Assembly: GCF_001592755.1 (NCBI RefSeq) | Contig: NZ_LUKF01000001.1 | Coordinates: 348,029-412,028 of the forward strand | Reading direction: 5' to 3' | Length of the DNA: 64,000 bases | Source: Bdellovibrio bacteriovorus | GTDB taxonomy: Bacteria; Bdellovibrionota; Bdellovibrionia; Bdellovibrionales; Bdellovibrionaceae | Shown here: piece after piece, positions 1-64,000 of the stretch | Numbering within the stretch: position 1 is the stretch's first letter | Layout of the letters: each line of letters starts with the position of its first letter | The notes under the pieces: generated by a model | Database searches by the model: none | Told to the model about the DNA's origin: nothing | The model's input: the letters and a program-made list of their open reading frames with translations, nothing else | Made by a program: the position numbers and the translations under genes

Positions 1-198
1 TCCCATCCACCCTAGAAGCCTCAATCGTTCTAAACTGTCGCGTTTTGGTAGCTAATTTCGTTTTAGCAACGGCTTCAACTCTGGTTGCCTTTTCCCTGTC
101 AGGTTACGGTGTGTTTGGGCTGGTCAAAAGGGTTGGTTGGCAGTATATGAGGGCTGTTGTTGGTCAATTGGGTTACAATTGGGGCCCGAGGTTTTTTT
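1..198. other. Left edge, no firm gene
   Basis: No gene can be assigned with confidence. One plus-strand frame is open from base 3 to a TGA at 207-209, which would encode about 68 residues with a hydrophobic stretch and overlap the nadA start by 11 bases. It could be the 3' end of a gene lying outside the window, but nothing in its sequence is recognisable and it may be chance. No convincing -35/-10 pair or terminator was seen here. Confidence 0.3.
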
Positions 199-1164
199 AT
201 GTCTTATGATATCGTGGCTGATATTCAGCGTTTAAAAAAAGAGAAGAATGCCGTTATTTTGGCTCACTATTATGAAGATGGTGATATTCAGGATGTGGCT
301 GATTATGTTGGCGACAGTTTTTATTTGGCTAAGATGGGGCAGCAGGTTCAGCAGGATGTGATTCTTTTGGCTGGTGTTGTTTTCATGGCTGAAAGTGTGA
401 AGATTTTAAATCCTACGAAGACGGTTTTGGTTCCTGATATGGAAGCCAGTTGTTCTTTGGTGAAGGGTGCTCCTTACGATAAGTACTTGGCTTGGCGTCG
501 TCAGCATCCGGATGGGATTGCGGTTACTTACATTAACTCTTCGGCGGAAGTGAAATCTATTTCTGACGTGATTATCACTTCTTCAAATGCTCAGCAGATT
601 GTTGAGTCTATTCCTCAAGATCGCAAAATTCTTTTTGGACCTGATCAGCACTTGGGTCGTTGGTTGTCTAAGAAATTGAATCGTCAGTTTGAATACTGGA
701 ATGGCGCTTGTGAAGTGCATGTTCTTTTCAATGCGAAAAGATTGGTTGAGCTTATTGCTCAACATCCCGATGCGGTTGTTATCGCGCACCCTGAGTGTGA
801 CGAGTCTGTTCTTCAGTATGCTTCGGTGATTGGTTCTACTTCTCGCCTGCTTGAAGAAGTTGAAAAAAATCCGGCGAAGAAATTTATCGTCGCGACAGAG
901 ACTGGCATTTTCCATCAGATGCAGAAGAAGCGTCCTGATGTGGAATTAATCCAGGCTCCGGTTTTGGATTCTGGCTGTTCTTGCAATAACTGCCCTTACA
1001 TGAAGATGAACTCGATGGAGAAAATCAAGCACGCGCTTGAGACCTTCAAGCCCCAAGTTCACCTGAATGAAGAGTTGCGCTTAAAAGCTAAGACGTCTTT
1101 GGATCGCATGATGGATATCACAAGCGGCAAAGAAGTTTCTTGGCCGAAAGAATTTACGGTTTAA
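199..1164 (+). CDS. nadA: Quinolinate synthase NadA
   Basis: NadA condenses iminoaspartate with dihydroxyacetone phosphate to quinolinate, the first ring of de novo NAD synthesis, using a 4Fe-4S cluster in the cytoplasm. The protein is about 321 aa. Candidate cluster ligands are Cys85, Cys171 and the C-terminal CxCxxC at 260-265. The N-terminal AHYYEDGDIQ and the motif CNNCPYMKMN are typical of the family. The ATG at 199 is preferred to a non-ATG start at 157 because the homologous region begins right there and a purine-rich CGAGG lies upstream. A phosphopantetheinyl transferase gene follows after 23 bases. The partner enzyme NadB is not in the window. Confidence 0.95.
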   Translation: MSYDIVADIQRLKKEKNAVILAHYYEDGDIQDVADYVGDSFYLAKMGQQVQQDVILLAGVVFMAESVKILNPTKTVLVPDMEASCSLVKGAPYDKYLAWRRQHPDGIAVTYINSSAEVKSISDVIITSSNAQQIVESIPQDRKILFGPDQHLGRWLSKKLNRQFEYWNGACEVHVLFNAKRLVELIAQHPDAVVIAHPECDESVLQYASVIGSTSRLLEEVEKNPAKKFIVATETGIFHQMQKKRPDVELIQAPVLDSGCSCNNCPYMKMNSMEKIKHALETFKPQVHLNEELRLKAKTSLDRMMDITSGKEVSWPKEFTV

Positions 1165-1187
1165 TTTCTCAAAGAGGACTCGAAGCC

Positions 1188-1718
1188 ATGACACTTTCTG
1201 AAAGCGTTATCGAGTCCTTGAAAAAGCACCTTCCCTGCTCTGATCTTGAAGTGCTTATGCGCACTGAGTGGGGAAGTAAAAATCCTGACAATCGCCCCTT
1301 GATTCGCAGTGAACTTATGAAGGCCTTGAACGGCCGCTGTCTTTACACTTCAATTTCTCATTGTCCTGATCTTGGTGTTGCGGTGATTGCGCCTTCTTCT
1401 GTTGGTGTCGACGTTGAAGTGCGTGAGCGTGTGACGGCTCCGGTGATGGCGCGCATTTCTCAAGAAGAAGAGATGTTGGTTGCTCCCAGTCTTTCTTCTT
1501 TGTGGTGCGCAAAGGAAGCTGCTTTTAAAGCGCTTCGCGCCTATGAACAGCCCTCGGTCCTTTCGAAAATTTCTATAGGGGACTGGCAAAATATTGATTC
1601 TCAGATTGAGACATATCGACTCATAAATGCTCGAGAGTTTAATTCTCCCTCTGAAAACAGGGGTGTTATCGTTCATTCTTCTTCACACACGTTCAGCTTT
1701 TTTATTTTTTACTCTTAA
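1188..1718 (+). CDS. 4'-phosphopantetheinyl transferase superfamily protein
   Basis: This enzyme family moves the phosphopantetheine arm of coenzyme A onto a serine of carrier proteins. The 176-aa protein has the family's motif series: SISH at 55-58, GVDVE at 73-77 (acidic Mg2+ ligands) and WCAKEAAFK at 106-114. Its length is between AcpS (about 120 aa) and Sfp (about 220 aa), so it may be a short Sfp-like form. The ATG at 1188 is chosen because AGAGG lies about ten bases upstream. An in-frame upstream start would overlap nadA. It is probably co-transcribed with nadA. Whether it acts on fatty-acid ACP or another carrier cannot be told from sequence. Confidence 0.85.
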   Translation: MTLSESVIESLKKHLPCSDLEVLMRTEWGSKNPDNRPLIRSELMKALNGRCLYTSISHCPDLGVAVIAPSSVGVDVEVRERVTAPVMARISQEEEMLVAPSLSSLWCAKEAAFKALRAYEQPSVLSKISIGDWQNIDSQIETYRLINAREFNSPSENRGVIVHSSSHTFSFFIFYS

Positions 1719-1784
1719 CTTTGGTCTGGTCCTGCCGAAGAGTTTATTACAGATGTTAATGTACTCGTTCGAAGGCAGGTAAAT

Positions 1785-2177
1785 ATGGGAACAGCAAAAT
1801 ACAATCGCAGAGTGGCTCCAAGGAAAGAAGTCTCTCCCATTCACATTTCGTATCTAACATCACTGGATGATTTCGCAAAGATCGCAAAAAACTGCGAGAT
1901 CGTAGAAGCTTCTTCAACGGGACTTCTATTGTTGATTAAGCGTGACGATTTGATTCCAACGGCTCTTCGCAAGAATTTGACCTTGGATGTTCTTATTGGT
2001 GACCGCGTTTTCATGCACCTTGAAGAAATGAACTTAGAAATTTCTGGTGTGATCACTCGCACGCAGCTTCTAGGTAAAAAAGGTTTCTATGTGGCCGTAG
2101 ACTACAGCGAAGAAGCTCCAGAATACTGGAGAGAATGCTTGATGGATCTATTGCCTAAACCAGGTGAATTAGACTAA
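1785..2177 (+). CDS. PilZ-domain protein
   Basis: A 130-aa cytoplasmic protein whose N-terminus carries an arginine cluster (NRRVAPRK, residues 7-14), followed near residue 43 by EASSTG. These match the RxxxR and (D/N)xSxxG motifs that bind cyclic di-GMP in PilZ domains. The rest is predominantly beta-like, as expected for the PilZ barrel. It stands alone, with a strong terminator right after the stop. Cyclic di-GMP controls motility and predation steps in Bdellovibrio, so this may be one effector. Binding is inferred because the second motif has Glu where Asp or Asn is usual. Confidence 0.7.
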   Translation: MGTAKYNRRVAPRKEVSPIHISYLTSLDDFAKIAKNCEIVEASSTGLLLLIKRDDLIPTALRKNLTLDVLIGDRVFMHLEEMNLEISGVITRTQLLGKKGFYVAVDYSEEAPEYWRECLMDLLPKPGELD

Positions 2178-2202
2178 TCGCTTTTTAAATTCTTTCGTTA
2201 AT

Positions 2203-2240
2203 AAAAAAGCCTGCGAGATAAACGCAGGCTTTTTTATTTT
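2203..2240 (+). terminator. Rho-independent terminator
   Basis: Inverted repeat AAAAAAGCCTGCG / CGCAGGCTTTTTT with a 7-base loop. It is symmetric, so it can end both the PilZ gene and the convergent gene at 2249-2884. Confidence 0.9.
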
Positions 2241-2248
2241 CAGGCACC

Positions 2249-2884
2249 TTAGAGGTCGGTGAACGGTGGGAGGCCGATTTCTGAGACTAGCACTACGGAA
2301 TAATGTGGTGGCAGGAACCAGCTGATGGCTTCGGCGATGCCTTGGTGTTCTTTGGTTGGCGGGTTGCCTAGGGATTCTAGAGAGAATGCCAGGTCGTAGT
2401 GTTTGCGGTCTGTGCTCATTACAAGGATGCGTGGGCGCAGAACGGCTTGGTCGCGGAAAAATTCTTTTAAGATGTTGCGCACATATTGCGGGAGATATTG
2501 CGGGCTTGGCGGGCCGGCATGTAGCTTTTGACCTGTCGGCATTTCTACGGTGCCGACAACGGATTCGTCAGCGGATTGGTAGAACAAACCAGTCTCTTTG
2601 AAGTTCCAAAGCATGCCGTAAGTAAAAACGTAATCAGGATAATTTTTGCGAGGGTTTACGGCGATACCGACGCCCTTCATTGCGGACCATTGCATGACTT
2701 TGTTTGCGTTTTCAGTCGCGTCTTCGCCAGTTTCGACTAAAAGATACGGCCAACCATCGGGACCTTTTTGAGGAGCTTCATGCAGAAGCTTTACGTTTCC
2801 TTGAGTGATTGCCATGAAAAAATCGATTTCCCATTTATGATCGCGTTGCTCATCTGGGACATTTACCAACTCAAGAAGACTCAT
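2249..2884 (-). CDS. Conserved hypothetical protein
   Basis: I do not recognise this 211-aa protein. It has no signal peptide or membrane segment and looks like a soluble cytoplasmic alpha/beta protein, with patches such as GPDGWPYLLVET near the N-terminus and LRPRILVMSTDRKHYDL near the C-terminus. The start region resembles loosely the SseB-type layout, but this is not strong enough for a call. The ATG at 2884 is preceded by an A/C-rich leader with weak purines. A terminator hairpin lies just upstream (2917-2945), so the gene has its own promoter. Confidence 0.75.
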   Translation of the reverse strand: MSLLELVNVPDEQRDHKWEIDFFMAITQGNVKLLHEAPQKGPDGWPYLLVETGEDATENANKVMQWSAMKGVGIAVNPRKNYPDYVFTYGMLWNFKETGLFYQSADESVVGTVEMPTGQKLHAGPPSPQYLPQYVRNILKEFFRDQAVLRPRILVMSTDRKHYDLAFSLESLGNPPTKEHQGIAEAISWFLPPHYSVVLVSEIGLPPFTDL

Positions 2885-2916
2885 TTTAAACTCCTAAAAC
2901 CCCGGTGCTTTAAAAT

Positions 2917-2945
2917 AAAAAAGGCCGGGTGAACCAGCCTTTTTT
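2917..2945 (-). terminator. Terminator of the L,D-transpeptidase gene
   Basis: Stem AAAAAAGGC / GCCTTTTTT around an 11-base loop. It lies 41 bases past the stop of the gene at 2987-3727 and ends in a T-run on the minus strand. Confidence 0.8.
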
Positions 2946-2986
2946 ATGACCATTTAATGTAAGGGTCAAGACGAGGACCGTCGGGA

Positions 2987-3727
2987 TTAATATTCCTCTA
3001 CGATAACGATAGTTTTATAACCACGCTCGTATCTGACTTCGCCGTATTTATCCACCAAAGGACGGCCTGAGCGAGTATCAAGTACTGGAATTTGGCCTTT
3101 ATCTGCTGCCAAAACTGAAGAATAGATCGTGTAAATGTGGTTTTTATGAACGCGCACGCAACCAGAAGAGGCACGTTTACCTAACATCGCCTCACCCGCA
3201 GCTTCCCCGCCAGAAAGATCTGGTGGGACTTGGTGAACAGCCAAACCACGTTTTTCATTGAAGAACATAGCGTAAGGCATTTTGAATTTGCTTTCGCCAG
3301 AACGGTAGTTAGCGTTTTCAACACGTTTAATAGTGTAGAAACCACGAGTTGTGTGTCTCCAGTGAGACTCTGTAGAACCTTTGAAGATTTTATTGATCAC
3401 GCCACGGATCGGAGTGATGTATTCAAGATCTTCGCGACCAGTAGATACTTTTGTTTTCAACATCAACTGACGGTTTGTGTAAAGGCGAAGAGATTGTGCC
3501 ATGGGGCCACTAGCTGCTTTGTTGATCACAATCACGTTTGTGTATTGGTTCAAGTAAGTTTCGCCACGGAAGTAAGCTTCTTCGTCGAGAAGCTGACCGC
3601 GAGGAGCTTCGTAGCTGTCTTCAACCATCAAACGGCGTTCAGCTTCGTTACGAGATTGAGCGAACGAGTTTACAGAAAATAGAGTCGCAAGTAACAACAA
3701 CGAGAAAATCGTCAAAAGGCCCTTCAT
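2987..3727 (-). CDS. L,D-transpeptidase (YkuD/ErfK family)
   Basis: A 246-aa exported enzyme with a signal peptide (residues 1-23, ending SFAQ). The catalytic signature is complete: His165 in AVHQ and SSGCVRVH with nucleophile Cys190. Such enzymes make 3-3 peptidoglycan cross-links or attach proteins to the wall in the periplasm. Bdellovibrio uses several of them to modify its own or the prey wall. Whether this copy is self- or prey-directed cannot be told. There is no LysM or SH3 targeting domain. The gene is monocistronic with a clear downstream terminator. Confidence 0.9.
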   Translation of the reverse strand: MKGLLTIFSLLLLATLFSVNSFAQSRNEAERRLMVEDSYEAPRGQLLDEEAYFRGETYLNQYTNVIVINKAASGPMAQSLRLYTNRQLMLKTKVSTGREDLEYITPIRGVINKIFKGSTESHWRHTTRGFYTIKRVENANYRSGESKFKMPYAMFFNEKRGLAVHQVPPDLSGGEAAGEAMLGKRASSGCVRVHKNHIYTIYSSVLAADKGQIPVLDTRSGRPLVDKYGEVRYERGYKTIVIVEEY

Positions 3728-3983
3728 GAATTCTCCCCATCAAAGCTGGCAAAGATTAAGCATTTGTTAAAATCAATACCCCCGTGGTCTAACAAAAATT
3801 TTTCCAAGCGCGTACAAATTTTGGTCATCTTGTAACAAATCAGAGATTAGGAAAATAATTCCACATTTGACATAAGCCCTTCGTCAGCTCGTTTTAAATG
3901 ACATCTGAATCAAATTTGCGCCCGTATCAAAGACTTCCTAAAATTTCATCAATATCTACGCGATCCCAAAAATGGAGTGTGAA

Positions 3984-5198
3984 ATGAAGTTCGTTATGAA
4001 ATTTCTTCCTGCCCTATTCGCAATCGTATCAATTGGATGCTCTGGTGGTGGAGGCGGAGGCTCTGATACTCCCGGCCAAAACTACAACAAATTGAACCTA
4101 GGCGACGGACAGCTTGCCTCGCGCGTGATTGGGCAAGCCAACCTCACTTCGGACTCTTCGGGAACCACGCAAACAAAGTTGAAAACTCCCTATGGATTGG
4201 ACTTGGATCCCTATGGAGTCCTACGGGTCACAGAGTTTTTAAATAATCGCATCACTACTTTTGCGACGATTCACGCAAGCTCAGGCTCGGGAGCCGAAGC
4301 CGTGTTGGGACAATCTAGCTTCACGAGTGGCGGAGCCAATGGGGGCGCGGGCGCAGGTCGACCTGCGGCAAATACTCTGTACCGCCCCACTTCGGCAAAA
4401 ACCTTCGGAAGGAAATTGATCGTCGCGGATTCCTTTAATCACCGCGTGCTCATTTACAATTCCATTCCAACAACGGGAAATCCGAATGCGGATGTGGTGA
4501 TTGGTTCCCTTGATTTTGTCACTCCAATGCCCGGTGTTTGTGCGGCAAACACTTTGCACTTTCCTTCCCACGTGACGGTCGTGAACGGAAAGCTGATTAT
4601 CACGGATACAGGCAATCATCGTATTTTGATTTTTGATTCTGTTCCTACGGGAAATCTTCCTTCACCTTCTTTAGTTCTGGGCCAACCCGATTTCACGACG
4701 TGTGATTCTACGACGATCAATGGAGCTACAGCGTCAAGACTTTATGGTCCAACGAGTGTCTGGTCTGACGGAAAGAAGTTCGTAGTCGCTGACAGAGAAA
4801 ACCATCGCGTGCTTATTTGGAACTCATTCCCTACGCAGAATGGTCAACCCGCTGATCTTGTTTTAGGTCAACCTGACTTTACTTCTAATACTGCGAACAT
4901 CGGCGGCATTTCTGGGAGCAGCATGAATCTTCCGTTCTCGGTCAGCGCCAATCCTGCAGGGCAGATGTTTTTGTCTGAACAAGGAAATAACCGCGTTCTT
5001 ATCTGGGATCGCTTTCCAACAAGCACTCAACAACCTGCGGATCGAGTGCTAGGACAAAACAGCATGACGACGAACTCGGCACCCAATCCGCCGAATGCAG
5101 GATCTATGGCGACCCCCGGGGAAGTGATCTTTGCAGAGAATAGTTTGATCGTGGCTGATTCAATGAATAACCGTGTTTTAATTTTTGATAGTAAGTAA
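3984..5198 (+). CDS. NHL-repeat lipoprotein
   Basis: A 404-aa exported lipoprotein. The signal peptide ends in the lipobox SIGC with acylated Cys19, followed by a polyglycine linker. The body is built from about five repeats of 55-70 residues, each with the core NHRVLIxxS and LGQxDF, which is the pattern of an NHL beta-propeller. Cargo or enzymatic activity is unknown; such propellers usually bind proteins or sugars. The ATG at 3984 is preferred over 3972 because GGAG at 3974-3977 is placed correctly for it. The gene ends in a strong hairpin and has no obvious operon partner. Confidence 0.85.
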   Translation: MKFVMKFLPALFAIVSIGCSGGGGGGSDTPGQNYNKLNLGDGQLASRVIGQANLTSDSSGTTQTKLKTPYGLDLDPYGVLRVTEFLNNRITTFATIHASSGSGAEAVLGQSSFTSGGANGGAGAGRPAANTLYRPTSAKTFGRKLIVADSFNHRVLIYNSIPTTGNPNADVVIGSLDFVTPMPGVCAANTLHFPSHVTVVNGKLIITDTGNHRILIFDSVPTGNLPSPSLVLGQPDFTTCDSTTINGATASRLYGPTSVWSDGKKFVVADRENHRVLIWNSFPTQNGQPADLVLGQPDFTSNTANIGGISGSSMNLPFSVSANPAGQMFLSEQGNNRVLIWDRFPTSTQQPADRVLGQNSMTTNSAPNPPNAGSMATPGEVIFAENSLIVADSMNNRVLIFDSK

Positions 5199-5206
5199 GA
5201 AAAGTG

Positions 5207-5233
5207 AAGGACCTGCTTTCGCGGGTCCTTTCG
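5207..5233 (+). terminator. Terminator between convergent genes
   Basis: Stem AAGGACCTGC / GCGGGTCCTT with a TTTC loop (one G-T pair). It follows the NHL lipoprotein stop, and the convergent LysR stop lies two bases beyond. Confidence 0.8.
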
Positions 5234-5234
5234 C

Positions 5235-7326
<2,092 letters not shown>

Positions 7327-7338
7327 GGAAGGTTCTTC

Positions 7339-8175
7339 ATGGCTATTCAAGAATTGAAATCACATAAAAATTTTGGCGGAAAGACTCAGTTCTGGGAACA
7401 TGAGTCTTCAACGACAAAAACGAAGATGAAGTTTTCCACTTTCACTCCTTCTAAGGAAGTAAAAGGCGCCGTCATCTGGCTTTCCGGTCTTACTTGCACG
7501 GACGAAAATTTTATCACTAAGGCAGGCGCGCAGGCTCATTTAGAAGAACAAGGTCTGATGGTGCTTTGCCCCGATACGTCCCCGCGTGGATTGAATCTTC
7601 CGCAAGAGCATGACTCTTATGACTTCGGTTCTGGCGCAGGGTTCTATGTCGATGCCGTGACTGATGGTTATAAAGATCACTATTTGATGTTCAGCTATGT
7701 CGCGAACGAACTTCACCAGATTTTACAAACCGAGTTTAACGTTCCCGCAAATAAAATCTCGATCATGGGTCACTCTATGGGTGGACATGGAGCTTTGATC
7801 TTGGGTCTTCGTCATCCCGAAAAATTCCGTTCGATTTCAGCCTTTGCGCCGATAGCGAATCCTATGTTAGCTCCCTGGGGACAGAAGGCTTTTGCCGGTT
7901 ACTTAGGTTCAGATCAGTCTAAATGGAAAACATACGACGCGACAGAATTGGTAAAAAGTGGAAGCAAACATCCCCACCAGATATTAATCGATCAAGGTGC
8001 GAAGGATGAGTTTTACGAAAAGAAACAACTTCTGCCAGAAAACTTTGAAAGTGCTTGCCGCGAAAAAAACCAAGCTGTCCAAGTAAACCTGCGTGAAGGT
8101 TACGATCACAGCTATTATTTTATCGCGACATTCATTGAATCACATATCAAACACCACGCCGCCGCGCTGAAGTAA
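7339..8175 (+). CDS. fghA: S-formylglutathione hydrolase
   Basis: An esterase-D type alpha/beta hydrolase of 278 aa that splits S-formylglutathione into formate and glutathione, completing formaldehyde detoxification. The nucleophile elbow is GHSMGG with Ser146. A later Asp (DQGAKDEF) and His (GYDHSYYF) complete the triad, and LSGLTCTDENF near residue 50 is a family signature. An AAGGAAGG ribosome-binding site lies just before the ATG. It is co-transcribed with adhC. The order and close spacing match the common dehydrogenase-hydrolase pair. Confidence 0.95.
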   Translation: MAIQELKSHKNFGGKTQFWEHESSTTKTKMKFSTFTPSKEVKGAVIWLSGLTCTDENFITKAGAQAHLEEQGLMVLCPDTSPRGLNLPQEHDSYDFGSGAGFYVDAVTDGYKDHYLMFSYVANELHQILQTEFNVPANKISIMGHSMGGHGALILGLRHPEKFRSISAFAPIANPMLAPWGQKAFAGYLGSDQSKWKTYDATELVKSGSKHPHQILIDQGAKDEFYEKKQLLPENFESACREKNQAVQVNLREGYDHSYYFIATFIESHIKHHAAALK

Positions 8176-8209
8176 TCATTTTAGTTAGCGGGCAGATCAT
8201 GTCCGCTAA

Positions 8210-8887
8210 CTAAAAGGGTCTGCCCCCGTTTAATTGAATGACTTGATCGGTGCCACTGACATTGATGTATTTACCATACATCATATTGTTCCAAGAATAG
8301 CTGCAGTAGGTGCCGCCGGAAGAAGAATTCGGGTAAGTAGAAATAGATCCCTGAATGGCTCCCCGATCTTCGTTCACTGTCACTTTCAACGTTCCACTCA
8401 ATGTAATAGAAGTTGCAAAGGTTTTTGCCGGACCCAATGTTGCAGAGTAAGTTCCTTCCCCCATAGCTACGATACTCACCACAGTTGAGCTATTAGGCGC
8501 CAAGGACCACTTGCCTTCGCCAGCATAATTCGTAATGGCACTCGTACTACTGGTTTTCGTTCCACTGACATTGCCACACACTACTAAGGTAGTATTCATG
8601 CTGTAAGCCGGACAGCACATATTGTTTCCAAACGTCCCTGAACTGTTATTGAAGGAAATCGTTCCCGTCTGCGGAAGTTTTGAAAGATTCGAAAGCGTCA
8701 CTTTCACGACAAATCCCGAGATAATAGGAGTGCCTTCTGAAAGATTCATGGGCTCTTCCCAAACGGTTTTCTTGAAGTCGTGATAAGACATTAAGTCCAA
8801 TGGTGGGGAAATCAAAGTTCTCGCGGCGAAAGCTTGTGAGCCAGCGAAAATTAGCAGTATTCCTAATATGGCGTTTAAACCGTTCAT
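8210..8887 (-). CDS. Small exported protein downstream of pseudopilin genes
   Basis: A 225-aa exported protein with a signal peptide (to about AFAA, residue 21). No known domain is recognised. The sequence is rich in Ser, Thr, Gly and Asn and looks beta-stranded, with four or five cysteines that could form disulfides (CCPAYS, CSYSWN). Its start is set at 8887, after GGGGAG, not at 8938. It follows the three pseudopilin genes with a 13-base gap, so it is probably in their operon. It may be displayed by or exported with that fibre, which is inference from position only. Confidence 0.75.
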   Translation of the reverse strand: MNGLNAILGILLIFAGSQAFAARTLISPPLDLMSYHDFKKTVWEEPMNLSEGTPIISGFVVKVTLSNLSKLPQTGTISFNNSSGTFGNNMCCPAYSMNTTLVVCGNVSGTKTSSTSAITNYAGEGKWSLAPNSSTVVSIVAMGEGTYSATLGPAKTFATSITLSGTLKVTVNEDRGAIQGSISTYPNSSSGGTYCSYSWNNMMYGKYINVSGTDQVIQLNGGRPF

Positions 8888-8900
8888 AATGACTCCCCTT

Positions 8901-10247
8901 TTAAAAAATATAATATGGTCTGCTGATTTGCTTTCCACGAGTCAATCCCAGCGTTCGACTGTTTTCGATATCTTGCTCATAGGTATCGGGAAAGCCCACA
9001 CAAATAAATCTTCGACCGCTCGTATGCGTGATTAAAAACTCGGGTTCTAGTCCGGAAAGTTCTCCCGAATCCGCGATCGATTTCACCAACACGTAAAGAA
9101 TTTTCCCAGAGTCCGTTTTCAATAAAAATGTTGAAACGCTAGCGGAGCTGCTTGATGGATCGAATATTAAGCTGTGATTGCCGGTCGTTCCCGCAATGCC
9201 GGAAATTCCGTGAGACCATCCCATCTGACCTAATTTACATATAGGCACCAGAGTCTTTGTCGAAGTTTCTAAGTAACTAATGACGGTGTTTTCTCCGCCC
9301 CCATGGACAGAGACGATTTGGTCTTCGCCTTGGTCTTCTCCGACAATTTCAATATCATCTACGTTAGTTAAAGCTTCTTTATCATAAACCGGAAAGACTT
9401 TTTGCCCGGCTAAACTTCCATTTTCAGCAACCATGTAAGAGCCACTATTCAAATTCCGAAAATTAACAATTTGACCGTCATTAGCTCTTAAACCAAAAAA
9501 GTCGCCACGATAGTAAGCGACTCCCGTGCCGCCTCCTAGGTTCGCGATGTCATCACAGGAAACTCCGGTGTACTGCCGATACTTAGACCACATTTGATTG
9601 CGGCAGGGGTCATTAGCTACGGGATACTGCTGAACTATTTTTAGATCTCCTGAATCAAGATGCATTCGATTGGGCGAATCCGAGGTAAATAGCGAGAAAC
9701 GATTACTAGCCGTTCTTTCCCCATTCACATAAAGAACGGCATTGAATTCCGCACGATCCTTTGTCGTGAAGGTGTTGTTATAAAAGAAATCCACATGGAT
9801 GCGTTCCATATTGATGGTAATCACTTTGCGAGTCAGCGGCCCATCTGCCGGTTCGTCTTCATTGATTTGCCATCCATTTGCATAAGAAAAAAGACTGCGC
9901 TCTTCAGGCGAAAGCCCTGCAAGGTCCGCCACCGTAAATACAGAAATTTTTTTTGCGCCCAACTTCGTGCAGCGATGGCCTTCTGCTAAAGCGCGAAGAA
10001 AAAGCCGCGCATCATCGCAATGGCGGGCTTCAATCATATACTTCGCCTCTGCAAAGCGTACTGCCACCATAAATGTTTCGATGGCGGAACTTAATGTCAA
10101 TCGGTGTTGAGAACTTTGTCGTTGTCTTTTGGCTTCGTGAATTTGATCGTTGATGATGGCCAGCACGGCACTAACAATAAGTCCTAAAACTCCCATCAGC
10201 ATTAAACTCATCACAATATTCCCGCGCTGATTAGAACGAGCTGACAT
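8901..10247 (-). CDS. Minor pseudopilin, PilX/GspK-like
   Basis: A 448-aa protein starting with a type III (prepilin) signal: basic SNQRG then a hydrophobic helix. Position +5 after the cleavage glycine is Ser, not the Glu found in most pilins. Loss of that Glu is a known trait of PilX and GspK minor subunits that cap a pilus or pseudopilus. The globular part is unusually long and unrecognised. Its start overlaps the end of the upstream pilin-like gene by 17 bases, showing translational coupling. Confidence 0.7.
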   Translation of the reverse strand: MSARSNQRGNIVMSLMLMGVLGLIVSAVLAIINDQIHEAKRQRQSSQHRLTLSSAIETFMVAVRFAEAKYMIEARHCDDARLFLRALAEGHRCTKLGAKKISVFTVADLAGLSPEERSLFSYANGWQINEDEPADGPLTRKVITINMERIHVDFFYNNTFTTKDRAEFNAVLYVNGERTASNRFSLFTSDSPNRMHLDSGDLKIVQQYPVANDPCRNQMWSKYRQYTGVSCDDIANLGGGTGVAYYRGDFFGLRANDGQIVNFRNLNSGSYMVAENGSLAGQKVFPVYDKEALTNVDDIEIVGEDQGEDQIVSVHGGGENTVISYLETSTKTLVPICKLGQMGWSHGISGIAGTTGNHSLIFDPSSSSASVSTFLLKTDSGKILYVLVKSIADSGELSGLEPEFLITHTSGRRFICVGFPDTYEQDIENSRTLGLTRGKQISRPYYIF

Positions 10248-11430
10248 GATAAGCCTCGTTGAAAAGTTCGGGATTCGTTTTCTTCGCTTTGTAATCGCGA
10301 TTCACTTGCAAATAAAAACTGATGGTGTGGATGAATTCTTGTTTAATTAATGAAAAGGACGTTTTAATAATCTGCCCATCGATCTCGCCATTTAAAGAAA
10401 CGGGCAAGGGCGACGGAATAGGCAGCACTTCACAGCCAGACCCATCGCAATAGTTTTTCGAAAACGCCGAGGCCCGAATGACTTTCTCTCCAGCAAAGGG
10501 CTTATTGAAAATTTGCTGCGCACGTAGGCTGACGACGCCCTCGGTTCTAAGAAAAACTTTCGTGCAGGAAATTTTGCTTGTCGAATCTAAAGCGCAGTCA
10601 TTCACGACTAAGTTCATTTCGCCATCGACAAGGCCCATCCCTACACTCATGAGTCTTAGTGGCGACAGTTTCACTGGTGGCCGGCCCATCGCATTTAAAA
10701 CTGTCTGACTGTCAGGAGCACTCACACCAGAGTCAGGAATGAGAAATGGTTTTATCGGAAGAGTATAAAGCTGATTTCTATTTTTGGTGTACTTAATACA
10801 GTCAGAGTTGCCGGCATAGCGAGGTTCTGCAAATGTGCCTGTCTCTGCATTGTATTGTGGATCAAATTTTTGCAAACTTCCGCTGACAGAAAATAGAACT
10901 GAATTGGGTTCATCGGTTAAGGCGACAACTGTATTTTGCGAAAGATCGATTTCCCCCGTCGGCATTTGTGTTCCGTTGGCGCCGACCTCTACAGAGTTTC
11001 CGGACACATTTAAATTCCCAAAGTCGTCGACGGAGGCATCAATTAAGAGAGTTTTTTCATCCAAGGGACAAATAACCGGAAGAGACGGACTCTTCACATC
11101 AGAGTAAACCCATAAGTAAGACGTCGAGTTTTCGCAGGGTTCAGTAAGATTCGCGCATCGTCCTTCATAGGGAATCACAATTCTTCCCAAAGGCAGCCCC
11201 GAAGTTTGTGCGGTAAAGCCGTAAAAATGAATGTCGGACCTTAGCATATTTCTTTGCAAGAATCCCATCAGCAGATTGGCTTCGGTCTTAATCGACCTAT
11301 TCAAGAAGACTTTATTAAAATCTTTAGAGATATCTGAAAACGCCGTAGTAATCGCAAAGATGCCGATAAGGGTCACACTTAGCGCGACTAAAATTTCAAT
11401 CAAAGAAAAGCCGCGCTGATTCGCTACCAA
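10231..11430 (-). CDS. Minor pseudopilin, PilW/GspJ-like
   Basis: A 399-aa protein with a textbook prepilin leader, NQRG followed by FSLIE and a hydrophobic segment (residues 7-30), so it should be processed by prepilin peptidase and carry Glu+5. The large C-terminal region contains paired cysteines (CDGSGCEVL) and is otherwise unrecognised. It sits second of three overlapping pilin-like genes; its start overlaps the previous stop by 7 bases. By order and size it fits PilW or GspJ. It was not distinguishable from a dedicated surface fibre system. Confidence 0.75.
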   Translation of the reverse strand: MVANQRGFSLIEILVALSVTLIGIFAITTAFSDISKDFNKVFLNRSIKTEANLLMGFLQRNMLRSDIHFYGFTAQTSGLPLGRIVIPYEGRCANLTEPCENSTSYLWVYSDVKSPSLPVICPLDEKTLLIDASVDDFGNLNVSGNSVEVGANGTQMPTGEIDLSQNTVVALTDEPNSVLFSVSGSLQKFDPQYNAETGTFAEPRYAGNSDCIKYTKNRNQLYTLPIKPFLIPDSGVSAPDSQTVLNAMGRPPVKLSPLRLMSVGMGLVDGEMNLVVNDCALDSTSKISCTKVFLRTEGVVSLRAQQIFNKPFAGEKVIRASAFSKNYCDGSGCEVLPIPSPLPVSLNGEIDGQIIKTSFSLIKQEFIHTISFYLQVNRDYKAKKTNPELFNEAYHVSSF

Positions 11431-11951
11431 GGGCCTCTCCGGATTGTGACGGTTTTATTTTCAAGCTTATGCGTTTTCGCCGAGAAATAATAATAGTTAA
11501 ACGAAAGCTCCAAAAGCTGGTTTGCCACAATATGTCTGCAGTACATTAAGTCGATGCAACTGGGGGAGGCGTAGTGGGGGCCGATAAAGAGCGCTAAATT
11601 TTTTCCTAGGAGCTCGCCCATCGCGGGGATGTCTTCGATATTATCCGCATTAATAGGTACTCCCACCTTTTCGCTAGCTAAGGTGATGCTTTCGCAACTA
11701 CTGCTGGTTTTTTGAGTCCAGGCATTTCTGTCGCTACAAAGATTTCTGATTTTATAAAGTGGGGATTTAAAAATATCCGTGAAGATCGTCACCGAAAGAT
11801 CGTTGGACTTTCCTTCTCGAGACAGATCCGAGGAAACCGCCCAATAATTATTGAAAACCACCGCGGCCGCCATCGTAGCTATAGACACTACGAGTATGCC
11901 GACAAGGCTTTCGATAATAGTGAGCCCAGCGTCTGTTCCGGAAACGTACAT
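11424..11951 (-). CDS. Minor pseudopilin, PilV/GspI-like
   Basis: A 175-aa protein with a short leader then GLTIIE and a hydrophobic helix, which is a type IV prepilin N-terminus with Glu+5. It is the first gene of the pseudopilin operon. The rest shows four cysteines (CSDRN, SSSCES, PSCIDLMYC) that probably pair. No strong ribosome-binding site is visible before the ATG at 11951, and no in-frame alternative is better. No assembly ATPase, platform protein or prepilin peptidase is in the window, so it must rely on machinery encoded elsewhere. Confidence 0.75.
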   Translation of the reverse strand: MYVSGTDAGLTIIESLVGILVVSIATMAAAVVFNNYWAVSSDLSREGKSNDLSVTIFTDIFKSPLYKIRNLCSDRNAWTQKTSSSCESITLASEKVGVPINADNIEDIPAMGELLGKNLALFIGPHYASPSCIDLMYCRHIVANQLLELSFNYYYFSAKTHKLENKTVTIRRGPW

Positions 11952-12054
11952 ATAGACACAGCCTATATTTCGAACAAATCGAAGTAAAGGAACCTATCTC
12001 ATGTTCTGGCCTATAAACTGGGTTCGCCGATTTACTGTAATGCTTGTGACAAAT

Positions 12055-12082
12055 AAAAAAACCACCTTAGTCGGTGGTTTTT
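12055..12082 (-). terminator. Terminator of tRNA-Val
   Basis: Stem ACCACC / GGTGGT with a 6-base loop, followed on the minus strand by a run of seven T. It lies 27 bases beyond the encoded CCA end of the tRNA. Confidence 0.85.
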
Positions 12083-12108
12083 AGTGCGAGATAAATTTTG
12101 AAGAAAAA

Positions 12109-12184
12109 TGGTAGGGAATGCCGGATTCGAACCGACGACATCCACCTTGTAAGGGTGGCGCTCTACCAACTGAGCTAATTCCCT
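12109..12184 (-). tRNA. tRNA-Val (UAC)
   Basis: A 76-base gene on the minus strand including an encoded CCA. The 7-bp acceptor stem is AGGGAAT/ATTCCCT with discriminator A. The D arm contains TTAGCTCAGTTGGTAGAGC and the T loop GTTCGAATC. The anticodon stem-loop is CCACC-CTTACAA-GGTGG, which places TAC at 34-36 and so reads GUA and other valine codons. It is the only tRNA seen in the window. Confidence 0.95.
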
Positions 12185-12192
12185 ATCGTCTC

Positions 12193-12221
12193 GAAGGACC
12201 ATTTTGTAACAATGGTCCTTC
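12193..12221. repeat. 11-bp perfect hairpin before the tRNA
   Basis: Perfect inverted repeat GAAGGACCATT / AATGGTCCTTC with a 7-base loop. It sits between the stop of the secreted-protein gene (12250) and the 5' end of tRNA-Val, both on the minus strand. There is no T-run after it. It may stabilise the mRNA end, act as a weak terminator or guide processing. Confidence 0.7.
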
Positions 12222-12249
12222 TTAATAGCAATATCTTTTTTAACGTTTC

Positions 12250-12828
12250 TTACTTTTTTATATCTTCAAGGCAGACTTTTTGAGTCAAATGGGCAGAGAT
12301 CTTCATAATTTGCATATGAACCATGCCCTCGATGCCTTTGTTATCAAGCGCACCCATTGAAAGAACCATAACCGCCTCTGTAGGCATATCGCCTTTAAGA
12401 GGTGGGATCGTTAGATCCTGCAAGTCCTTCTCACTAAATGCTGACAATTGAACTCTGTAAGTCGCGCCCAATTTGCTCGTCATTTGTGCAAGCACTTTGT
12501 TGCTTCTTTCAATACCCACACCTGTCGCAAGGACACGGCAAGTATCACCGTCGAATTGCTTCACTTGAAGCTGACGGATGCCTGTTGATTTTTGACGAAC
12601 TACTTTCAAAGCGAAGTAAGAAGTAAAGTCCCCTTGCTCTACTTTCCACAAGCCTTGGATATCAGACCATGGGAAAGGTTGGACCATCGCCCAAGGCCAT
12701 GGAACCCAGCGGTCATCACCGGCTGGCATGATGTGTTCTTCTTCAGTCGTAGTCTCATAGTAATTTGCAGCCGAAGCTGTAAATCCCATGAGTCCAATCA
12801 TTGTTGCTAACAATAAGCTGCGTAACAT
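12250..12828 (-). CDS. Exported protein paired with a TPR-winged-helix regulator
   Basis: A 192-aa protein with a clear signal peptide (residues 1-20, ending ASA). The mature part begins with a tyrosine/threonine/glutamate-rich stretch, then a Trp/Pro-rich patch (RWVPWPWAM), and has two cysteines. No domain is recognised. It begins nine bases after the stop of the regulator gene at 12838-13941, so the two form an operon. Similar regulator-secreted-protein pairs recur at 24.2-26.4 kb and 31.0-33.0 kb. Function is unknown. Confidence 0.8.
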   Translation of the reverse strand: MLRSLLLATMIGLMGFTASAANYYETTTEEEHIMPAGDDRWVPWPWAMVQPFPWSDIQGLWKVEQGDFTSYFALKVVRQKSTGIRQLQVKQFDGDTCRVLATGVGIERSNKVLAQMTSKLGATYRVQLSAFSEKDLQDLTIPPLKGDMPTEAVMVLSMGALDNKGIEGMVHMQIMKISAHLTQKVCLEDIKK

Positions 12829-12837
12829 GAATCCCCC

Positions 12838-13941
12838 CTAGTGCTCGAAATGAACTCGAGCCGCTTTATTCATGTAATATCCATTTTTGGCTCTAAAAAT
12901 ATATTTTGGTTTCTCGTAATCCGGTTCAATTAATTTACGCAGACGTTTGATCGTGACGTAAATCTTATTGTCATGGATTGCAGGATCGTACGGTTGCTTC
13001 CATACGTTTTCAACCAAGAATTCTTTTGAATAAATGTGACCTTGATTCTGAACAAACAAGCGCAACAAATCCAAAAGAATGAATTGGTTTTTGAAATCAA
13101 TGCGACCCAACTTTTTCTCAATCACTGAGTGGTTGGGTTCATCGAAAATAAGATCGAAATTAGTTTGCGTCTCGCCACCGATTTTTTCAGCCAACGCTTT
13201 AACCATACGGCCCAAGCGACGGTGATTTTCAGTGTCTACGGATTTTTGCGCAAGAGTGATGTAGGTTCTTGCCATATCCTTGTCGCCAATCTCGAAGTAA
13301 GCATCTGCCAAACCACCCATAAGGTAGTTCGACATCACGACGTTGCGAGTTTCTTTGACGATGTCATAAGCTTTCCAAAGTACTTCGATAGCTTCGTCAT
13401 ACTTTTTCATTTGCTTTAAGATGTCCGCGTTCAAGAAAAGCGAAGACGCCTGAAGATCCGGCATTTGATACACTTGGAAGAACACTTGCAGATTGTAGAT
13501 TTCTTTCAGCGCATCCGAATGACGAGCGGTCGCGGGATGAGAATAAACCATCGCCAGACCAAAGATCGCATGACAGATATCTTCCTTATTGTCGGAAGCA
13601 AGACCGATAGCCAATGCCTTTTGCAAATAGTCCATCGCTGTCTCTAGTTGACCCTTATAAGAAGCGCACACTGCGAGTGTGTAATATGTTTTGGAGTTAA
13701 GTTCGAAGCCTTCTTTAAGAACTAGATCTTGAAGTTTTTCTTTTGTTGAATTGATTTCTTCAAATTGCTCGCGCTCTGCAAAGATACGCAATAGCAAATT
13801 AAGGCACTTTAAGTATTGAGAGAAATTTTTCTCAGCAAAGTATCCTTTGGAAGCCTCTTGAAGATGCTCCACCGCTGGAGAAAACTCTCCGCGGTCACAG
13901 TATAACTTGCCGAGCTCAAAGGCACGATCTAGTTGGTTCAT
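12838..13941 (-). CDS. TPR protein with C-terminal winged-helix DNA-binding domain
   Basis: A 367-aa cytoplasmic protein. Residues 1-240 are helical TPR-like repeats (for example GQLETAMDYLQKALAIG). Residues from about 268 form an OmpR/PhoB-type winged helix with VENVWKQPYDP, a recognition helix in KIYVTIKRLRKLI and a wing ending AKNGYYM. It lacks a phosphoreceiver domain, so it probably responds to protein or peptide partners through the TPRs. It is co-transcribed with a small exported protein, and a sigma-70-like promoter lies at 13992-14019. The target genes are unknown. Confidence 0.85.
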   Translation of the reverse strand: MNQLDRAFELGKLYCDRGEFSPAVEHLQEASKGYFAEKNFSQYLKCLNLLLRIFAEREQFEEINSTKEKLQDLVLKEGFELNSKTYYTLAVCASYKGQLETAMDYLQKALAIGLASDNKEDICHAIFGLAMVYSHPATARHSDALKEIYNLQVFFQVYQMPDLQASSLFLNADILKQMKKYDEAIEVLWKAYDIVKETRNVVMSNYLMGGLADAYFEIGDKDMARTYITLAQKSVDTENHRRLGRMVKALAEKIGGETQTNFDLIFDEPNHSVIEKKLGRIDFKNQFILLDLLRLFVQNQGHIYSKEFLVENVWKQPYDPAIHDNKIYVTIKRLRKLIEPDYEKPKYIFRAKNGYYMNKAARVHFEH

Positions 13942-14296
13942 AAGTTCCTAAAACTCCAAAACAAATTTCGAATTACTCGCAGGGATACAGGTTTTTACAG
14001 ATTGTCAGGATTTCGTCAATGTAAGACGCAGACAGTTGCTCATTAAATAAGCATGTTGAGAATTGATTTCAGGAATGTAATAGAAGCCGCTTCCAGCGCG
14101 GGAGTTAACGCACTGGGCTTCCGGCACTTTTAGTTATTTTTTCTTTGCCAAGATTGGAATTGTACTTTTGTTCGCCTAGATCATTGTCCAAACACAGTGT
14201 TCCGAAAGTCCGAATTTTGCGAAGGAACATAAGAGAAATTCGTAAGCACGTTAAAAATCGGTGAAGATATTTTTAACTCCTAACAAAGGCTGATGA
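13942..14296. other. Divergent intergenic region
   Basis: This 355-base gap separates the divergent TPR-winged-helix gene and the proline-rich lipoprotein gene. It holds a likely minus-strand promoter at 13992-14019. It also holds an imperfect hairpin at 14083-14121 (GAAGCC/GGCTTC outside, CAGCGCG/CGCACTG inside) followed by a T-rich stretch at 14127-14143, which could be a terminator or small-RNA end. No open frame of note was seen. Confidence 0.5.
13992..14019 (-). promoter_or_regulatory. Sigma-70-like promoter of the TPR regulator
   Basis: On the minus strand TTGACG (14019-14014), a 16-base spacer and TAAAAA (13997-13992). The start codon is about 50 bases downstream at 13941, with AGGAAC before it. 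Confidence 0.5.
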
Positions 14297-15559
14297 ATGA
14301 AGACGGCTCGCTTGTGTCTGCTTGCGCTCACGCTAACAACTTTTCTTTCGGCGTGTTCGTCTTCTTCAGATGACTCTTTACCCGCGGATAATTCTTCAAC
14401 GGTAAGACCTCCAGTGACTTCGCCGTCGCCTTCTCCGAGTCCTTCGCCAACGGATCCGACCACTCCGACGCCGACACCGGAAGAACCTACACCAACACCA
14501 CAGCCGGAGCCAAGTCCGACACCAAGTCCTGCACCAGCACCAGAGCCAGAACCAAATCCAGCGCCGAATCCTTCACCGTCTCCAGCTCCAACGCCTGAGC
14601 CCAATCCTGCTCCGTCACCAGAACCAAGCCCAGCGCCGGTTCCAACGCCTCAGCCTTCGCCAGGCCCTTCTCCGCAACCAACGCCGGAGCCGAGTCCTGC
14701 GCCATTACCGACACCAGTTCCCGAACCAAGTCCTGCTCCACAACCGGAACCGACTCCAGCGCCTCCGGTGGGGACGACTTGTCCTGTGAATTATGAGTAC
14801 GTCAGTGCGAACGCCATCGTTGGAACAAGTGCTTTCTGTCTGGCGAAGTTTGAAATGAAAAATGTGAACTCGATCGCGAAGACTCAAGCGGCCGGAAAAC
14901 CTTGGCTTGCTGGAAAAGCTACGGCAACCGCAGCTTGTGCGGCTTTGGGATCCCAATATCGTTTGCCGACAAATGCAGAATGGAATGCGGCGGCCTTAGA
15001 AATTTATAACAACGCTGCCAACTGGTCGGGAAATGCGCACAAGACGGGAAGACTTTATACCGGATTTTATTCAGGCTGGACTGAGCCGATCGAAATTTCT
15101 GATATAACAAATCCATATTCGGGCACTGGAAAAAACAGCGGCTCGGAAAGAAGAACTTTTGTTCTTGCGAGTGGAAGTGTGATTTGGGATTTTGCAGGGA
15201 ATGCGTGGGAGTGGGTCAGTGATACTATCTATGGCAACTCGTACACACCGGATCTTTCTAGTCCTTACGGGCGCAGTTATCATAACAATAACTGGGACGT
15301 AAAACCTGGCTCAAAACAACTCTTCGACTTTACAGGAATGACATCGGTGCCGAAACAAGATGTTTACCTCGGTAATCTTTTTGGTGGCAGCAACGGAAAA
15401 GTCATTCGTGGAGGAGCCGTGTGTATTCACTCTCCCGGAGCAACTGGCATCTTTACAGCGAACATCGGTGATATCACCGCCGATGATTTGCAAGCACCCG
15501 CTTCGTGGAATCTACGGATGAATAACGTAGGCTTTCGTTGCGTGACCACTCCTCAGTAA
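14297..15559 (+). CDS. Lipoprotein with proline-rich stalk and formylglycine-generating-enzyme-like domain
   Basis: A 420-aa exported lipoprotein. The lipobox LSAC gives Cys20. A low-complexity region of PSP, PAP and PEP units runs from about residue 33 to 155 and would form an extended stalk. The C-terminal domain (about 165-418) shows GNAWEWVSD and VGFRCV, hallmarks of the FGE-sulfatase/C-type-lectin-like fold. Catalytic cysteines of true formylglycine enzymes were not identified, so it may be a binding domain. The architecture suggests a surface adhesin held away from the membrane. The gene begins 36 codons before the stalk, and its GC-rich repeat generates long but spurious antisense frames. 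Confidence 0.85.
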   Translation: MKTARLCLLALTLTTFLSACSSSSDDSLPADNSSTVRPPVTSPSPSPSPSPTDPTTPTPTPEEPTPTPQPEPSPTPSPAPAPEPEPNPAPNPSPSPAPTPEPNPAPSPEPSPAPVPTPQPSPGPSPQPTPEPSPAPLPTPVPEPSPAPQPEPTPAPPVGTTCPVNYEYVSANAIVGTSAFCLAKFEMKNVNSIAKTQAAGKPWLAGKATATAACAALGSQYRLPTNAEWNAAALEIYNNAANWSGNAHKTGRLYTGFYSGWTEPIEISDITNPYSGTGKNSGSERRTFVLASGSVIWDFAGNAWEWVSDTIYGNSYTPDLSSPYGRSYHNNNWDVKPGSKQLFDFTGMTSVPKQDVYLGNLFGGSNGKVIRGGAVCIHSPGATGIFTANIGDITADDLQAPASWNLRMNNVGFRCVTTPQ

Positions 15560-15569
15560 TTTTTTAGCG

Positions 15570-15610
15570 GGGGAAGATACCGCGGTACTTTTTAGTAAGG
15601 TATCTTCCCC
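15570..15610 (+). terminator. Long hairpin after the stalk lipoprotein
   Basis: Perfect 12-bp stem GGGGAAGATACC / GGTATCTTCCCC enclosing a 17-base loop with GGTACTTTTTAGTA. It starts 11 bases after the stop. There is no T-run beyond it. The loop sequence recurs at 16278-16292 (see repeat entry). Confidence 0.65.
15584..15597 (+). repeat. GGTAC-TTTTTAGTA repeat, copy 1
   Basis: GGTACTTTTTAGTA. A near-identical copy with one extra C lies at 16278-16292 in the same orientation. The two copies bracket the small lipoprotein gene at 15811-16290. Confidence 0.55.
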
Positions 15611-15810
15611 TCACCATTTCCTCTTTGAAAACCTACCCGTTTCTTCAGTGAAAAACTCAAAATACTTTTTTGTTAATTTAATTTGTTCGTAAATAAGCCG
15701 TTGTTTTTACGTTTGTTATCCTTAATTCCCCGCTTGAGACACATAAATTCAATAAAGTTTGATTCCACAGCTCCGATGTTTCAAAGACAACATAAAGGAG
15801 ACCTGCATTT

Positions 15811-16290
15811 ATGATGAAACAGATGCTGTTAGTAATTGCGTTTTGTCTTAGTGGTTGCGCGACAATCGTGAAAAACGAAAAGATCCCAGTGAAGTTCGTC
15901 GGTGGATTGCAAAAAGGGGAAACTCAAATCAGTATTCCTGACGGACAATATCAAGTTTTCAACGGCCAAACCACGGTGCTCGTTTCTCGATCTAAAGAAG
16001 ACATTCCAATTTCCGTGACTTGCAATAACGAAACTCGCGAAGGTGTTATTAAAACATCTTACGATGCGACAGCAGGGATTTTAGGTAACATTGTATTTGG
16101 TGGAATTATTGGAATGGGTATTGATGCCTACAATAACAAGACATACGATCCACCGCAGATTTACAACATAGCTCCGCTTTGTCTGAAAGAAGCTTCGGCA
16201 CCAGAAACCATTGCGGCGAAAGAGGCACCTCGTCAGCCAAGTTCTCAAATGCAACAGCCGCCGTACAAAAAGAACCTGGTACCTTTTTAG
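15811..16290 (+). CDS. Small lipoprotein
   Basis: A 159-aa exported lipoprotein. The lipobox LSGC gives Cys17 (Cys16 if the second ATG is used), followed by ATIVK. The middle is beta-rich, and a hydrophobic glycine-rich stretch (GILGNIVFGGIIGMGIDA, about 91-108) could touch or enter the outer membrane. The C-terminal tail is Pro/Gln-rich. AAAGGAG lies before the ATG. The last five codons and the stop (LVPF, TAG) are made by the repeat at 16278-16292, suggesting the original end was altered by it. No function is known. Confidence 0.75.
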   Translation: MMKQMLLVIAFCLSGCATIVKNEKIPVKFVGGLQKGETQISIPDGQYQVFNGQTTVLVSRSKEDIPISVTCNNETREGVIKTSYDATAGILGNIVFGGIIGMGIDAYNNKTYDPPQIYNIAPLCLKEASAPETIAAKEAPRQPSSQMQQPPYKKNLVPF

Positions 16291-16310
16291 TACAAAGGGA
16301 AGCAGGTACC
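16278..16310 (+). repeat. GGTACC-TTTTTAGTA repeat, copy 2
   Basis: GGTACCTTTTTAGTA at 16278-16292 plus an outer inverted repeat: CCTGGTACC on the left and GCAGGTACC (16302-16310) on the right. It supplies the stop codon of the lipoprotein gene. Confidence 0.55.
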
Positions 16311-16313
16311 AAA

Positions 16314-16347
16314 AAAAAAGGGTCGGTATTTCTACCGACCCTTTTTT
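16314..16347. terminator. Bidirectional terminator between lipoprotein gene and lon
   Basis: Stem AAAAAAGGGTCGGTA / TACCGACCCTTTTTT with a TTTC tetraloop, symmetric A and T tracts. It serves both convergent genes. Confidence 0.9.
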
Positions 16348-16367
16348 AGTTAAATTGTTCTTTGATC

Positions 16368-18872
16368 TTAGTGATGATGGTGAACTGATTGGCCTGTGTA
16401 TTGAGCTTTAATGCCGAACTCAGTCTCTTTTTGAACTTTGAAAAGTTCTTTTGGAGTCTTGATGTCCAAAGCGTTGATCAATACTTGGTCCACGTGGTCT
16501 ACCAAGATGACTTTCAAGTCTTTCATCACTTCCTTAGGGATGTCCTTAAGATCTTTTTCGTTCTCTTTAGGACAGATGATGATCTTGATGCCACCGCGGT
16601 GAGCCGCCAGGATCTTTTCTTTCAAACCACCAATCGCCATCACGCGACCGCGAAGTGAAATCTCGCCCGTCATTGCCACAGTTCTTTTCACTGGAACTTT
16701 CATGATTGCCGAAACAATTGAAGTTGTCAGTGCGATACCTGCTGAAGGACCGTCTTTAGGAACAGCGCCTTCTGGCAAATGGATGTGCACGTCGATGTTA
16801 GAGAAGTACTCTTTATCCAAACCGAACAAAGGACCTCTTGAACGTACGTAGCTCATCGCTGCGGAACATGATTCTTTCATCACATCACCCAGCTGACCTG
16901 TGACTGTGAATTTACCTTTACCAGGCACCACACTCACTTCGACAGCTAGAAGGTCACCGCCCACTTCCGTCCAAGCCATACCGTTCGTCAAACCGATCTC
17001 GTTTTCCGTCTCGATCACACCGAACTTGAACTTGTGCGGACCTAACAAGTCGACCAGTTTTTGCGGAGTTACCACGTAACCGCCGTTCTTGTTGTTCGTT
17101 GCGGATTTTTCTGTCGTTTTCGAAGCTTTCTTCGCAGAGCCTTTTTTAGCGGCTTTCGTGCCTTCAGCTTTGAAGTTTTCAACAGTTTCACCCATCACGA
17201 TTTCCTTAGCGACCTTACGGCACACATTCGCCATCTGTCTTTCTAAGTTACGGACGCCGGCTTCTTTCGTGTAGTAACGAATGATGTCGCGGATCGTTTC
17301 GTCTTTGATCGTGACTTTATAATTTTTCAAACCGTGGTTTTCCAATTGCTTCGGAACTAGGTAGTTCTTAGCGATATGGAATTTTTCCTGCTCAATGTAA
17401 CCTTCAAGATTGATGATCTCCATACGATCCAACAATGGACGTGGAATCGTATGCAATGAGTTCGCAGTTGCGATAAACATCACTTTTGAAAGGTCGTACT
17501 CAAGCTCCAAGTAGTGATCTTGGAAGTTGTTGTTTTGCTCAGGATCCAAAACCTCAAGCATTGCGGCTGCTGGGTCACCACGGAAATCATTCGCCATTTT
17601 GTCGATCTCATCGAGCAATACGAGCGGATTACCTTTGTCCACTTTACGAAGTGCTTGAAGGATTTTACCTGGCATCGCACCCACGTAAGTTTTTCTGTGA
17701 CCACGAATCTCTGCTTCGTCACGCACGCCACCTAAAGAGATACGCGCAAATGGACGATTCAAAGACTCTGCAATCGATCTTGCAAGAGATGTCTTACCGA
17801 CCCCTGGAGGACCTGCCAAACAAAGGATTGGACCCTTCATGTCTTTCGAAATCGAAAGAACGGCAAGGTATTCAAGGATACGGTCTTTTACTTTTTCTAA
17901 GCCCCAGTGATCGTCATCAAGGATGCGTTGAGCATTCTTAAGATCATGCTTCTCTTCATTGTAGTCATACCATGGAAGAGAAAGAACCCAGTCGATGTAG
18001 TTACGAACGACTGTGGCTTCCGCAGACATAGGTGACATCATTTTGAGTTTTTTAATCTCTTTCATGACCTTGTCTTTGGCTTCTTGGGACATTTTCTTAG
18101 CTTTAGTTTTTACTTCTAAATCCTGAAGCTCTGCTTGGTAATCGTCTTTTTCACCAAGTTCTTTTTGGATCGCCTGCATTTGTTCATTCAAATAGTACTC
18201 TTTTTGAGAGCGCTCCATTTGTTTCTTCACGCGAGTGCGGATCTTTTTCTCTACTTCAAGGATCTCGATTTCACCTGTCATTAGATTCAACAAGTGCTCA
18301 AGACGTTTTGAAGGATCAATGATCTCTAGGACGGCTTGCTTGTCTTCTAGTTTCAAGTTCAATTGAGCAACGATGATGTCAGCCAACTCACCTGGATTCT
18401 CGATCGTTGATACACGCATCAAGATTTCTGGTGGGATGCGCTTATTCAGCTTCACGTAAGTTTCGAAAGTCGATTTTACGGAGCGAACAAGGGCTTGGGC
18501 TTCTACGATGTTCGTAGAATCTTCATCCAGGGCTTCACAAGAAACCATGAAGAAGTTGTCATTGTTTACGAAATTCTTAATCTTTACACGACGTTTACCT
18601 TCGACAAGAACTTTTACAGTTCCATCTGGCAAACGAAGTAATTGGATGATTGTACCGACTGTACCGATTGCAAAGATATCTTTGGGCTCGGGATTGTTCG
18701 TCTTCGCATCTTTTTGTGCCGCTAGAACGATGTCAGTTTGTTTGCTCATCGCTTCTTCAAGAGCATTGATACTCTTTTCGCGACCAACAAACAAAGGCAT
18801 CATCATATGCGGAAAAATGATGAGGTCTCTTAGGGGCAAAAGTGGTAGTTGTTGAACTTTTCCCTCGCTCAT
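16368..18872 (-). CDS. lon: ATP-dependent protease Lon
   Basis: LonA degrades misfolded and regulatory proteins in the cytoplasm. The 834-aa protein has the N-terminal substrate domain, an AAA+ module with Walker A GPPGVGKT (Lys360) and the protease domain with the Ser710/Lys753 dyad (PKDGPSAG and GGLKEK). Between AAA+ and protease is a Lys/Ala/Ser-rich insert (about residues 575-600) that is not typical. The chain ends in four histidines. The ribosome-binding site GGGAGGGAG is strong, and its leader holds the repeat CGAGTCTG twice and a small palindrome. It is monocistronic. Confidence 0.97.
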
Positions 18873-18892
18873 ATATCTCCCTCCCTTGGGTT

Positions 18893-18927
18893 AACGAGCA
18901 GACTCGTTCTTCTCAGACTCGAGCCAA
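18893..18927 (-). promoter_or_regulatory. Repeats in the lon leader
   Basis: Palindrome AACGAG-TCTG-CTCGTT lies about 20 bases upstream of the lon start codon. On the minus strand CGAGTCTG occurs twice, 15 bases apart. This could be a regulator site or an RNA hairpin close to the ribosome-binding site. It does not match the CIRCE or HrcA sequence. The 295-base gap to the next gene shows no other clear element. Confidence 0.4.
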
Positions 18928-19167
18928 ATCAACTTCGGTTAAAAATCCGTTTCAACCCAAGTTAGATTCCTGTACTCAGTTTAACTATGAGTACGATTAC
19001 TGGGAAGTAAATATATTCGGAAAAAAAAGAGTTCTGGCCCTTGCCACAAATTTGTTTGCTTAATTTTTGGGCATCATAAAAAAGGCTGATGTTAGCCGAA
19101 AAGTATTCTTATTTGTGTCGGATTTTGAGAATCTTTCCTAAATGTAATACCGAGCCATTCGATTTTC

Positions 19168-20730
19168 ATGCCAATTTTCAACAAATTGTTCGATAAGTGC
19201 TCTGTGACACCCAGAGACTCCAGACGTTGGTTCCGCAGAAATTCACTCTCTCTAAAGCTCCTCATTGCGACATGGGCTGTGAGTTCCTTTGCCACATTGA
19301 TTCTGACGGCATTCCAGCTGATCATGGACTATCAACGAGATTTTGATAAATTACAGAATAACTTCGTCATTATCAAAAATTCCTACCTCGACTCGATGGC
19401 TGAACATCTTTGGTCTTACGACACTCGACTGTTAGAAATTCAGCTCGATGGACTTAGCCGTTTGCAGGGGGTCAGCTACCTTCGTCTTGTGGCAGATAAC
19501 AAAACTATCTACGAATCTGGAAAAACTGAGCCCACCGAAGAAAACCACAAACGGTTTGATATCTATCACAAGAACACCAACGAGATCCTGGGTACTCTTG
19601 ATGTTGAGCTTGATGTCCGCAGCTTGCGCCAAAAATATTTCGAAGAGGCATTTCTTATCTTCATCCGCCAGGCCGCGAAAACTCTGGTGGTTGTGTTCTG
19701 CCTGTATTTCATTTTCAACCGCATCCTGGTAGTGCACATTCAGCATATCGCCGATTACTTAAAAGGCATTGGTCTGCGCGATAAACGCAGCCTTGAGCTC
19801 AAACGGCGTTCCCACCAAGGCGAAGACGAGCTGGATGTCCTTGTCGATTCAATCAATCAGTTTCGTACTGAGCGGCTTGCGGCCAACGAAAAACTAGAAA
19901 CGTTGAATGTCGCCCTTGAACAAAAAGTCACCGATCGCACGCGACAGCTGACAACGAAAAACGAAAGTCTTGAAAAGGCCATGCTGCAAATCAAGCGCAT
20001 GCAAGCAACTTTAGTGGCGCAAGAGCGTTTGGCCTCTTTGGGAAGCCTTACTGCCAGTGTCGCGCACGAGATTCGCAATCCTTTAAACTTTGTTTTGAAT
20101 TTCAGTGAGCTTTTAACGGACTCTGAAAATCTTGATGAGGTCAAAGAAGTCAGCCGCGTGATTCTAAAACACAGTCAACGCATTGACCAGATTGTGCGCT
20201 CTATGCAGATTCTGTCGGGTTACGACAGCGATGTGCTAGAAACCACTGACATCAACGAAGTCGTGAAACACGCTTATCAAGACACGGTTTCAAATCGCGC
20301 CTTGGGCTCTGCCTACGTACCTTCTAAGGTGAATTATCGCCTTGCTGATAGCATCATGGTGCCGGTTTATGCGACGTCATTATTGCGTGCTTTGACGAAT
20401 GTGATTGATAACGCCATTCATGCTCTTGAAAAGAAGGCGCTGACGAATAAAAATTTCGAGCCCGAACTCACATTAGCGACAGCTATTCGTGGGGACATGG
20501 TGGAAATCATCGTTCGCGATAACGGCGTCGGAATTCCCGCCATTTTAGGCGAGAAAATTTTTGACCCTTTTTTGACAACGAAGTCCGCAGGTGAAGGTGC
20601 GGGTTTGGGTCTTACTGTTGCATTTAATATTGCTCAAAAACACGGGGGCACTCTAAGATATACAAGCGAGTTTGGCCAATGGACGGAGTTCGTTATGGCC
20701 ATCCCACTTGTACATGAAAGATTGACCTAA
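19168..20730 (+). CDS. Membrane sensor histidine kinase
   Basis: A 520-aa kinase. A transmembrane helix at about 30-52 and another near 170-190 flank a periplasmic sensor region. A HAMP-like linker and coiled coil (about 190-280) lead to the H box SVAHEIRNP with phosphorylatable His300. The ATPase domain shows the N box (VIDNAIHAL), G1 (VRDNGVGIP) and G2 (GEGAGLGLTV). It phosphorylates a response regulator, most likely the single-domain one whose start overlaps its stop by one base. The signal sensed is unknown. Confidence 0.92.
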   Translation: MPIFNKLFDKCSVTPRDSRRWFRRNSLSLKLLIATWAVSSFATLILTAFQLIMDYQRDFDKLQNNFVIIKNSYLDSMAEHLWSYDTRLLEIQLDGLSRLQGVSYLRLVADNKTIYESGKTEPTEENHKRFDIYHKNTNEILGTLDVELDVRSLRQKYFEEAFLIFIRQAAKTLVVVFCLYFIFNRILVVHIQHIADYLKGIGLRDKRSLELKRRSHQGEDELDVLVDSINQFRTERLAANEKLETLNVALEQKVTDRTRQLTTKNESLEKAMLQIKRMQATLVAQERLASLGSLTASVAHEIRNPLNFVLNFSELLTDSENLDEVKEVSRVILKHSQRIDQIVRSMQILSGYDSDVLETTDINEVVKHAYQDTVSNRALGSAYVPSKVNYRLADSIMVPVYATSLLRALTNVIDNAIHALEKKALTNKNFEPELTLATAIRGDMVEIIVRDNGVGIPAILGEKIFDPFLTTKSAGEGAGLGLTVAFNIAQKHGGTLRYTSEFGQWTEFVMAIPLVHERLT

Positions 20731-21122
20731 TGATTCATATCGTGATCGTGGATGATGAAGCGGATACGCATCTTCTCTACAAACTAAAATTCAAAAAACT
20801 GTTTGCGACATTGGGCGAACTGAATCTGGTATCCTTCTTGGGCGCTCAAGAGTGTTTAGACTACCTTCAACGCAAAGACATTCCTCATGTCGACTTAGTT
20901 TTATCCGATATCAACATGCCGGGCATGGACGGCTTTGAGCTGCTTCAAAAAATTCACGAGATGGATAGCACCATTCCTGTGTATATGGTGAGCGCCTATG
21001 AATCACCGGAATATCGTATTAAAGCAGACAGCCTAGGGGCTTCTCGCTTCCTTAGCAAACCCGTCGACTTCCACCTTCTGGTGGAAATGCTTCGCAAAGA
21101 TCTTACGATCCTTCCTTCTTAA
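20730..21122 (+). CDS. Single-domain response regulator
   Basis: A 130-aa CheY-like receiver with the acidic pair Asp8/Asp9, phosphoacceptor Asp60 (LSDINMPGMDG), Ser88 and Lys110 (LSKP). There is no output domain, so it must act by binding another protein, as CheY does. Its ATG shares the final A of the upstream kinase stop (TAATG), which indicates translational coupling and partnership with that kinase. Confidence 0.92.
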   Translation: MIHIVIVDDEADTHLLYKLKFKKLFATLGELNLVSFLGAQECLDYLQRKDIPHVDLVLSDINMPGMDGFELLQKIHEMDSTIPVYMVSAYESPEYRIKADSLGASRFLSKPVDFHLLVEMLRKDLTILPS

Positions 21123-21174
21123 TTTTAAAAGTGGAAAACGCTGTGGATAACGAGCGGAGAACCCGCCCGTCATT

Positions 21175-21597
21175 TTATGGCCACTGACTTTGCAAAAGAT
21201 TTTTTCTGTTCTGAAGAGAATTATCAATACCCACTTTGCAGGCATTAGATAGCTCTGTGGTGTGATCACGTAAACACTTGATCATGCGACCACCTCCGGC
21301 ACTGACATCGTCGCAGAATTTCAAGAGGTCGTTGTTACACGCGCCTTGAAGCTCTACCACCATCTCGTGGAGTTTTTTATTTCTCGCACGACATTCAGGT
21401 GAAAGTTTGTCTTTGTTTTCGTCTAAACATGTTAAAAAAGCTCCCCCGCCCGGCTCCGCATTCTGGCAATACTTTTGAAGGTCCGATACGCACGGATCCA
21501 AAAGTGTTCGATTGTTTTGTGCTAATACTTCGATGGAAAAAATAAATCCCAGAGCTAAGGACAGAGTGAGCATGCCAGCAATGACTTGCTCCTTCAT
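21175..21597 (-). CDS. Exported protein with GLG1-type cysteine-rich repeats
   Basis: A 140-aa exported protein with a signal peptide (about residues 1-26). The mature part holds two copies of a repeat with the pattern C-x5-KYC/KFC...GGG...CL, seen as DLQKYCQNAEPGGGAFLTC and LLKFCDDVSAGGGRMIKC. This is the cysteine-rich GLG1 (Golgi apparatus protein 1) repeat found scattered in bacterial secreted proteins. Regular cysteines suggest disulfides in the periplasm or outside. It has AAGGGGGATCA before the ATG. Partners and function are unknown. Confidence 0.75.
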   Translation of the reverse strand: MKEQVIAGMLTLSLALGFIFSIEVLAQNNRTLLDPCVSDLQKYCQNAEPGGGAFLTCLDENKDKLSPECRARNKKLHEMVVELQGACNNDLLKFCDDVSAGGGRMIKCLRDHTTELSNACKVGIDNSLQNRKNLLQSQWP

Positions 21598-21748
21598 TGA
21601 TCCCCCTTTTCCGAGATTGATCTTAAAAAAGGGTTTCTAGAGTATAAATAAGAAAGCAGACGTCGTGTCTTTATACAAACAGACTCTTAAAAACATTTCG
21701 ACGTCGCAATTTTCAGAGGGAAAATCGGTGTTTTCGTCCGATTTTTCA

Positions 21749-22840
21749 TTAAAAATAGTAATGCATCATTAAGTAGGCATAATCTTCGAAATCGTCCCCG
21801 ACAATAGAGATCTTCTTTTTTGTATACAAGCCTTCAAACTCGAAATGCGGGCGCGGATAAAATAGAAATCCGGGGCCGTAACTTTCGAATTTCGATTTGT
21901 CGTTACTGAAGTCACTTTGCGAATACTCTTGCACGAATTGCGCGTGAATTCCTTTGTAAAACTCGTATCCATATTTCGAAAACTGGTAAAGTCCGTACTG
22001 AGTTCTTTGCGTCGTGGCTTGATGCCTGTTTTGATAATCAGCTTCTGCAAGAATATAGAATTTTTCAGTGAATCCTAAAACGGCGTGAAGGCCCAGGATC
22101 TGCCTATTCTGAGTATCACTAGTGCCCAACCAATAACTTGCGCCCACGCGATACGAATCAGCGATTGTGTAATTCAGCTGAGTGGCCACCGCCGTTTCCA
22201 CTTCACTTACCGAGGCACTTTTTACACTCTTAGAAAGAGTAGAAACAAAATTCCATTTTTCACCACTCCACATGCCCTCTAAAGCATCACGCTCGGTGCC
22301 CTGGTTAAAACCCAGATTGGCTCTCGTCACCATGGTGTGTTGCGGGATGTTTAAACCAAAAACCGGAATAAAGCGGCCGGCACGCACCGTCAGCTCGTCA
22401 AGTATTTGATACATTATGTAGTAACGAGTTGCGATGGGTTCGACCTTCCAATCAGAATTCAGCTTTCCGTAAAAGAGATCGAGGGTCCACTTACCCAATG
22501 TCACCGCAAGTTCTATCCCCGCTTGCATGGGAATAGTTCGACCTTCTTTGACGGTCGCGGATTCATGATGAAACTGCAAAGCACGTACGTCGCCGCCCAC
22601 CTGCAACCATTGATTGAGCTTTTCATTATCTAAGGCGCCATAGAAGGAACGCGCTTCTTTTTCCGTCCCCCATGTAGATAGAACTTCGCTAGAGATAGCC
22701 CGACCATAAGGTGTTAACAAGCCTCCTCCACTTGGAGAAAAGTGGCAGGCCGTGCAGTTTACGTAATGATGACGAATCATTTCTGGAAAAGCGTATGCCT
22801 TTGTCGCCAGAGAAATTGCAATAAAAAGTATTAATTTCAT
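21749..22840 (-). CDS. Outer-membrane beta-barrel with N-terminal haem c motif
   Basis: A 363-aa protein with a signal peptide (about 1-17). Right after it is the haem-c motif CTACH (Cys29, Cys32, His33). The rest is alternating polar/aromatic beta strands and ends in Phe, as outer-membrane barrels do. The combination suggests a porin with an attached haem or other bound group at the periplasmic mouth, which could take part in electron transfer across the outer membrane. This is inference. It is the last gene of a three-gene operon with a YceI protein (zero-base gap) and a di-haem lipoprotein. Confidence 0.75.
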   Translation of the reverse strand: MKLILFIAISLATKAYAFPEMIRHHYVNCTACHFSPSGGGLLTPYGRAISSEVLSTWGTEKEARSFYGALDNEKLNQWLQVGGDVRALQFHHESATVKEGRTIPMQAGIELAVTLGKWTLDLFYGKLNSDWKVEPIATRYYIMYQILDELTVRAGRFIPVFGLNIPQHTMVTRANLGFNQGTERDALEGMWSGEKWNFVSTLSKSVKSASVSEVETAVATQLNYTIADSYRVGASYWLGTSDTQNRQILGLHAVLGFTEKFYILAEADYQNRHQATTQRTQYGLYQFSKYGYEFYKGIHAQFVQEYSQSDFSNDKSKFESYGPGFLFYPRPHFEFEGLYTKKKISIVGDDFEDYAYLMMHYYF

Positions 22841-23407
22841 TTACTCCTCACGCGTGATGAATTCATTGATGAGTACTTGCACTTTCACGACATCCGCCAC
22901 TTTGATTCCCAGATAAGACGGGATATCAATCTTGAAATCAGAAATTTTAATCTCAAATCGAGCTTCGGTTTTAAGTTTTTCCGAAATGCTGAGGGTTCCT
23001 TCCACCTCTTTTTCCACACCATGCAAGTGAAGAAGTCCTTTGAATGGATGATCTTGAAGTTTTGCATTCTGCGGATTCCACGAAGAAGGCAAAGAAAGAT
23101 CTTTGATGATCAGCTTTGCTTGAGGATACTTTTTAACCTCAAGATATTTTTCTTTCATGTGTTCATTGCGAAGATCGATACCGGTATCTAAAGTCTCAAG
23201 CGCGAAGTTCATCTCTCCTTGGACTTTTGAATCTGCTAAAGTCAAAATTCCACTAGGTCCCTGTGCCTGTCCTTTAATCTTCATCATGCTGGGTTTTCCA
23301 ATAGCTTCAAACTGAACAGAACCTTGAGAAGGCACCGACTTCATTTCTATAGCAGCCAGGGCTGGCAGATTGAAAAGCGCGATTATAATGATGATGATTG
23401 ATTTCAT
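22841..23407 (-). CDS. YceI-family protein
   Basis: A 188-aa periplasmic protein with a signal peptide (about 1-18). The lipocalin-like YceI fold is shown by FEAIGKPSMMKIKGQA near the start, MKEKYLEVKKYPQAKL in the middle and HGVEKEVEGTLSI later. YceI proteins bind isoprenoid chains and are often found beside cytochromes b561 or c. Here it sits between a di-haem lipoprotein and a haem-motif barrel, so a quinone or lipid carrier role in electron transfer is possible but inferred. The next gene starts right after its stop. Confidence 0.85.
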   Translation of the reverse strand: MKSIIIIIIALFNLPALAAIEMKSVPSQGSVQFEAIGKPSMMKIKGQAQGPSGILTLADSKVQGEMNFALETLDTGIDLRNEHMKEKYLEVKKYPQAKLIIKDLSLPSSWNPQNAKLQDHPFKGLLHLHGVEKEVEGTLSISEKLKTEARFEIKISDFKIDIPSYLGIKVADVVKVQVLINEFITREE

Positions 23408-23416
23408 AATTCCTCC

Positions 23417-24100
23417 TTAAGGTTTTCTTTGTGAAAATTCAGGAGCGCCCGCAGCGATCCAATCTAAAATAAGTTTCTTTTGTTCTGGAGTAAGAGTCGT
23501 ACGTCGAGGCATGGAGCCATCGCGTATCGTAGCGTCGACATCGGCGATATTAGAAAGAACATTTTGATATGTTTCTAAATTTACGCCTCCGCGATTGGTG
23601 GGGGCGGAGTGACAGTTCAAACACTTGGGTTCGACGACCAGTGTCCTGACCGTGAGCCAATCTAAAGAAGGTCCCACGACTTCTTCTGGAGGCATATCCG
23701 GTGGAGGAGCAGGGGTCGGTGCTTGCACCGGAGGATTTTCTGTCACAGTTTCTGGCGCGCCAGCTTCAATCCACTTATTGAGAAGCGCCTTTTGCCTCGC
23801 GCTAAGCGGTTGCCGATTGAGAGGCATAGAGTTATTCGCCACAGTACTTTGGATCGCTGCGATTTCTGCTTTGACGTTGGCGTAAGTCTCTAGATTGACA
23901 CCGCCACGATTGCCTCCCGCAGAGGAGTGGCATTCCAGGCATTTCGGCGCGATCACCTCGGACATGACAATAGCAAAGTCCACTTGTCCTGCGCCAACGT
24001 TGCCGTCATCCACCACCGCTGAATCTTTACTGATCTTGTAATGGCAGCCGGAAAAGACAGAAAACATGCTGATAATCAGCAGCAGATATGAAAATTTCAT
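23417..24100 (-). CDS. Di-haem c-type cytochrome lipoprotein
   Basis: A 227-aa exported lipoprotein with lipobox FSGC (Cys19). It contains two tandem homologous cytochrome units, each with CxxCH (54-58 CLECH and 160-164 CLNCH), then NRGGVNLETY and a SMP methionine that may be the sixth haem ligand, and finally KWIEAGAPE or DWIAAGAPE. The units are joined by a proline-rich linker. The pattern fits planctomycete-type cytochrome c domains. It opens an operon with YceI and a haem-motif barrel and probably carries electrons in the periplasm. Confidence 0.85.
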   Translation of the reverse strand: MKFSYLLLIISMFSVFSGCHYKISKDSAVVDDGNVGAGQVDFAIVMSEVIAPKCLECHSSAGGNRGGVNLETYANVKAEIAAIQSTVANNSMPLNRQPLSARQKALLNKWIEAGAPETVTENPPVQAPTPAPPPDMPPEEVVGPSLDWLTVRTLVVEPKCLNCHSAPTNRGGVNLETYQNVLSNIADVDATIRDGSMPRRTTLTPEQKKLILDWIAAGAPEFSQRKP

Positions 24101-24199
24101 AGGACCCCCGATCCTTCAGGGTCAATCTAGAAGAAATCCTTTGAGTTTGAACTAAGGCCATCTTAAAACTATGATTGGATTTGATGGGATTAGGTATAA

Positions 24200-26002
24200 A
24201 TGTCTGAAATTACTAAAAATAAGACATCAAAGCAGCGACTGTCAGAGCTCTTCTTTCTTGGGCACTACACCACTATTTTACAAATCTATAAAGACCACCC
24301 CTTAAGCCTCGCGGAAAAAGACATTCCGTTTCTGATCGGTGCACTTTCGTTTCTTGGTAAGACTTTAGAGGCCGAAGAAATTTTCAAAACACGGCAAGCG
24401 AGCTTTTCAGAAAAAGAACAGGCCGCCTCTTTGTTTTATTTAGGCGTGGGTGTTGCTCGTAAATCGAAATACAAAAAGGCGCGAAGATTCTTCCGCGAGA
24501 ATCAAAAGCGTTTCGGCAAGCACGATCAGGCCGAGATTTCCTTTTACACTTATCAAGGCATTGCGTTTTATTTGTATTTCACGGGGCAATTCTTCCGCAG
24601 CGAAAAGTTTGCCACCAAAGCCTTACGACTTGCCGTGCGCGCAGAAAATCCGCACATCAAAGTTCTAGCACAAGATTTATTAGCGCACACTTTAGTGCAA
24701 ACCGGTCGCGTTTATTCTGGTTTGGAGCTTTTGAAAGAGGCCCACGATATCGCTTTGAGACTTGGGAACGACGCCTTCGCCTCGGCCACACAAGTTTCCA
24801 TTTTACTTTATGAAGCGACTTACGGCCATCGTCCCGAGTCCATAGTTCCCGATCTAGAAAAATGTCTTAACGACTTAAAACCTCAAGATAGTTATTCTAA
24901 ATCCAATGTCGTCCTGGAATTAGCTCGCCAAAAAACTTTGCGAGGCCTTTGGAAAGACGCCGAAACTTTATTAAACTTGCAAGCTCCCGTTATTTTTTCG
25001 AGTGAAAACCGTCGCCAAGAGATTGTCTTAAACTTGCGCTGGGCAGAGCTGGCTTATCTTCGCGGTCAAACCGTTTTAGCCTGGCAATATTTGCGAGGAG
25101 CCAATCTTCGTTTAAATCAAGAGGCCGACAAAAATTTCGCGATTCAGATTCTAGGTCTGGAACACAAAATTCTGACAGAACAAAATAATCCTTCGGCACT
25201 GGAAAAGAAAAAACAGTTACTTGAGCTAAGTCGTTCTTTTTCCAGTAAAATAAATCGCAATATGCTTGCGCGCCGGCAGTGGATTCAAGAAAAAGATTTC
25301 TCTGAAGATGACCATATTCATACGCTTCTTTCGCAAATTGGTGATAACTCGGGCTTCGAGCTGATTCATAAATCAGGCTATTACTCGTGGTACTACAAGT
25401 GCCTTCCTTTGCAAAAAGGCGTGAACTACTTGGTTTTAGGGCTTGCTAAGAATCGGGCCGTGACGTTCTCTACAGATGGTATTGAAGTGGTAAAGCTTGC
25501 GGATTTTTCTGCGCGAATACTTGAAGTTTTAAAGCAAGGGCCGCTTGATAAAGCTATGCTCGTCGAAAAAGTCTGGGGTTATGAATATCATCCTTTGCGC
25601 CACGATAGTTTGGTTTATGCGGCCATGAGCACGCTTCGCCGAAACTTAGGAAGCAAACACACTTGGATTCAAACTTTGGATACAGGCTACCAATTAGAAA
25701 AGAACGTCAACATCCTGCAGCTCCGAGGCTCGATAGGTGAGTCTAAGAATTCAGGAAGCATGGTTTTAAAAAGCTCTTCTTTGCGTCCTGTTGATGCGGA
25801 ATTAAACTACCGCCAGCTTCAGGCTTTGGATTATTTGCAAGAAAACAGGTTCCTAAGCACGCGTCAGTACAAGGATTTATTTAAAACTACAGAAATCACG
25901 GCCTGTCGCGACCTTGCCGCTTTAAATAAAAAAGGCCATGTGGTAAGAATCGGGTTCGGCAGAGCCACTCAATACACCTTGGCTCAGGGAGATCGAAAAT
26001 GA
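24200..26002 (+). CDS. TPR protein with two C-terminal DNA-binding domains
   Basis: A 600-aa cytoplasmic protein. Residues 1-360 are TPR-like helices. About 410-495 form an OmpR-type winged helix (MLVEKVWGYEYHPLRHDS, then STLRRNLG). The last 75 residues form a second winged helix of the DeoR/Lrp-like sort (LSTRQYKDLFKTTEITACRDL). No receiver domain is present. The tail overlaps the start of a small exported protein by four bases (ATGA), so the two are coupled. It resembles the regulator at 12838-13941 in overall plan. Targets are unknown. Confidence 0.85.
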   Translation: MSEITKNKTSKQRLSELFFLGHYTTILQIYKDHPLSLAEKDIPFLIGALSFLGKTLEAEEIFKTRQASFSEKEQAASLFYLGVGVARKSKYKKARRFFRENQKRFGKHDQAEISFYTYQGIAFYLYFTGQFFRSEKFATKALRLAVRAENPHIKVLAQDLLAHTLVQTGRVYSGLELLKEAHDIALRLGNDAFASATQVSILLYEATYGHRPESIVPDLEKCLNDLKPQDSYSKSNVVLELARQKTLRGLWKDAETLLNLQAPVIFSSENRRQEIVLNLRWAELAYLRGQTVLAWQYLRGANLRLNQEADKNFAIQILGLEHKILTEQNNPSALEKKKQLLELSRSFSSKINRNMLARRQWIQEKDFSEDDHIHTLLSQIGDNSGFELIHKSGYYSWYYKCLPLQKGVNYLVLGLAKNRAVTFSTDGIEVVKLADFSARILEVLKQGPLDKAMLVEKVWGYEYHPLRHDSLVYAAMSTLRRNLGSKHTWIQTLDTGYQLEKNVNILQLRGSIGESKNSGSMVLKSSSLRPVDAELNYRQLQALDYLQENRFLSTRQYKDLFKTTEITACRDLAALNKKGHVVRIGFGRATQYTLAQGDRK

Positions 26003-26445
26003 AATCTTTCGTTCTTATAGTTTCCTTCTTTATATCGTCCATTTGTAGTGCGGCTTTGCCCAGCGCCGTTTATGAAATTCCGGGTGTTGAAGACCCCGAT
26101 CTTGCTCACTATGAAATCGAATCACTGAAGATGGATATTGACGAAGACCGCATTCGCATCGACTACGTTCTGCCTTTGGATTTGACCGGCGCAAAAAACC
26201 GCATCCGCGCGGAAGGCGTGATTGGCTCTGACAGCAAGGCGAGCCTTCGTGGCCCACATAGTGATTTCGTCTGTGATTTACTCCAGGAAAAGTGCGAAGT
26301 TCGCTATAATGATTTAACTATTGATGAGTCTTTAGTGCGTGCCCGCTTAGAAGGAAAAAAACTTTCTCATGCACAGATTGAACAGAGATTGCAGGTCACT
26401 CGCCGCTTTTCAGGCGATCCTATCGGCATCATTCACTTGAAATAG
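25999..26445 (+). CDS. Small exported protein coupled to regulator
   Basis: A 148-aa exported protein with a signal peptide (about 1-18, ending CSA). The mature part is acidic, probably beta-rich, has two cysteines (CDLLQEKCE) and no known domain. Its ATG overlaps the upstream regulator's TGA, which ties its translation to that of the regulator. It ends at a strong terminator. Its role is unknown; the recurring pairing suggests that it is a sensor, ligand or output of the regulator. Confidence 0.75.
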   Translation: MKSFVLIVSFFISSICSAALPSAVYEIPGVEDPDLAHYEIESLKMDIDEDRIRIDYVLPLDLTGAKNRIRAEGVIGSDSKASLRGPHSDFVCDLLQEKCEVRYNDLTIDESLVRARLEGKKLSHAQIEQRLQVTRRFSGDPIGIIHLK

Positions 26446-26455
26446 GGCTGAAAAC

Positions 26456-26490
26456 AAAAAACCCAAGGTCGAAACCTTGGGTTTTTTTGT
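26456..26490. terminator. Bidirectional terminator
   Basis: Stem AAAAAACCCAAGG / CCTTGGGTTTTTT with a TCGAAA loop. It lies between the convergent exported-protein gene and clpX. Confidence 0.9.
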
Positions 26491-26510
26491 TTTAATGCAG
26501 GTCGGTTAGA

Positions 26511-26534
26511 AAAAGTCCCCTGGCACCTTTTGGC
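26511..26534 (+). repeat. CTGGCACCTTTTGGCC element beside clpX stop
   Basis: CCTGGCACCTTTTGGCCTAG resembles the CCTGGTACCTTTTTAGTA copy at 16275-16292. It ends at the clpX stop codon. A shorter relative, CAGGCACCTTA, sits at the stop of the gene at 2249. All these lie at stop codons. Confidence 0.4.
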
Positions 26535-27827
26535 CTAGGCAGAGCTTTTCTTTTTTGCTTCTTCTTCGGCTTGGATTTCTTCATCGGTTTTGTAAACCAA
26601 CATTGGCTGTGCGCCATCGTTGATCACGTTATCGTCGATGACAACTTCCTTCACATTATTTTTAGAAGGAATGTCGTACATGATATCCAACATCGCTGTT
26701 TCAAGAACGCCGCGCAGACCGCGGGCTCCTGTTTTACGCTTCAACGCAAGTTGAGCGACAGCGCGAAGAGCTTTATCTGTAAACTTCAACTCCACACCTT
26801 CGAAGCTGAAAAGTCTTTGATACTGTTTTGTGATCGCATTTTTAGGGCGAACCAAAATATCCATCAAAGCTTCTTCGTCTAAAGGAGCCAGAACCGCGAT
26901 CGCTGGAAGACGACCGATGAACTCTGGAATCAAACCGAATTTCGATAGGTCATCAGGCTCTACTTTCGCAAGTAGGTTTGAAGACTTCTCTACTTCTTCA
27001 GAAGTACGGATATCTGCGGCGATACCCATTGTTTTATTGGAAGTTCTGTTTTCGATGATCTTATCAAGACCCACGAAAGCTCCACCCACGATGAACAAGA
27101 TATTTGTTGTATCCACTTGGATGAACTCTTGTTGAGGATGCTTACGACCGCCTTTTGGAGGCAAGTTCGCCACAGTTCCCTCTAAGATTTTTAGAAGGGC
27201 TTGTTGCACACCCTCACCACTCACGTCACGCGTGATGGATGGGTTTTCAGACTTACGAGAAATCTTATCGATCTCGTCCACATAGATAACGCCACGTTGA
27301 GCTTTTTCTACGTCATAGTCAGAAGCTTGAAGTAAGTTAAGGACCACGTTTTCAACGTCTTCACCGACGTAACCCGCTTCAGTCAATGTTGTTGCATCCG
27401 CCATTGCGAATGGAACATTCAAGATCTTAGCGATAGTTTGCGCCAACAATGTCTTCCCCGAACCTGTCGGGCCGATAAGAAGGATGTTGGATTTTTGCAT
27501 TTCCACGTCTGTGGTTTTTTTACCGTTCGACATCGCGTTGACACGTTTGTAGTGGTTGTGAACCGCTACGGCCAATGTCTTTTTCGCTTGAACTTGCCCG
27601 ATCACGTAGTCATCAAGGTAAGTTTTGATGTCAGAAGGTTTCGGAACTTTGAAAGTTCCTTTGACCGCGGTCTCGCGCTCTTTTTCCTCGTCAATGATGT
27701 CATTGCAAAGGTCAATACACTCATCACAAATGTAAACGCCAGGGCCGGCAATCAGCTTTTTAACTTCTTTTTGGCCTTTGCCGCAGAAGCTGCATCTCAA
27801 TGCGCCGTTCGTGTCTTTCGTGGTCAT
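26535..27827 (-). CDS. clpX: ATP-dependent Clp protease ATPase subunit ClpX
   Basis: ClpX unfolds substrates and feeds them to ClpP. The 430-aa protein has the N-terminal zinc-binding domain (Cys12, Cys15, Cys34, Cys37), the AAA+ module with Walker A GPTGSGKT and the pore motif GYVGED, and a C-terminal ARGLR sensor-2 region. It follows clpP with a six-base gap, giving the usual clpP-clpX order. The tig gene, often next to clpP, is 9 kb away here. Confidence 0.97.
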
Positions 27828-27833
27828 CTGCTC

Positions 27834-28439
27834 TTATCCTTTTTTCACTTTACGAGATTCAACGACATGATCAATCAAGCCGAATTCTTTCGCTTGGTAA
27901 GGGTCCATAAAGTTATCCCTTTCCATTTGCTCTCTCAAGAATTCATAGCCTTTGCCCGTGTGCGTTTCATAAATACGAGTGAGCTTCTCTTTAGTTTTGA
28001 TCAGCTCGCGCGCATGAATTTCAATATCCGTCACTTGTCCTGACAACCCGCCTCCAGCAAGAAGAGGTTGATGGATCATGATACGAGTGTTCGGAAGGCT
28101 GTAACGCATTCCCTTCGTACCTGCCGTTAGCAATAGCGAGCCCATACTTGCCGCCATGCCCATGCAATATGTCGCCACATCACACTTTACGAATTGCATG
28201 ATATCGTAGATAGCCAAACCCGCTGACACGCTTCCACCCGGAGAGTTGATGTAAAGATGGATAGGCTTTTCTGGGTTATCAACCTCAAGAAACAGGAACT
28301 GCGCAATGATTGCGTTAGCGATTTCGTCCGTCACTTGGGTGCCGAGAATCACGATACGGTCTTTCAATAAACGGGAGTAAATATCGTAAGATCTTTCACC
28401 CTTTGATGTCTGCTCTATGACGTATGGAATGAGTGCCAC
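27834..28439 (-). CDS. clpP: ATP-dependent Clp protease proteolytic subunit ClpP
   Basis: The serine peptidase chamber of ClpXP. The 201-aa protein has nucleophile Ser98 (GMAASMG) and His123 (MIHQPL), with an Asp in the C-terminal DPYQAKEFG region. It starts with GTG, preceded by CAGGAGACAGCAGA. It is co-transcribed with clpX. No propeptide beyond a few residues is seen. Confidence 0.97.
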
Positions 28440-28522
28440 TCTGCTGTCTCCTGTGGTTGTGATTGAGGTGTCATACTGTGCTACCTATCGGAATACTTAG
28501 ACAAGACTTTATCAAAAAGCCT

Positions 28523-28550
28523 TTGACCCGTAAAACTGCTGTGCTACATC
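28523..28550 (+). promoter_or_regulatory. Possible sigma-70 promoter of pepA
   Basis: TTGACC at 28523-28528, 16-base spacer, TACATC at 28545-28550. The pepA start codon is 41 bases downstream with AAGGGG before it. Confidence 0.35.
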
Positions 28551-28591
28551 TAGTTGATCAGCATAAAACCGAATCATTTTAAGGGGTTCAT

Positions 28592-30088
28592 ATGGCTTTC
28601 AACTTGTTAAATAAAGACATCGAGACTTTGACTTGCCCGGCTTTGGTCGTGTTTTCAAAGGCGTCTTCTCAAAAAGATAAACCACCCAAGGTGACTCATT
28701 CTGAGCTTCACAAAAAATTGGCCGCATCTTTGGAAGATAAAGCAATCACAGGCAAACACCAAGAGGTGGTTCTTTTCCGTGAAATGAACTACAAAGGTTT
28801 CCGTCACGTGGTTGTTGTAGGTCTAGGAAAAGACAACCAACAAACTCACGAAAATGTTCGTCAAGCTATGGCGGCCGCTTATGAATCCATTAAAGCTTTG
28901 GGCGTTAAAGAAGCTGCGATCCACTTTGATGGCGTAGCTACTGGCAAAAAAGACGCCGCTGATTTTGCGAAGGCAACAGCTGAAGGCTTGATGCTGACTT
29001 CTTATGTTTTCAACGAGTTGATGTCTGGAAAAAAAGAAGAAAAAGAAATCGATGTTCACGTAGTTACTAAAGTGAACGATAAAGCTATGAAAGCCGCTTT
29101 TGCTGAAGGTATCATCCTTGGCTCTTGCGTAAACTTCTCTCGTCGCTTGGGTGACATGCCAGGCAACTTGATGACTCCAGCGATCTTGGCTGACACGACG
29201 GTAGAAGCAGCTAAAGGCACAGGCGTTAAAGTCACTGTTTGGGACAAAGCTCGTATTAAAAAAGAAAGAATGGGCGGTCTTCTTGGCGTTTCTAACGGAT
29301 CTGCACAAGAGCCTCGTTTCATCATCATGGAATACCGTGGCGCTGCCGCTTCTAAAAAGCCAGTGTGCTTCGTAGGTAAAGGTCTGACATTCGATTGCGG
29401 TGGTATCTCTATTAAGCCATCTGCGGGAATGGAAGAAATGAAATTCGATATGTGCGGTGGCGCAAACGTCATCGGAACAATGCTTGCGATCGCTAAATTG
29501 AAACTAAAAATCAACGCGGTCGGTTTGGTTGCTTCTACAGAGAACCTTGTAGGTCCTGCAGCGACAAAACCAGGCGATGTTCACACGGCTCGCAACGGTA
29601 AAACTTTCGAGGTGAATAACACAGACGCTGAAGGTCGTTTGATCCTTGCAGATGCTCTTTCTTACGCGACTGAACTTGAGCCACAAGTGATCGTGGATGC
29701 TGCGACTTTGACAGGCGCAATGGTTGTTGCTTTGGGTAACACACACACGGGTTACTTCACTCGCAATGGTGGATTGAAAGGCAAAATTGAAAAAGCCGCA
29801 GTTCAATCTGGTGAGTGGGTTTGGAACATGCCTTTGACGGACTTCCACGTGAAAGACATGAAGGGCACTTACGCGGATCTTTCAAACATCTCTGCAGGTA
29901 AAGGCGCAGGTTCTGCAACAGCCGCGGCGTTCCTTGAGCAGTTCGTGGGTGAAGGCATTCCTTGGGCTCACTTTGATATCGCCGGCACGGGCTGGGCGGT
30001 GGGTAACCGTCTTCCATACTGCCCTAAAAAAGGGGCGTCTGGTGTGATGGTTCGTACTTTCGTTGAAATCGCGAAAGCACACATCTAA
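28592..30088 (+). CDS. pepA: Leucyl aminopeptidase (M17 family)
   Basis: A 498-aa cytoplasmic metallo-aminopeptidase that removes N-terminal residues from peptides, here probably in turnover of prey-derived or own peptides. It shows the M17 signature NTDAEGRL with metal-ligand Asp and Glu and the upstream lysine in GKGLTFDCGG. The length is typical. It has AAGGGG before the ATG and a strong terminator after the stop. Confidence 0.95.
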   Translation: MAFNLLNKDIETLTCPALVVFSKASSQKDKPPKVTHSELHKKLAASLEDKAITGKHQEVVLFREMNYKGFRHVVVVGLGKDNQQTHENVRQAMAAAYESIKALGVKEAAIHFDGVATGKKDAADFAKATAEGLMLTSYVFNELMSGKKEEKEIDVHVVTKVNDKAMKAAFAEGIILGSCVNFSRRLGDMPGNLMTPAILADTTVEAAKGTGVKVTVWDKARIKKERMGGLLGVSNGSAQEPRFIIMEYRGAAASKKPVCFVGKGLTFDCGGISIKPSAGMEEMKFDMCGGANVIGTMLAIAKLKLKINAVGLVASTENLVGPAATKPGDVHTARNGKTFEVNNTDAEGRLILADALSYATELEPQVIVDAATLTGAMVVALGNTHTGYFTRNGGLKGKIEKAAVQSGEWVWNMPLTDFHVKDMKGTYADLSNISAGKGAGSATAAAFLEQFVGEGIPWAHFDIAGTGWAVGNRLPYCPKKGASGVMVRTFVEIAKAHI

Positions 30089-30109
30089 GAATTCGTATTT
30101 CACAAAAAG

Positions 30110-30146
30110 AAAAACCCCTCTTGAGATTTCAAAAGGGGTTTTTTAT
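30110..30146 (+). terminator. Terminator of pepA
   Basis: Stem AAAACCCCTCTTGA / TTCAAAAGGGGTTTT with one mismatch and a short loop, followed by T-rich DNA. Confidence 0.85.
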
Positions 30147-30165
30147 TTTTCAAAACTATTTAAAA

Positions 30166-30798
30166 CTACCAGGCAAACACCATCGGATGACCTAGGTATT
30201 TTGCCACTTCATCACTTTCGATCACCAAAGCCTCTGAATCTCTTTCATTCACAAGCTTCACCGATTTTAAAAGCCACGTGCGAGGCCACTCTTCTGGAAG
30301 ATTTGTAAAGCGCACTGTGATCATCGAGCCTTCATTGAATTGAAACTCTCCATCACCGGGACGTTCGCCGATGATTTTTGCCACCGGCACATTCAACGGA
30401 TTGATCTTAGACATGTCTGGTGAAAACTCGCAGCGACCTTCGACTTCCATCAAAGGCTTATCACCAGCAACAGAAACACCTTCTGCTTCAAAGCTGATCG
30501 AGACTTTTCCGAACTCCTGACACGCCAATCTTTTTTCGCCGCTGTCATTTAAGAAAACGAAATGACCTAAACCAATGCCAGCACCATTTTGCGTTTTACG
30601 AAATTCAAGCCCCGTCAACAAACGTTGCTTAACGGCCTCTTGAAGTTTGTCGCCACGAAGGTGTGAAAAGTCGAAATTATTTCTGATAGCTGCGGGATCT
30701 CTGTGAATTTGTGATTCATCTGTATGGAACTGCATATGTCCGTAACCAAATGCGAAGCAAAGAACGAACAATGCAAAAACACCGTAAAACTTTCTCAT
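30166..30798 (-). CDS. Hypothetical exported protein
   Basis: A 210-aa protein with an N-terminal signal peptide or anchor (residues 3-20). The mature part is beta-rich with two cysteines (CQEFG, RCEFS) and no recognised domain. A hydrophilic FHTDESQIHRD segment follows the hydrophobic start. It is convergent with pepA and stands alone. Function is unknown. Confidence 0.75.
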   Translation of the reverse strand: MRKFYGVFALFVLCFAFGYGHMQFHTDESQIHRDPAAIRNNFDFSHLRGDKLQEAVKQRLLTGLEFRKTQNGAGIGLGHFVFLNDSGEKRLACQEFGKVSISFEAEGVSVAGDKPLMEVEGRCEFSPDMSKINPLNVPVAKIIGERPGDGEFQFNEGSMITVRFTNLPEEWPRTWLLKSVKLVNERDSEALVIESDEVAKYLGHPMVFAW

Positions 30799-31008
30799 AA
30801 TTTTGCTATCCCTCTTCCTTGTAGGATAACATGCGAACCCTTGAGGTCCTCTGAATTTTTCCTCTCTGGTCTATGGTCCTGCATGTCCCCAACACCGTAA
30901 AAACAGTGAAAAATTTTCTTTCGTCTCGGTTTGAGAGGGTGAAAAAATCTTAAAACACGGTAATTACCAACGCGATAAAGCCTCTCTTTTCGTCAGCTTA
31001 TTTCACCT

Positions 31009-31036
31009 TTGACTGACTATAAGCTGTTGGTATTTA
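31009..31036 (+). promoter_or_regulatory. Sigma-70-like promoter, near-leaderless
   Basis: TTGACT at 31009-31014, 16-base spacer, TATTTA at 31031-31036. The ATG at 31046 is only ten bases beyond the -10, so the mRNA would have almost no leader, matching the absence of a ribosome-binding site. Confidence 0.5.
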
Positions 31037-31045
31037 ACCTTGGCC

Positions 31046-31795
31046 ATGAACAAAACCTCAGAATTTTTATTGAACGAATACCAACGCCGAAGATCCAGTT
31101 CGCCGGAGCTAACCAATGCTCAATTCGCAAGAATCCTGGGCATCCCTTCCAGCCGTTTGAGTGACTATATCAACGGCCGCCGAATCATGACTCAAGCTGT
31201 GGGCCGCCAAGTGATCAAAGGTCTGGGCATGGCCGACACCGATTTTGAGCATCTTAAAAATCTGATCGAATTTGATAAGCGAAAAGTTAAGACGCTTCTT
31301 CCTGAAGGACAATTGAAAGAAGACGAGTTCGGTGTGATCTGCGATTGGTATCACTTCGCTATTCTTGCCTTGGTTCCAATTAAAACATTCCAACCCAATG
31401 CAAATTGGATCGCTGATCGCTTGAACATTCCTTTGGAAGTTGCCAGCGCGGCGATTGATCGCTTGTGCCGTCTGGGTCTTTTGATTGTCGAAGATGGAAA
31501 ATTCACAGTCACAAAAAAACAGCTAGAGACAACACACAATATTCCTTCTGAATCTTTGCGTCGTTCTCACAAACAATCTATCACGCAAGTTTTAGATAAC
31601 ATGGACCGTATTCCTTTGGATCTGCGTGATGTGACTTCTATCACCTTCCCCATGAATCGTAAAAAAATCCCGGAAGCAAAAAGATTGATTCGCAACTTCC
31701 GTCGTAAGATGGCGACCTTGATGACTCAAGGGCCGAAGACCGATGTCTACAACTTGAATGTTCAACTATTCCCAGTCACGAAGGTGGGCAAATGA
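31046..31795 (+). CDS. TIGR02147-family regulator
   Basis: A 249-aa cytoplasmic protein. An N-terminal Cro-like helix-turn-helix (LTNAQFARILGIPSSRLSDY, about 24-45) is followed by a conserved domain with FGVICDWYHFAIL and a winged section ending in VTSITFPM. That layout is the TIGR02147 family, abundant in Bdellovibrionota and Fibrobacter-like bacteria. The family is presumed regulatory; ligands are unknown. ATG 31046 is preferred to a TTG at 31040. The last four bases overlap the start of an exported protein. Confidence 0.85.
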   Translation: MNKTSEFLLNEYQRRRSSSPELTNAQFARILGIPSSRLSDYINGRRIMTQAVGRQVIKGLGMADTDFEHLKNLIEFDKRKVKTLLPEGQLKEDEFGVICDWYHFAILALVPIKTFQPNANWIADRLNIPLEVASAAIDRLCRLGLLIVEDGKFTVTKKQLETTHNIPSESLRRSHKQSITQVLDNMDRIPLDLRDVTSITFPMNRKKIPEAKRLIRNFRRKMATLMTQGPKTDVYNLNVQLFPVTKVGK

Positions 31796-33048
31796 GACTC
31801 TTAAAACTTCTAACACTTTCTTTGCTTTTCTCGTCGTCTGCGTGGGCGAACAATTGGTATGACCGTGGAAACGCGGGCTTTGCGCTTTTCTGTAGTGATC
31901 GTGCTCCACAAGTTTTAGATCTTTACGAAGCTCAACAGCGTGATGGTTATACAATTGCTTTCTCGAATCAATTTGGTGTTATTGAAAAAGTTTATGACTT
32001 GATCTCTCGCTTTGATAAGTTAGATCCAAAGCGCGCCAATGTTTACCGTGCATGGGCTCAGGAATTCTTTGCTGAATCCACGGCTTTAAGTCCTTCGACT
32101 GAAATCGTGCAGACGCCAGACTTGGGTTATGTGTCGCTGCCTCAAACTTGTCGCTTGGAACAAGTGGTATTCCAAAGAAATCCATCAGTACTTAACAAGT
32201 ATCGCTACATCATCAACACGAGCCTTTGGAATAAACTCGACACCGATCAACTTGCGGCTTTAGTGCTTCACGAGATTGTTTATCGTGAGTTCATGAATTC
32301 CCGCACGAATGAAATGACATCGGAAAGAATTCGCATGTTTAACGGACTTGTTCATGCCAACAAGTTTGCGACTTTAACTATTCCAGAATACGTGGCGATT
32401 CTTCAAGAGCTTCACTTTACGACTTATAGCTATAACGGCGTACTTTTGTCTTTGGGTTCCGCAAATTCTGCAGGAGCTTGGACTACCAACTCGGTAAGCT
32501 TCAATACTGAAGCGCTTTTAGAAAAAGCGACACTCGCCGGAGAGCAGGCATTTGAGTTGAACGGTGTAAAATTCGTGTGCTTCCAAGCAGACATGGATTT
32601 GGGCACGGCGACTTTCCAAGCTTCTGGTAAATTGAAAGCTCTTCGTGTGTCTGCAGATTTTGCGGCACAGACGGCTTGTGCTCTTCCGTTTATGGAGTAT
32701 AGCTCTGTTCATGGAAGCTTTACCGTTTCTGGAACAGATTGGACATTCCATGACAATGGATTACCATGGGTCGTAAAAGGGGGCTTAAGCCTTTCCTCCC
32801 AAGTACAAATCAACTATGCAGGCGTGACGTATGCATCCTTCTGGAATCCATTCATGCAAAAATCAGTAGAAAGCTATTTCGAGTTTGATACAGATTTGAA
32901 TTTGCGAGCGCTGGGTCTTGGTGGCGCCGCTTGCAGAAATCCTTTGAATAACACCGTACAATTTAATCCTAAACCGTACGGCACAGATACGATCGTAAGC
33001 TTAACAGCTGCGGGCCAATTGGAAATTGAACCGCCTGTCTGTTTCTAG
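31792..33048 (+). CDS. Exported protein coupled to TIGR02147 regulator
   Basis: A 418-aa exported protein with a signal peptide (about 1-19, ending AWA). The first half is helical and contains LVLHEIVYREF, which resembles a metalloprotease HExxH motif but has Tyr in place of the second His. The second half is beta-rich with four cysteines. No domain is recognised. The start overlaps the regulator's stop (ATGA), so it is translationally coupled. It may be the output or target of that regulator. Confidence 0.75.
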   Translation: MRLLKLLTLSLLFSSSAWANNWYDRGNAGFALFCSDRAPQVLDLYEAQQRDGYTIAFSNQFGVIEKVYDLISRFDKLDPKRANVYRAWAQEFFAESTALSPSTEIVQTPDLGYVSLPQTCRLEQVVFQRNPSVLNKYRYIINTSLWNKLDTDQLAALVLHEIVYREFMNSRTNEMTSERIRMFNGLVHANKFATLTIPEYVAILQELHFTTYSYNGVLLSLGSANSAGAWTTNSVSFNTEALLEKATLAGEQAFELNGVKFVCFQADMDLGTATFQASGKLKALRVSADFAAQTACALPFMEYSSVHGSFTVSGTDWTFHDNGLPWVVKGGLSLSSQVQINYAGVTYASFWNPFMQKSVESYFEFDTDLNLRALGLGGAACRNPLNNTVQFNPKPYGTDTIVSLTAAGQLEIEPPVCF

Positions 33049-33051
33049 CTT

Positions 33052-34311
33052 TTACTTTTTATCGCACATACTTGAGGGCTGATATCCTTTGAAAACGGCA
33101 TTCAGCTCTTGAGCCTCGTGAGCAATCGCTAACAATCCCAACTTCGCTGTCCAACCATAGACGTTTTCTTGCGGGCATCCCGGTGTGTTGATCGCTAAAT
33201 CCGAAACGCACAGACGTTTGTAAACCGCCCCTGGGCTGTTTAAACTATCCGTAGAGCTTTTTTCAGCATGGGTTCTTAAGAAACCACCGGCAAGCTCACT
33301 GCCAATCATGTAAATCACTGGTTCGGCACTCGCACCGTCTGCTTGGACCACAGAAGGAATACCCTCTTGAATGATCACTTCTTCAACGTCGCGACCACCT
33401 TTAGCGGCTTTCATTTTCTTACGAGATTTATAAGACCATTCTTTAACTTCCGCACCAGAACCTACGCGGATAACCGCCAAGCCATAAGTACCCGCGTTGT
33501 TTTTAACGAACACGAAAGGCTCTTGGTTGATGCCGCGCTTTTGATATTCCGCTTTTAAGTGGGCCAACATCGCATCCACTCTGGCGGCAAGTTCTTCACG
33601 GCTTTTTTCATCGCCGATATCGAAGTGCTCGAAAAGTTCCGTTTCTACACGAAGCAAGAATGGATCAATCTTTGTGATCGCCGCGAATTCATTCACGAGT
33701 TCGTTGTAGTATTTGAAATACGTGCTTTTCTTACGCTGATACCAGCCAAGTTCTCTGGGCGGGTTCATGGGGAAATCGGTGACGGTTTGGGCCCATTCTT
33801 CATAAGCTTCAGAAAAGTCATTATTGCTGATAATAAGATCGGGTTTAAAAGTCTTAAGAAGCTCTCCCTCTTTTAACGCGGAATGCACGACCACTTCGTT
33901 ACCCGCTGAGCTTGTCAGCTTCAATGGTTCTGGCAAATCACGAGGGATCGCAACCTTCACCGTGCGTTCGCTGGCCTCAATCAAGTTACGAATGGTATGT
34001 ACGTTTTCCCAATAGAACGCATTATTCGTATGCTCTTCCGTCACTAACATGATGTTCTTCACGCCAGCTCCGTAGTGCTTCACGATATATTTATTCATCA
34101 AAGCGATCGACGTCTCTTTATCCGTGGGGCAGATATTGTTAAAGCCCGCGGGAAAAATATTCGCATCGACATTAGATATTTTATAGCCAGAGTCACGAAT
34201 GTCGTAGCTTGAATAAATGGGATATGAAAGATTCGCGGTCTTTGAAGAAAACCAAGCGCAGATTTCATTCATGTTGGCGAGAGTTTGTTTGTGTAGCGTG
34301 AGTTTCGCCAT
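33052..34311 (-). CDS. gshA: Glutamate-cysteine ligase, GshA type of acidophile/proteobacterial branch
   Basis: Makes gamma-glutamylcysteine, the first step of glutathione synthesis. The 419-aa protein is unlike the E. coli GshA and matches the TIGR02049/PF08886 branch by conserved blocks such as NVDANIFPAGFNNICP, NNDFSEAYEEW and KNNAGTYGL. It is the last gene of an operon behind a TPR lipoprotein and two ArsA-like ATPases (23-base gap). It supplies the glutathione that adhC-fghA use. No gshB gene is in the window. Confidence 0.85.
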   Translation of the reverse strand: MAKLTLHKQTLANMNEICAWFSSKTANLSYPIYSSYDIRDSGYKISNVDANIFPAGFNNICPTDKETSIALMNKYIVKHYGAGVKNIMLVTEEHTNNAFYWENVHTIRNLIEASERTVKVAIPRDLPEPLKLTSSAGNEVVVHSALKEGELLKTFKPDLIISNNDFSEAYEEWAQTVTDFPMNPPRELGWYQRKKSTYFKYYNELVNEFAAITKIDPFLLRVETELFEHFDIGDEKSREELAARVDAMLAHLKAEYQKRGINQEPFVFVKNNAGTYGLAVIRVGSGAEVKEWSYKSRKKMKAAKGGRDVEEVIIQEGIPSVVQADGASAEPVIYMIGSELAGGFLRTHAEKSSTDSLNSPGAVYKRLCVSDLAINTPGCPQENVYGWTAKLGLLAIAHEAQELNAVFKGYQPSSMCDKK

Positions 34312-34334
34312 GGATTTTCTCCTTCGATCTTTTC

Positions 34335-35459
34335 CTACAGATTAGGATCTTCTTCAGGAACAACTTTGGGAGGAAGAGGTATAGGCGACTTCTGTTCCTC
34401 TGGCAAGAGAGAGTCGGGTTTGACTCGCCCTGCTCGTTTGATGCTGTTCAGTCGTTGTGATTCTTCAGTGAGCGACATGGTTTCGCCACTGCCATATAAA
34501 ACATTATCTAATTTCTTTCTAACTTCAGCTAGATAGCTAAAAAAGTTTTTTTCGTACGTTGTTTCTTTTTGACCCAGAATCGGCTTATAGAGCTCTGCTT
34601 GATCCATCAAGTCTAAAAGATCTCCGCCCAGGCGACTTTGTACGTCACGATTTTGTGAGGACTCTACCAATGTGAACAAATTGCGATAGACGTTCTGTAG
34701 TTCTTCTTGCGCACGCTGCGACCAGGTCTCATCGTTTTGCTTCATGGCCTTAAATAGATAAACTTGAATCCATCTTTGCCCTTGCGCGAACTCCGAAAAA
34801 TTTTCTTCGGATATCTGATTCGTCGAGACAAGTCCCATTTGGAAGTAAGTTTTGGCTAACCAGCCCGGTTGAAGCTGAGGCCGCTGCTCTTGAAGAACTT
34901 TGGCAATACCTTTATCCGCCTGGCTAAGATAATCCACGGTCTCTTGTTCGCGGCCTTGACGGCCATAGATCGCCGCTAAACGCGCCGGGATTTCGGCTTC
35001 AGCAACTTCTAAAGGCAAATGTTCACTTAACTTTCTTGCATCCAATAGAGCGGCAATGGTTTTTTCGTCATCGCCTAAAGCTTCATAAGTGAAAGACATT
35101 TTATAAAGTGCCAAAGCCGCGATTTCCGGCTGCCCCTGAATAGTGCGCAAATAAACATCGCGATAAAGAGACGCCGCTTGTTGATACTCTTCCATGCCAT
35201 CAAGTGCTTCCGCTTCGCCTAGGCGCGCGGCTTGATAAAAGGAAGATTGTTGGTGGCGACCATAAAAATCTTTAAAAAGAATTTGCGCTTCTTTAAAGCG
35301 GCCTTTTTCTAGAACTCTTTCGGCATTTTTAAGTTCAGCTTCTTCAGCCGCCCTTTTGGCAAGGATGACGGCTTGTTCGTCTTCAGTTGCAGAACGCTTT
35401 CCTAAAATAGTCGCGCATCCTGCAAGCATGAATGGTAAAAGGATCAAATATTTTTTCAT
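34335..35459 (-). CDS. TPR lipoprotein
   Basis: A 374-aa exported lipoprotein (lipobox LAGC, Cys15) with TPR-like helical repeats from about 40 to 270 (for example AERVLEKGRFKEAQILFKDF). It resembles BamD or YbgF-type periplasmic scaffold proteins in layout but is longer. The tail is proline-rich. Its start overlaps the stop of the upstream ArsA-like gene by four bases, so it is co-translated with it. Its partner is unknown. Confidence 0.8.
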   Translation of the reverse strand: MKKYLILLPFMLAGCATILGKRSATEDEQAVILAKRAAEEAELKNAERVLEKGRFKEAQILFKDFYGRHQQSSFYQAARLGEAEALDGMEEYQQAASLYRDVYLRTIQGQPEIAALALYKMSFTYEALGDDEKTIAALLDARKLSEHLPLEVAEAEIPARLAAIYGRQGREQETVDYLSQADKGIAKVLQEQRPQLQPGWLAKTYFQMGLVSTNQISEENFSEFAQGQRWIQVYLFKAMKQNDETWSQRAQEELQNVYRNLFTLVESSQNRDVQSRLGGDLLDLMDQAELYKPILGQKETTYEKNFFSYLAEVRKKLDNVLYGSGETMSLTEESQRLNSIKRAGRVKPDSLLPEEQKSPIPLPPKVVPEEDPNL

Positions 35460-36535
35460 GCTCGCTTTTCCCCTTCGACAATCAACGCACTTAATTCTTC
35501 AAGCCCTTTTAAGTCAGAAATATCTTTCACTAAATCGGGAATACGAAAGACACGCGCATCTTTTTTGATGCTCGATTCAAACTTTGAATAAAGAACTTCC
35601 TTTTGATTGTAGTAGCTTCGCATTTGCGAGTACAAGCGAAGGAGTTCTTCATGCCCGTTTTGATCTTTCTGTGCCGAACGGAGGTCTAGCCAATACGGAA
35701 AAACGCGGTTCAAAACCACAGTTGTCAGATGATAGCCGCCTTTTTTAATCTCTTTAGAAAAATACTCTGCTTCTTTTAACTTTGCTTGATCAAACGCCGT
35801 CACCAGACAGAAATGGGTTGTCGGCGACACCAGCATGCGGTGCACATCCACCGTTCTTTTTAAAAGCTGACTTTGCCATTGTTCGATGTTCAGAAAGAAA
35901 TCACCTAATTCACGAATAAAGTTGGAACCCGTCAGAGTTTCTAAAATTTTTAGAACTTGGCGCGTGCCCGTCTGCAAAAGCTGGCCGAAGAATCCTGATT
36001 TTTTTCCTTCAGGATCGCGAAACCATTTAGCCACACCTTCGTTAAATAAAGCCGAAAGTTTTTGAGGTGCCTGCAGGAAATCAATCGCGTGTTTTGTCGG
36101 AGGCGTATCCAGAATGATCAAATCAAACCGCTTGGATTCATAGACGGAATAGAGTTTTTCTAAAGCCGTGAACTCTTGCGAACCGCTAAGATTCGTTGAT
36201 AGCTGCTGATAAAGACGGTTTTGATAAATTTTTTGAACCGCTTCACTTTTCTTTGCTGCTCGAGCCACGAAATCATCGAAAGTTTTTTTATGATCAATGA
36301 CCGAAGCGTAAATTTCGCCTTTGAAATTTTGGTTGGGAACTTTCGTGATGTCTTTTGTTCCTTCAATTCCCAGTGTCTGCGCTAAACGTTTTGCGGGATC
36401 GATGGTCAGAACTAAAACTTTTTTTCCTTCTTTCGCAGCGATCACCGCCAAAGAGGCCGCGACGGTTGTTTTACCAACTCCACCGCTACCGACACAGATA
36501 AGAACTTGCGTGTTTTTAAAAATTTCAAGACTCAT
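35456..36535 (-). CDS. ArsA/GET3-like ATPase, second copy
   Basis: A 359-aa cytoplasmic ATPase with Walker A GSGGVGKTT near residue 15, Walker B LIILDTPPTKH near 150 and helical switch regions of the ArsA/Get3 family. The family includes arsenite pump ATPases and factors for tail-anchored proteins. No arsenite channel is nearby. The start is set at 36535 because the family begins with MSLEIFKNTQ; this overlaps the upstream gene's stop. The two copies probably form a heterodimer. Confidence 0.85.
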   Translation of the reverse strand: MSLEIFKNTQVLICVGSGGVGKTTVAASLAVIAAKEGKKVLVLTIDPAKRLAQTLGIEGTKDITKVPNQNFKGEIYASVIDHKKTFDDFVARAAKKSEAVQKIYQNRLYQQLSTNLSGSQEFTALEKLYSVYESKRFDLIILDTPPTKHAIDFLQAPQKLSALFNEGVAKWFRDPEGKKSGFFGQLLQTGTRQVLKILETLTGSNFIRELGDFFLNIEQWQSQLLKRTVDVHRMLVSPTTHFCLVTAFDQAKLKEAEYFSKEIKKGGYHLTTVVLNRVFPYWLDLRSAQKDQNGHEELLRLYSQMRSYYNQKEVLYSKFESSIKKDARVFRIPDLVKDISDLKGLEELSALIVEGEKRA

Positions 36536-37398
36536 AAGCTGTCCCCCACTTTTTCTGTGAGGGTCCACGCGTCGGTTTCAAAGAATAAAGGAATCGCCTT
36601 CATCGAAGTGGCTTTTTCTTGAGCTTTGTCCCACATTTCTTTTTGATGAGTGATCTGATGCTCCAGATACTCTGCGAATTTTCCTAAATCGGAATTTTCA
36701 TTCTGAGTGGATTTCAGCTCCGCTTCAGAAATGGATGTTTGCACCATCTTGTTCACGACCAGATTCGCTTCAATCGAAAACTCGGCTTTCAATCTTTGCA
36801 GAAGTTCCGTCGCCTCTTTCACTGGAAGCTCTTCGGGCAAAGTGACAATGTGGTATTTAGAAAGATCCTGGTTTCGCAGACACGCGTCGATGCTGCGGCT
36901 TTGTTCTCCCATCGGACCAAATTGCACTGCTTGCGCCATGCCTTTCGGAGCTTCCAGAAGAGCAATGAAGTGTCCCGTCGCAAAAGCATCCACAACCAGA
37001 ACATCAAACGGCAAGGCAGGCCCATGCTGTCGAGGTCCACTTGTTACTTTTCCTAAAATCGCAAGCTCGGGAAGTCCCGGGGCTACATTGATGAATGCGC
37101 GCATGACCGCATTTTCGAAGAAAAGTTTCGCCAGGCTGTCCACCTTAATCAGATGGCGTGCGTATTCCTGCAAACAGGCTTCCCCCGTCCACAAAGCGAT
37201 GGATAGATTCTTTCTGATTTCAGTAGGCTTAAAGCCAATGTCCGGAAGGTCGAAAAAGTCCTTATAGAAACTTTGATCCCCTAGTTCGACTAAAAGGACC
37301 TTTTTCCCCTCTCGACTTTTCTTGAGAGCCAGGGCCGCCGCTATAACGGACTTTCCCACGCCCCCTTTTCCGGTCACAAAGTGAATCTCTTGCTTCAT
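36532..37398 (-). CDS. ArsA/GET3-like ATPase, first copy
   Basis: A 288-aa ATPase with Walker A GKGGVGKS (about 9-16) and VLVVDAFATGH as Walker B. It heads the four-gene operon ArsA1-ArsA2-TPR lipoprotein-gshA. It shares the fold with its neighbour but is shorter and more divergent. The start at 37398 is used because the family sequence begins with MKQEIHFVTGK, although a GGAGG lies 25 bases upstream inside a possible longer frame to 37437, so the start is uncertain. Confidence 0.8.
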   Translation of the reverse strand: MKQEIHFVTGKGGVGKSVIAAALALKKSREGKKVLLVELGDQSFYKDFFDLPDIGFKPTEIRKNLSIALWTGEACLQEYARHLIKVDSLAKLFFENAVMRAFINVAPGLPELAILGKVTSGPRQHGPALPFDVLVVDAFATGHFIALLEAPKGMAQAVQFGPMGEQSRSIDACLRNQDLSKYHIVTLPEELPVKEATELLQRLKAEFSIEANLVVNKMVQTSISEAELKSTQNENSDLGKFAEYLEHQITHQKEMWDKAQEKATSMKAIPLFFETDAWTLTEKVGDSL

Positions 37399-37454
37399 AC
37401 GTTCTAAGAGTGTCGCTGACCTCCGAAATATAGGCATTACGCGGTGCGATAGCG

Positions 37455-37483
37455 TTGCCTTCAGTCAGGGACTCTTCTAATAT
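37455..37483 (+). promoter_or_regulatory. Sigma-70 promoter of tig
   Basis: TTGCCT at 37455-37460, 17-base spacer, TAATAT at 37478-37483. The tig start at 37514 has TTAGGAGAAA in front. Confidence 0.6.
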
Positions 37484-37513
37484 CCATCGGTTTTTATATT
37501 AGGAGAAAAAGAC

Positions 37514-38827
37514 ATGAAATCGAATGTAGAAAAAGTCTCTAATCTTTCCCGCAAATTGAGCATCGAAGTTCCAGCGGCTGCCGTTGAATCAGCTTTCAAT
37601 AAAATCTACTCTGGCATCCAAAGAGACGTAACAATCAAAGGGTTCCGCAAAGGTAAAGCACCTTTGGCAACAATCAAAAGCATTTATGGTGACCGCGTAA
37701 AACAAGACGTTGTCCAAGAACTTGTTCAAAAACACTACGCGATGGCTTTGAGCGAACACAAACTTGAGCCTATCAGCTATCCAGAATTTGAATTCGCAGA
37801 TCCAACAGAGAATAAAGATTTTTCTTTCTCTGCAAACTTTGACGTACGCCCTGATATCAACTTGAAGAAGTACGAAGGTTTGGAAGTTGAAAAAGAAAAG
37901 TTCGAACTTGATAACGCTAAAGTAGACCAAGTTTTGGAAAACATCCGTTCTTCACGTGCTACTTTTGAAACAGTGACTGAAGGTCGCGCCGTTAAAATGG
38001 GTGACATCGCGGTTATCGATTTCGAAGGCTTCATGGGTGGCGCGCCACTTGAAAACGGTTCTGGTAAAAATCACCATCTTGAATTGGGCGCAAAACAATT
38101 CATCGAAGGTTTTGAAGAAGGCATCGTAGGGATGAAAGCAGGAGAGACTAAAACTCTTTCTTTGAAATTCCCAGATCCATACCACTCTGCAGACCTTGCA
38201 GGAAAACCAGTTGAGTTCAAAGTCACTTTGAATGAAATCAAAGCAAAAGTATTGCCTGAGTTGAACGATGAGTTCATTAAAACTTTGGGCGGCCCAAGCG
38301 ATCTAGAAGCTTTGAAAAAAACAATCAAGGAAGATCTTGAACAAACAGAGCAAAAACGTATCGACGACGCTTTCAAAAACCGTTTGTTGAAAGTTTTGGT
38401 TAAAGAAAACCCAGTTGAAGTTCCTCCATCTTTGTTGAAAGAACAAAAAGCTTCATTGGTTGAAGACTTCAAAAAACGCATGACTGAACAAGGCATGGGA
38501 CCTAACGACTTCGCGTCTTACGTTGATAAATGGGACAGCGATTTCGAAAAAACTGCGGCGGAAATGATTCAATCTTCTTTCCTAGTTGATGCTATTGCGA
38601 AGAAACATGATTTGTTCGCGAAAAAAGAAGATCTAGATGCGAAATTCCAAGAATACGCTCAACAAACGAACATTGAAGAAGCACGCATCCGTGAATTCTA
38701 CGGTCGTCCAGAGCAAGCAAGCCGTTTGACTTACATGATCACAGAAGAAAAAGTGATCGATTTCTTGAAAAAATCAGTAAAGGTTAAAGAAGTGCCTGCT
38801 GGTTCTTTGAAAGAAGAAGGCAACTAA
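37514..38827 (+). CDS. tig: Trigger factor (ribosome-associated chaperone)
   Basis: A 437-aa chaperone and peptidyl-prolyl isomerase that binds nascent chains at the ribosome exit. The ribosome-binding signature GFRKGKAP is at about 42-49, the FKBP-type domain (GDIAVIDFEGF to VTLNEIK) at about 160-250, and a helical C-terminal arm follows. The ribosome-binding site AGGAG is clear. It has its own promoter and terminator, away from clpP-clpX. Confidence 0.96.
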   Translation: MKSNVEKVSNLSRKLSIEVPAAAVESAFNKIYSGIQRDVTIKGFRKGKAPLATIKSIYGDRVKQDVVQELVQKHYAMALSEHKLEPISYPEFEFADPTENKDFSFSANFDVRPDINLKKYEGLEVEKEKFELDNAKVDQVLENIRSSRATFETVTEGRAVKMGDIAVIDFEGFMGGAPLENGSGKNHHLELGAKQFIEGFEEGIVGMKAGETKTLSLKFPDPYHSADLAGKPVEFKVTLNEIKAKVLPELNDEFIKTLGGPSDLEALKKTIKEDLEQTEQKRIDDAFKNRLLKVLVKENPVEVPPSLLKEQKASLVEDFKKRMTEQGMGPNDFASYVDKWDSDFEKTAAEMIQSSFLVDAIAKKHDLFAKKEDLDAKFQEYAQQTNIEEARIREFYGRPEQASRLTYMITEEKVIDFLKKSVKVKEVPAGSLKEEGN

Positions 38828-38850
38828 GCTTATCTCTCAATTCTGAGAAT

Positions 38851-38880
38851 AAAAAAGGCTCCCCAGGGGAGCCTTTTTTA
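38851..38880. terminator. Terminator of tig
   Basis: Stem AAAAAAGGCTCCC / GGGAGCCTTTTTT with a 3-base loop. It also reaches the convergent LysR stop at 38878. Confidence 0.9.
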
Positions 38881-39735
38881 TTTTCCAACCAAGACTTTTA
38901 AGAAGGCTTCGGCTTGCCGAGACAGCTGATGCGCGCCCTTGTGAACGACAAACATCTTATAGCGGATTTTTTTTCCCAAATCCTCAAGTTGAGGAACCAC
39001 TTTGATCTTCGTGTGGTAATCCAAAATGAACTCAGGAACAAAACCCACACCTAAACCCATCTGCGCCATCGAAACAATAGCCTCCCAGCTTTCGACCTCA
39101 ACGGCGATAGCAGGCTCACTATGAAATTTCCTTTTATAGACCTGACGTAGCTCTTCAACCCCCGGACTTTCGCGCGTCACAAGGAATTCAGGCTTTTTAA
39201 TCGAAGCTTTAACTTCGCTACTAGTGATGCAGGTGAAACTTCCTTCTTTTAAAAGCTTTCTTTCAAGTCCCGCGAAATGACCATCATCAATGACGATGCC
39301 CAACTCAGCGCGACCGCTTTTTACCTCACTAACGATAAAGGCTACATCCCCGACGCTGACATGAAGTTGAAGCTTGGGATATGGCGCTTTTAAGTCTTTA
39401 ACGATGGATGGTAGAAGAAACTGGGCCACTGTGGAAGAAGTTGAAAGAAGCACTTTACCCGCAACTTCATTATTTAGGCTTTGAATTTGATCTTTTAAAA
39501 AATCGATCTGTTTAAAAAGGCCTTCTGAATTTTCTACAAGGTAATCGCCTTCTTTGGTGAGCTTAAAAGAGTTGCGGTTGTGAATCAAAAGCTCGCACCC
39601 TAAAGCTTCTTCAAGCTTGCGGATTGCCTGGCTAATTGCGGATTGGCTGACATTGTGAGCCTTTGCCGAGGCTCCTAAGCCGCCGGCTTTAGCCGCGGAA
39701 ATAAAGTATCTAAGATGGTTTAAATTCAACTCCAT
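38878..39735 (-). CDS. LysR-family transcriptional regulator
   Basis: A 285-aa regulator: winged helix 1-60 with AKAHNVSQSAISQAIRKLEE, then a substrate-binding domain. It is divergent from a small exported-protein gene at 39825, and a perfect palindrome TTAAGTA-T-TACTTAA lies four bases upstream of its start codon. It therefore probably regulates that gene and itself. The inducer is unknown. The last bases overlap the tig terminator. Confidence 0.9.
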   Translation of the reverse strand: MELNLNHLRYFISAAKAGGLGASAKAHNVSQSAISQAIRKLEEALGCELLIHNRNSFKLTKEGDYLVENSEGLFKQIDFLKDQIQSLNNEVAGKVLLSTSSTVAQFLLPSIVKDLKAPYPKLQLHVSVGDVAFIVSEVKSGRAELGIVIDDGHFAGLERKLLKEGSFTCITSSEVKASIKKPEFLVTRESPGVEELRQVYKRKFHSEPAIAVEVESWEAIVSMAQMGLGVGFVPEFILDYHTKIKVVPQLEDLGKKIRYKMFVVHKGAHQLSRQAEAFLKVLVGK

Positions 39736-39738
39736 AGA

Positions 39739-39753
39739 TTAAGTATTACTTAA
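39739..39753. promoter_or_regulatory. Candidate LysR operator palindrome
   Basis: Perfect 15-base palindrome TTAAGTATTACTTAA directly before the LysR start. A second inverted pair TAAATTCAA (39721-39729) / TTGAATTTA (39761-39769) brackets it. AT-rich DNA makes chance palindromes more likely. Confidence 0.45.
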
Positions 39754-39824
39754 TATTATATTGAATTTAATGAATTTTACTTATTAGGCTAGTCGCGTTA
39801 GGTTGCGCGCCAACAGGAGATCTT

Positions 39825-40121
39825 ATGAAATCTTTGATGGTTGTAATCACACTTTTTTCAGTCAACGCTTTTGCCTCTTATCCACAATGCTCAATCAACG
39901 GCACAATGGTAGACCTTCTTCCCGAAGTTCATCCTCGCGCGGATATCGCAAGCTATGTTTTTGAAGGAGCTGTCTCTGGCGGATATGTTCGTATCGCCGA
40001 AGTGGATGGAAACTATTTTTTAGCAATTAAAAAAGAAGGTCAGTCGGTCCTTGTTCAGGGCGAAAAGATTAATAACTCTTACGTAATTGCTAACACAGAA
40101 TTCGCTATTCAGTGCCCATAA
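39825..40121 (+). CDS. Small exported protein
   Basis: A 98-aa protein with a signal peptide (about 1-17, ending AFA) and a short mature domain of beta-like sequence with two cysteines (YPQC at start, IQCP at the end) that could close a disulfide loop. CAGGAG lies before the ATG. It is divergent from a LysR gene and followed after 11 bases by an HTH-TPR regulator, probably in one operon. No function is known. Confidence 0.75.
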   Translation: MKSLMVVITLFSVNAFASYPQCSINGTMVDLLPEVHPRADIASYVFEGAVSGGYVRIAEVDGNYFLAIKKEGQSVLVQGEKINNSYVIANTEFAIQCP

Positions 40122-40132
40122 TTAGGTGACCC

Positions 40133-41317
40133 GTGGCTACCGAATCCTTTTCACTCTGTCATGATACTTTAAACAGTCTCTTTCGAGAAAAAGGCTTGTC
40201 GCAAATAGCGGTAGCCGAGAAGCTGCATATTTCTACTAAAACCGTTCAACGCTGGTCGAACCGTACGGCTCGGCGAATTCGTGCTGAACTCTTAACGGAT
40301 CTTGCGGCTTTTTTAGAAGTTCCCGCAGAGCAATTAATTAAAAATACGGAAAGCTTCAAGATGCGCCCTCATGACCCTTTGCTTGAGGAGCTTTTGCATG
40401 ATTCGTATCTACAAATGATCCGTGCTACCGACAACTGGGACGGCTATTTAAGAATGTTACGCTCGTTTCAAAACGAAGACCTTCCCAGTTCTCAGGCGCT
40501 GGGTCTTTTTTTAAATATGGGTATTGCGACTCTTCACGTGGGACAAATGCGTGCCAGCCGGTTTTATTTGCAAAAAGGCCATGACCTTGCGGTGACATTG
40601 AATGATTCAAAAGCGCTTGCCAGAAGCCATATTTGGTCCGCTTTTCGCGAAGAGCAGGCTGGAAACTTAAGTATTGCCCTTTTGCACTTGGAAAAAGCGC
40701 AGTCTTTTCTAAAATCCACTTCTTCTTATTCTTTAGAAGCGGATCTTCATTTTTGTTATGGGCGAATCCACGCCCATCTTCGCAACTTTCACGTCGCCAG
40801 AACTGCATTTCGAAAAAGTCTTCTGATATCTGTGACACAGAAACTTACGACCCGTGCCGCAGTGACTTATACAGAATTAGCTTACTTGCAGTTTAAGTTT
40901 GGTTTTTACAAGCACGCCACTTTGTCTTTTCAGCGTGCACTTAAAAATGCGCAAATCAGCGGGTGGGCTCATGGGATTTCTGTCGCCCGAGTAGGCTTAA
41001 ATCTAATTCACAGTATTAAAGCGAAAACTCGCTTCCCTCAGCTCACGAAGAATTTGATGGTTGCAAATACCAAGGTTGATGGCCGCCTTGAAGATCTGTT
41101 ATTTCAAGGAGCCTTGTTGAACGGAGATATCGAAAGTGCCAATAAGATAGTTTTAGCGCGCATTAAAAAATCCCGCGCAACTCCTTTGCACTTTGCTTAC
41201 GCGATCTTGGATGCTCATATTCTTTCAGCAAAAAATCCGCAGAATTATGTTTTGCGCGAAAGCCTGCTAGCTAAAGCGCGGGATACTTTAAAGCGCAACG
41301 GCATTCCTGCCGTTTAG
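40133..41317 (+). CDS. HTH protein with TPR-like repeats
   Basis: A 394-aa cytoplasmic protein. The N-terminal Cro/CI-type helix-turn-helix (about 12-66, KGLSQIAVAEKLHISTKTVQRW) is followed by TPR-like helices over residues 90-390. This is the XRE-TPR plan found in peptide-responsive regulators such as Rgg/PlcR, although relation to those was not tested. The start codon is GTG after AGGTGACCC. It probably shares a transcript with the small exported protein before it. Its stop overlaps the convergent KH gene by four bases. Confidence 0.8.
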   Translation: MATESFSLCHDTLNSLFREKGLSQIAVAEKLHISTKTVQRWSNRTARRIRAELLTDLAAFLEVPAEQLIKNTESFKMRPHDPLLEELLHDSYLQMIRATDNWDGYLRMLRSFQNEDLPSSQALGLFLNMGIATLHVGQMRASRFYLQKGHDLAVTLNDSKALARSHIWSAFREEQAGNLSIALLHLEKAQSFLKSTSSYSLEADLHFCYGRIHAHLRNFHVARTAFRKSLLISVTQKLTTRAAVTYTELAYLQFKFGFYKHATLSFQRALKNAQISGWAHGISVARVGLNLIHSIKAKTRFPQLTKNLMVANTKVDGRLEDLLFQGALLNGDIESANKIVLARIKKSRATPLHFAYAILDAHILSAKNPQNYVLRESLLAKARDTLKRNGIPAV

Positions 41318-41649
41318 TCTTGAGGATAAAAAGGAATATCGACAATGGCACGCAAGCCATACTTGGAAGTCACGGCCGTCACGATATTGCGAATGCTTGT
41401 GATAGTTTTTCCGTTTCGACCAATTAAACGCGCCATATTTCGTTGGCAGCAGTCCACCTTGAATGTCGTGGTTCTTTCACCCGGGATTACCATGACGGAC
41501 ATTTCCTCTGGAACATCGGCATTGAGCTTCAATAATCCCTCGATGAGATCGCGGCACTGATTAAGCACTCCTTCCTTAGAAGGATTTTCGGGCATCCATG
41601 GATCACGGCTTTGACGTTTGATAACAAGTGGTTTCTCAGATGAAGACAT
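41314..41649 (-). CDS. KH-domain RNA-binding protein
   Basis: A 111-aa protein. The C-terminal half is a KH domain with the GxxG loop GRNG in ARLIGRNGKTITSI, which binds single-stranded RNA. It resembles KhpA, which acts with KhpB/Jag on cell division and small RNAs, but has a longer N-terminus (about 40 residues). The ATG at 41649 follows GGAG; an earlier start at 41667 is less likely. Its 3' end overlaps the convergent gene. Confidence 0.8.
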   Translation of the reverse strand: MSSSEKPLVIKRQSRDPWMPENPSKEGVLNQCRDLIEGLLKLNADVPEEMSVMVIPGERTTTFKVDCCQRNMARLIGRNGKTITSIRNIVTAVTSKYGLRAIVDIPFYPQD

Positions 41650-41747
41650 AATTACTCCTGCCCTCATTCAAAAATGAAAACTAGGGAGCAACAATCTAAG
41701 GATGCAAGGGCTAGTCTAAAAACTGATGCAGTCCTGCATGTCCGATT

Positions 41748-42311
41748 TTACTGACAGTTATTATATTCGTCGAAGTATCTCTGACAGATGGAATATTGCG
41801 AATTGCAGTCGCTAATATCCGAGGATGTATACTGAGCTGTTGGACATTGGCGAGGAGCTCCTCGCTTAACGTTCGCAACAAAAGTTCCTTCGACCATTGG
41901 TTCAATATTACGACTGTAAATTCTGTAGCGAATTGTGTTTGTTCCCGCTTCTAACAAAGGCTTTTGAAAAATGGTAGAGATCCAAAGATTGAAAGCCTCT
42001 TTGCTTTTTCCACGATAACCATCGTACTCCGCTGTTTTTGAGCGGGAAGATCCATCAGCATGAGTTGCAACCAACTCAACGCGATCTGTGCGAGAATCTT
42101 GAGGACCCACGAAATGATCATAAGCTGCGGGGTTTAAAGCCATATCACGGCAAGTATAGATAGCAGAGCCGCTTCCGTTAAAACCACTGCAGATAACTTT
42201 GACTGTGCCAGAGATAGCTGTCGCCGATAATTCGTTTCCGTGAGAAAAACCCACGAACTCGGCCGATGCCATGGATGAGAATAATAAAATTGAAGCAATC
42301 ACCTTCAACAT
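41748..42311 (-). CDS. Hypothetical exported protein
   Basis: A 187-aa protein with a signal peptide (about 1-17, ending ASA). The mature part is beta-rich, with CSGFNGSGSAIYTC early on and a Cys/Tyr/Gln-rich end (DCNSQYSICQRYFDEY). No domain is recognised. It lies downstream of ctpA, but the hairpin at 42315-42362 between them suggests separate transcription or that the hairpin masks its ribosome-binding site. Confidence 0.7.
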   Translation of the reverse strand: MLKVIASILLFSSMASAEFVGFSHGNELSATAISGTVKVICSGFNGSGSAIYTCRDMALNPAAYDHFVGPQDSRTDRVELVATHADGSSRSKTAEYDGYRGKSKEAFNLWISTIFQKPLLEAGTNTIRYRIYSRNIEPMVEGTFVANVKRGAPRQCPTAQYTSSDISDCNSQYSICQRYFDEYNNCQ

Positions 42312-42314
42312 GAA

Positions 42315-42362
42315 AGGCCCCCTCTGCCTGCCACATCTTGTAGTGGGCGTAGAGTAGGGCCT
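42315..42362 (-). terminator. Hairpin between ctpA and downstream gene
   Basis: Outer arms AGGCCC / GGGCCT with an inner CCAC/GTGG stem. It lies 21 bases past the ctpA stop and covers the purine stretch ahead of the next start codon. No T-run, so termination is uncertain. Confidence 0.45.
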
Positions 42363-42382
42363 CTAATTTTCAGAAGCAATAA

Positions 42383-43762
42383 CTAGCGCGTCAAGGCCTT
42401 CAAAGTACCCCACGCCTTAAGATAGCTAAATGCCTGATATGCTTGATAATCTCTCTTAAATAATGCTTCGCGCGGAGAAAGCTTTTCTTCCTTCTTTGAA
42501 CCGACATCTTTCCACCAAGCAAGGGCACCTTCTTCAGTTCCTTGTTTTGTGTCAAGTTTCTCTGCCGCCTTTTCACGGTCGCCTTTTAAGTGACCTGCGA
42601 TATCGCCTTCACGAGTCGTTTGCGATTTTACGACGGCTTTTGAGAAGGCTTCTGGATCCACGTCATCAATCTCGATATCAGGATGGATTCCTTCTGCTTG
42701 GATCGAAACGCCACTTGGAGTGTAGTAACGAGCCACTGTTAATTTCAAACCGCTGCCATCACCCAACTTAATAACAGACTGCACAGAGCCTTTTCCGAAA
42801 GTTCTTTGACCTACGATCAAAGCACGTTTGTTATCTTGAAGAGCTCCAGAAACAATCTCGCTGGCACTTGCCGTGTATTCGTTAACTAAGATCACAACCG
42901 GGAAGTTCGTGTACTGACCACGACGAGTCGCCACTGCCACTTCTTTATCGTTCTTGTTGCGACCAATTGTGCTGACGATAGTTCCTTCTTTTAAGAACAT
43001 ATCGCTGACTTTCACGGCCTGATCCAACAAACCACCTGGGTTTCTGCGCAAGTCGATCAGAAGTCCCGCGGTGTTGCCGTTGTTTTCTTTCATGTGTTTT
43101 TCAATCGCTTTTTGCAAATCCTTCGCCGTATTTTCGATAAAGCTTGTGATTTTCACGTAAGCAAATCCATCACCCAAATCCGTGTACTTCACAGATTTGA
43201 TTTTCACGCTTCCACGAGTCACAGTGATATCACGAGGTTTTTCTTCGCCCTCACGAACCACACGAAGGATGACTTTGCTGCCACGTTTTCCGCGCATCAA
43301 TTGCGAGGCTTCAACTAAGCTGACACCTTTTGTACTGTGCCCATCGACCGCGATCACTTTATCACCGGCTTTGATTCCGGCTTCCCAAGCAGGAGCGTCT
43401 TCAATTGGCGAGATGATCGTCAAAACACCATTCTGAATGGAAATCTCAATTCCCAATCCGCCGAACTCTCCACTGGTCTCTGTTTCGAAATCTTTAAAGA
43501 TGTCTGGAGACATAAAGTTCGTATGGGGATCTAATTCGCGCAGCATTCCTTTGATAGCTCCGTAGACCAACTTCTTAGTATCAACGGGTTCTACGTAGTA
43601 TTGCTGAATAAGATTTAAAACTTTTGAGAAGTTCTGCAAATCTGCGTATCGCTCTTGAGCGAAAGCGCGAACCTGAAAACCCGTTTCAGCCATAATAAAG
43701 ATCGTTAGTAAAAGAGCGAATCCGAGGATGTAGGTTTTCCAGTAACGTTTAATCGATTGCAT
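42383..43762 (-). CDS. ctpA: C-terminal processing protease (S41, CtpA/Prc)
   Basis: A 459-aa periplasmic serine protease anchored by an N-terminal helix (about 11-27). A PDZ domain (about 100-185) is followed by the S41 domain with the Ser299/Lys324 dyad (TASASE and GKGSVQ), aligned to Ser430/Lys455 of E. coli Prc. Such proteases trim or clear wall hydrolases and other exported proteins. It follows an EnvC-like gene six bases away in the ftsE-ftsX operon. B. subtilis has the same ftsEX-ctpB neighbourhood. Confidence 0.93.
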   Translation of the reverse strand: MQSIKRYWKTYILGFALLLTIFIMAETGFQVRAFAQERYADLQNFSKVLNLIQQYYVEPVDTKKLVYGAIKGMLRELDPHTNFMSPDIFKDFETETSGEFGGLGIEISIQNGVLTIISPIEDAPAWEAGIKAGDKVIAVDGHSTKGVSLVEASQLMRGKRGSKVILRVVREGEEKPRDITVTRGSVKIKSVKYTDLGDGFAYVKITSFIENTAKDLQKAIEKHMKENNGNTAGLLIDLRRNPGGLLDQAVKVSDMFLKEGTIVSTIGRNKNDKEVAVATRRGQYTNFPVVILVNEYTASASEIVSGALQDNKRALIVGQRTFGKGSVQSVIKLGDGSGLKLTVARYYTPSGVSIQAEGIHPDIEIDDVDPEAFSKAVVKSQTTREGDIAGHLKGDREKAAEKLDTKQGTEEGALAWWKDVGSKKEEKLSPREALFKRDYQAYQAFSYLKAWGTLKALTR

Positions 43763-43768
43763 AGTGTT

Positions 43769-44884
43769 TTAGAGTCCTTTCATCCACTGCTGCGGGTCGT
43801 AGGGTTCGGAAAAATGTCTAATTTCAAAATAAAGTCCAGGGTTGCTTTCGCGAGTCGATTCACCCACTTGGGCAATCACTTGCGACTGGGTGATCTCATC
43901 ACCGACGCCGACCTTCACTTCTTCAGCGTGAGAATAAACCGTGTAGTAATGATCTCCGTGATCCACGATCAATGTGGTTCCAAATCCCGGCAAATCACCC
44001 ACATAAGAAATGCGTCCTTCAAAAACAGATTTGATAGGGCTTCCCTTAGCTGCGGAAATAAAAATTCCCTTGTGTGAAATAGTATAGGGGTGATCCTCCC
44101 CTTTCATAAGTCCAAATTTCCGAGTAACCACACCCGGAAGTGGTTGAGGCAACGCCCCTTTTTGATCTGCGAAGGAAGGCTTAAAGAGCAAATCAAAAAG
44201 TCCAGCGTCTTCGATATTGTATTGCAAAGATTTTTCGCGAAGGCCGTTGATCTTGTTGATCGCAAAAAGCTTGCTTTTACGAATGCCGTCCAGAAGCTTG
44301 CCTTTAAGTTCTTGTTCTTTACGAAATTGCTTTTCTTGGGCGACGATTTTGTTTTCTATAGCCTTAAGGCTTTCCAAACGTTGCGCTAACATTTTCTTCT
44401 TGTTTTGAAGCTCTTTAAGATCGCGTCCGTAATTTTTAATAAGGTCTAAGTCGCGAGCCGCCACAATTCCCAAGATTTTTAGATTGCGCTCTAAGGAGGC
44501 TGAACTGTCGGATGAAAACAGGAAACGCGCAACCGAGGGTCCGCCTAGCTTGTAGATGGCTCTTAATCTTTCTGCCAGCAAAGCTTTTTGCGACTTTGAG
44601 CGCTGATCCAACTCATCGACTTTTTGGGAAAGATTTTTGATATTCACTTCTAAGAACGCACGCTGCTGGGATAAGTCCCCTTTTTCCGTGACAATCTTTT
44701 TGATTTTTTTATTGAGCTGATAAAGAGCTGAAAGCACTTGGCGCTGCTTAAGCTCGGCGTCTTCAAGATTCTTCTTCTGAGCTTCAAAGTCTTTAGCAAT
44801 GGTATCCGCCGCCGTCGATGCCAGCGCAGAGGTCGTCATCGCCGAAGAAAGAAGCACAGCTAAGAGCACTTGAAAGAGCTTCAA
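43769..44884 (-). CDS. EnvC-like murein-hydrolase activator (degenerate LytM)
   Basis: A 371-aa exported protein with a signal peptide (to about 22), a long coiled coil (30-225) and a C-terminal LytM/M23 domain. Zinc ligands are altered: His271 is present, but the Asp of HxxxD is Phe275 and the first His of the HxH motif is Tyr352. His319 remains. Loss of zinc ligands is typical of EnvC, which activates amidases instead of cutting the wall. It lies directly after ftsX, whose large loop recruits EnvC. The amidase partner is not in the window. Confidence 0.85.
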   Translation of the reverse strand: MKLFQVLLAVLLSSAMTTSALASTAADTIAKDFEAQKKNLEDAELKQRQVLSALYQLNKKIKKIVTEKGDLSQQRAFLEVNIKNLSQKVDELDQRSKSQKALLAERLRAIYKLGGPSVARFLFSSDSSASLERNLKILGIVAARDLDLIKNYGRDLKELQNKKKMLAQRLESLKAIENKIVAQEKQFRKEQELKGKLLDGIRKSKLFAINKINGLREKSLQYNIEDAGLFDLLFKPSFADQKGALPQPLPGVVTRKFGLMKGEDHPYTISHKGIFISAAKGSPIKSVFEGRISYVGDLPGFGTTLIVDHGDHYYTVYSHAEEVKVGVGDEITQSQVIAQVGESTRESNPGLYFEIRHFSEPYDPQQWMKGL

Positions 44885-44886
44885 AT

Positions 44887-45780
44887 CTACACCCGACTTC
44901 CTGCATATCCATCGTTAAGACGACGAACGCAAAGATAGGAAGCCAGAGCACCTAAGAAAGTTCCACCCACGACAAAAAGTATTAATGCAGGGATGCTGAT
45001 GAAATGAATGTGTTCACCTAGCTGCAAGAAGCTTAGTTTCGTGACTAAAAAACCTTTAAGAGCCGTGTACAAAAGAAGACAGAACACCAAACCAAAAATA
45101 GAGGAAGTTAAACCTAGAATAGCCCCTTCGATCATAAAAGGTTTGCGGATCATCCCAGCTGTAGCGCCAATCATTTCTAAAACTACGATTTCGTCTTTTC
45201 TGTTTTGAATCGAAGCACGAATCGCGTTGGAAATAACAAACAGAGCCGCTGCCAAAATCACAAAGCCTAACAAAGACAACGTCGTCTCAATCGTCGTGAC
45301 CAGAGAGGCATACTTTTCTACCCAATCCTGACCATAGCTGACTTCGTCCACACCTTCTAAGCCTTTAACTTCAGCCGCAAGAGTTTTAAGCACTTGCATT
45401 TGATCGGACGTGCTGACATTGGAAGCTAAGCTGACTTGAAGGCTTGCGGGAATCAGTTTTAAAAGTTCTTCGTCTTGAGAAATATCCGGTGCGTAACTAG
45501 CCATCTGCGCACGGAAATCATTGAGAGCCTTTTCTTGATTAACCAAATGGATGGCTCCAACCTTACCTGTATCTTTAAGCTTGTTTTCTATGAACTGTCG
45601 GCCTTGGTCTGAGATATCTTGGGAAAGATAAACCGTCATTTGCACGTCTTCTCCCCACAACGTCAGAATATTTCTAAAGTTTTGAGAGATAAGAAGACCG
45701 GATCCCATCACGGCAAAGCAAGCCGTGACAACGACCAGAGTAGAAATTTTTAGCGCCCAGTTTTTTTGTGGAGATCTCAT
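44887..45780 (-). CDS. ftsX: Cell-division ABC permease FtsX
   Basis: A 297-aa permease with four transmembrane helices (one near 20-40, three from about 170 to 285) and a periplasmic loop of about 130 residues that couples FtsE to EnvC-type activators. The family signature is the C-terminal FtsX permease domain with VVLEMIGATAGMIRKPF. Its start overlaps the ftsE stop by four bases, and the EnvC-like gene starts two bases after its stop. Confidence 0.94.
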   Translation of the reverse strand: MRSPQKNWALKISTLVVVTACFAVMGSGLLISQNFRNILTLWGEDVQMTVYLSQDISDQGRQFIENKLKDTGKVGAIHLVNQEKALNDFRAQMASYAPDISQDEELLKLIPASLQVSLASNVSTSDQMQVLKTLAAEVKGLEGVDEVSYGQDWVEKYASLVTTIETTLSLLGFVILAAALFVISNAIRASIQNRKDEIVVLEMIGATAGMIRKPFMIEGAILGLTSSIFGLVFCLLLYTALKGFLVTKLSFLQLGEHIHFISIPALILFVVGGTFLGALASYLCVRRLNDGYAGSRV

Positions 45781-46439
45781 TTTTTGTCTCCAACAATCAT
45801 TCCGTCGCGAAGCTCTAAGGTGCGTTTATTACGACGTTTTACCATTTCATGATCGTGAGTCGCCACAAAGACTGTTGTACCTTGGGCGCAAACTCTTTCA
45901 AGCAGATCCATAATCTCTTCACTGAGTCGCGGATCTAAATTTCCCGTCGGCTCATCGGCAATCAAAACGCCGGGTTGGTGAATGATGGCGCGAGCAATCG
46001 CCGTTCGCTGTTGCTCTCCACCTGAAACAAAATCAGGATACTGATCATGTTTGTGTGCAAGGCCCACTTGTTCTAAAACTTCAGACACGCGACGGGCAAT
46101 CGCTGGAGTTTTGTCGCCACGGACAACTAAAGGCAGAGCCACATTTTCAAAAATAGTTTTATCTTTTAGAAGTTTGAAATCTTGAAAGACCACGCCGATC
46201 TTTCTTCGAAATAAAGGAATCTGACCTTCTTTGATTGATACAAGATCATGTCCCGCAACCTTCACGTCACCCGAAGTCGCGATGTCGTAGGCGGAAATCA
46301 TTTTAAAAAGAGTTGTTTTACCTGCACCACTGGGACCGGTAAGAAAAACGAATTCACCCTTGTCGATGCGCAAGTCGACATTCTTCAAAGCATGGACCGG
46401 GCCCGGGTAAGTCTTGTAAACATGAGAGAATTCAATCAT
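45777..46439 (-). CDS. ftsE: Cell-division ATPase FtsE
   Basis: A 220-aa ABC ATPase with Walker A GPSGAGKTT, signature VSGGEQQR, Walker B VLIADEPTGNLD and switch histidine in THDHEM. With FtsX it drives wall cleavage at division. It opens the ftsE-ftsX-envC-like-ctpA operon. No good ribosome-binding site of unusual kind was noted. Confidence 0.96.
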   Translation of the reverse strand: MIEFSHVYKTYPGPVHALKNVDLRIDKGEFVFLTGPSGAGKTTLFKMISAYDIATSGDVKVAGHDLVSIKEGQIPLFRRKIGVVFQDFKLLKDKTIFENVALPLVVRGDKTPAIARRVSEVLEQVGLAHKHDQYPDFVSGGEQQRTAIARAIIHQPGVLIADEPTGNLDPRLSEEIMDLLERVCAQGTTVFVATHDHEMVKRRNKRTLELRDGMIVGDKK

Positions 46440-46521
46440 CCCTCTATCTTATGAAAGAGTAACTGGGATGAATACTCGCCGGAAGTCGAGGTTTTGCATC
46501 GAACTGAAACTTTTCGCCGGA

Positions 46522-46776
46522 TTAAGGCATTCCTCCAGCCATCAAAGTATCAATAATCGTCGAGTGTTGACGACGCAGAGCCAATTTTATGGCCTCTTCA
46601 GTTTGACTGGATCCCATTCGTAGCACGGAATCGTAAGGTGTTTTGATAGTTTTCATCACGGCGCCGTTGCAGAAAATACGGCTGACTAAATAGGGGTTCT
46701 GCAAGCCCCAATCTTCCGTTTGCACATGATATTTCTGTCCACGCACGGTGATGTCTGAATTAAAACCTTTTTGCAC
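46522..46776 (-). CDS. Small conserved-looking protein
   Basis: An 84-aa soluble protein that I do not recognise by name. It begins with a beta-like block (FNSDITVRGQKYHVQTED, residues 5-22), then NPYLVSRIFCNG, and ends in a helix and MAGGMP. There is no signal peptide. It is separated from ftsE by 82 bases, is transcribed in the same direction and sits 114 bases from the divergent DUF481 gene. Codon use looks normal, and the compact sequence argues for a real gene. Confidence 0.65.
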   Translation of the reverse strand: MQKGFNSDITVRGQKYHVQTEDWGLQNPYLVSRIFCNGAVMKTIKTPYDSVLRMGSSQTEEAIKLALRRQHSTIIDTLMAGGMP

Positions 46777-46890
46777 TTCTACAAACCTCGGCCAAGAAGT
46801 TAACAGAAATTCTTCGCGTACTCATCAAATTTTTCTTGGTGTCATTGTGAATTGAAACTAAAGTGATGTCTAAATCGAAGGGAATTTACA

Positions 46891-47616
46891 ATGAATGCAG
46901 TACGTTTCACGCTCGCAAGTTTGGCATTATTATTTTCTGTTTCTGTGATGGCGCAAGAAAATCCGCCACCACCTTGGAAAGGCGAAGCAGAGGCTGGTGC
47001 GATTGTCGTCAGTGGCAACAACGATTCTGAAAGCTACAACGCAAAAGCAAAAACAGAATACACCGTAGATAAAAATCTTTATGCCGCTTTTGGTCGATAC
47101 CTGAAAACAAATTCTTTAGGTGTTGAAAGTGCCCGCAACTGGGAAATCGGCGTTCGTTTTGAGCATCAGTTGACGGACTATCTCAGCCTTTACGTCGGAC
47201 AAAAATCAGAAAGTGACATCTTTAACGGTTACTTACAAAGGGACTCAACAGACGCCGGTCTTAAATACTTCCTTATCAAAGCCGACGAGATGACTTGGAC
47301 ATTTGAGGCCGGTTATCGTTACCAAAAAACTCTTCCAACTGTTGGTGGCGTCACACATGACAACTTGGGCCGCGCTTACACTGAATTCAATAAGGCCTTG
47401 GATAAAACTCTATCATTCAAATACTGGGTGGAATATCTACCGAACTTCACTGATTCAGACGCTTACTTGGCAAACACAGAAGCTTCTTTGAACATTATGT
47501 TAAATTCCATCTTCTCTTTGAAGTTGGCTTACTTACTACAATATCAAAATGTGCCGCCAGCAGGTGGAAAGTACACAACGACAACAACGACAATGAACCT
47601 TGTCGCAAAATTCTAA
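46891..47616 (+). CDS. DUF481 outer-membrane beta-barrel protein
   Basis: A 241-aa exported protein with a signal peptide (about 1-21, ending VMA). The remainder alternates polar and aromatic residues in beta strands and ends in Phe, typical of an outer-membrane barrel. Motifs GAIVVSGNNDSESYNAKAK and YVGQKSESDIFNGYLQR fit the DUF481/YdiY family, salt-induced in enterobacteria. It is followed 15 bases later by mscL, and both may respond to osmotic stress. Confidence 0.85.
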   Translation: MNAVRFTLASLALLFSVSVMAQENPPPPWKGEAEAGAIVVSGNNDSESYNAKAKTEYTVDKNLYAAFGRYLKTNSLGVESARNWEIGVRFEHQLTDYLSLYVGQKSESDIFNGYLQRDSTDAGLKYFLIKADEMTWTFEAGYRYQKTLPTVGGVTHDNLGRAYTEFNKALDKTLSFKYWVEYLPNFTDSDAYLANTEASLNIMLNSIFSLKLAYLLQYQNVPPAGGKYTTTTTTMNLVAKF

Positions 47617-47631
47617 CCAAGGACTCGACAG

Positions 47632-48066
47632 ATGTTTAAAGAGTTTAAAGCCTTTATCATGAGAGGAAACGTTCTGGATCTGGCAGTCGGTATTATTATC
47701 GGCGCCGCTTTCGGAAAGATCGTTTCATCGTTTGTTTCAGACATTCTGACTCCGGTGATTAGTATCGGTGCAGGAAAAGTGGATTTTTCAAATCTGTTCT
47801 TGGCCTTGAATGGTCAACAGTACGGCACTTTAGAAGAAGCGAAAAAAGCCGGCGTTGCCACTATCAACTATGGCTTATTCATGAACGTCGTTTTGGACTT
47901 TTTAATTGTCGCCTTTGCAATCTTTTTGATTGTTCGTGTGGCGAATCGTCTAAAAAAAGAAGATGCTCCACCACCGCCGAATAGCAAGGAGTGTCCGGAG
48001 TGCCTTTCCAATATTCCACTTAAAGCCCGTAAGTGCGCACAATGTGGAAGCGCTCAGGCCGTCTAA
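47632..48066 (+). CDS. mscL: Large-conductance mechanosensitive channel MscL with zinc ribbon
   Basis: A 144-aa inner-membrane channel that opens under osmotic downshock. The N-terminus FKEFKAFIMRGNVLDLAVG, a first transmembrane helix (about 15-45) and a second (about 80-103) are typical. The C-terminus carries two CxxC pairs (Cys121, 124, 135, 138) that look like a zinc ribbon, a variant seen in some other MscL proteins. It follows the DUF481 gene and is probably co-transcribed with it. Confidence 0.93.
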   Translation: MFKEFKAFIMRGNVLDLAVGIIIGAAFGKIVSSFVSDILTPVISIGAGKVDFSNLFLALNGQQYGTLEEAKKAGVATINYGLFMNVVLDFLIVAFAIFLIVRVANRLKKEDAPPPPNSKECPECLSNIPLKARKCAQCGSAQAV

Positions 48067-48084
48067 TATATAAGATAAATTCTT

Positions 48085-48119
48085 CGGTGCTTTGTCAGAT
48101 CCAATCTAATAAAGCACCG
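48085..48119 (+). terminator. Hairpin after mscL
   Basis: 9-bp stem CGGTGCTTT / AAAGCACCG with an inner AGAT/ATCT pair. No T-run follows, so it is either a weak terminator or an mRNA-stabilising hairpin. Confidence 0.5.
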
Positions 48120-48171
48120 CTCTAACATCTCAATTTGAGACGTAAACCTTTTGTTCATCCCTGCCGATAAT

Positions 48172-48187
48172 TGGTACTGGTATTGCA
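48172..48187 (+). promoter_or_regulatory. Candidate sigma-54 promoter
   Basis: TGGTAC-N5-TTGCA, with GG and GC exactly ten bases apart, matches the -24/-12 consensus TGGCAC-N5-TTGCA at all but one base. The predicted start (about 48198) leads into GGGGAGGA and the ATG at 48216. Sigma-54 use here is inferred. Confidence 0.6.
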
Positions 48188-48215
48188 CCACCTATTTTCA
48201 TCGGGGAGGAATCAA

Positions 48216-49640
48216 ATGAATAAGATTTCAAGCACAACAGATAGAACAGTTGTCAAAATCTTTATCAACATCATTGCCACCGCATCTTTGCTTTCCTCTG
48301 TAGCTTCGGCTCAGAATACTGGCAGTGGAAATAATAACAATCAGAACAACAACAATAATAATAACTCGCAGGGGCAGCAACAGCAGCAGGTTCAAACGAC
48401 AGGCTATCCTTACGTAGCGCCAAGTTATAATGAGTGTCGCGATGCTCGTGATAAGATGGATAGAGCTGAGGAAAAAATCGGTGAAGCTTGTAAAAAGGCG
48501 GGCTTAGGGTCTGCAAAAGACTGTATTTCTAAGGCGAAGTCTTGTGGCGCATCTTCAGGTGAAGATTCATTCGATACAACGGCGGCTTTTGCTACAGTAC
48601 TAGGTCTTTCATCAACAGCGGCATCAGGACTTCAAAATATCAGTAAGGCCTGCCCTCAGATGAATGGTCGCGACTATTTCACTGAAAAGAACAACATCCA
48701 AAAAGAGATTAAAGACACTGAAAAAGAGTTGGCGGAGCTGAATGATGATAAAGCTCAAATCCAAGAAGACTATCAAAAAGAGATGGATAAGATCCAAGAG
48801 ACTTTAACAAAAGCTCAAGAGGACTATAAAGCCAAATCACTTGAAATTGACTCTAAAGAGCGCGAGCGTATTGCGGAATTTAATAACAGTCAGAACCAAG
48901 CCAAAGAAGAGATGCGCAAAAAAGGTGCGGATATCTTAAAGTTGCGTGGTCAGGTGACTCAATCCCAACGCGATAAAGCTTTGAAGCTGATCGCGATGAC
49001 AGATGCTTCCGGGAAACGCGCTTGTATGAAGGCCGTGACTGAAGCTAAGAAATCTTACGAAAGCGTTTCGGCAAGCACGAGCTCAAACCACATCGCTCAG
49101 GCAAAGAAGAAACGTCAAGAATTGATCAACATCTATAATGACTGTATGGATGCTTTTGACCAACAACGTATCGCTTTGAATGAGTCTAAGAAGCAAGAGC
49201 AAGATGAATTGAATCGCCAAATCGCCGATCTTCAATCTAGCTATGATGAAATTCAAAACAGCTTGAACCTCGCTTCTTCTCAACTTGAAGAGATGAAACA
49301 ATCTTCTTTGAAAGAAAAATCAGATGCTCTGCAAAGTGTGATCGACTTAGGAACTCGTTCGCAAACTCAAATGCAAACGGCTTATACTAAAATGCAAGAA
49401 AACCTAAAAACTTTAGCTACGAAGCAAGCCAGCTTAACAGCAGCTTTGAATCGTGCAAATCAATCTTTGATGACTTTAGGCCCGGCTCCTAAGCGTAGCG
49501 CCGAGGACACTGCAGATGAGGCCTCAAGTGAGATTTCATCACAGATCAATATCATTTCGAGCATCCAAAGAAACTTCCCGTCTTGCACGAACGAAGTGGC
49601 GACGTCTAAAGAGAAGTTGAAAAACTTAGGCGTGAAGTAA
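48216..49640 (+). CDS. Exported Asn/Gln-rich coiled-coil protein
   Basis: A 474-aa exported protein. The signal peptide (about 1-32, ending ASA) is followed by an Asn- and Gln-rich low-complexity stretch (about 36-60). Six cysteines lie in a compact region at about 70-150 (pairs such as ECRD, ACKK). A long coiled coil fills about 160-440, with two cysteines in the middle. No domain is recognised. The ATG at 48216 follows GGGGAGGA and is preferred to 48171, which lies inside the sigma-54-like promoter. A wall or envelope role is possible from position near pbp1A. Confidence 0.75.
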   Translation: MNKISSTTDRTVVKIFINIIATASLLSSVASAQNTGSGNNNNQNNNNNNNSQGQQQQQVQTTGYPYVAPSYNECRDARDKMDRAEEKIGEACKKAGLGSAKDCISKAKSCGASSGEDSFDTTAAFATVLGLSSTAASGLQNISKACPQMNGRDYFTEKNNIQKEIKDTEKELAELNDDKAQIQEDYQKEMDKIQETLTKAQEDYKAKSLEIDSKERERIAEFNNSQNQAKEEMRKKGADILKLRGQVTQSQRDKALKLIAMTDASGKRACMKAVTEAKKSYESVSASTSSNHIAQAKKKRQELINIYNDCMDAFDQQRIALNESKKQEQDELNRQIADLQSSYDEIQNSLNLASSQLEEMKQSSLKEKSDALQSVIDLGTRSQTQMQTAYTKMQENLKTLATKQASLTAALNRANQSLMTLGPAPKRSAEDTADEASSEISSQINIISSIQRNFPSCTNEVATSKEKLKNLGVK

Positions 49641-49682
49641 CCCGTCTTCCGACTAGTCTAGTATCCCTAGACCCTCACGGGT
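49640..49682 (+). terminator. Cruciform-like hairpin after the coiled-coil gene
   Basis: Outer arms ACCCGT / ACGGGT and inner arms TCTAG / CTAGA. It starts at the stop codon. No T-run, so termination is uncertain. Confidence 0.4.
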
Positions 49683-49696
49683 CACACTGTTAGAAT

Positions 49697-49719
49697 GGGG
49701 GCTTATTAAAGGAGCCCCC
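49697..49719 (+). promoter_or_regulatory. Hairpin enclosing the pbp1A ribosome-binding site
   Basis: Arms GGGGGCT / AGCCCCC with loop TATTAAAGG. The ribosome-binding sequence AAAGGAG (49708-49714) straddles the loop and the right arm, five bases from the hairpin end to the GTG start at 49724. Folding would hide it, so translation may be controlled. Confidence 0.45.
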
Positions 49720-49723
49720 ACTC

Positions 49724-52384
49724 GTGTTTAAAAAGATCGCCCTGTTTATTGTCGCGCTTGGCCTCATCGGAATTCTTAGCGCCTATCTAATTGTTAAATC
49801 CGTTCAATCAGGTCTTCCACAACTGATTACTGTCAAAGACTATCAGCCGCTCTTGGTGAGTCAGGTTTATGATCGTCACGGCAAAAAGATTGGCGAGTTC
49901 TTTCGCGAGCGAAGAACACTCATTCCTTACGATAAAATTCCTAAGCATGTCGTGAATTCCTTTCTGGCAGCGGAAGACGATCAGTTCTTTGAACACAAAG
50001 GGATCAATCCTCAAGCCATCTTCCGTGCTGCTTTAGCCAACTTACGTGCAGGTCGTTCCGTTCAAGGGGGATCGACGATCACACAACAGGTGGCAAAGAC
50101 GCTTCTTTTGACGGACGAAAAAACTTTGACTCGTAAAGTTCGCGACATCCTTCTGGCGATCGAGATGGAAAAGAACTTAAGCAAAGAAGATATCCTGTTC
50201 CTTTATTTGAACCAAATTTACTTCGGACAAGGCGCTTACGGAATTGAACAAGCGGCTCAAACATACTTCCATAAGCCTGCGAGTAAATTGACTTTATCTG
50301 AAACTGCAATCCTTGCCGGCTTACCTAAAGCACCGAGTGCCTACAGCCCCGTTCGCAATCCGGTGCGTGCGAAAGAACGTCAAATTTACGTACTTCGTCG
50401 TATGGCCGAAGTCGGTTATGTGAAAAAAGAAGAATCCGAAGCGGCCATCAAAGAACCCGTGAAAGTTTTCGTTCGTGAAAATTACGAAGAGTATGCGCCG
50501 TTCTTTTTAGAAACAGTTCGTCAGCTTCTAGTGACTCAATTGGGTGAAGACATGGTGCTTGATAAAGGTCTTCGCATTCACACTAGCTTGGATCTAGAAA
50601 AACAATTGGCAGCTCAAGAATCAGTTCTTGCCGGCCTAAAGGGTTTAGATAAGCGTCAAGGTTATCGTGGTCCGATCAAAAACATCACTGATGCTGAAGA
50701 TGTTGAAGAGTTCTTAAAAGAAACTCAGAAAAAATTAATTTCTGACTTCACTCCGGAAAGAACTATTCTGCCTGATGGGAAGTTCGCGGATATCGTTCCG
50801 CCTAAAGACACAAAAGAAGGACTGCTTCCGTCTTACATCAAGGTGAAAGACACTGTGCAAGGTGTAGTTCAAGATGTGAATGATGACACCGGTCTGGTGA
50901 CGGTAAAGTTGCCTGAGGGTCAAGGTCTTATTGATATTGACTCGATGACTTGGGCTCGTAAGCCTGACACGGAAGTTCGCTATGATTTAGGCGCAATTAA
51001 AAAGCCGTCACAGGCTTTGAGTAAAGGTGACGTGATCTTAGTTAAAGTTGTCGCTGAAAAATTCTCTTCAAACCGTTTAGCAAATGCGAAGAAAAAACCT
51101 ACGGCAGCACTTCCTGATTTCAATAAGTTTGTTGCGTTAGAATTAGATCAAGAACCCCTCGTAGAAGGCGCGTTGATTTCTTTTGACCAGGATTCTCAAG
51201 ATGTGGTCGCGATGGTCGGCGGTTCTAGCTTTGCGAAAAGCGAATTCAACCGTGCAATTCAAGCCCCCCGCCAAACAGGTTCGGCGTTTAAGGCCATTGT
51301 CTATGCTTCGGCTTTAGAGAAAGGCTATACACCGGCAACTCCCATCATGGATGCGCCGATTGTCTTTGAAGAAGGTGGAACAGCGGATGATTCTGAAGGT
51401 CAAGGAGACCCAAAAGTGTGGAAACCTTCCAACCACTCGAAAAGTTTCGGTGGCGATATCATGTTCCGTAATGCCCTCGTGAAATCTTTGAACATCCCGA
51501 CGGTGAAAATTATTGAAGACGTTGGTGTTCCTTGGGCGATGGATTATGCCAAACGCTTGGGAATCTATTCTCCTCTGAATCCAGACTTCACATTGGCACT
51601 GGGTTCAAGCAGCGTGACTTTATATGAAATGACAAAAGTCTTTGCTGAGTTCGGTCGCCTTGGAAAAAGAATTTCTCCGCTGTTGATTCACAAAGTGGAA
51701 GACGCTCAAGGTAAATCATTGTTAAACACTATGAGCCTGGACACTCGTTTTGAAAAAGAGATCAAAGCGATTAACGATGAATTCGAAACTCGTCGCAAGG
51801 CTTATATGGAGATCGTGAACGATCCAGCCAAAGTCGAAGAGCTTAAAAAGAAAGACCCTAAGCACGCGAAACTAGATGAAAGCATTTTCTTTCAAGATGC
51901 AGATCAGTTGATTCGTCCCACAACAGCTTACGTAATGACGACGCTGTTAAAAGGCGTCGTTGAAGATGCTGGCGGTACAGGTGGAAGAGCCCGCGCAGTC
52001 GGTCGTGAAGTCGCTGGAAAAACCGGCTCAACCAACAACTACTATGACGCGTGGTTTATCGGATACAGCCCACAAATCGCGACAGGTGTTTGGGTGGGTT
52101 TTGACAAAGAAAAGAGTATCGGTAAAGGCGAGGTCGGTGGACGTGCGGCGTTACCTATATGGGTAGATTACATGAAAGCCGCTCATGAGGGACTTCCTCA
52201 GATGACTTTCCCAGTTCCTGAAGGTATCGTATTTGCTAATATCGACGCTGACACCGGAAAACTGGCTTCAGCTTCTACTAAAAAAATTATTCGTCAGGCC
52301 TTTGTTGAAGGGACAGAACCAACTCTTTCTTCAAGCAAAGCGGAAGAAGCAACAGACTTTTACAAACAGGATCTCTCTGAATGA
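49724..52384 (+). CDS. mrcA: Penicillin-binding protein 1A
   Basis: A bifunctional peptidoglycan synthase, 886 aa, anchored by an N-terminal helix (about 5-25). The GT51 glycosyltransferase domain has catalytic Glu84 (EDDQFFEHKG) and QGGSTITQQ. An OB-like insert of about 120 residues follows. The transpeptidase domain has Ser520 (GSAFK) and KTGSTN near the C-terminus. The GTG start lies behind a hairpin that covers the ribosome-binding site. It overlaps uvrA by four bases. Confidence 0.95.
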   Translation: MFKKIALFIVALGLIGILSAYLIVKSVQSGLPQLITVKDYQPLLVSQVYDRHGKKIGEFFRERRTLIPYDKIPKHVVNSFLAAEDDQFFEHKGINPQAIFRAALANLRAGRSVQGGSTITQQVAKTLLLTDEKTLTRKVRDILLAIEMEKNLSKEDILFLYLNQIYFGQGAYGIEQAAQTYFHKPASKLTLSETAILAGLPKAPSAYSPVRNPVRAKERQIYVLRRMAEVGYVKKEESEAAIKEPVKVFVRENYEEYAPFFLETVRQLLVTQLGEDMVLDKGLRIHTSLDLEKQLAAQESVLAGLKGLDKRQGYRGPIKNITDAEDVEEFLKETQKKLISDFTPERTILPDGKFADIVPPKDTKEGLLPSYIKVKDTVQGVVQDVNDDTGLVTVKLPEGQGLIDIDSMTWARKPDTEVRYDLGAIKKPSQALSKGDVILVKVVAEKFSSNRLANAKKKPTAALPDFNKFVALELDQEPLVEGALISFDQDSQDVVAMVGGSSFAKSEFNRAIQAPRQTGSAFKAIVYASALEKGYTPATPIMDAPIVFEEGGTADDSEGQGDPKVWKPSNHSKSFGGDIMFRNALVKSLNIPTVKIIEDVGVPWAMDYAKRLGIYSPLNPDFTLALGSSSVTLYEMTKVFAEFGRLGKRISPLLIHKVEDAQGKSLLNTMSLDTRFEKEIKAINDEFETRRKAYMEIVNDPAKVEELKKKDPKHAKLDESIFFQDADQLIRPTTAYVMTTLLKGVVEDAGGTGGRARAVGREVAGKTGSTNNYYDAWFIGYSPQIATGVWVGFDKEKSIGKGEVGGRAALPIWVDYMKAAHEGLPQMTFPVPEGIVFANIDADTGKLASASTKKIIRQAFVEGTEPTLSSSKAEEATDFYKQDLSE

Positions 52385-55326
52385 AAGATATTCACCTCTG
52401 GGGGGTGAAACAGAACAATCTAAAAAACATTGAGGTTAAAATTCCTGTCGGATCTATGACAGTGATTTGCGGCCCCAGTGGTTCAGGAAAGTCTTCGCTT
52501 GCCTTCGAAACTCTTTTTGCCGAAGGCCAGCGCCGCTTCATCGAAAGTATGTCGAACTATGCTCGACAGTTTTTGAATAAAGCGCCAAAGCCTGACATCG
52601 AAGGCATTAGCAATATTCCACCAGCTATTTCGATTGAGCAAAAAAACACGGTGAAGAGTTCGCGGTCTACTGTAGGTACAACGACCGAGATCATCGACTA
52701 TCTTCGTCTGCTTTACGAAAAAATTGGGAAGTCTTACTGCCCGACTCATCACTGTCCGACTGAAAAAGAAAGTGTGACTGAAGCCACAGCGAAAACGATC
52801 AAAGAGTTTTCCGGCAAGCGCGGTTACATTTTAGTCGAGATCAGTGAAGACGGACGTGTTGCTGAAGGTAAAAAACTTCATTCTCTTCTTTTGCAAGATG
52901 GTTACTTGCGTATCTATATTCCGAAAGGAACAGATACGAAACCTGCTCCTGAAAAAGCCGCGACAAAAAAATCTGCCAAAAAAGTTTCAAAACGCGCGAC
53001 ACCTGAATTTGTGCCGGCGGCTCCCGTTGTTCCCAGCGGATTGACTCACGAAGAAATGGGAACTGTTGTTGAAATTGGTGATGCGACGGCCATAAAAAAA
53101 GGTCTTCCGAAAGAAACTTTCTATCTTGTTATTGATCGTATGAGCTTTAACGAAGATGAACGTGGGCGTATCGCGGACTCTTTAACTCAAGCTTACGAAG
53201 CAAGTATTAAGTACAATACGACAAACATCACTCGTCGCGCGACAATTTTGACTACTGAAGGTCAACGCTTGCAAGTGAGCGAAGAATCTTCTTGTCCTGT
53301 TTGTGGATACACTCCACCACCGCTAAGCTCTCGTCTTTTTAGTTTTAATTCTCCGATCGGGGCTTGCCCGACATGTAAGGGTTTTGGAAACACGCTGGAT
53401 ATTGATGAAGGCAAAGTGATTCCAAACCCAAATATGAGTTTGGCGCAAGGGGCTTTGAGTCCTTTCTGGATGCCTAGTGCAGCTCATGAAAAGAAACAGC
53501 TTCTTAGCTACTGTAAAAAAGCGAAGATTGATGTTCACACTCCGTGGAAGGATCTTCCCAAAGCGCAACGCGATACTATCTGGAATGGGAATAAAGAATT
53601 CTTCGGCGTGCGCGGTCTTTTTGAATACTTAGATCAGATTAAATATAAAATGCACGTGCGCGTGTTCATCTCGCGCTTTCGCAGTCCTTTCTTGTGTCCG
53701 ACATGTAAAGGAGCGCGCCTTCGTCCTGAAGCTAACAACGTTTTAGTGGCGAATGCGAATATCAATGATCTTTCAACGATGACGATCGAAGACTTGCATC
53801 AGTTTTTCCAAAAACTAGAGGTGTCCGCTCATCATCAAGAACTTGCCGGCGAAGTCTTAAAACAAATTCGTTCACGTCTTGAATTCCTGATGCGCGTGGG
53901 AGTTCACTATCTTTCATTAAGTCGTGAAACTAGAACTCTTTCTGGTGGTGAATACCAGCGTTTGATTTTAGCCAATCAACTGGGTATGGGCTTATCGCAA
54001 GCCTTGTATGTCCTGGATGAACCGACCGTAGGCCTTCACCCTCGCGATAATGATCGTTTGATTTCTATTCTTAAGGACTTGAAAGAACTTGGTAACACAT
54101 TAGTGATCGTTGAACACGATCATGATGTTATTAAATCCAGTGAACATATTATTGAAATGGGACCTGGTTCTGGTTACCTGGGTGGCGAGGTCGTTTACTC
54201 TGGTGCGACCGAAGACTTCTATGACTTTGAAAAGTCTGTTACGGTTCCTTATCTTAAACCAGATAAAAACAAAGCTCCACTTCGCGTGTCCCGCCCGGTG
54301 GATGTTGATTCCTATAAAGTGAAGCTCGAACTAAAAGGCGCGAAAGGTCACAACCTAAAAAACCTGGATGTGACGATTCCACTTAACCGCCTGGTAACAG
54401 TCACTGGCGTCAGTGGATCTGGTAAATCGACTTTAGTAACTAAGACGCTTTACCCTGCATTGGCGCGCGCTTTGGATTTAGAATATCTTCCGGCGCAAGA
54501 GTACGCAGGCCTTGAAGGCACAGAGCATATTAAGAACGTGCTTTTGATTGATCAATCTCCGATTGGTAAATCTGCGCGCAGCTCGCCGATCACTTATCTT
54601 AAAGCTTTTGATGCCATTCGTACAATCATGGCTGGCACGCAAGAAGCGCAAGCTCGTGGATATACTCCTGGAACATTCAGCTTGAATGTGGATGGAGGAC
54701 GCTGTCCTGCTTGTAAAGGCACGGGTTATGAAGAGATCGATATGATGTTCATGGATAACGTTGTTATTCCGTGTGATGTCTGCGATAGCAAAAAATACCG
54801 CCCTGAAATTCTAGAAATTCAGTACAAAAATAAAAATATTCACGAAATCCTTTCGATGACCGTGAGTGAAGCTATGAATTTCTTCGTGGCTCACCCGAAC
54901 ATTCGTAAGCCTTTGAGTGTCCTTAAGGAAGTCGGCTTGGATTACCTTCAATTGGGCCAGCCAGCGAACTCTTTAAGTGGTGGGGAATCTCAACGCTTGA
55001 AAGTTGCTAAAGAGCTTTCTCAGGTAAATCAGAAGGCAACGCTCTACATTCTAGATGAGCCGACAACCGGGCTGCATTTCCGTGAAGTCGACCTTCTGAT
55101 GAAGGTTCTAAGCAAACTCATTGAAACTGGCGGCAGCGTCGTCGTGGTTGAGCATAATTTGGATGTTATTCGTGGTTCTGATTATGTCATTGACCTGGGG
55201 CCTGAAGCGGGTAAAAAAGGCGGAAACATAGTGGCTGTGGGGTCTCCTGAGGACATCATGAAGACCAAGAAAAGTCTGACCGGCCAGTATTTAAAGCGCT
55301 ATTTAGAAGACCAAAAAAGTCCTTAA
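52381..55326 (+). CDS. uvrA: Excinuclease ABC subunit UvrA
   Basis: The DNA-damage sensor of nucleotide excision repair. The 981-aa protein has two ABC ATPase domains (Walker A GPSGSGKSS and GVSGSGKST), zinc-binding cysteines CPVC...CPTC and CPAC...CDVC, and LSGGE signatures. A Lys/Ala/Pro-rich insert (about residues 190-215) is unusual in the family. Its ATG overlaps the PBP1A stop (ATGA), so it is coupled to it. No second uvr gene is in the window. Confidence 0.95.
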   Translation: MKDIHLWGVKQNNLKNIEVKIPVGSMTVICGPSGSGKSSLAFETLFAEGQRRFIESMSNYARQFLNKAPKPDIEGISNIPPAISIEQKNTVKSSRSTVGTTTEIIDYLRLLYEKIGKSYCPTHHCPTEKESVTEATAKTIKEFSGKRGYILVEISEDGRVAEGKKLHSLLLQDGYLRIYIPKGTDTKPAPEKAATKKSAKKVSKRATPEFVPAAPVVPSGLTHEEMGTVVEIGDATAIKKGLPKETFYLVIDRMSFNEDERGRIADSLTQAYEASIKYNTTNITRRATILTTEGQRLQVSEESSCPVCGYTPPPLSSRLFSFNSPIGACPTCKGFGNTLDIDEGKVIPNPNMSLAQGALSPFWMPSAAHEKKQLLSYCKKAKIDVHTPWKDLPKAQRDTIWNGNKEFFGVRGLFEYLDQIKYKMHVRVFISRFRSPFLCPTCKGARLRPEANNVLVANANINDLSTMTIEDLHQFFQKLEVSAHHQELAGEVLKQIRSRLEFLMRVGVHYLSLSRETRTLSGGEYQRLILANQLGMGLSQALYVLDEPTVGLHPRDNDRLISILKDLKELGNTLVIVEHDHDVIKSSEHIIEMGPGSGYLGGEVVYSGATEDFYDFEKSVTVPYLKPDKNKAPLRVSRPVDVDSYKVKLELKGAKGHNLKNLDVTIPLNRLVTVTGVSGSGKSTLVTKTLYPALARALDLEYLPAQEYAGLEGTEHIKNVLLIDQSPIGKSARSSPITYLKAFDAIRTIMAGTQEAQARGYTPGTFSLNVDGGRCPACKGTGYEEIDMMFMDNVVIPCDVCDSKKYRPEILEIQYKNKNIHEILSMTVSEAMNFFVAHPNIRKPLSVLKEVGLDYLQLGQPANSLSGGESQRLKVAKELSQVNQKATLYILDEPTTGLHFREVDLLMKVLSKLIETGGSVVVVEHNLDVIRGSDYVIDLGPEAGKKGGNIVAVGSPEDIMKTKKSLTGQYLKRYLEDQKSP

Positions 55327-55338
55327 AGTTGGAATAAG

Positions 55339-57057
55339 ATGTTACCTGAGATTAAGAAGTTAGTTGCCGAGCTGAAACCGTACAAAAAAACAATCGCCAT
55401 CGTGGCCGTCACAGGGATTGCGTACGCATTAGCAGCTGCTAAGTTTGCCTTCCTCACAAAGTCTTTGTTCGATGCTCTTTCTGGCTCAAAACATGATGAG
55501 ATCATGAACTTAGTTCCGTTAGCACTAGGGCTAGCCTTAGTGATGGCGGTCGGTCGTTACTATCATATTTATCTTATGAATTACGTTGCTGAGTGCGTGG
55601 TGCAAAACATCCGTCAAAAGCTTCAGCAAAAATTCATGAGCTTAAATCTGTCTTTCCATAATAACTACCACGCAGGCTCCGGCGGCTTAATCAGCCGTAT
55701 CCTGAATGACATCCGTACTATTCAGGATGGTTTGCGAGTTGTTGCCGATATTTTCTTGCATCCTCTTTTATTGATCGCGCTTATTACGAATCTATTCCGC
55801 ATCGACTGGAAGTTGACGTTGGGAACAATGGTAGCGGTTCCTTTCATCGCGGCGATTTTGAAATCAATCTCTCGCAGTATGAGAAAATATATTCCACAGG
55901 AAAGAGACGCTTTGGAATATATGACTTCGACAATCAAGGAAAGCTTGGATGGGGTTCGTATCATTCAATCCTTCAACCTTGAAAAAGATATGGCTAAACG
56001 CCTTATCGATGATTCCAATAAATACTTGGACATTCGCAAGACTATTTACAAGCGCCAGGAAGCTGCGGGTCCTGCAACTGAATTTATCGCGACGATCATA
56101 CTTTTAAGCGTTCTTCTTTACACAAGCTTTGAAGTGGCTGCCGGAAGAGCGACGCCGGGTACATTCATTGGATTTTTAACTTCATTGTTGATGATCAATC
56201 AGCCGATCAAGCGTGTGCAAGAGGCTTACGTTCGTATTCAAGAGGTTACAATCTCTGTACAGCGTATCTTCTCTATTATCGAAGATCCTTCAGAAGTTCC
56301 ACAAAGCCCGTTGAATAAGCCTTTCCCAAAAAACTGGAAAAAAATCACTTACCGCAATGTCAGCTTCTCTTACGGTAAAGATATGATTCTTAAGAACATC
56401 AATCTTGAGATCAATCGCGGTGAAGTTGTCGCTCTTGTTGGCGCCAGCGGAAGCGGTAAATCCACAATCGTGAACTTGCTTGAGCGCTTCTTTGATGCGA
56501 CTTCAGGTGAAATTTTGATCGACGATATTAATATCTTAGATTTGAACCTAAAAGATCTGCGTCGTAACGTGGCACTTGTCACTCAAGATGTATTCCTATT
56601 TAGCGACACGATCGAAAAGAATATCTGGGCGGGTGATTACAATAGAAACCGCGCCGATGTTTTAGCGATGGCAAAATTGGCTAACGCCCACGACTTCATT
56701 ATGAAGATGCCTCAAGGTTATGAAAGCCGTGTGGGCGATCGCGGAAACCTTCTTTCTGGCGGAGAAAAACAGCGTATCAGCATTGCTCGTGCCATGTTTA
56801 AAGATGCTCCGTTGTTGATCTTAGATGAAGCTACCAGTGCTCTAGATACAGCGAGTGAGATCGAAGTACAAAAAGGCTTGGATCATTTGATGGAAGGCCG
56901 TACAGCCTTGGTGATTGCTCACCGTCTATCGACTATCCAAAAAGCTGACAAGATCGTCGTTTTGAAGAACGGTGAGATCGTCGAAGTTGGAAATCATACT
57001 CATCTTCTGGGCCAGCAGGGCGAATACTTCCGTTTTCACAGCCTGCAACACACATAA
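55339..57057 (+). CDS. msbA: ABC transporter, MsbA-like lipid flippase
   Basis: A 572-aa half-transporter with an N-terminal six-helix membrane domain (about 20-300) and an ATPase domain (Walker A GASGSGKST, signature LLSGGEKQR, LILDEATSALD). It fits lipid A flippase MsbA or a multidrug exporter of that family. It begins 12 bases after uvrA, so the pbp1A-uvrA-msbA genes are one operon. The symbol rests on family resemblance, not on lipid A evidence. Confidence 0.8.
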   Translation: MLPEIKKLVAELKPYKKTIAIVAVTGIAYALAAAKFAFLTKSLFDALSGSKHDEIMNLVPLALGLALVMAVGRYYHIYLMNYVAECVVQNIRQKLQQKFMSLNLSFHNNYHAGSGGLISRILNDIRTIQDGLRVVADIFLHPLLLIALITNLFRIDWKLTLGTMVAVPFIAAILKSISRSMRKYIPQERDALEYMTSTIKESLDGVRIIQSFNLEKDMAKRLIDDSNKYLDIRKTIYKRQEAAGPATEFIATIILLSVLLYTSFEVAAGRATPGTFIGFLTSLLMINQPIKRVQEAYVRIQEVTISVQRIFSIIEDPSEVPQSPLNKPFPKNWKKITYRNVSFSYGKDMILKNINLEINRGEVVALVGASGSGKSTIVNLLERFFDATSGEILIDDINILDLNLKDLRRNVALVTQDVFLFSDTIEKNIWAGDYNRNRADVLAMAKLANAHDFIMKMPQGYESRVGDRGNLLSGGEKQRISIARAMFKDAPLLILDEATSALDTASEIEVQKGLDHLMEGRTALVIAHRLSTIQKADKIVVLKNGEIVEVGNHTHLLGQQGEYFRFHSLQHT

Positions 57058-57074
57058 ATCTCACTCTGAGACAC

Positions 57075-57100
57075 GCGATCTGGCCTTTTGCCAGATTCGC
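57075..57100 (+). terminator. Hairpin after the MsbA-like gene
   Basis: Stem GCGATCTGGC / GCCAGATTCGC with one bulge and a CTTTT loop. A short T stretch follows, so it is a plausible terminator. Confidence 0.55.
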
Positions 57101-57195
57101 ACTCATTTTAGACAGTCCCACCTAAAGTTCGTCTACTTTCTTGACGATAAAAGATTTGACACTTTTTTCGTCACTGAACTGAAAGGAACGGATTT

Positions 57196-58752
57196 ATGAT
57201 TAATTGGGATGAGTTTGAACATATACATGTGATCAACAAGCTCAAACAGATTCTCAGCGCATGGTGGAACATTGACGTTGTCTTCACTGACGAGCGCGGT
57301 GCTTTGAAAGGTTATGACTCTGATAAAGTCACTTTCAACAATCCTGCTATCACAGCTCTTGTTAAAAAAGAAGCGGGTCAAGCTAGCATTGCTGAGCTAG
57401 TTACAAAATCTTTGGATGATCTTCGCACTTCACAAAATCGCTACAGCCTTCGCAAGTGGGACATGGTTGGTTTCGACACGGGTGTCTTCCCAATCATGAT
57501 CGACAATGACTGTGTGGGTACTGTGGTTGCGATGGGTTTCTTCCGCGACTCAAACTTCACTTCTCGCTTGTCTGAGATTCGTGACCGTTTGGCAGCTTTC
57601 GGCTTGTCTGGCGAAGTTATCGAAAAATGTTTGGGCAAATTGAAATTCTTGGACGATCAAGAACGTGCCCACTTCAGCGAGCTTTGTGAACTGGTTGCTC
57701 AAGAGATCGTGACTCTTCACTTAGAGATTTCTTCTCGTGAAGACCGCATCAAAGAATTGAACAAAGAACTTGGCAATCGTTTTAAATACGACAACATGAT
57801 TGGTAAATCAAAACCAATGCAATCACTGTATGCTCTTTTGGATAAAATCAAAGGCGCGGATTCTACAGTGCTTGTGCAAGGTGAAAACGGTACGGGTAAA
57901 GAGTTGATTGCAAAATCAATCCACTACAACTCAAACCGCAAAGACAAACCTTTCATCATCCAAAACTGTTCTGCATTCAATGACAACCTTTTGGAGTCAG
58001 AACTTTTCGGTCACGTTAAAGGATCGTTCACAGGCGCTCTTAAAGATAAAAAAGGTCTTTTCGAGATGGCTGACAAAGGAACATTCTTCCTGGATGAGAT
58101 CGGTGATACTTCTCCACAAATGCAAGTAAAGCTTCTTCGCGTATTGCAAGAGGGAACATTCACTCCGGTGGGTGCGACTGAGCAAAGAAAAGTCGACGTG
58201 CGTATCGTTGCGGCAACAAACCGCAACTTAAAAGAGATGGTTGAACAAGGTACTTTCCGTGAAGACTTGTACTACCGCTTGAATGTTATCAACATCCGCG
58301 TTCCGCCTCTTCGTGAAAGAAAAGAAGATATTCCATTCCTAGTGGATTTCTTCTTGGGTAAAATCCACGATCAACAAGGCGGACCAAAACGTCAGATCAC
58401 AAAACGTGCTTTGGAAAAACTGTATGATTATCCATGGCCAGGTAACGTGCGTGAATTGCAAAATGAAATCGAAAGACTTTGTGTTCTTTCCGGCGACGAA
58501 ACAAAATTGATGGCAGAATTGCTTTCTCCAAAAGTTTTGGAAGCTGGCGAAAAGAACAAGGTTCAAGGTTCTCGTTTGCAAGGTAAGTTAAAAGATGCGT
58601 TGGAAGATCTAGAGCGCGAAATGATCCGTGAAGGTCTTCGCCGCACAGGTTGGAACAAATCCAAACTTGCTAAAGAATTGGGTATCAGCCGCGCTGGTCT
58701 TATCATGAAAGTTGAAAAATACGGTCTTGATAAACGTAAGCTTGCTCGCTAA
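57196..58752 (+). CDS. Sigma-54-dependent NtrC-type activator
   Basis: A 518-aa activator. An N-terminal sensor-like domain (about 1-165; GAF- or PocR-like, shared with the gene at 59019) leads to a helical linker, the AAA+ domain (about 205-440) with Walker A GENGTGKE and sigma-54 contact loop GSFTGA (276-281), and a C-terminal Fis helix-turn-helix (about 470-515). The loop has Ser where Ala is usual. It needs RpoN, not in this window. AAAGGAACGGA precedes the ATG. It ends at a terminator. Confidence 0.92.
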   Translation: MINWDEFEHIHVINKLKQILSAWWNIDVVFTDERGALKGYDSDKVTFNNPAITALVKKEAGQASIAELVTKSLDDLRTSQNRYSLRKWDMVGFDTGVFPIMIDNDCVGTVVAMGFFRDSNFTSRLSEIRDRLAAFGLSGEVIEKCLGKLKFLDDQERAHFSELCELVAQEIVTLHLEISSREDRIKELNKELGNRFKYDNMIGKSKPMQSLYALLDKIKGADSTVLVQGENGTGKELIAKSIHYNSNRKDKPFIIQNCSAFNDNLLESELFGHVKGSFTGALKDKKGLFEMADKGTFFLDEIGDTSPQMQVKLLRVLQEGTFTPVGATEQRKVDVRIVAATNRNLKEMVEQGTFREDLYYRLNVINIRVPPLRERKEDIPFLVDFFLGKIHDQQGGPKRQITKRALEKLYDYPWPGNVRELQNEIERLCVLSGDETKLMAELLSPKVLEAGEKNKVQGSRLQGKLKDALEDLEREMIREGLRRTGWNKSKLAKELGISRAGLIMKVEKYGLDKRKLAR

Positions 58753-58774
58753 CTCTTGAAATTCTAAATGAATC

Positions 58775-58806
58775 AAAAAGGGCTCTGCTAAAAACAGAGT
58801 CCTTTT
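58775..58806 (+). terminator. Terminator of the sigma-54 activator gene
   Basis: Stem AAAAGGGCTCTG / CAGAGTCCTTTT with one G-T pair and a CTAAAAA loop, then T-rich DNA. Confidence 0.85.
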
Positions 58807-58969
58807 CTTTTCTGAAACGACAGTGACACTCCCCGCACCCACCCTAAATATTTTACTGGTATGATCGAAACTTAGCGGGTTTTAAGACCTCTTTTTGCCG
58901 CCATTTTTTTAATCACCTTGATAACTTAAGCCCACGAAATTACGGGCAAATCACCTGAGCGCCAAAACT

Positions 58970-58985
58970 TGGCACTAGTCTTGTA
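58970..58985 (+). promoter_or_regulatory. Candidate sigma-54 promoter
   Basis: TGGCAC-N5-TTGTA with GG and GT ten bases apart. It matches the -24/-12 consensus except that the -12 C is T. The predicted RNA start (about 58996) lies after an in-frame ATG at 58989 and before AAGGGGT and the ATG at 59019. The previous gene is a sigma-54 activator. Confidence 0.5.
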
Positions 58986-59018
58986 TTAATGGATTTTGAG
59001 TGTAAGGGGTACGTGGGT

Positions 59019-59888
59019 ATGCAGAACTCAACATTGGATAGCTCATTCGTAAATCGATTGAAGCAAATTCTCGCCAGCCGCTATGGGAAGGGTTTACAGG
59101 TTCGTCAGTTGATGGATCTGGCAGAGCTTAGTGCGGAAGATGTGTTCACGCGGGGGCGTGATCTTCACATTCCGATTCGTGTGAACGGATCTATCTTAGG
59201 AACAGCCGTTGTTCCTTCCGCCGATGATCTCAACGCAGAAAAGCGTCAAGGGGTGGCGCAGTTAGTACGCATGGTTTTAGAACCTGCGATGTACAAGTGG
59301 TACCTCGATCAAAAAGAGTCGAATCTTTTAGAACTCAGCAAAGCCAACCTGACTTTGGATAACGTGGCTTTGTTTGGCGAAGATCCTTTGCCATCTATTG
59401 ATGAGATTTTAAGTGATACCGAATTAGACCTCAACGAAGGTCTAGCTACGGAACTGATTTCTCAGCTTATCCATCTTGAAGGTCGTTCTGAAAATACAAA
59501 TAAGAAAGTCGCTCTTCAACTTCACGAAATCACGGGACGCTGGGCTTTTGTTCCTTTCAACGATATCAAAGGGCAGCTGCACTCTGCGCAAGACATTGCG
59601 AAAATGGGTGCGATGACAATCTTTGTAGAGAATGTTGAGAAGCTAAATGCGGCTGAACAAGAACTCTTGATGGATTACATCGCTGAAGAGCGCTCTTCAG
59701 AAGAGCCTCTATTAATTACGAGTTCCGCAGTCACTTTGGACGAGCTGACTCGCTCTGATTTGGCCTCAGATCTTGTCGACGAACTTTCCGTGAACTGTTT
59801 TGAAGTGGACCGTGCTCCTCTGACGACTCAGGGTCTTAAGGAAGTCCTGGAACTCTTTTTTATGAAAGATTCCACGATCGACGCCTAA
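59019..59888 (+). CDS. Degenerate paralogue of the sigma-54 activator
   Basis: A 289-aa protein. Its N-terminus aligns by eye with the sensor of the upstream activator (NRLKQILASRYGKGLQV versus NKLKQILSAWWNIDVVF; then PI...GT). The middle mirrors the AAA+ core, but the Walker A site reads EGRSENTNKK, the region of the GAFTGA loop is shortened (IKGQLHSAQDIAKMGAM), and Walker B is IFVENVEKL. It ends at the point where the Fis domain would begin, so it has no DNA-binding part. ATP use is unlikely. A co-regulator or anti-activator role is inferred. AAGGGG precedes the chosen start. Confidence 0.7.
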   Translation: MQNSTLDSSFVNRLKQILASRYGKGLQVRQLMDLAELSAEDVFTRGRDLHIPIRVNGSILGTAVVPSADDLNAEKRQGVAQLVRMVLEPAMYKWYLDQKESNLLELSKANLTLDNVALFGEDPLPSIDEILSDTELDLNEGLATELISQLIHLEGRSENTNKKVALQLHEITGRWAFVPFNDIKGQLHSAQDIAKMGAMTIFVENVEKLNAAEQELLMDYIAEERSSEEPLLITSSAVTLDELTRSDLASDLVDELSVNCFEVDRAPLTTQGLKEVLELFFMKDSTIDA

Positions 59889-59935
59889 AAGTTTAGTTCT
59901 TGATAATCATCTGAGTGTCTGTGAGAATTTTTCTT

Positions 59936-60955
59936 ATGGTCACTCATGATGAATACTTAGTTCCATTTCTTTCTCGCTCGCTGCAAAGCGATTCCTATAA
60001 AGTCTTCTCTTTAGCTGGAGATGCTTCCAACCGTCGTTATTACCGCGTGGTTCTGGACAATCAATCATGGGTCCTCATGCGTTGGGAACCTTTTCAGCCC
60101 GACAACTATCCGTTCTTAAGCGTCCTAAATCATTTTGCTAAAAACGGAGTTCACGTACCTCAGGTTGTTTCCATGTCCCCTGAAGAGGGATTGGTTCTTC
60201 TGGAAGATCTAGGTGATCTCACTTTGGAAAGAAAGTTCTGGGAAAGCCAGCATCAAGAAGCCTCGATGGACTTTTATCAGATGGCCGTTGATGAGATCGT
60301 AAAGATTCATCACCCAGCAACTTTGAATAAATCGGACTGCACGGCTTTTAAAATCGAATTCAATACTGAGAAGTTCTTGTGGGAAATGAACTATGGTAAG
60401 GACAACCTTATCCATGGTGTTCTGAAGTTTTCATTCAACGAAAAGCTACAAAAAGAAATCTCTGATATCTTTTTAGATGTCTGCACGCGTTTGGATAAAG
60501 AGCCTAAGCGCATTGCTCATCGCGATTATCATTCTCGCAACCTGATGATTAAGTTGGATCAAATGAGCGTGATTGATTTCCAAGACGCACGCTTGGGCCC
60601 AATTCAATATGACCTTGTCAGCCTGATGCGCGATTCTTACGTCGACATGAACGACGAAATGGCGAATAAACTTATTAATTATTACTTGGACCAATCAAAG
60701 CAATATCTGCCTAAAGATTTCTCGCGCGAACATTTTGATCGCATCTATGAGCTTCAATCGATTCAACGTTGCTTCAAAGCTTGTGGAAGTTTCGCTAGCT
60801 TCTTCCACTTGCGCCAAGACCGCCGTTACTTGAAATATCTTTCAGGAACTCTTCGTCGTGTGATGAAAGCGATCAATGAATTCCCAGAATACAAAACATT
60901 TGCGGATGTCTTAATTGATTCTGGCGCATTGGAAAGAAAGTACGAATCACTATGA
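59936..60955 (+). CDS. amgK: AmgK-like sugar kinase (APH fold)
   Basis: A 339-aa aminoglycoside-phosphotransferase-fold kinase with the Brenner motif HRDYHSRN and metal-binding IDFQDAR. Its closest pattern is AmgK, which phosphorylates MurNAc or GlcNAc at the anomeric carbon in peptidoglycan recycling. The adjacent nucleotidyltransferase gene (overlap of four bases) is the MurU-type partner. In a predator this could salvage prey wall sugars. The start at 59936 is preferred to a GTG at 59915. Substrate is inferred from the pair. Confidence 0.8.
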   Translation: MVTHDEYLVPFLSRSLQSDSYKVFSLAGDASNRRYYRVVLDNQSWVLMRWEPFQPDNYPFLSVLNHFAKNGVHVPQVVSMSPEEGLVLLEDLGDLTLERKFWESQHQEASMDFYQMAVDEIVKIHHPATLNKSDCTAFKIEFNTEKFLWEMNYGKDNLIHGVLKFSFNEKLQKEISDIFLDVCTRLDKEPKRIAHRDYHSRNLMIKLDQMSVIDFQDARLGPIQYDLVSLMRDSYVDMNDEMANKLINYYLDQSKQYLPKDFSREHFDRIYELQSIQRCFKACGSFASFFHLRQDRRYLKYLSGTLRRVMKAINEFPEYKTFADVLIDSGALERKYESL

Positions 60956-61956
60956 ATGTGATGTTGCTCGCGGCGGGCGAAGGCACTCGTCTTCGCCCCT
61001 ATACCACTATTTTACCTAAGCCCGCGATTCCGTTTCTAACGATTCCCTTGGCAGCTCACTCGTTAGGTTTTCTGCGAGAAATTAGTATTGAGAAGCTCGT
61101 GGTGAATACTTATCACCTGCCAAAGAAAATCCACGAACTTTTCCACAGACTTCCACACAAAGCAAAGAGCCTGCATTTTTCTAACGAAGTCGGAGCCATT
61201 CTTGGCAGTGGTGGTGGGTTGGGTAAAGCTCGCGAGCACTTTAAAGGTGGCGGCGACTTTATTATGATGAACGCAGATGAAGTCATTCTTCCGCAAGATT
61301 CGGGCGTTCTTAATAAAGCCATTTCTTTGCACTCCCAATCGAAAGCCATCGCGACATTGATGGTGATGGATCATCCAGGAGTTGGAACCCAGTTTGGCGG
61401 CGTCTGGACAGATGCTAACAACAACGTGTTAGGTTTTGGAAAGCAACCCATTCCCGGAAGCGTGAAGGCTTGGCACTTTGTAGGTGTTCAAATTCTTTCT
61501 GAAGAAGTATTTTCGTTTATTCCATTAGAGGGTGAATCCAACATTCTTTATGATGCTTTGACCGTCGCTATTCAGAAAGGTCACATCGTCAAAGTCTTTC
61601 CGTTTCAATGCAGTTGGTTTGAAACAGGAAATCCCGGGGACTTTCTGGAAGCCAGCCGAAAATGTTTTTCTTATTTGGCAGCGACGGAAGATTCTTTTCA
61701 AAAGAAAGCGTTAAACGCAAATATTCAAGACTATGCTCCAAAACCGGTTCATGTGACTTCTGAATTTGGCGGACAAAGAGTCATTTCTGAAGGTGCAAAG
61801 ATTGATATCTCTTCAAAGATTCAAGGTCTTTTCTGTATTGGAAGTGGAAGCTCCGTCGCGTCGGGTTGTCAGTTAGAAAATGTGATTGTTGGCGACGGCG
61901 TTCAAGTCAGCGCCGGAACTCAGATCGCAAATACTTTGTTACTCGAGAGTATTTAA
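60952..61956 (+). CDS. murU: MurU-like nucleotidyltransferase
   Basis: A 334-aa sugar-1-phosphate nucleotidyltransferase. The N-terminal motif LAAGEGTRLRPYT and LPKPAIPF are those of NDP-sugar pyrophosphorylases. MurU turns MurNAc-1-phosphate into UDP-MurNAc. The protein is about 110 residues longer than Pseudomonas MurU, and the extra C-terminus is a left-handed beta-helix-like tail (GAKIDISSKIQGLFCIGSG). So a different sugar is possible, but the coupling to the AmgK-like gene favours MurU. It ends at a strong terminator. Confidence 0.75.
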   Translation: MNVMLLAAGEGTRLRPYTTILPKPAIPFLTIPLAAHSLGFLREISIEKLVVNTYHLPKKIHELFHRLPHKAKSLHFSNEVGAILGSGGGLGKAREHFKGGGDFIMMNADEVILPQDSGVLNKAISLHSQSKAIATLMVMDHPGVGTQFGGVWTDANNNVLGFGKQPIPGSVKAWHFVGVQILSEEVFSFIPLEGESNILYDALTVAIQKGHIVKVFPFQCSWFETGNPGDFLEASRKCFSYLAATEDSFQKKALNANIQDYAPKPVHVTSEFGGQRVISEGAKIDISSKIQGLFCIGSGSSVASGCQLENVIVGDGVQVSAGTQIANTLLLESI

Positions 61957-61957
61957 A

Positions 61958-61996
61958 ATAAAAAAACGGTGCTTATTCAGAGCACCGTTTTTTTAT
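61958..61996. terminator. Bidirectional terminator
   Basis: Stem AAAAAAACGGTGCT / AGCACCGTTTTTTT with a TATTCAG loop, right after the murU-like stop. It faces the convergent gene at 62013. Confidence 0.9.
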
Positions 61997-62012
61997 TTTT
62001 GATTTTCTTCAT

Positions 62013-63047
62013 TTATTTTTGCAGTGCTAATTCCGCATCCGTGAAGAAAGACTCTTGGCTTTCTTTCACTTTATATCTTCGAGTCATCATCAAGAAGATA
62101 CTGTCAGCAGCGACACCGATCGGTTCACCGTTATAATTTTTCTGCATACCCGCAAGACTTGATGGATCACGATCTAAAGCACCACGACCGGCACCGTCAG
62201 CGCTCGCGTAAGCTCCGCCCCCTGTGCTGTCGTCTGTTGAATCCGAAGGCCCGGAGCCAGAAACACCTCCGCCACCGCCTTCTTCAAAGCCGTTCGCTGC
62301 CGTTTTAGAACCGATTTTTAGCTTTTCCATTTTCTCTGCGGCTTTTTTCTCGATGGCACCTGCTAGTGACATCAAACCATCAATTGCGCCGGAAGGAATT
62401 CCAGCTGCTGCCATAGACTCTTTGGAAGAGAAGTCAGAGAGTTTATAGGTTTTATCTCCGATCTTCGCCGTTCCTTTTTTGGCATCGATAATGCCCATGT
62501 TTTCAAGTTTCTTAATGTTGTTTGCCGCTGCGGCAGTGTGAGGATCCTTAGCCGTTTCACCTAGATCACTCGGATCATAAGTTCCACCGCCGGTGTTTAA
62601 ATCTCCAAGACCATCCGTATCAAAGCCTGTTAGACCGGCCATATTTGCAGAATTACCGTGGGACTTACCTTGCTTCATAGAAAGAAGACCCAACATCACT
62701 TCCATCACACCTTTTGCAATTAAGGCGCTACAAGGAGATGGAGAACAAGCTGTACCCGCCTGAATATCGGCAGCTCCCATTGCGATAAACATACCGCCCG
62801 TAAGGAAAGACATGGCCTTACCATCGCTGTTTGAATCCTTGGTCTGGTCGGCAGAATTATTTACGGAAGGCTGTCCACCACCCGTTGTTTCAATACCGTT
62901 TGAAGCACCAGAGGTAGTTTTAGTTCCGGTACCTGGTCCCTTTTGCGTTGCCGCAGAGGGAGTTACAGTTGCCGCACCACCGAAGGCAAAATTCGACGAG
63001 AGCCCGACACTTAATGCACAGATGTATTTTAAGAATGTTTGAGTCAT
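62013..63047 (-). CDS. Glycine-rich exported protein
   Basis: A 344-aa protein with a signal peptide (about 1-23, ending AFG). It is rich in Gly, Ser, Ala, Thr and Asp, with a helical cysteine pair (ACSPSPCSALI) and an alternating hydrophobic section at about 80-125. A second part (about 240-285) is GGGGGVSGSG-like. The end is a short charged helix. No domain is recognised. It lies nine bases after the gene at 63057, so the two form an operon. It could be a surface or filament protein. Confidence 0.75.
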   Translation of the reverse strand: MTQTFLKYICALSVGLSSNFAFGGAATVTPSAATQKGPGTGTKTTSGASNGIETTGGGQPSVNNSADQTKDSNSDGKAMSFLTGGMFIAMGAADIQAGTACSPSPCSALIAKGVMEVMLGLLSMKQGKSHGNSANMAGLTGFDTDGLGDLNTGGGTYDPSDLGETAKDPHTAAAANNIKKLENMGIIDAKKGTAKIGDKTYKLSDFSSKESMAAAGIPSGAIDGLMSLAGAIEKKAAEKMEKLKIGSKTAANGFEEGGGGGVSGSGPSDSTDDSTGGGAYASADGAGRGALDRDPSSLAGMQKNYNGEPIGVAADSIFLMMTRRYKVKESQESFFTDAELALQK

Positions 63048-63056
63048 TCGTGCCCC

Positions 63057-64000
63057 CTAGTTATTTAACAGAGTGTTTTTATTATCGCGGTAGCGCTCTT
63101 TGACTTTTTCCCAGTTGGATTTACCACCCTGGCCAGTCACTTCGTTTTTCCAAGCTTGCTGTTGCCCTGCAACACCTTTGCTTGGATCTTTCGCTCCACC
63201 TGGAAGGTAGGCGCGATATTTATCTCCGCCGCCACCACCGAAGCTGCCGAAGCCACCGCCTCCGCCGCCACCACCAGTGCCGCCAAGAATATTTGCATCA
63301 AGACCTTTTGCTGCCGCCTCAGAAGGTTTATCGCCGCTGGCACTGATACCACCGCCGCCACCTAAACCTGCGCCACCGCCTGAAGGTGCGCCAGGCATAC
63401 CACCACTGTCACCGCCGCTACCGCTTGCTCCACCTGTTGGTGAATCAAGACCTGGAATGCTTCCGCCGCCAAGACCGGCAACACTGCGGTCACCTGAGAT
63501 ATTTGATTTATCAGTCGAACCTGTTCCTACGCCACCCGCGACAGAACTTTCACCTGGCTTTTCGTAGTTGTTAGAACAACCCGGAGTTCTGGGATTTGCC
63601 AAACAAATACACTCTGGCAAATTTGCATTGGCAGCGACTTTACATTTTTCTTCAGTGGATGCTGTTGTGGTTGGAGTTGTACTACCACTTGTATCTTCGT
63701 CACACTTCTGACCTTGCTTCATTGAATTTGCAAGAGACATAATACCCGCTCCTGCTGAAGCTAAAAGCTGAGCGTACTTGCCAGTGCAAAGACTGACCTT
63801 TCCAGAGATCGAGCGTTTGTCACCCTTCTCTTGCTCTTGTTTCACATATTGCATGATATTTTTTAGGTCATTGTGATAAGAGGCTTTATACGATTCACAT
63901 AATTGAGTTTGTCCAGGATTAGGGTTGGGAGCACACTGCGCACTTTTTTCTGCAGCCGCCGCATACTTTTGCATATCCTCTAAGCCTGAACGGGCTTTTA
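63057..64000 (-). CDS. Glycine-rich protein, 5' end outside window
   Basis: At least 305 aa are visible. The frame stays open upstream of the ATG at 63974 to the window edge, and no signal peptide or good ribosome-binding site is seen, so the true start probably lies beyond. The N-terminal part has cysteine pairs (AQCAPNP, KCKVAANANLPECIC) and helices. The middle is very rich in glycine (GSGGDSGGMPGAP, GGGGGGGFGSFGGGGG). The tail is charged. It shares MKQG and glycine-rich style with the next gene. Function is unknown. Confidence 0.7.
   Translation of the reverse strand, partial: KARSGLEDMQKYAAAAEKSAQCAPNPNPGQTQLCESYKASYHNDLKNIMQYVKQEQEKGDKRSISGKVSLCTGKYAQLLASAGAGIMSLANSMKQGQKCDEDTSGSTTPTTTASTEEKCKVAANANLPECICLANPRTPGCSNNYEKPGESSVAGGVGTGSTDKSNISGDRSVAGLGGGSIPGLDSPTGGASGSGGDSGGMPGAPSGGGAGLGGGGGISASGDKPSEAAAKGLDANILGGTGGGGGGGGFGSFGGGGGDKYRAYLPGGAKDPSKGVAGQQQAWKNEVTGQGGKSNWEKVKERYRDNKNTLLNN

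Follow-up and report, generated by a model that had tools for sequence, protein, structure and literature searches.

The window analysed here is a stretch of 64,000 nucleotides from Bdellovibrio bacteriovorus, and it carries on its minus strand, from position 24100 down to 21749, three adjacent genes for exported proteins. The first (23417–24100, assigned from the open reading frame and its translation) encodes a 227 aa di-haem c-type cytochrome lipoprotein that displays the lipobox FSGC, as read from the sequence, and two haem motifs, CLECH at residues 54–58 (23927–23941, minus strand) and CLNCH (23609–23623, minus strand); its Pfam matches to Cytochrome_CBB3 (30.3 bits, cut-off 27) and PSCyt1 (28.9 bits, cut-off 22) both lie above threshold. 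The second gene (22841–23407, minus strand) follows after 9 bases and encodes a 188 aa YceI-family, periplasmic lipocalin-like protein (PF04264, 65.9 bits, cut-off 23.7, E 6.7e-18). The third (21749–22840, minus strand) follows with a gap of 0 bases and encodes a 363 aa haem-motif porin, in which a signal peptide ending in AYA (judged by eye) precedes the motif CTACH at residues 29–33 (22742–22756, minus strand) and a barrel of 16 strands, as modelled by AlphaFold2, that ends in Phe. An earlier note on this DNA had described the spacing of the three genes, the two CxxCH units of the first protein, the YceI identity of the second, and the haem motif and terminal Phe of the third, and the open reading frames and domain matches bore out each of these descriptions. 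No profile of Pfam or NCBIfam, Porin_O_P (PF07396) included, matched the barrel itself at E<=1.

Upstream of the operon and divergent from it lies a 600 aa regulator-like gene with TPR and winged-helix features (24200–26002, plus strand), which matches HTH_DeoR above the cut-off (25.1 bits) and Trans_reg_C below it (24.6 bits). Homologues of this gene lie no further than 4.5 kb from the barrel in 14 of the 89 close loci, so for some members of the family its product may control the set. On the other side, 151 bases downstream of the barrel and on the same strand, a gene (21175–21597, minus strand) encodes an exported 140 aa protein with cysteine-rich repeats (PF00839, E 1.3e-16); a 140 aa open reading frame also adjoins the set in a 96% relative (L039). 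Genes resembling lon, clpX and clpP, recognised by eye, neighbour the operon. Promoter and terminator scans were near the shuffle expectation (6 against 4.3 and 4 against 3.6, respectively), so we draw no claim from them.

The barrel was modelled with AlphaFold2 using a ten-sequence alignment (mean pLDDT 69.7, pTM 0.75), and the model places 16 strands within residues 79–362; a run on the barrel sequence alone (pLDDT 33.2) was discarded in favour of this one. Structure prediction of the barrel together with its N-terminal segment, as the earlier note had proposed, thus succeeded for the barrel, while residues 1–52 fall under pLDDT 50 and the position of the haem segment is consequently not predicted. 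The solved folds that VIA-align 2 matched best were OprP (Z 23.7, rmsd 3.0 over 287 residues) and OprO (Z 23.6). Among the matches listed, many general porins lie within about 1–2 Z of OprP, so the fold does not single out one porin subfamily. The best 50 fold matches listed include no haem protein, which by itself does not argue for absence. In agreement with the fold, the Porin_O_P profile weakly matches 9 of 40 barrel family members (best E 1.1e-4). Sequence searches of the Protein Data Bank gave weak matches alone for the barrel (OmpX, E 0.089; Porin O, E 0.5), nothing at E<=0.01 for the operon YceI protein, and for the operon cytochrome an unconvincing match to MenC (E 0.036).

Homologous neighbourhoods were taken from the listed matches in three rounds, of 100, then 20 (ten of which are weak matches from a sister family) and then 60. 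Exactly one CxxCH is present per barrel in 120/120 sequences of the main set, and the motif was found in 57 of the 58 evaluable barrels among the further 60 loci, which amounts to 177 of 178 evaluable homologues. Within the later 60, the motif lies inside the first 180 residues in 55; it is at residue 300 of a longer open reading frame in L223 and becomes visible in L224 once the reading extends upstream of the called start, while L208, a fragment in the last part of an unrelated open reading frame, and L210, truncated by a contig end, were left out of the 58. The earlier note had named homologues lacking CxxCH as the observation that would count against its reading, and a single one came to light, L207 (4893–5924, plus strand), a true full-length homologue that is otherwise similar. 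No YceI gene and no cytochrome were seen by eye within the 10.9 kb examined around L207, and in this single case the loss of the haem motif accompanies the loss of the partners. As judged from these alignments, CxxCH is a hallmark of the barrel family, beyond what chance would give.

Nine residues are invariant in the 120 aligned barrels, namely C29, C32, H33, G38, Y45, M105, G155, H168 and G297. Met105 (codon 22526–22528, minus strand) and His168 (codon 22337–22339, minus strand, in the long loop 158–183) were once favoured as haem ligands; by eye, the haem-less L207 retains the equivalents of both, so they may instead be structural, and each is best described as a candidate distal ligand or structural residue.

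The earlier note had also suggested a search for the same three genes together elsewhere. Within 4 kb of the barrel in the 89 close loci, a YceI gene is found in 77, a related cytochrome in 74 and both in 64; YceI is missing from 12 and the cytochrome from 15, with some loci cut by contig ends, and the loci that have a cytochrome without YceI include L065, L076, L089 and L105. In 69/89 the gene immediately upstream of the barrel, on its strand, encodes YceI, with a median gap of 0. The genome of the window has 6 YceI genes in 3.66 Mb, from which we calculate that a YceI gene would lie near the barrel by chance in about 2% of cases. Of the 22 loci from a divergent clade of paralogues, 14 have both YceI and a cytochrome within 4 kb, the genes often being in other orientations or on opposite strands. 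In a tree of 60 YceI sequences, many inner branches of which are weak, those of the paralogue clade share one branch (15 rows, support 100/99). The four other YceI proteins of the window's genome fall together with the E. coli protein, and the cassette YceI proteins mostly stand apart from this group; three second copies encoded in cassette loci sit beside it.

Several additional genes were observed around the relatives. A 560 aa open reading frame with 21 CxxCH motifs (L055, 6066–7748, minus strand) adjoins the three-gene set and is a possible multihaem electron carrier. In L095, L100, L102, L104 and L106 the set is preceded by open reading frames of about 860–880 aa that are relatives of the operon cytochrome, and the two that were read (L095 and L104) have four CxxCH motifs each and are lipoprotein-like. 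In L118 a frame resembling LspA, or signal peptidase II, lies just upstream of a paralogue-type barrel, and in L223 one is in frame with such a barrel within a 654 aa open reading frame; genes of similar length occupy this position in several relatives.

A search with the window's barrel recovered relatives in 126 of 191 Bdellovibrionota genomes, and a 40-sequence barrel profile matches 116 of 147 relatives. The close form is patchy, since certain genomes of the same genus hold the distant paralogue alone. The window's genome also encodes this paralogue (C2:87652–88722), which is 24% identical to the barrel, bears the motif CITCH and lies close to genes for a YceI protein and a haem lipoprotein. 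A genome-wide scan with close-relative patterns matched solely a Bacteriovorax contig, and a plasmid search with the window's barrel returned nothing significant (best E 2). The ten weak-match loci (L174–L183) belong to a sister family of other, longer haem barrels of 351–430 aa, eight of which share the motif ARPEYAVRHxxxxCTACHVSPxGGGPR and align with the main family (99.8% probability, E 1.2e-28). A related cytochrome open reading frame is present in 6/10 of the sister loci and YceI in 0/10, which raises the possibility that cytochrome and haem barrel form the core and that YceI may be a trait of one branch.

The family profile was also run against IMG/VR, where it recovered nine contigs, or eight after removal of a near-copy (L167–L172, L194 and L195). 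In 8/8 the haem barrel has a YceI gene on its strand at a distance of at most 1.5 kb, confirmed by Pfam in the six tested; a related cytochrome is present within 4 kb in 7/8. Phage genes, often for lysis or recombination, are found in the same flanks in 6/8 contigs, neighbours having been examined for all but L171 and L172: tail sheath (L167), amidase and endonuclease (L168), RecE-like and Sak4-like (L169), endolysin (L170), RecT and exonuclease VIII (L194), and amidase and RecE-like (L195). Phage cargo genes usually sit beside lysis genes, and the placement of the haem-barrel set resembles that. The L195 barrel is 34% identical to its nearest bacterial relative in the 191 genomes and is therefore not a recent pickup from those sampled. 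Seven of the eight phage barrels form a weakly supported group (61/96) in the barrel tree, and L194 sits elsewhere on a long branch. Neither the window's barrel nor that of L170 had a match in 50,697 phage records. Most phage contigs with the set also encode a protein of 489–628 aa with one CxxCH and no assigned family. The best viral fold match to the barrel is a predicted phage "phosphate-selective porin O and P" (BFVD A0A8S5S2G8), and phage-borne porins may be more general. In a literature search that covered few subscription journals, we found no earlier report of the YceI and haem-barrel set in phages, nor one joining YceI with Bdellovibrio or its outer-membrane cytochromes, and this absence is weak evidence.

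The earlier note had called a haem motif on the barrel itself uncommon, and this needs qualifying, both by the presence of the family in 126/191 genomes of the phylum and by the precedents of Cyc2 and Cyt572. According to the accessible part of PMC8406198, Cyc2 is a one-haem cytochrome-porin that oxidises Fe(II), has 16 strands and is closest to OprO/OprP, and its cytochrome domain is proposed to sit as a plug in the periplasmic opening of the pore. The likeness to our barrel covers the signal peptide, the single N-terminal CXXCH, the 16 strands, the OprO/OprP fold, a periplasmic cytochrome partner and a haem plug expected on the periplasmic side (PMC8406198, accessible part). The haem segments are also loosely similar, with PxxxR before and GGGxLxxYGR after the motif. 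This comparison rests on described motifs and architecture rather than on a sequence profile, and it also brings out differences. Cyc2 has AXPXFAR[Q/K][T/Y] and PXL where the barrel family has PxxIRxGYxxCxxCHxSPxGGGxLxxYGR, and most confirmed Cyc2 proteins have at least 400 aa while the barrel family is mostly of about 360–390 aa (PMC8406198, same portion). Indeed, the signature P.FAR[QK][TY] upstream of CxxCH was found in 0/120 barrels, as was P.L 3–5 residues past it, and we therefore describe the barrel as Cyc2-like in its working and not as a Cyc2 protein. Unlike Cyc2, the barrel family has YceI directly upstream and is present in phages; YceI does not appear among the Cyc2 partners described in the available portions of PMC8406198 and PMC10654088. 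The set further resembles MtrCAB/PioAB in combining a barrel with cytochromes for outer-membrane electron transfer (PMC8406198, in part), from which it differs by its 16 strands, the haem motif on the barrel itself and the lack of a decahaem protein; against the 26 strands and decahaem cytochrome of the MtrCAB type, we found 16 strands and 2 haem motifs in the operon cytochrome. Porin_O_P (PF07396) proteins such as OprP and OprO are alike in fold, and to our knowledge they have no haem segment.

The barrel has the architecture of Cyc2, for which the role of one-haem cytochrome-porin is proven, and our leading reading of the operon is therefore an outer-membrane electron route; we read the barrel as a fused cytochrome-porin of a new form, related in kind to Cyc2. 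A coincidental CTACH on an ordinary porin is a highly improbable explanation for these data; the otherwise similar L207 would fit it, yet the motif and its invariant surroundings are kept in all other evaluable homologues, and the one exception also lacks the partner genes. We consider it unlikely that the set is a true Cyc2-type oxidase, in which Fe(II) would enter the pore and reduce the haem and electrons would pass to the lipoprotein cytochrome. The shared architecture and the loosely alike haem segment speak for such an enzyme, whereas the absence of both signature motifs and the lack of YceI among described Cyc2 partners argue against it. Similarly improbable in our judgement is a pore for uptake or export of a hydrophobic molecule (isoprenoid, quinone or lipid) ferried by YceI, with the haem as a structural element or sensor; it would suit the lipocalin-like, carrier nature of YceI proteins (PMC9113575, partial text) and the substrate-selective porin fold of OprP/OprO, although a c-type cytochrome in 74/89 close and 7/8 phage loci points to redox work.

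The main rival, which we take seriously though as less likely than the electron route, is antioxidant repair. Here YceI, holding ubiquinol-type or lipid ligands, would quench lipid peroxyl radicals at the outer membrane, and the haem barrel and cytochrome would recycle or drain it without any extracellular acceptor. The accessible text of PMC9113575 describes such a role for the YceI lipocalin BcnA, which together with the cytochrome b561 LcoA protects envelope lipids against lipid peroxyl radicals, and states that an isoprenoid or ubiquinone-8 is bound in the majority of the YceI structures solved. The two systems share a YceI lipocalin gene conserved beside a haem-protein gene, and they differ in that the partner of BcnA is an inner-membrane b561 while the haem partners here are a c-type lipoprotein and an outer-membrane barrel (PMC9113575, same text). 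That YceI is the most constant partner (77/89 close and 8/8 phage loci), and that the cassette YceI proteins mostly stand apart in the tree, also favours repair. What it leaves unexplained is why a pore should carry haem, why the cytochrome persists in YceI-less loci and why the sister family has cytochromes but YceI in none of its ten loci.

Returning to the electron route, we propose that the three genes probably form a miniature electron-transfer device. A c-type haem would be attached to the barrel in the periplasm, a cytochrome c assembly protein (PF01578) being encoded in the window's genome, and the haem segment would plug or line the pore opening on the periplasmic side, the arrangement put forward for Cyc2. 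Once inside the pore, a small redox substrate could exchange electrons with the barrel haem, the di-haem lipoprotein would relay electrons in the periplasm, and YceI, its cavity filled by an isoprenoid or quinone, may act as a mobile, lipophilic partner linking the haems of the outer membrane with the quinone pool of the membrane or with oxidised lipids. In its specific form, a compact outer-membrane redox module built around a one-haem cytochrome-porin with a periplasmic cytochrome and a YceI lipocalin, we put this proposal at an even chance. The earlier note had suggested a route across the outer membrane or to an extracellular acceptor; the conserved set, the exported cytochrome, the haem motif of the barrel and the Cyc2-like architecture agree with it, while YceI fits quinone or lipid-peroxide chemistry equally well. 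More tentatively, the set could be a phylum-wide and phage-mobile unit of one-haem porin, quinone-carrying lipocalin and small cytochrome lipoprotein, an outer-membrane mirror of the lipocalin/b561 pair that phages might carry in order to alter the envelope redox state or the surface of infected cells.

If the electron route holds, the idea of a one-haem cytochrome-porin would no longer be confined to iron oxidisers and would take in a large group with predatory members, and YceI proteins, whose role is debated, would gain a constant outer-membrane partner. The same set is seen in uncultivated phages as well as in bacteria. Being small, the set could be expressed in full in a laboratory strain, which opens the function of YceI and of single-haem porins to experiment.

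Follow-up and report, generated by a model that had tools for sequence, protein, structure and literature searches.

Introduction

The kinase AmgK and the nucleotidyltransferase MurU rebuild UDP-MurNAc from recycled MurNAc. Transcription by RNA polymerase carrying sigma-54 uses promoters with the canonical consensus TGGCAC-N5-TTGCW, in which GG and GC dinucleotides lie 10 bp apart. The anabolic recycling of MurNAc in Pseudomonas runs through AnmK, MupP, AmgK and MurU (PMC5371407). No report of AmgK-MurU recycling under sigma-54 control was found in the open papers that we searched.

Here we describe a locus of Bdellovibrio bacteriovorus in which genes for an AmgK-like kinase and a MurU-like transferase follow an activator and an activator-like protein, the pseudo-activator. 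The whole stretch of DNA analysed, 64,000 nucleotides, is referred to as the window. The locus probably constitutes a dedicated sigma-54 switch, made up of activator, enhancer and pseudo-activator, for anabolic MurNAc recycling fed by NamZ and NagZ. As a conserved module it makes testable how a predator couples the salvage of wall sugars to its life cycle.

Gene organization of the locus

The features of the locus are collected in Table 1. A preliminary description of the region had listed a 47-base gap, a 4-base overlap and a strong terminator after the MurU-like gene, and all of these are borne out in the window: 47 bases separate the pseudo-activator gene from the kinase gene, and the kinase and murU-like genes share the ATGA at 60952-60955. 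The block of activator, pseudo-activator, AmgK-like and MurU-like genes is conserved across the class, with the activator gene adjoining the operon in nearly all loci. The genome itself (3.66 Mb) encodes a single RpoN.

Table 1. Positions of genes and of predicted regulatory features in the window
Feature	Position	Strand	Remarks
FliA (sigma-28)-like promoter of activator gene, TAAAG-N16-ACGATA	57123-57149	+	conserved in class
Sigma-54 activator gene	57196-58752	+	upstream of operon
Intrinsic terminator 3' of activator gene	58776-58806	+	12-pair stem and T tail
Candidate enhancer (UAS), CCTAAA-N4-TTAC-N5-TGA-N-C-N-AAA-N2-TAG	58843-58875	+	phased 5' of -24 element
Predicted sigma-54 -24/-12 promoter, TGGCACTAGTCTTGTA	58970-58985	+	motif match and class-wide conservation
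Pseudo-activator gene	59019-59888	+	first gene of operon
AmgK-like anomeric sugar kinase gene	59936-60955	+	ATG at 59936
MurU-like sugar-1-phosphate nucleotidylyltransferase gene	60952-61956	+	stop at 61956
Operon terminator	61955-61999	+	20-pair hairpin and T tail, -23.0 kcal/mol

The activator

The activator consists of a GAF-like N-terminal domain, an intact AAA+ domain and a Fis-type HTH (Pfam matches Sigma54_activat, 2e-71, AAA_lid_14 and HTH_8). Its translation contains the motifs GENGTGKE, GSFTGA and FLDEIGD, which are retained in relatives, so that the AAA+ domain with Walker A, Walker B and GAFTGA that characterizes bacterial enhancer-binding proteins is present; none of the curated NCBIfam activator families fits the protein. 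The predicted structure of the N-terminal 190 residues has a pLDDT of 90, and the top structural matches of the model include GAF-type domains of IclR, CodY and DhaR (Z 9-10). Foldseek alone gave no match below E 0.001 for this sensor domain.

A FliA-like promoter, T[ACT]AAG-N15/16-ACGAT, precedes the activator gene at almost every locus of the class. A strict pattern that excludes the TTAAG form was found at 39 of 56 loci, whereas 1.2% of random stretches of 150 bp contain it; of the 17 loci without a match, most have the TTAAG form. The published consensus of Bdellovibrio attack-phase promoters is TTAAG-N16-CCGATA (PMC3627812), with which the promoter in the window shares 9 of 11 bases at exact spacing. 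Within the activator promoter lies an inverted repeat, TCGTC-N9-GACGA (57128-57149), that is retained in many relatives and may bind a further regulator.

The proposal that the upstream activator drives the operon holds up insofar as the protein is intact, adjacent and accompanied by a phased candidate enhancer through which it would act. A possible but doubtful alternative is that the activator is a wider regulator, for which the phased element and the -24/-12 site are one target among many. It has its own FliA-like promoter and is far more conserved than the operon genes, its identity being mostly 92-99% in the genus. However, the locus itself is the best match to the enhancer core in its own genome, and seven of the eight genomes searched have their sole exact core match at the locus. 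One further match recurs, inside rplV; being within coding sequence, it was rejected as a real site.

The kinase, the transferase and their neighbours

The best family for the kinase is NCBIfam AmgK (NF045759), which it matches over its full length with a score of 142 bits (1.7e-41) that does not reach the cut-off of 550 bits. The segments GDAS, HRDYHSRN and DFQDAR are invariant among 17 sequences and contain the HxDxxxxN and DFxD motifs of APH-fold kinases. The transferase falls short of the curated MurU model (NF045761; 78 bits against a cut-off of 250) and scores higher to Arch_glmU (91 bits) and to mannose-1-P guanylyltransferase models. Its Pfam family is NTP_transferase, its PDB profile matches include MurU (4y7t and 8hhd), and the nucleotidyltransferase signature GEGTRxRP and the lysine of PKP are invariant among 15 sequences; the gene adjoins amgK, and the protein has an extra C-terminal hexapeptide-like segment. 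The names AmgK-like and MurU-like reflect that neither protein passes its curated model. The two genes adjoin each other at every locus compared for gene neighbourhood, and an AmgK-like gene is present in 275 of 291 genomes of the phylum.

The neighbouring genes point to the salvage of MurNAc. A gene for AnmK, found in 68 of the 291 phylum genomes, lies directly 3' of murU in convergent orientation at 18 phylum loci from several groups; AnmK was found in none of the 24 genomes of the genus. NamZ, in turn, is present in 22 of these 24, and in seven genomes its gene stands next to murU, in the slot of AnmK (e.g. L040:2797-3990 (-) and L207:10516-11631 (+)). It is co-directional with murU in four of them, including the one that we take to be B. 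bacteriovorus HD100 (G003), and convergent in three. This exchange of AnmK for NamZ at one locus suggests a source of free MurNAc in Bdellovibrio, which has no AnmK. Both NamZ domains are present in the protein encoded by namZ, which, as judged by eye, has no evident signal peptide. Where namZ sits elsewhere, no sigma-54 site was found 5' of it. A NagZ-type GH3 gene, above its curated cut-off, is located 6 kb 3' of murU, just outside the window, and AmpG is above its cut-off in the same genome. MurQ was not found above its cut-off; the candidates were short sub-threshold matches, mostly inside longer proteins, and were rejected.

With AnmK, NamZ and NagZ as neighbours, the role in MurNAc salvage that the preliminary description had suggested gains support, and MurNAc would be the substrate of the kinase. 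It is unlikely that the promoter and activator work as described while the enzymes make another activated sugar, e.g. from GlcNAc-1-P or hexose-1-P for an envelope polysaccharide. The better scores of the transferase to Arch_glmU and mannose-1-P guanylyltransferases and its extra C-terminal segment, which MurU lacks, speak for such a reading, but AmgK is the best match of the kinase along the entire protein, AnmK or NamZ adjoins in 25 loci, and NagZ is nearby.

Distribution of the module

The module is kept across families of the class and in G043, presumably the epibiotic predator Pseudobdellovibrio exovorus JSS, and hence does not appear to be tied to growth inside prey. The suggestion that the operon responds to breakdown products of the prey wall thus finds no support. 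The protein Bd0152 of HD100, annotated as a muramidase, was reported to be missing from epibiotic predators (PMC11656739). Judging from gene order, Bd0152 would be NamZ, which, unlike the module, may therefore be tied to growth inside prey.

In other classes of the phylum, the AmgK-MurU pair stands at seven loci (L165-L169, L175, L176) with neither activator nor pseudo-activator nearby. Sigma-54 control therefore appears to have been added in the class to which Bdellovibrio belongs.

On the opposite strand 3' of the operon (window 62013-63998 (-) and L207:5586-9512 (-)) there are genes for two secreted-looking glycine-rich proteins and a TadE/G-like protein. The two glycine-rich proteins are also encoded in G003 and, by gene order, may be Bd0149 and Bd0150; mutants in Bd0150 were reported to be defective in predation (PMC6561027).

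The upstream element

A 33-bp block begins 126-127 bp 5' of the -24 element, about 12 helical turns, in 22 of the 24 genus genomes, and at 125 and 114 bp in the other two. Within the genus, block and promoter have median identities of 74% and 75%, as against 45% in the spacer between them. The distance from the activator stop codon to the block ranges from 13 to 1101 bp, and the terminator hairpin precedes the block in some species and lies inside the spacer in others, with the length between block and promoter still kept. Because this spacing is fixed despite a diverged spacer and variable outer distances, we regard the block as the best candidate for the enhancer of the activator, which would bind there.

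At two loci (L012 and L017), about 1.1 kb and 0.55 kb of extra DNA separate the activator gene from the block, and the distance from block to promoter stays at 127 bp. At L060 (G013) the operon retains both the phased element and the -24/-12 site with no activator gene closer than 4 kb, a layout which suggests that the activator acts in trans. The spacer of the window (about 58920-58945) and those of relatives share a second block, CTAA-N4/5-TGAAAT, which is weaker and lies about 40-45 bp 5' of the -24 element; it may be a second activator site or the site of a bending protein.

Beyond the genus, the 33-bp block can be clearly recognized in just one other genus (G034). When the enhancer was sought there by unsupervised motif discovery, nothing but the T-runs of terminators emerged outside the genus. 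The genus profile gave a good score only in G034 (L034), at -124, and a moderate one in L138, at -147; seven of the 33 best profile hits fell at -121 to -128 (binomial 4e-6, for a range picked after looking).

There is a small chance that the block is instead a FliA-type promoter of a short RNA. It contains CTAAA-N16-TCGAAA, which resembles TTAAG-N16-CCGATA, and a terminator hairpin follows it directly in several species. Against this, its distance to the -24 element is fixed, the internal bases TTAC are conserved to the same degree as its ends, several species no longer have the CGA, and no attack-phase small RNA of HD100 near 141 kb appears in Table 2 of PMC3627812.

The predicted -24/-12 promoter

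The string TGGCAC-N5-TTGTA, singled out in the preliminary description, is present between the block and the operon as the sole zero-mismatch match in the window. TGGCACTAGTCTTGTA differs from the canonical form by one mismatch, C to T at -12; the GG and the spacing fit the consensus, and the -12 dinucleotide is GT in the window and the genus and GC in many relatives. When two mismatches are allowed, the pattern is as frequent in the window as in shuffled sequence. In the whole genome there are 5 sites of TGGCAY-N5-TTGTA versus 4 for the reversed control, and 8 of TGGCAC-N5-TTGCW versus 2. Taken alone, the promoter string is weak evidence.

Its conservation argues for a real promoter beyond chance. 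A -24/-12 element lies 5' of the start codon of the first gene at all 30 family loci; its GG, A, TG and A are identical in every one of them, and the -12 region is TTGTA in most. In other families of the class, an element scoring at least 16, a score reached by 9% of control stretches, occupies this position upstream of the orthologous operon at 28 of 29 loci, about half of them with the TTGC form. Given this form in relatives, the -12 T seems to have arisen from a canonical sigma-54 site by a change specific to the lineage. The distance from promoter to start codon varies from 45 to 100 bp in the genus. The class-wide footprint thus bears out the sigma-54 promoter proposed earlier, on which transcription by sigma-54 would depend; its position predicts a start at about 58996, in agreement with the earlier expectation. 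It is very improbable that the string arose by chance and that a sigma-70 promoter or read-through from the activator gene drives the operon: the TTGT at -12, the chance frequency of two-mismatch matches and 9-of-12 sigma-70-like matches in the region are outweighed by the class-wide invariance, the canonical forms in relatives and the fixed spacing to the upstream element, and read-through is limited by the terminator behind the activator gene, while the sigma-70-like matches occur at shuffled frequency.

The pseudo-activator

The first gene of the operon encodes a GAF-like domain and an AAA+ core, in which alignment shows no Walker A lysine, GAFTGA loop or Walker B DE, and no HTH follows; the protein is thus not an enhancer-binding protein as defined by Walker A, GAFTGA and HTH. 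Its only Pfam match is a weak, sub-threshold one to Sigma54_activ_2 (5e-5), and the model of its AAA+ core matches FleQ, NtrC1 and MuB (Z about 11). Orthologues occur in 60 of 66 family genomes, and the dN/dS of 0.02-0.07 makes a pseudogene unlikely. A longer relative (L140, from G093) retains the lid and the HTH, which supports descent from an activator. Direct profile comparison with the neighbouring activator gave no link (hhalign probability <3%), and the term paralogue therefore rests on the fold and the L140 form. The "degenerate paralogue" of the preliminary description is a conserved pseudo-ATPase rather than a decayed gene. Identity with Bd0149, which is mutated in host-independent strains, was rejected because codon 256 does not fit.

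Since the pseudo-activator is encoded at the head of the operon that the neighbouring activator presumably switches on, its most likely role, although this is a guess, is to form mixed complexes with the activator and to act as feedback. In this protein, nature provides an example of an AAA+ activator's partner that is catalytically dead.

Proposed mechanism

We propose that the FliA-like promoter supplies the activator, which would bind the enhancer 126-127 bp 5' of the -24 element. A signal received by the GAF-like domain would then allow the AAA+ ring to open the RNA polymerase-sigma-54 complex at the promoter, and pseudo-activator made from the operon transcript would probably tune the activator by mixed assembly. 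The AmgK-like kinase would convert MurNAc to MurNAc-1-P, from which the MurU-like enzyme would form UDP-MurNAc. NamZ and NagZ, in place of AnmK, would provide the free MurNAc in Bdellovibrio, and MupP would not be needed. Observations that speak against a sigma-54 switch are the TTGT instead of TTGC at -12 in the genus, the scores of both enzymes below the AmgK and MurU cut-offs, the mostly genus-limited enhancer and the activator gene of G013, which does not adjoin the operon.

More tentatively, and with the odds against it, a class-wide circuit from FliA through a GAF-type activator to sigma-54 might ready the salvage of wall sugars for the time when swimming cells turn to growth, with the co-transcribed pseudo-ATPase as a built-in brake or co-sensor and NamZ replacing AnmK in a lineage that digests the prey wall from inside.

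Comparison with known systems

Like the recycling pathway of Pseudomonas, the locus has an adjacent kinase and nucleotidyltransferase predicted to convert MurNAc to UDP-MurNAc, and MurQ is likewise not found. Bdellovibrio differs in having NamZ and no AnmK, in the sigma-54 activator and pseudo-activator ahead of the pair, and in the C-terminal extension of its MurU-like enzyme. The activator resembles those of the NifA/NorR/DhaR type in its GAF-like domain, its AAA+ domain with a GAFTGA-type loop and its Fis-type HTH, as well as in the adjacent -24/-12 promoter and the upstream enhancer-like element; it differs from them in the co-encoded pseudo-ATPase relative and in belonging to no curated NCBIfam activator family. 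Two activator-like proteins per sigma-54 system are also found among paralogous or heteromeric activators, e.g. the Azotobacter paralogues (PMC9542535). Unlike these, the second Bdellovibrio protein no longer has Walker A, a GAFTGA loop or an HTH, and could therefore act only as a partner or an inhibitor.
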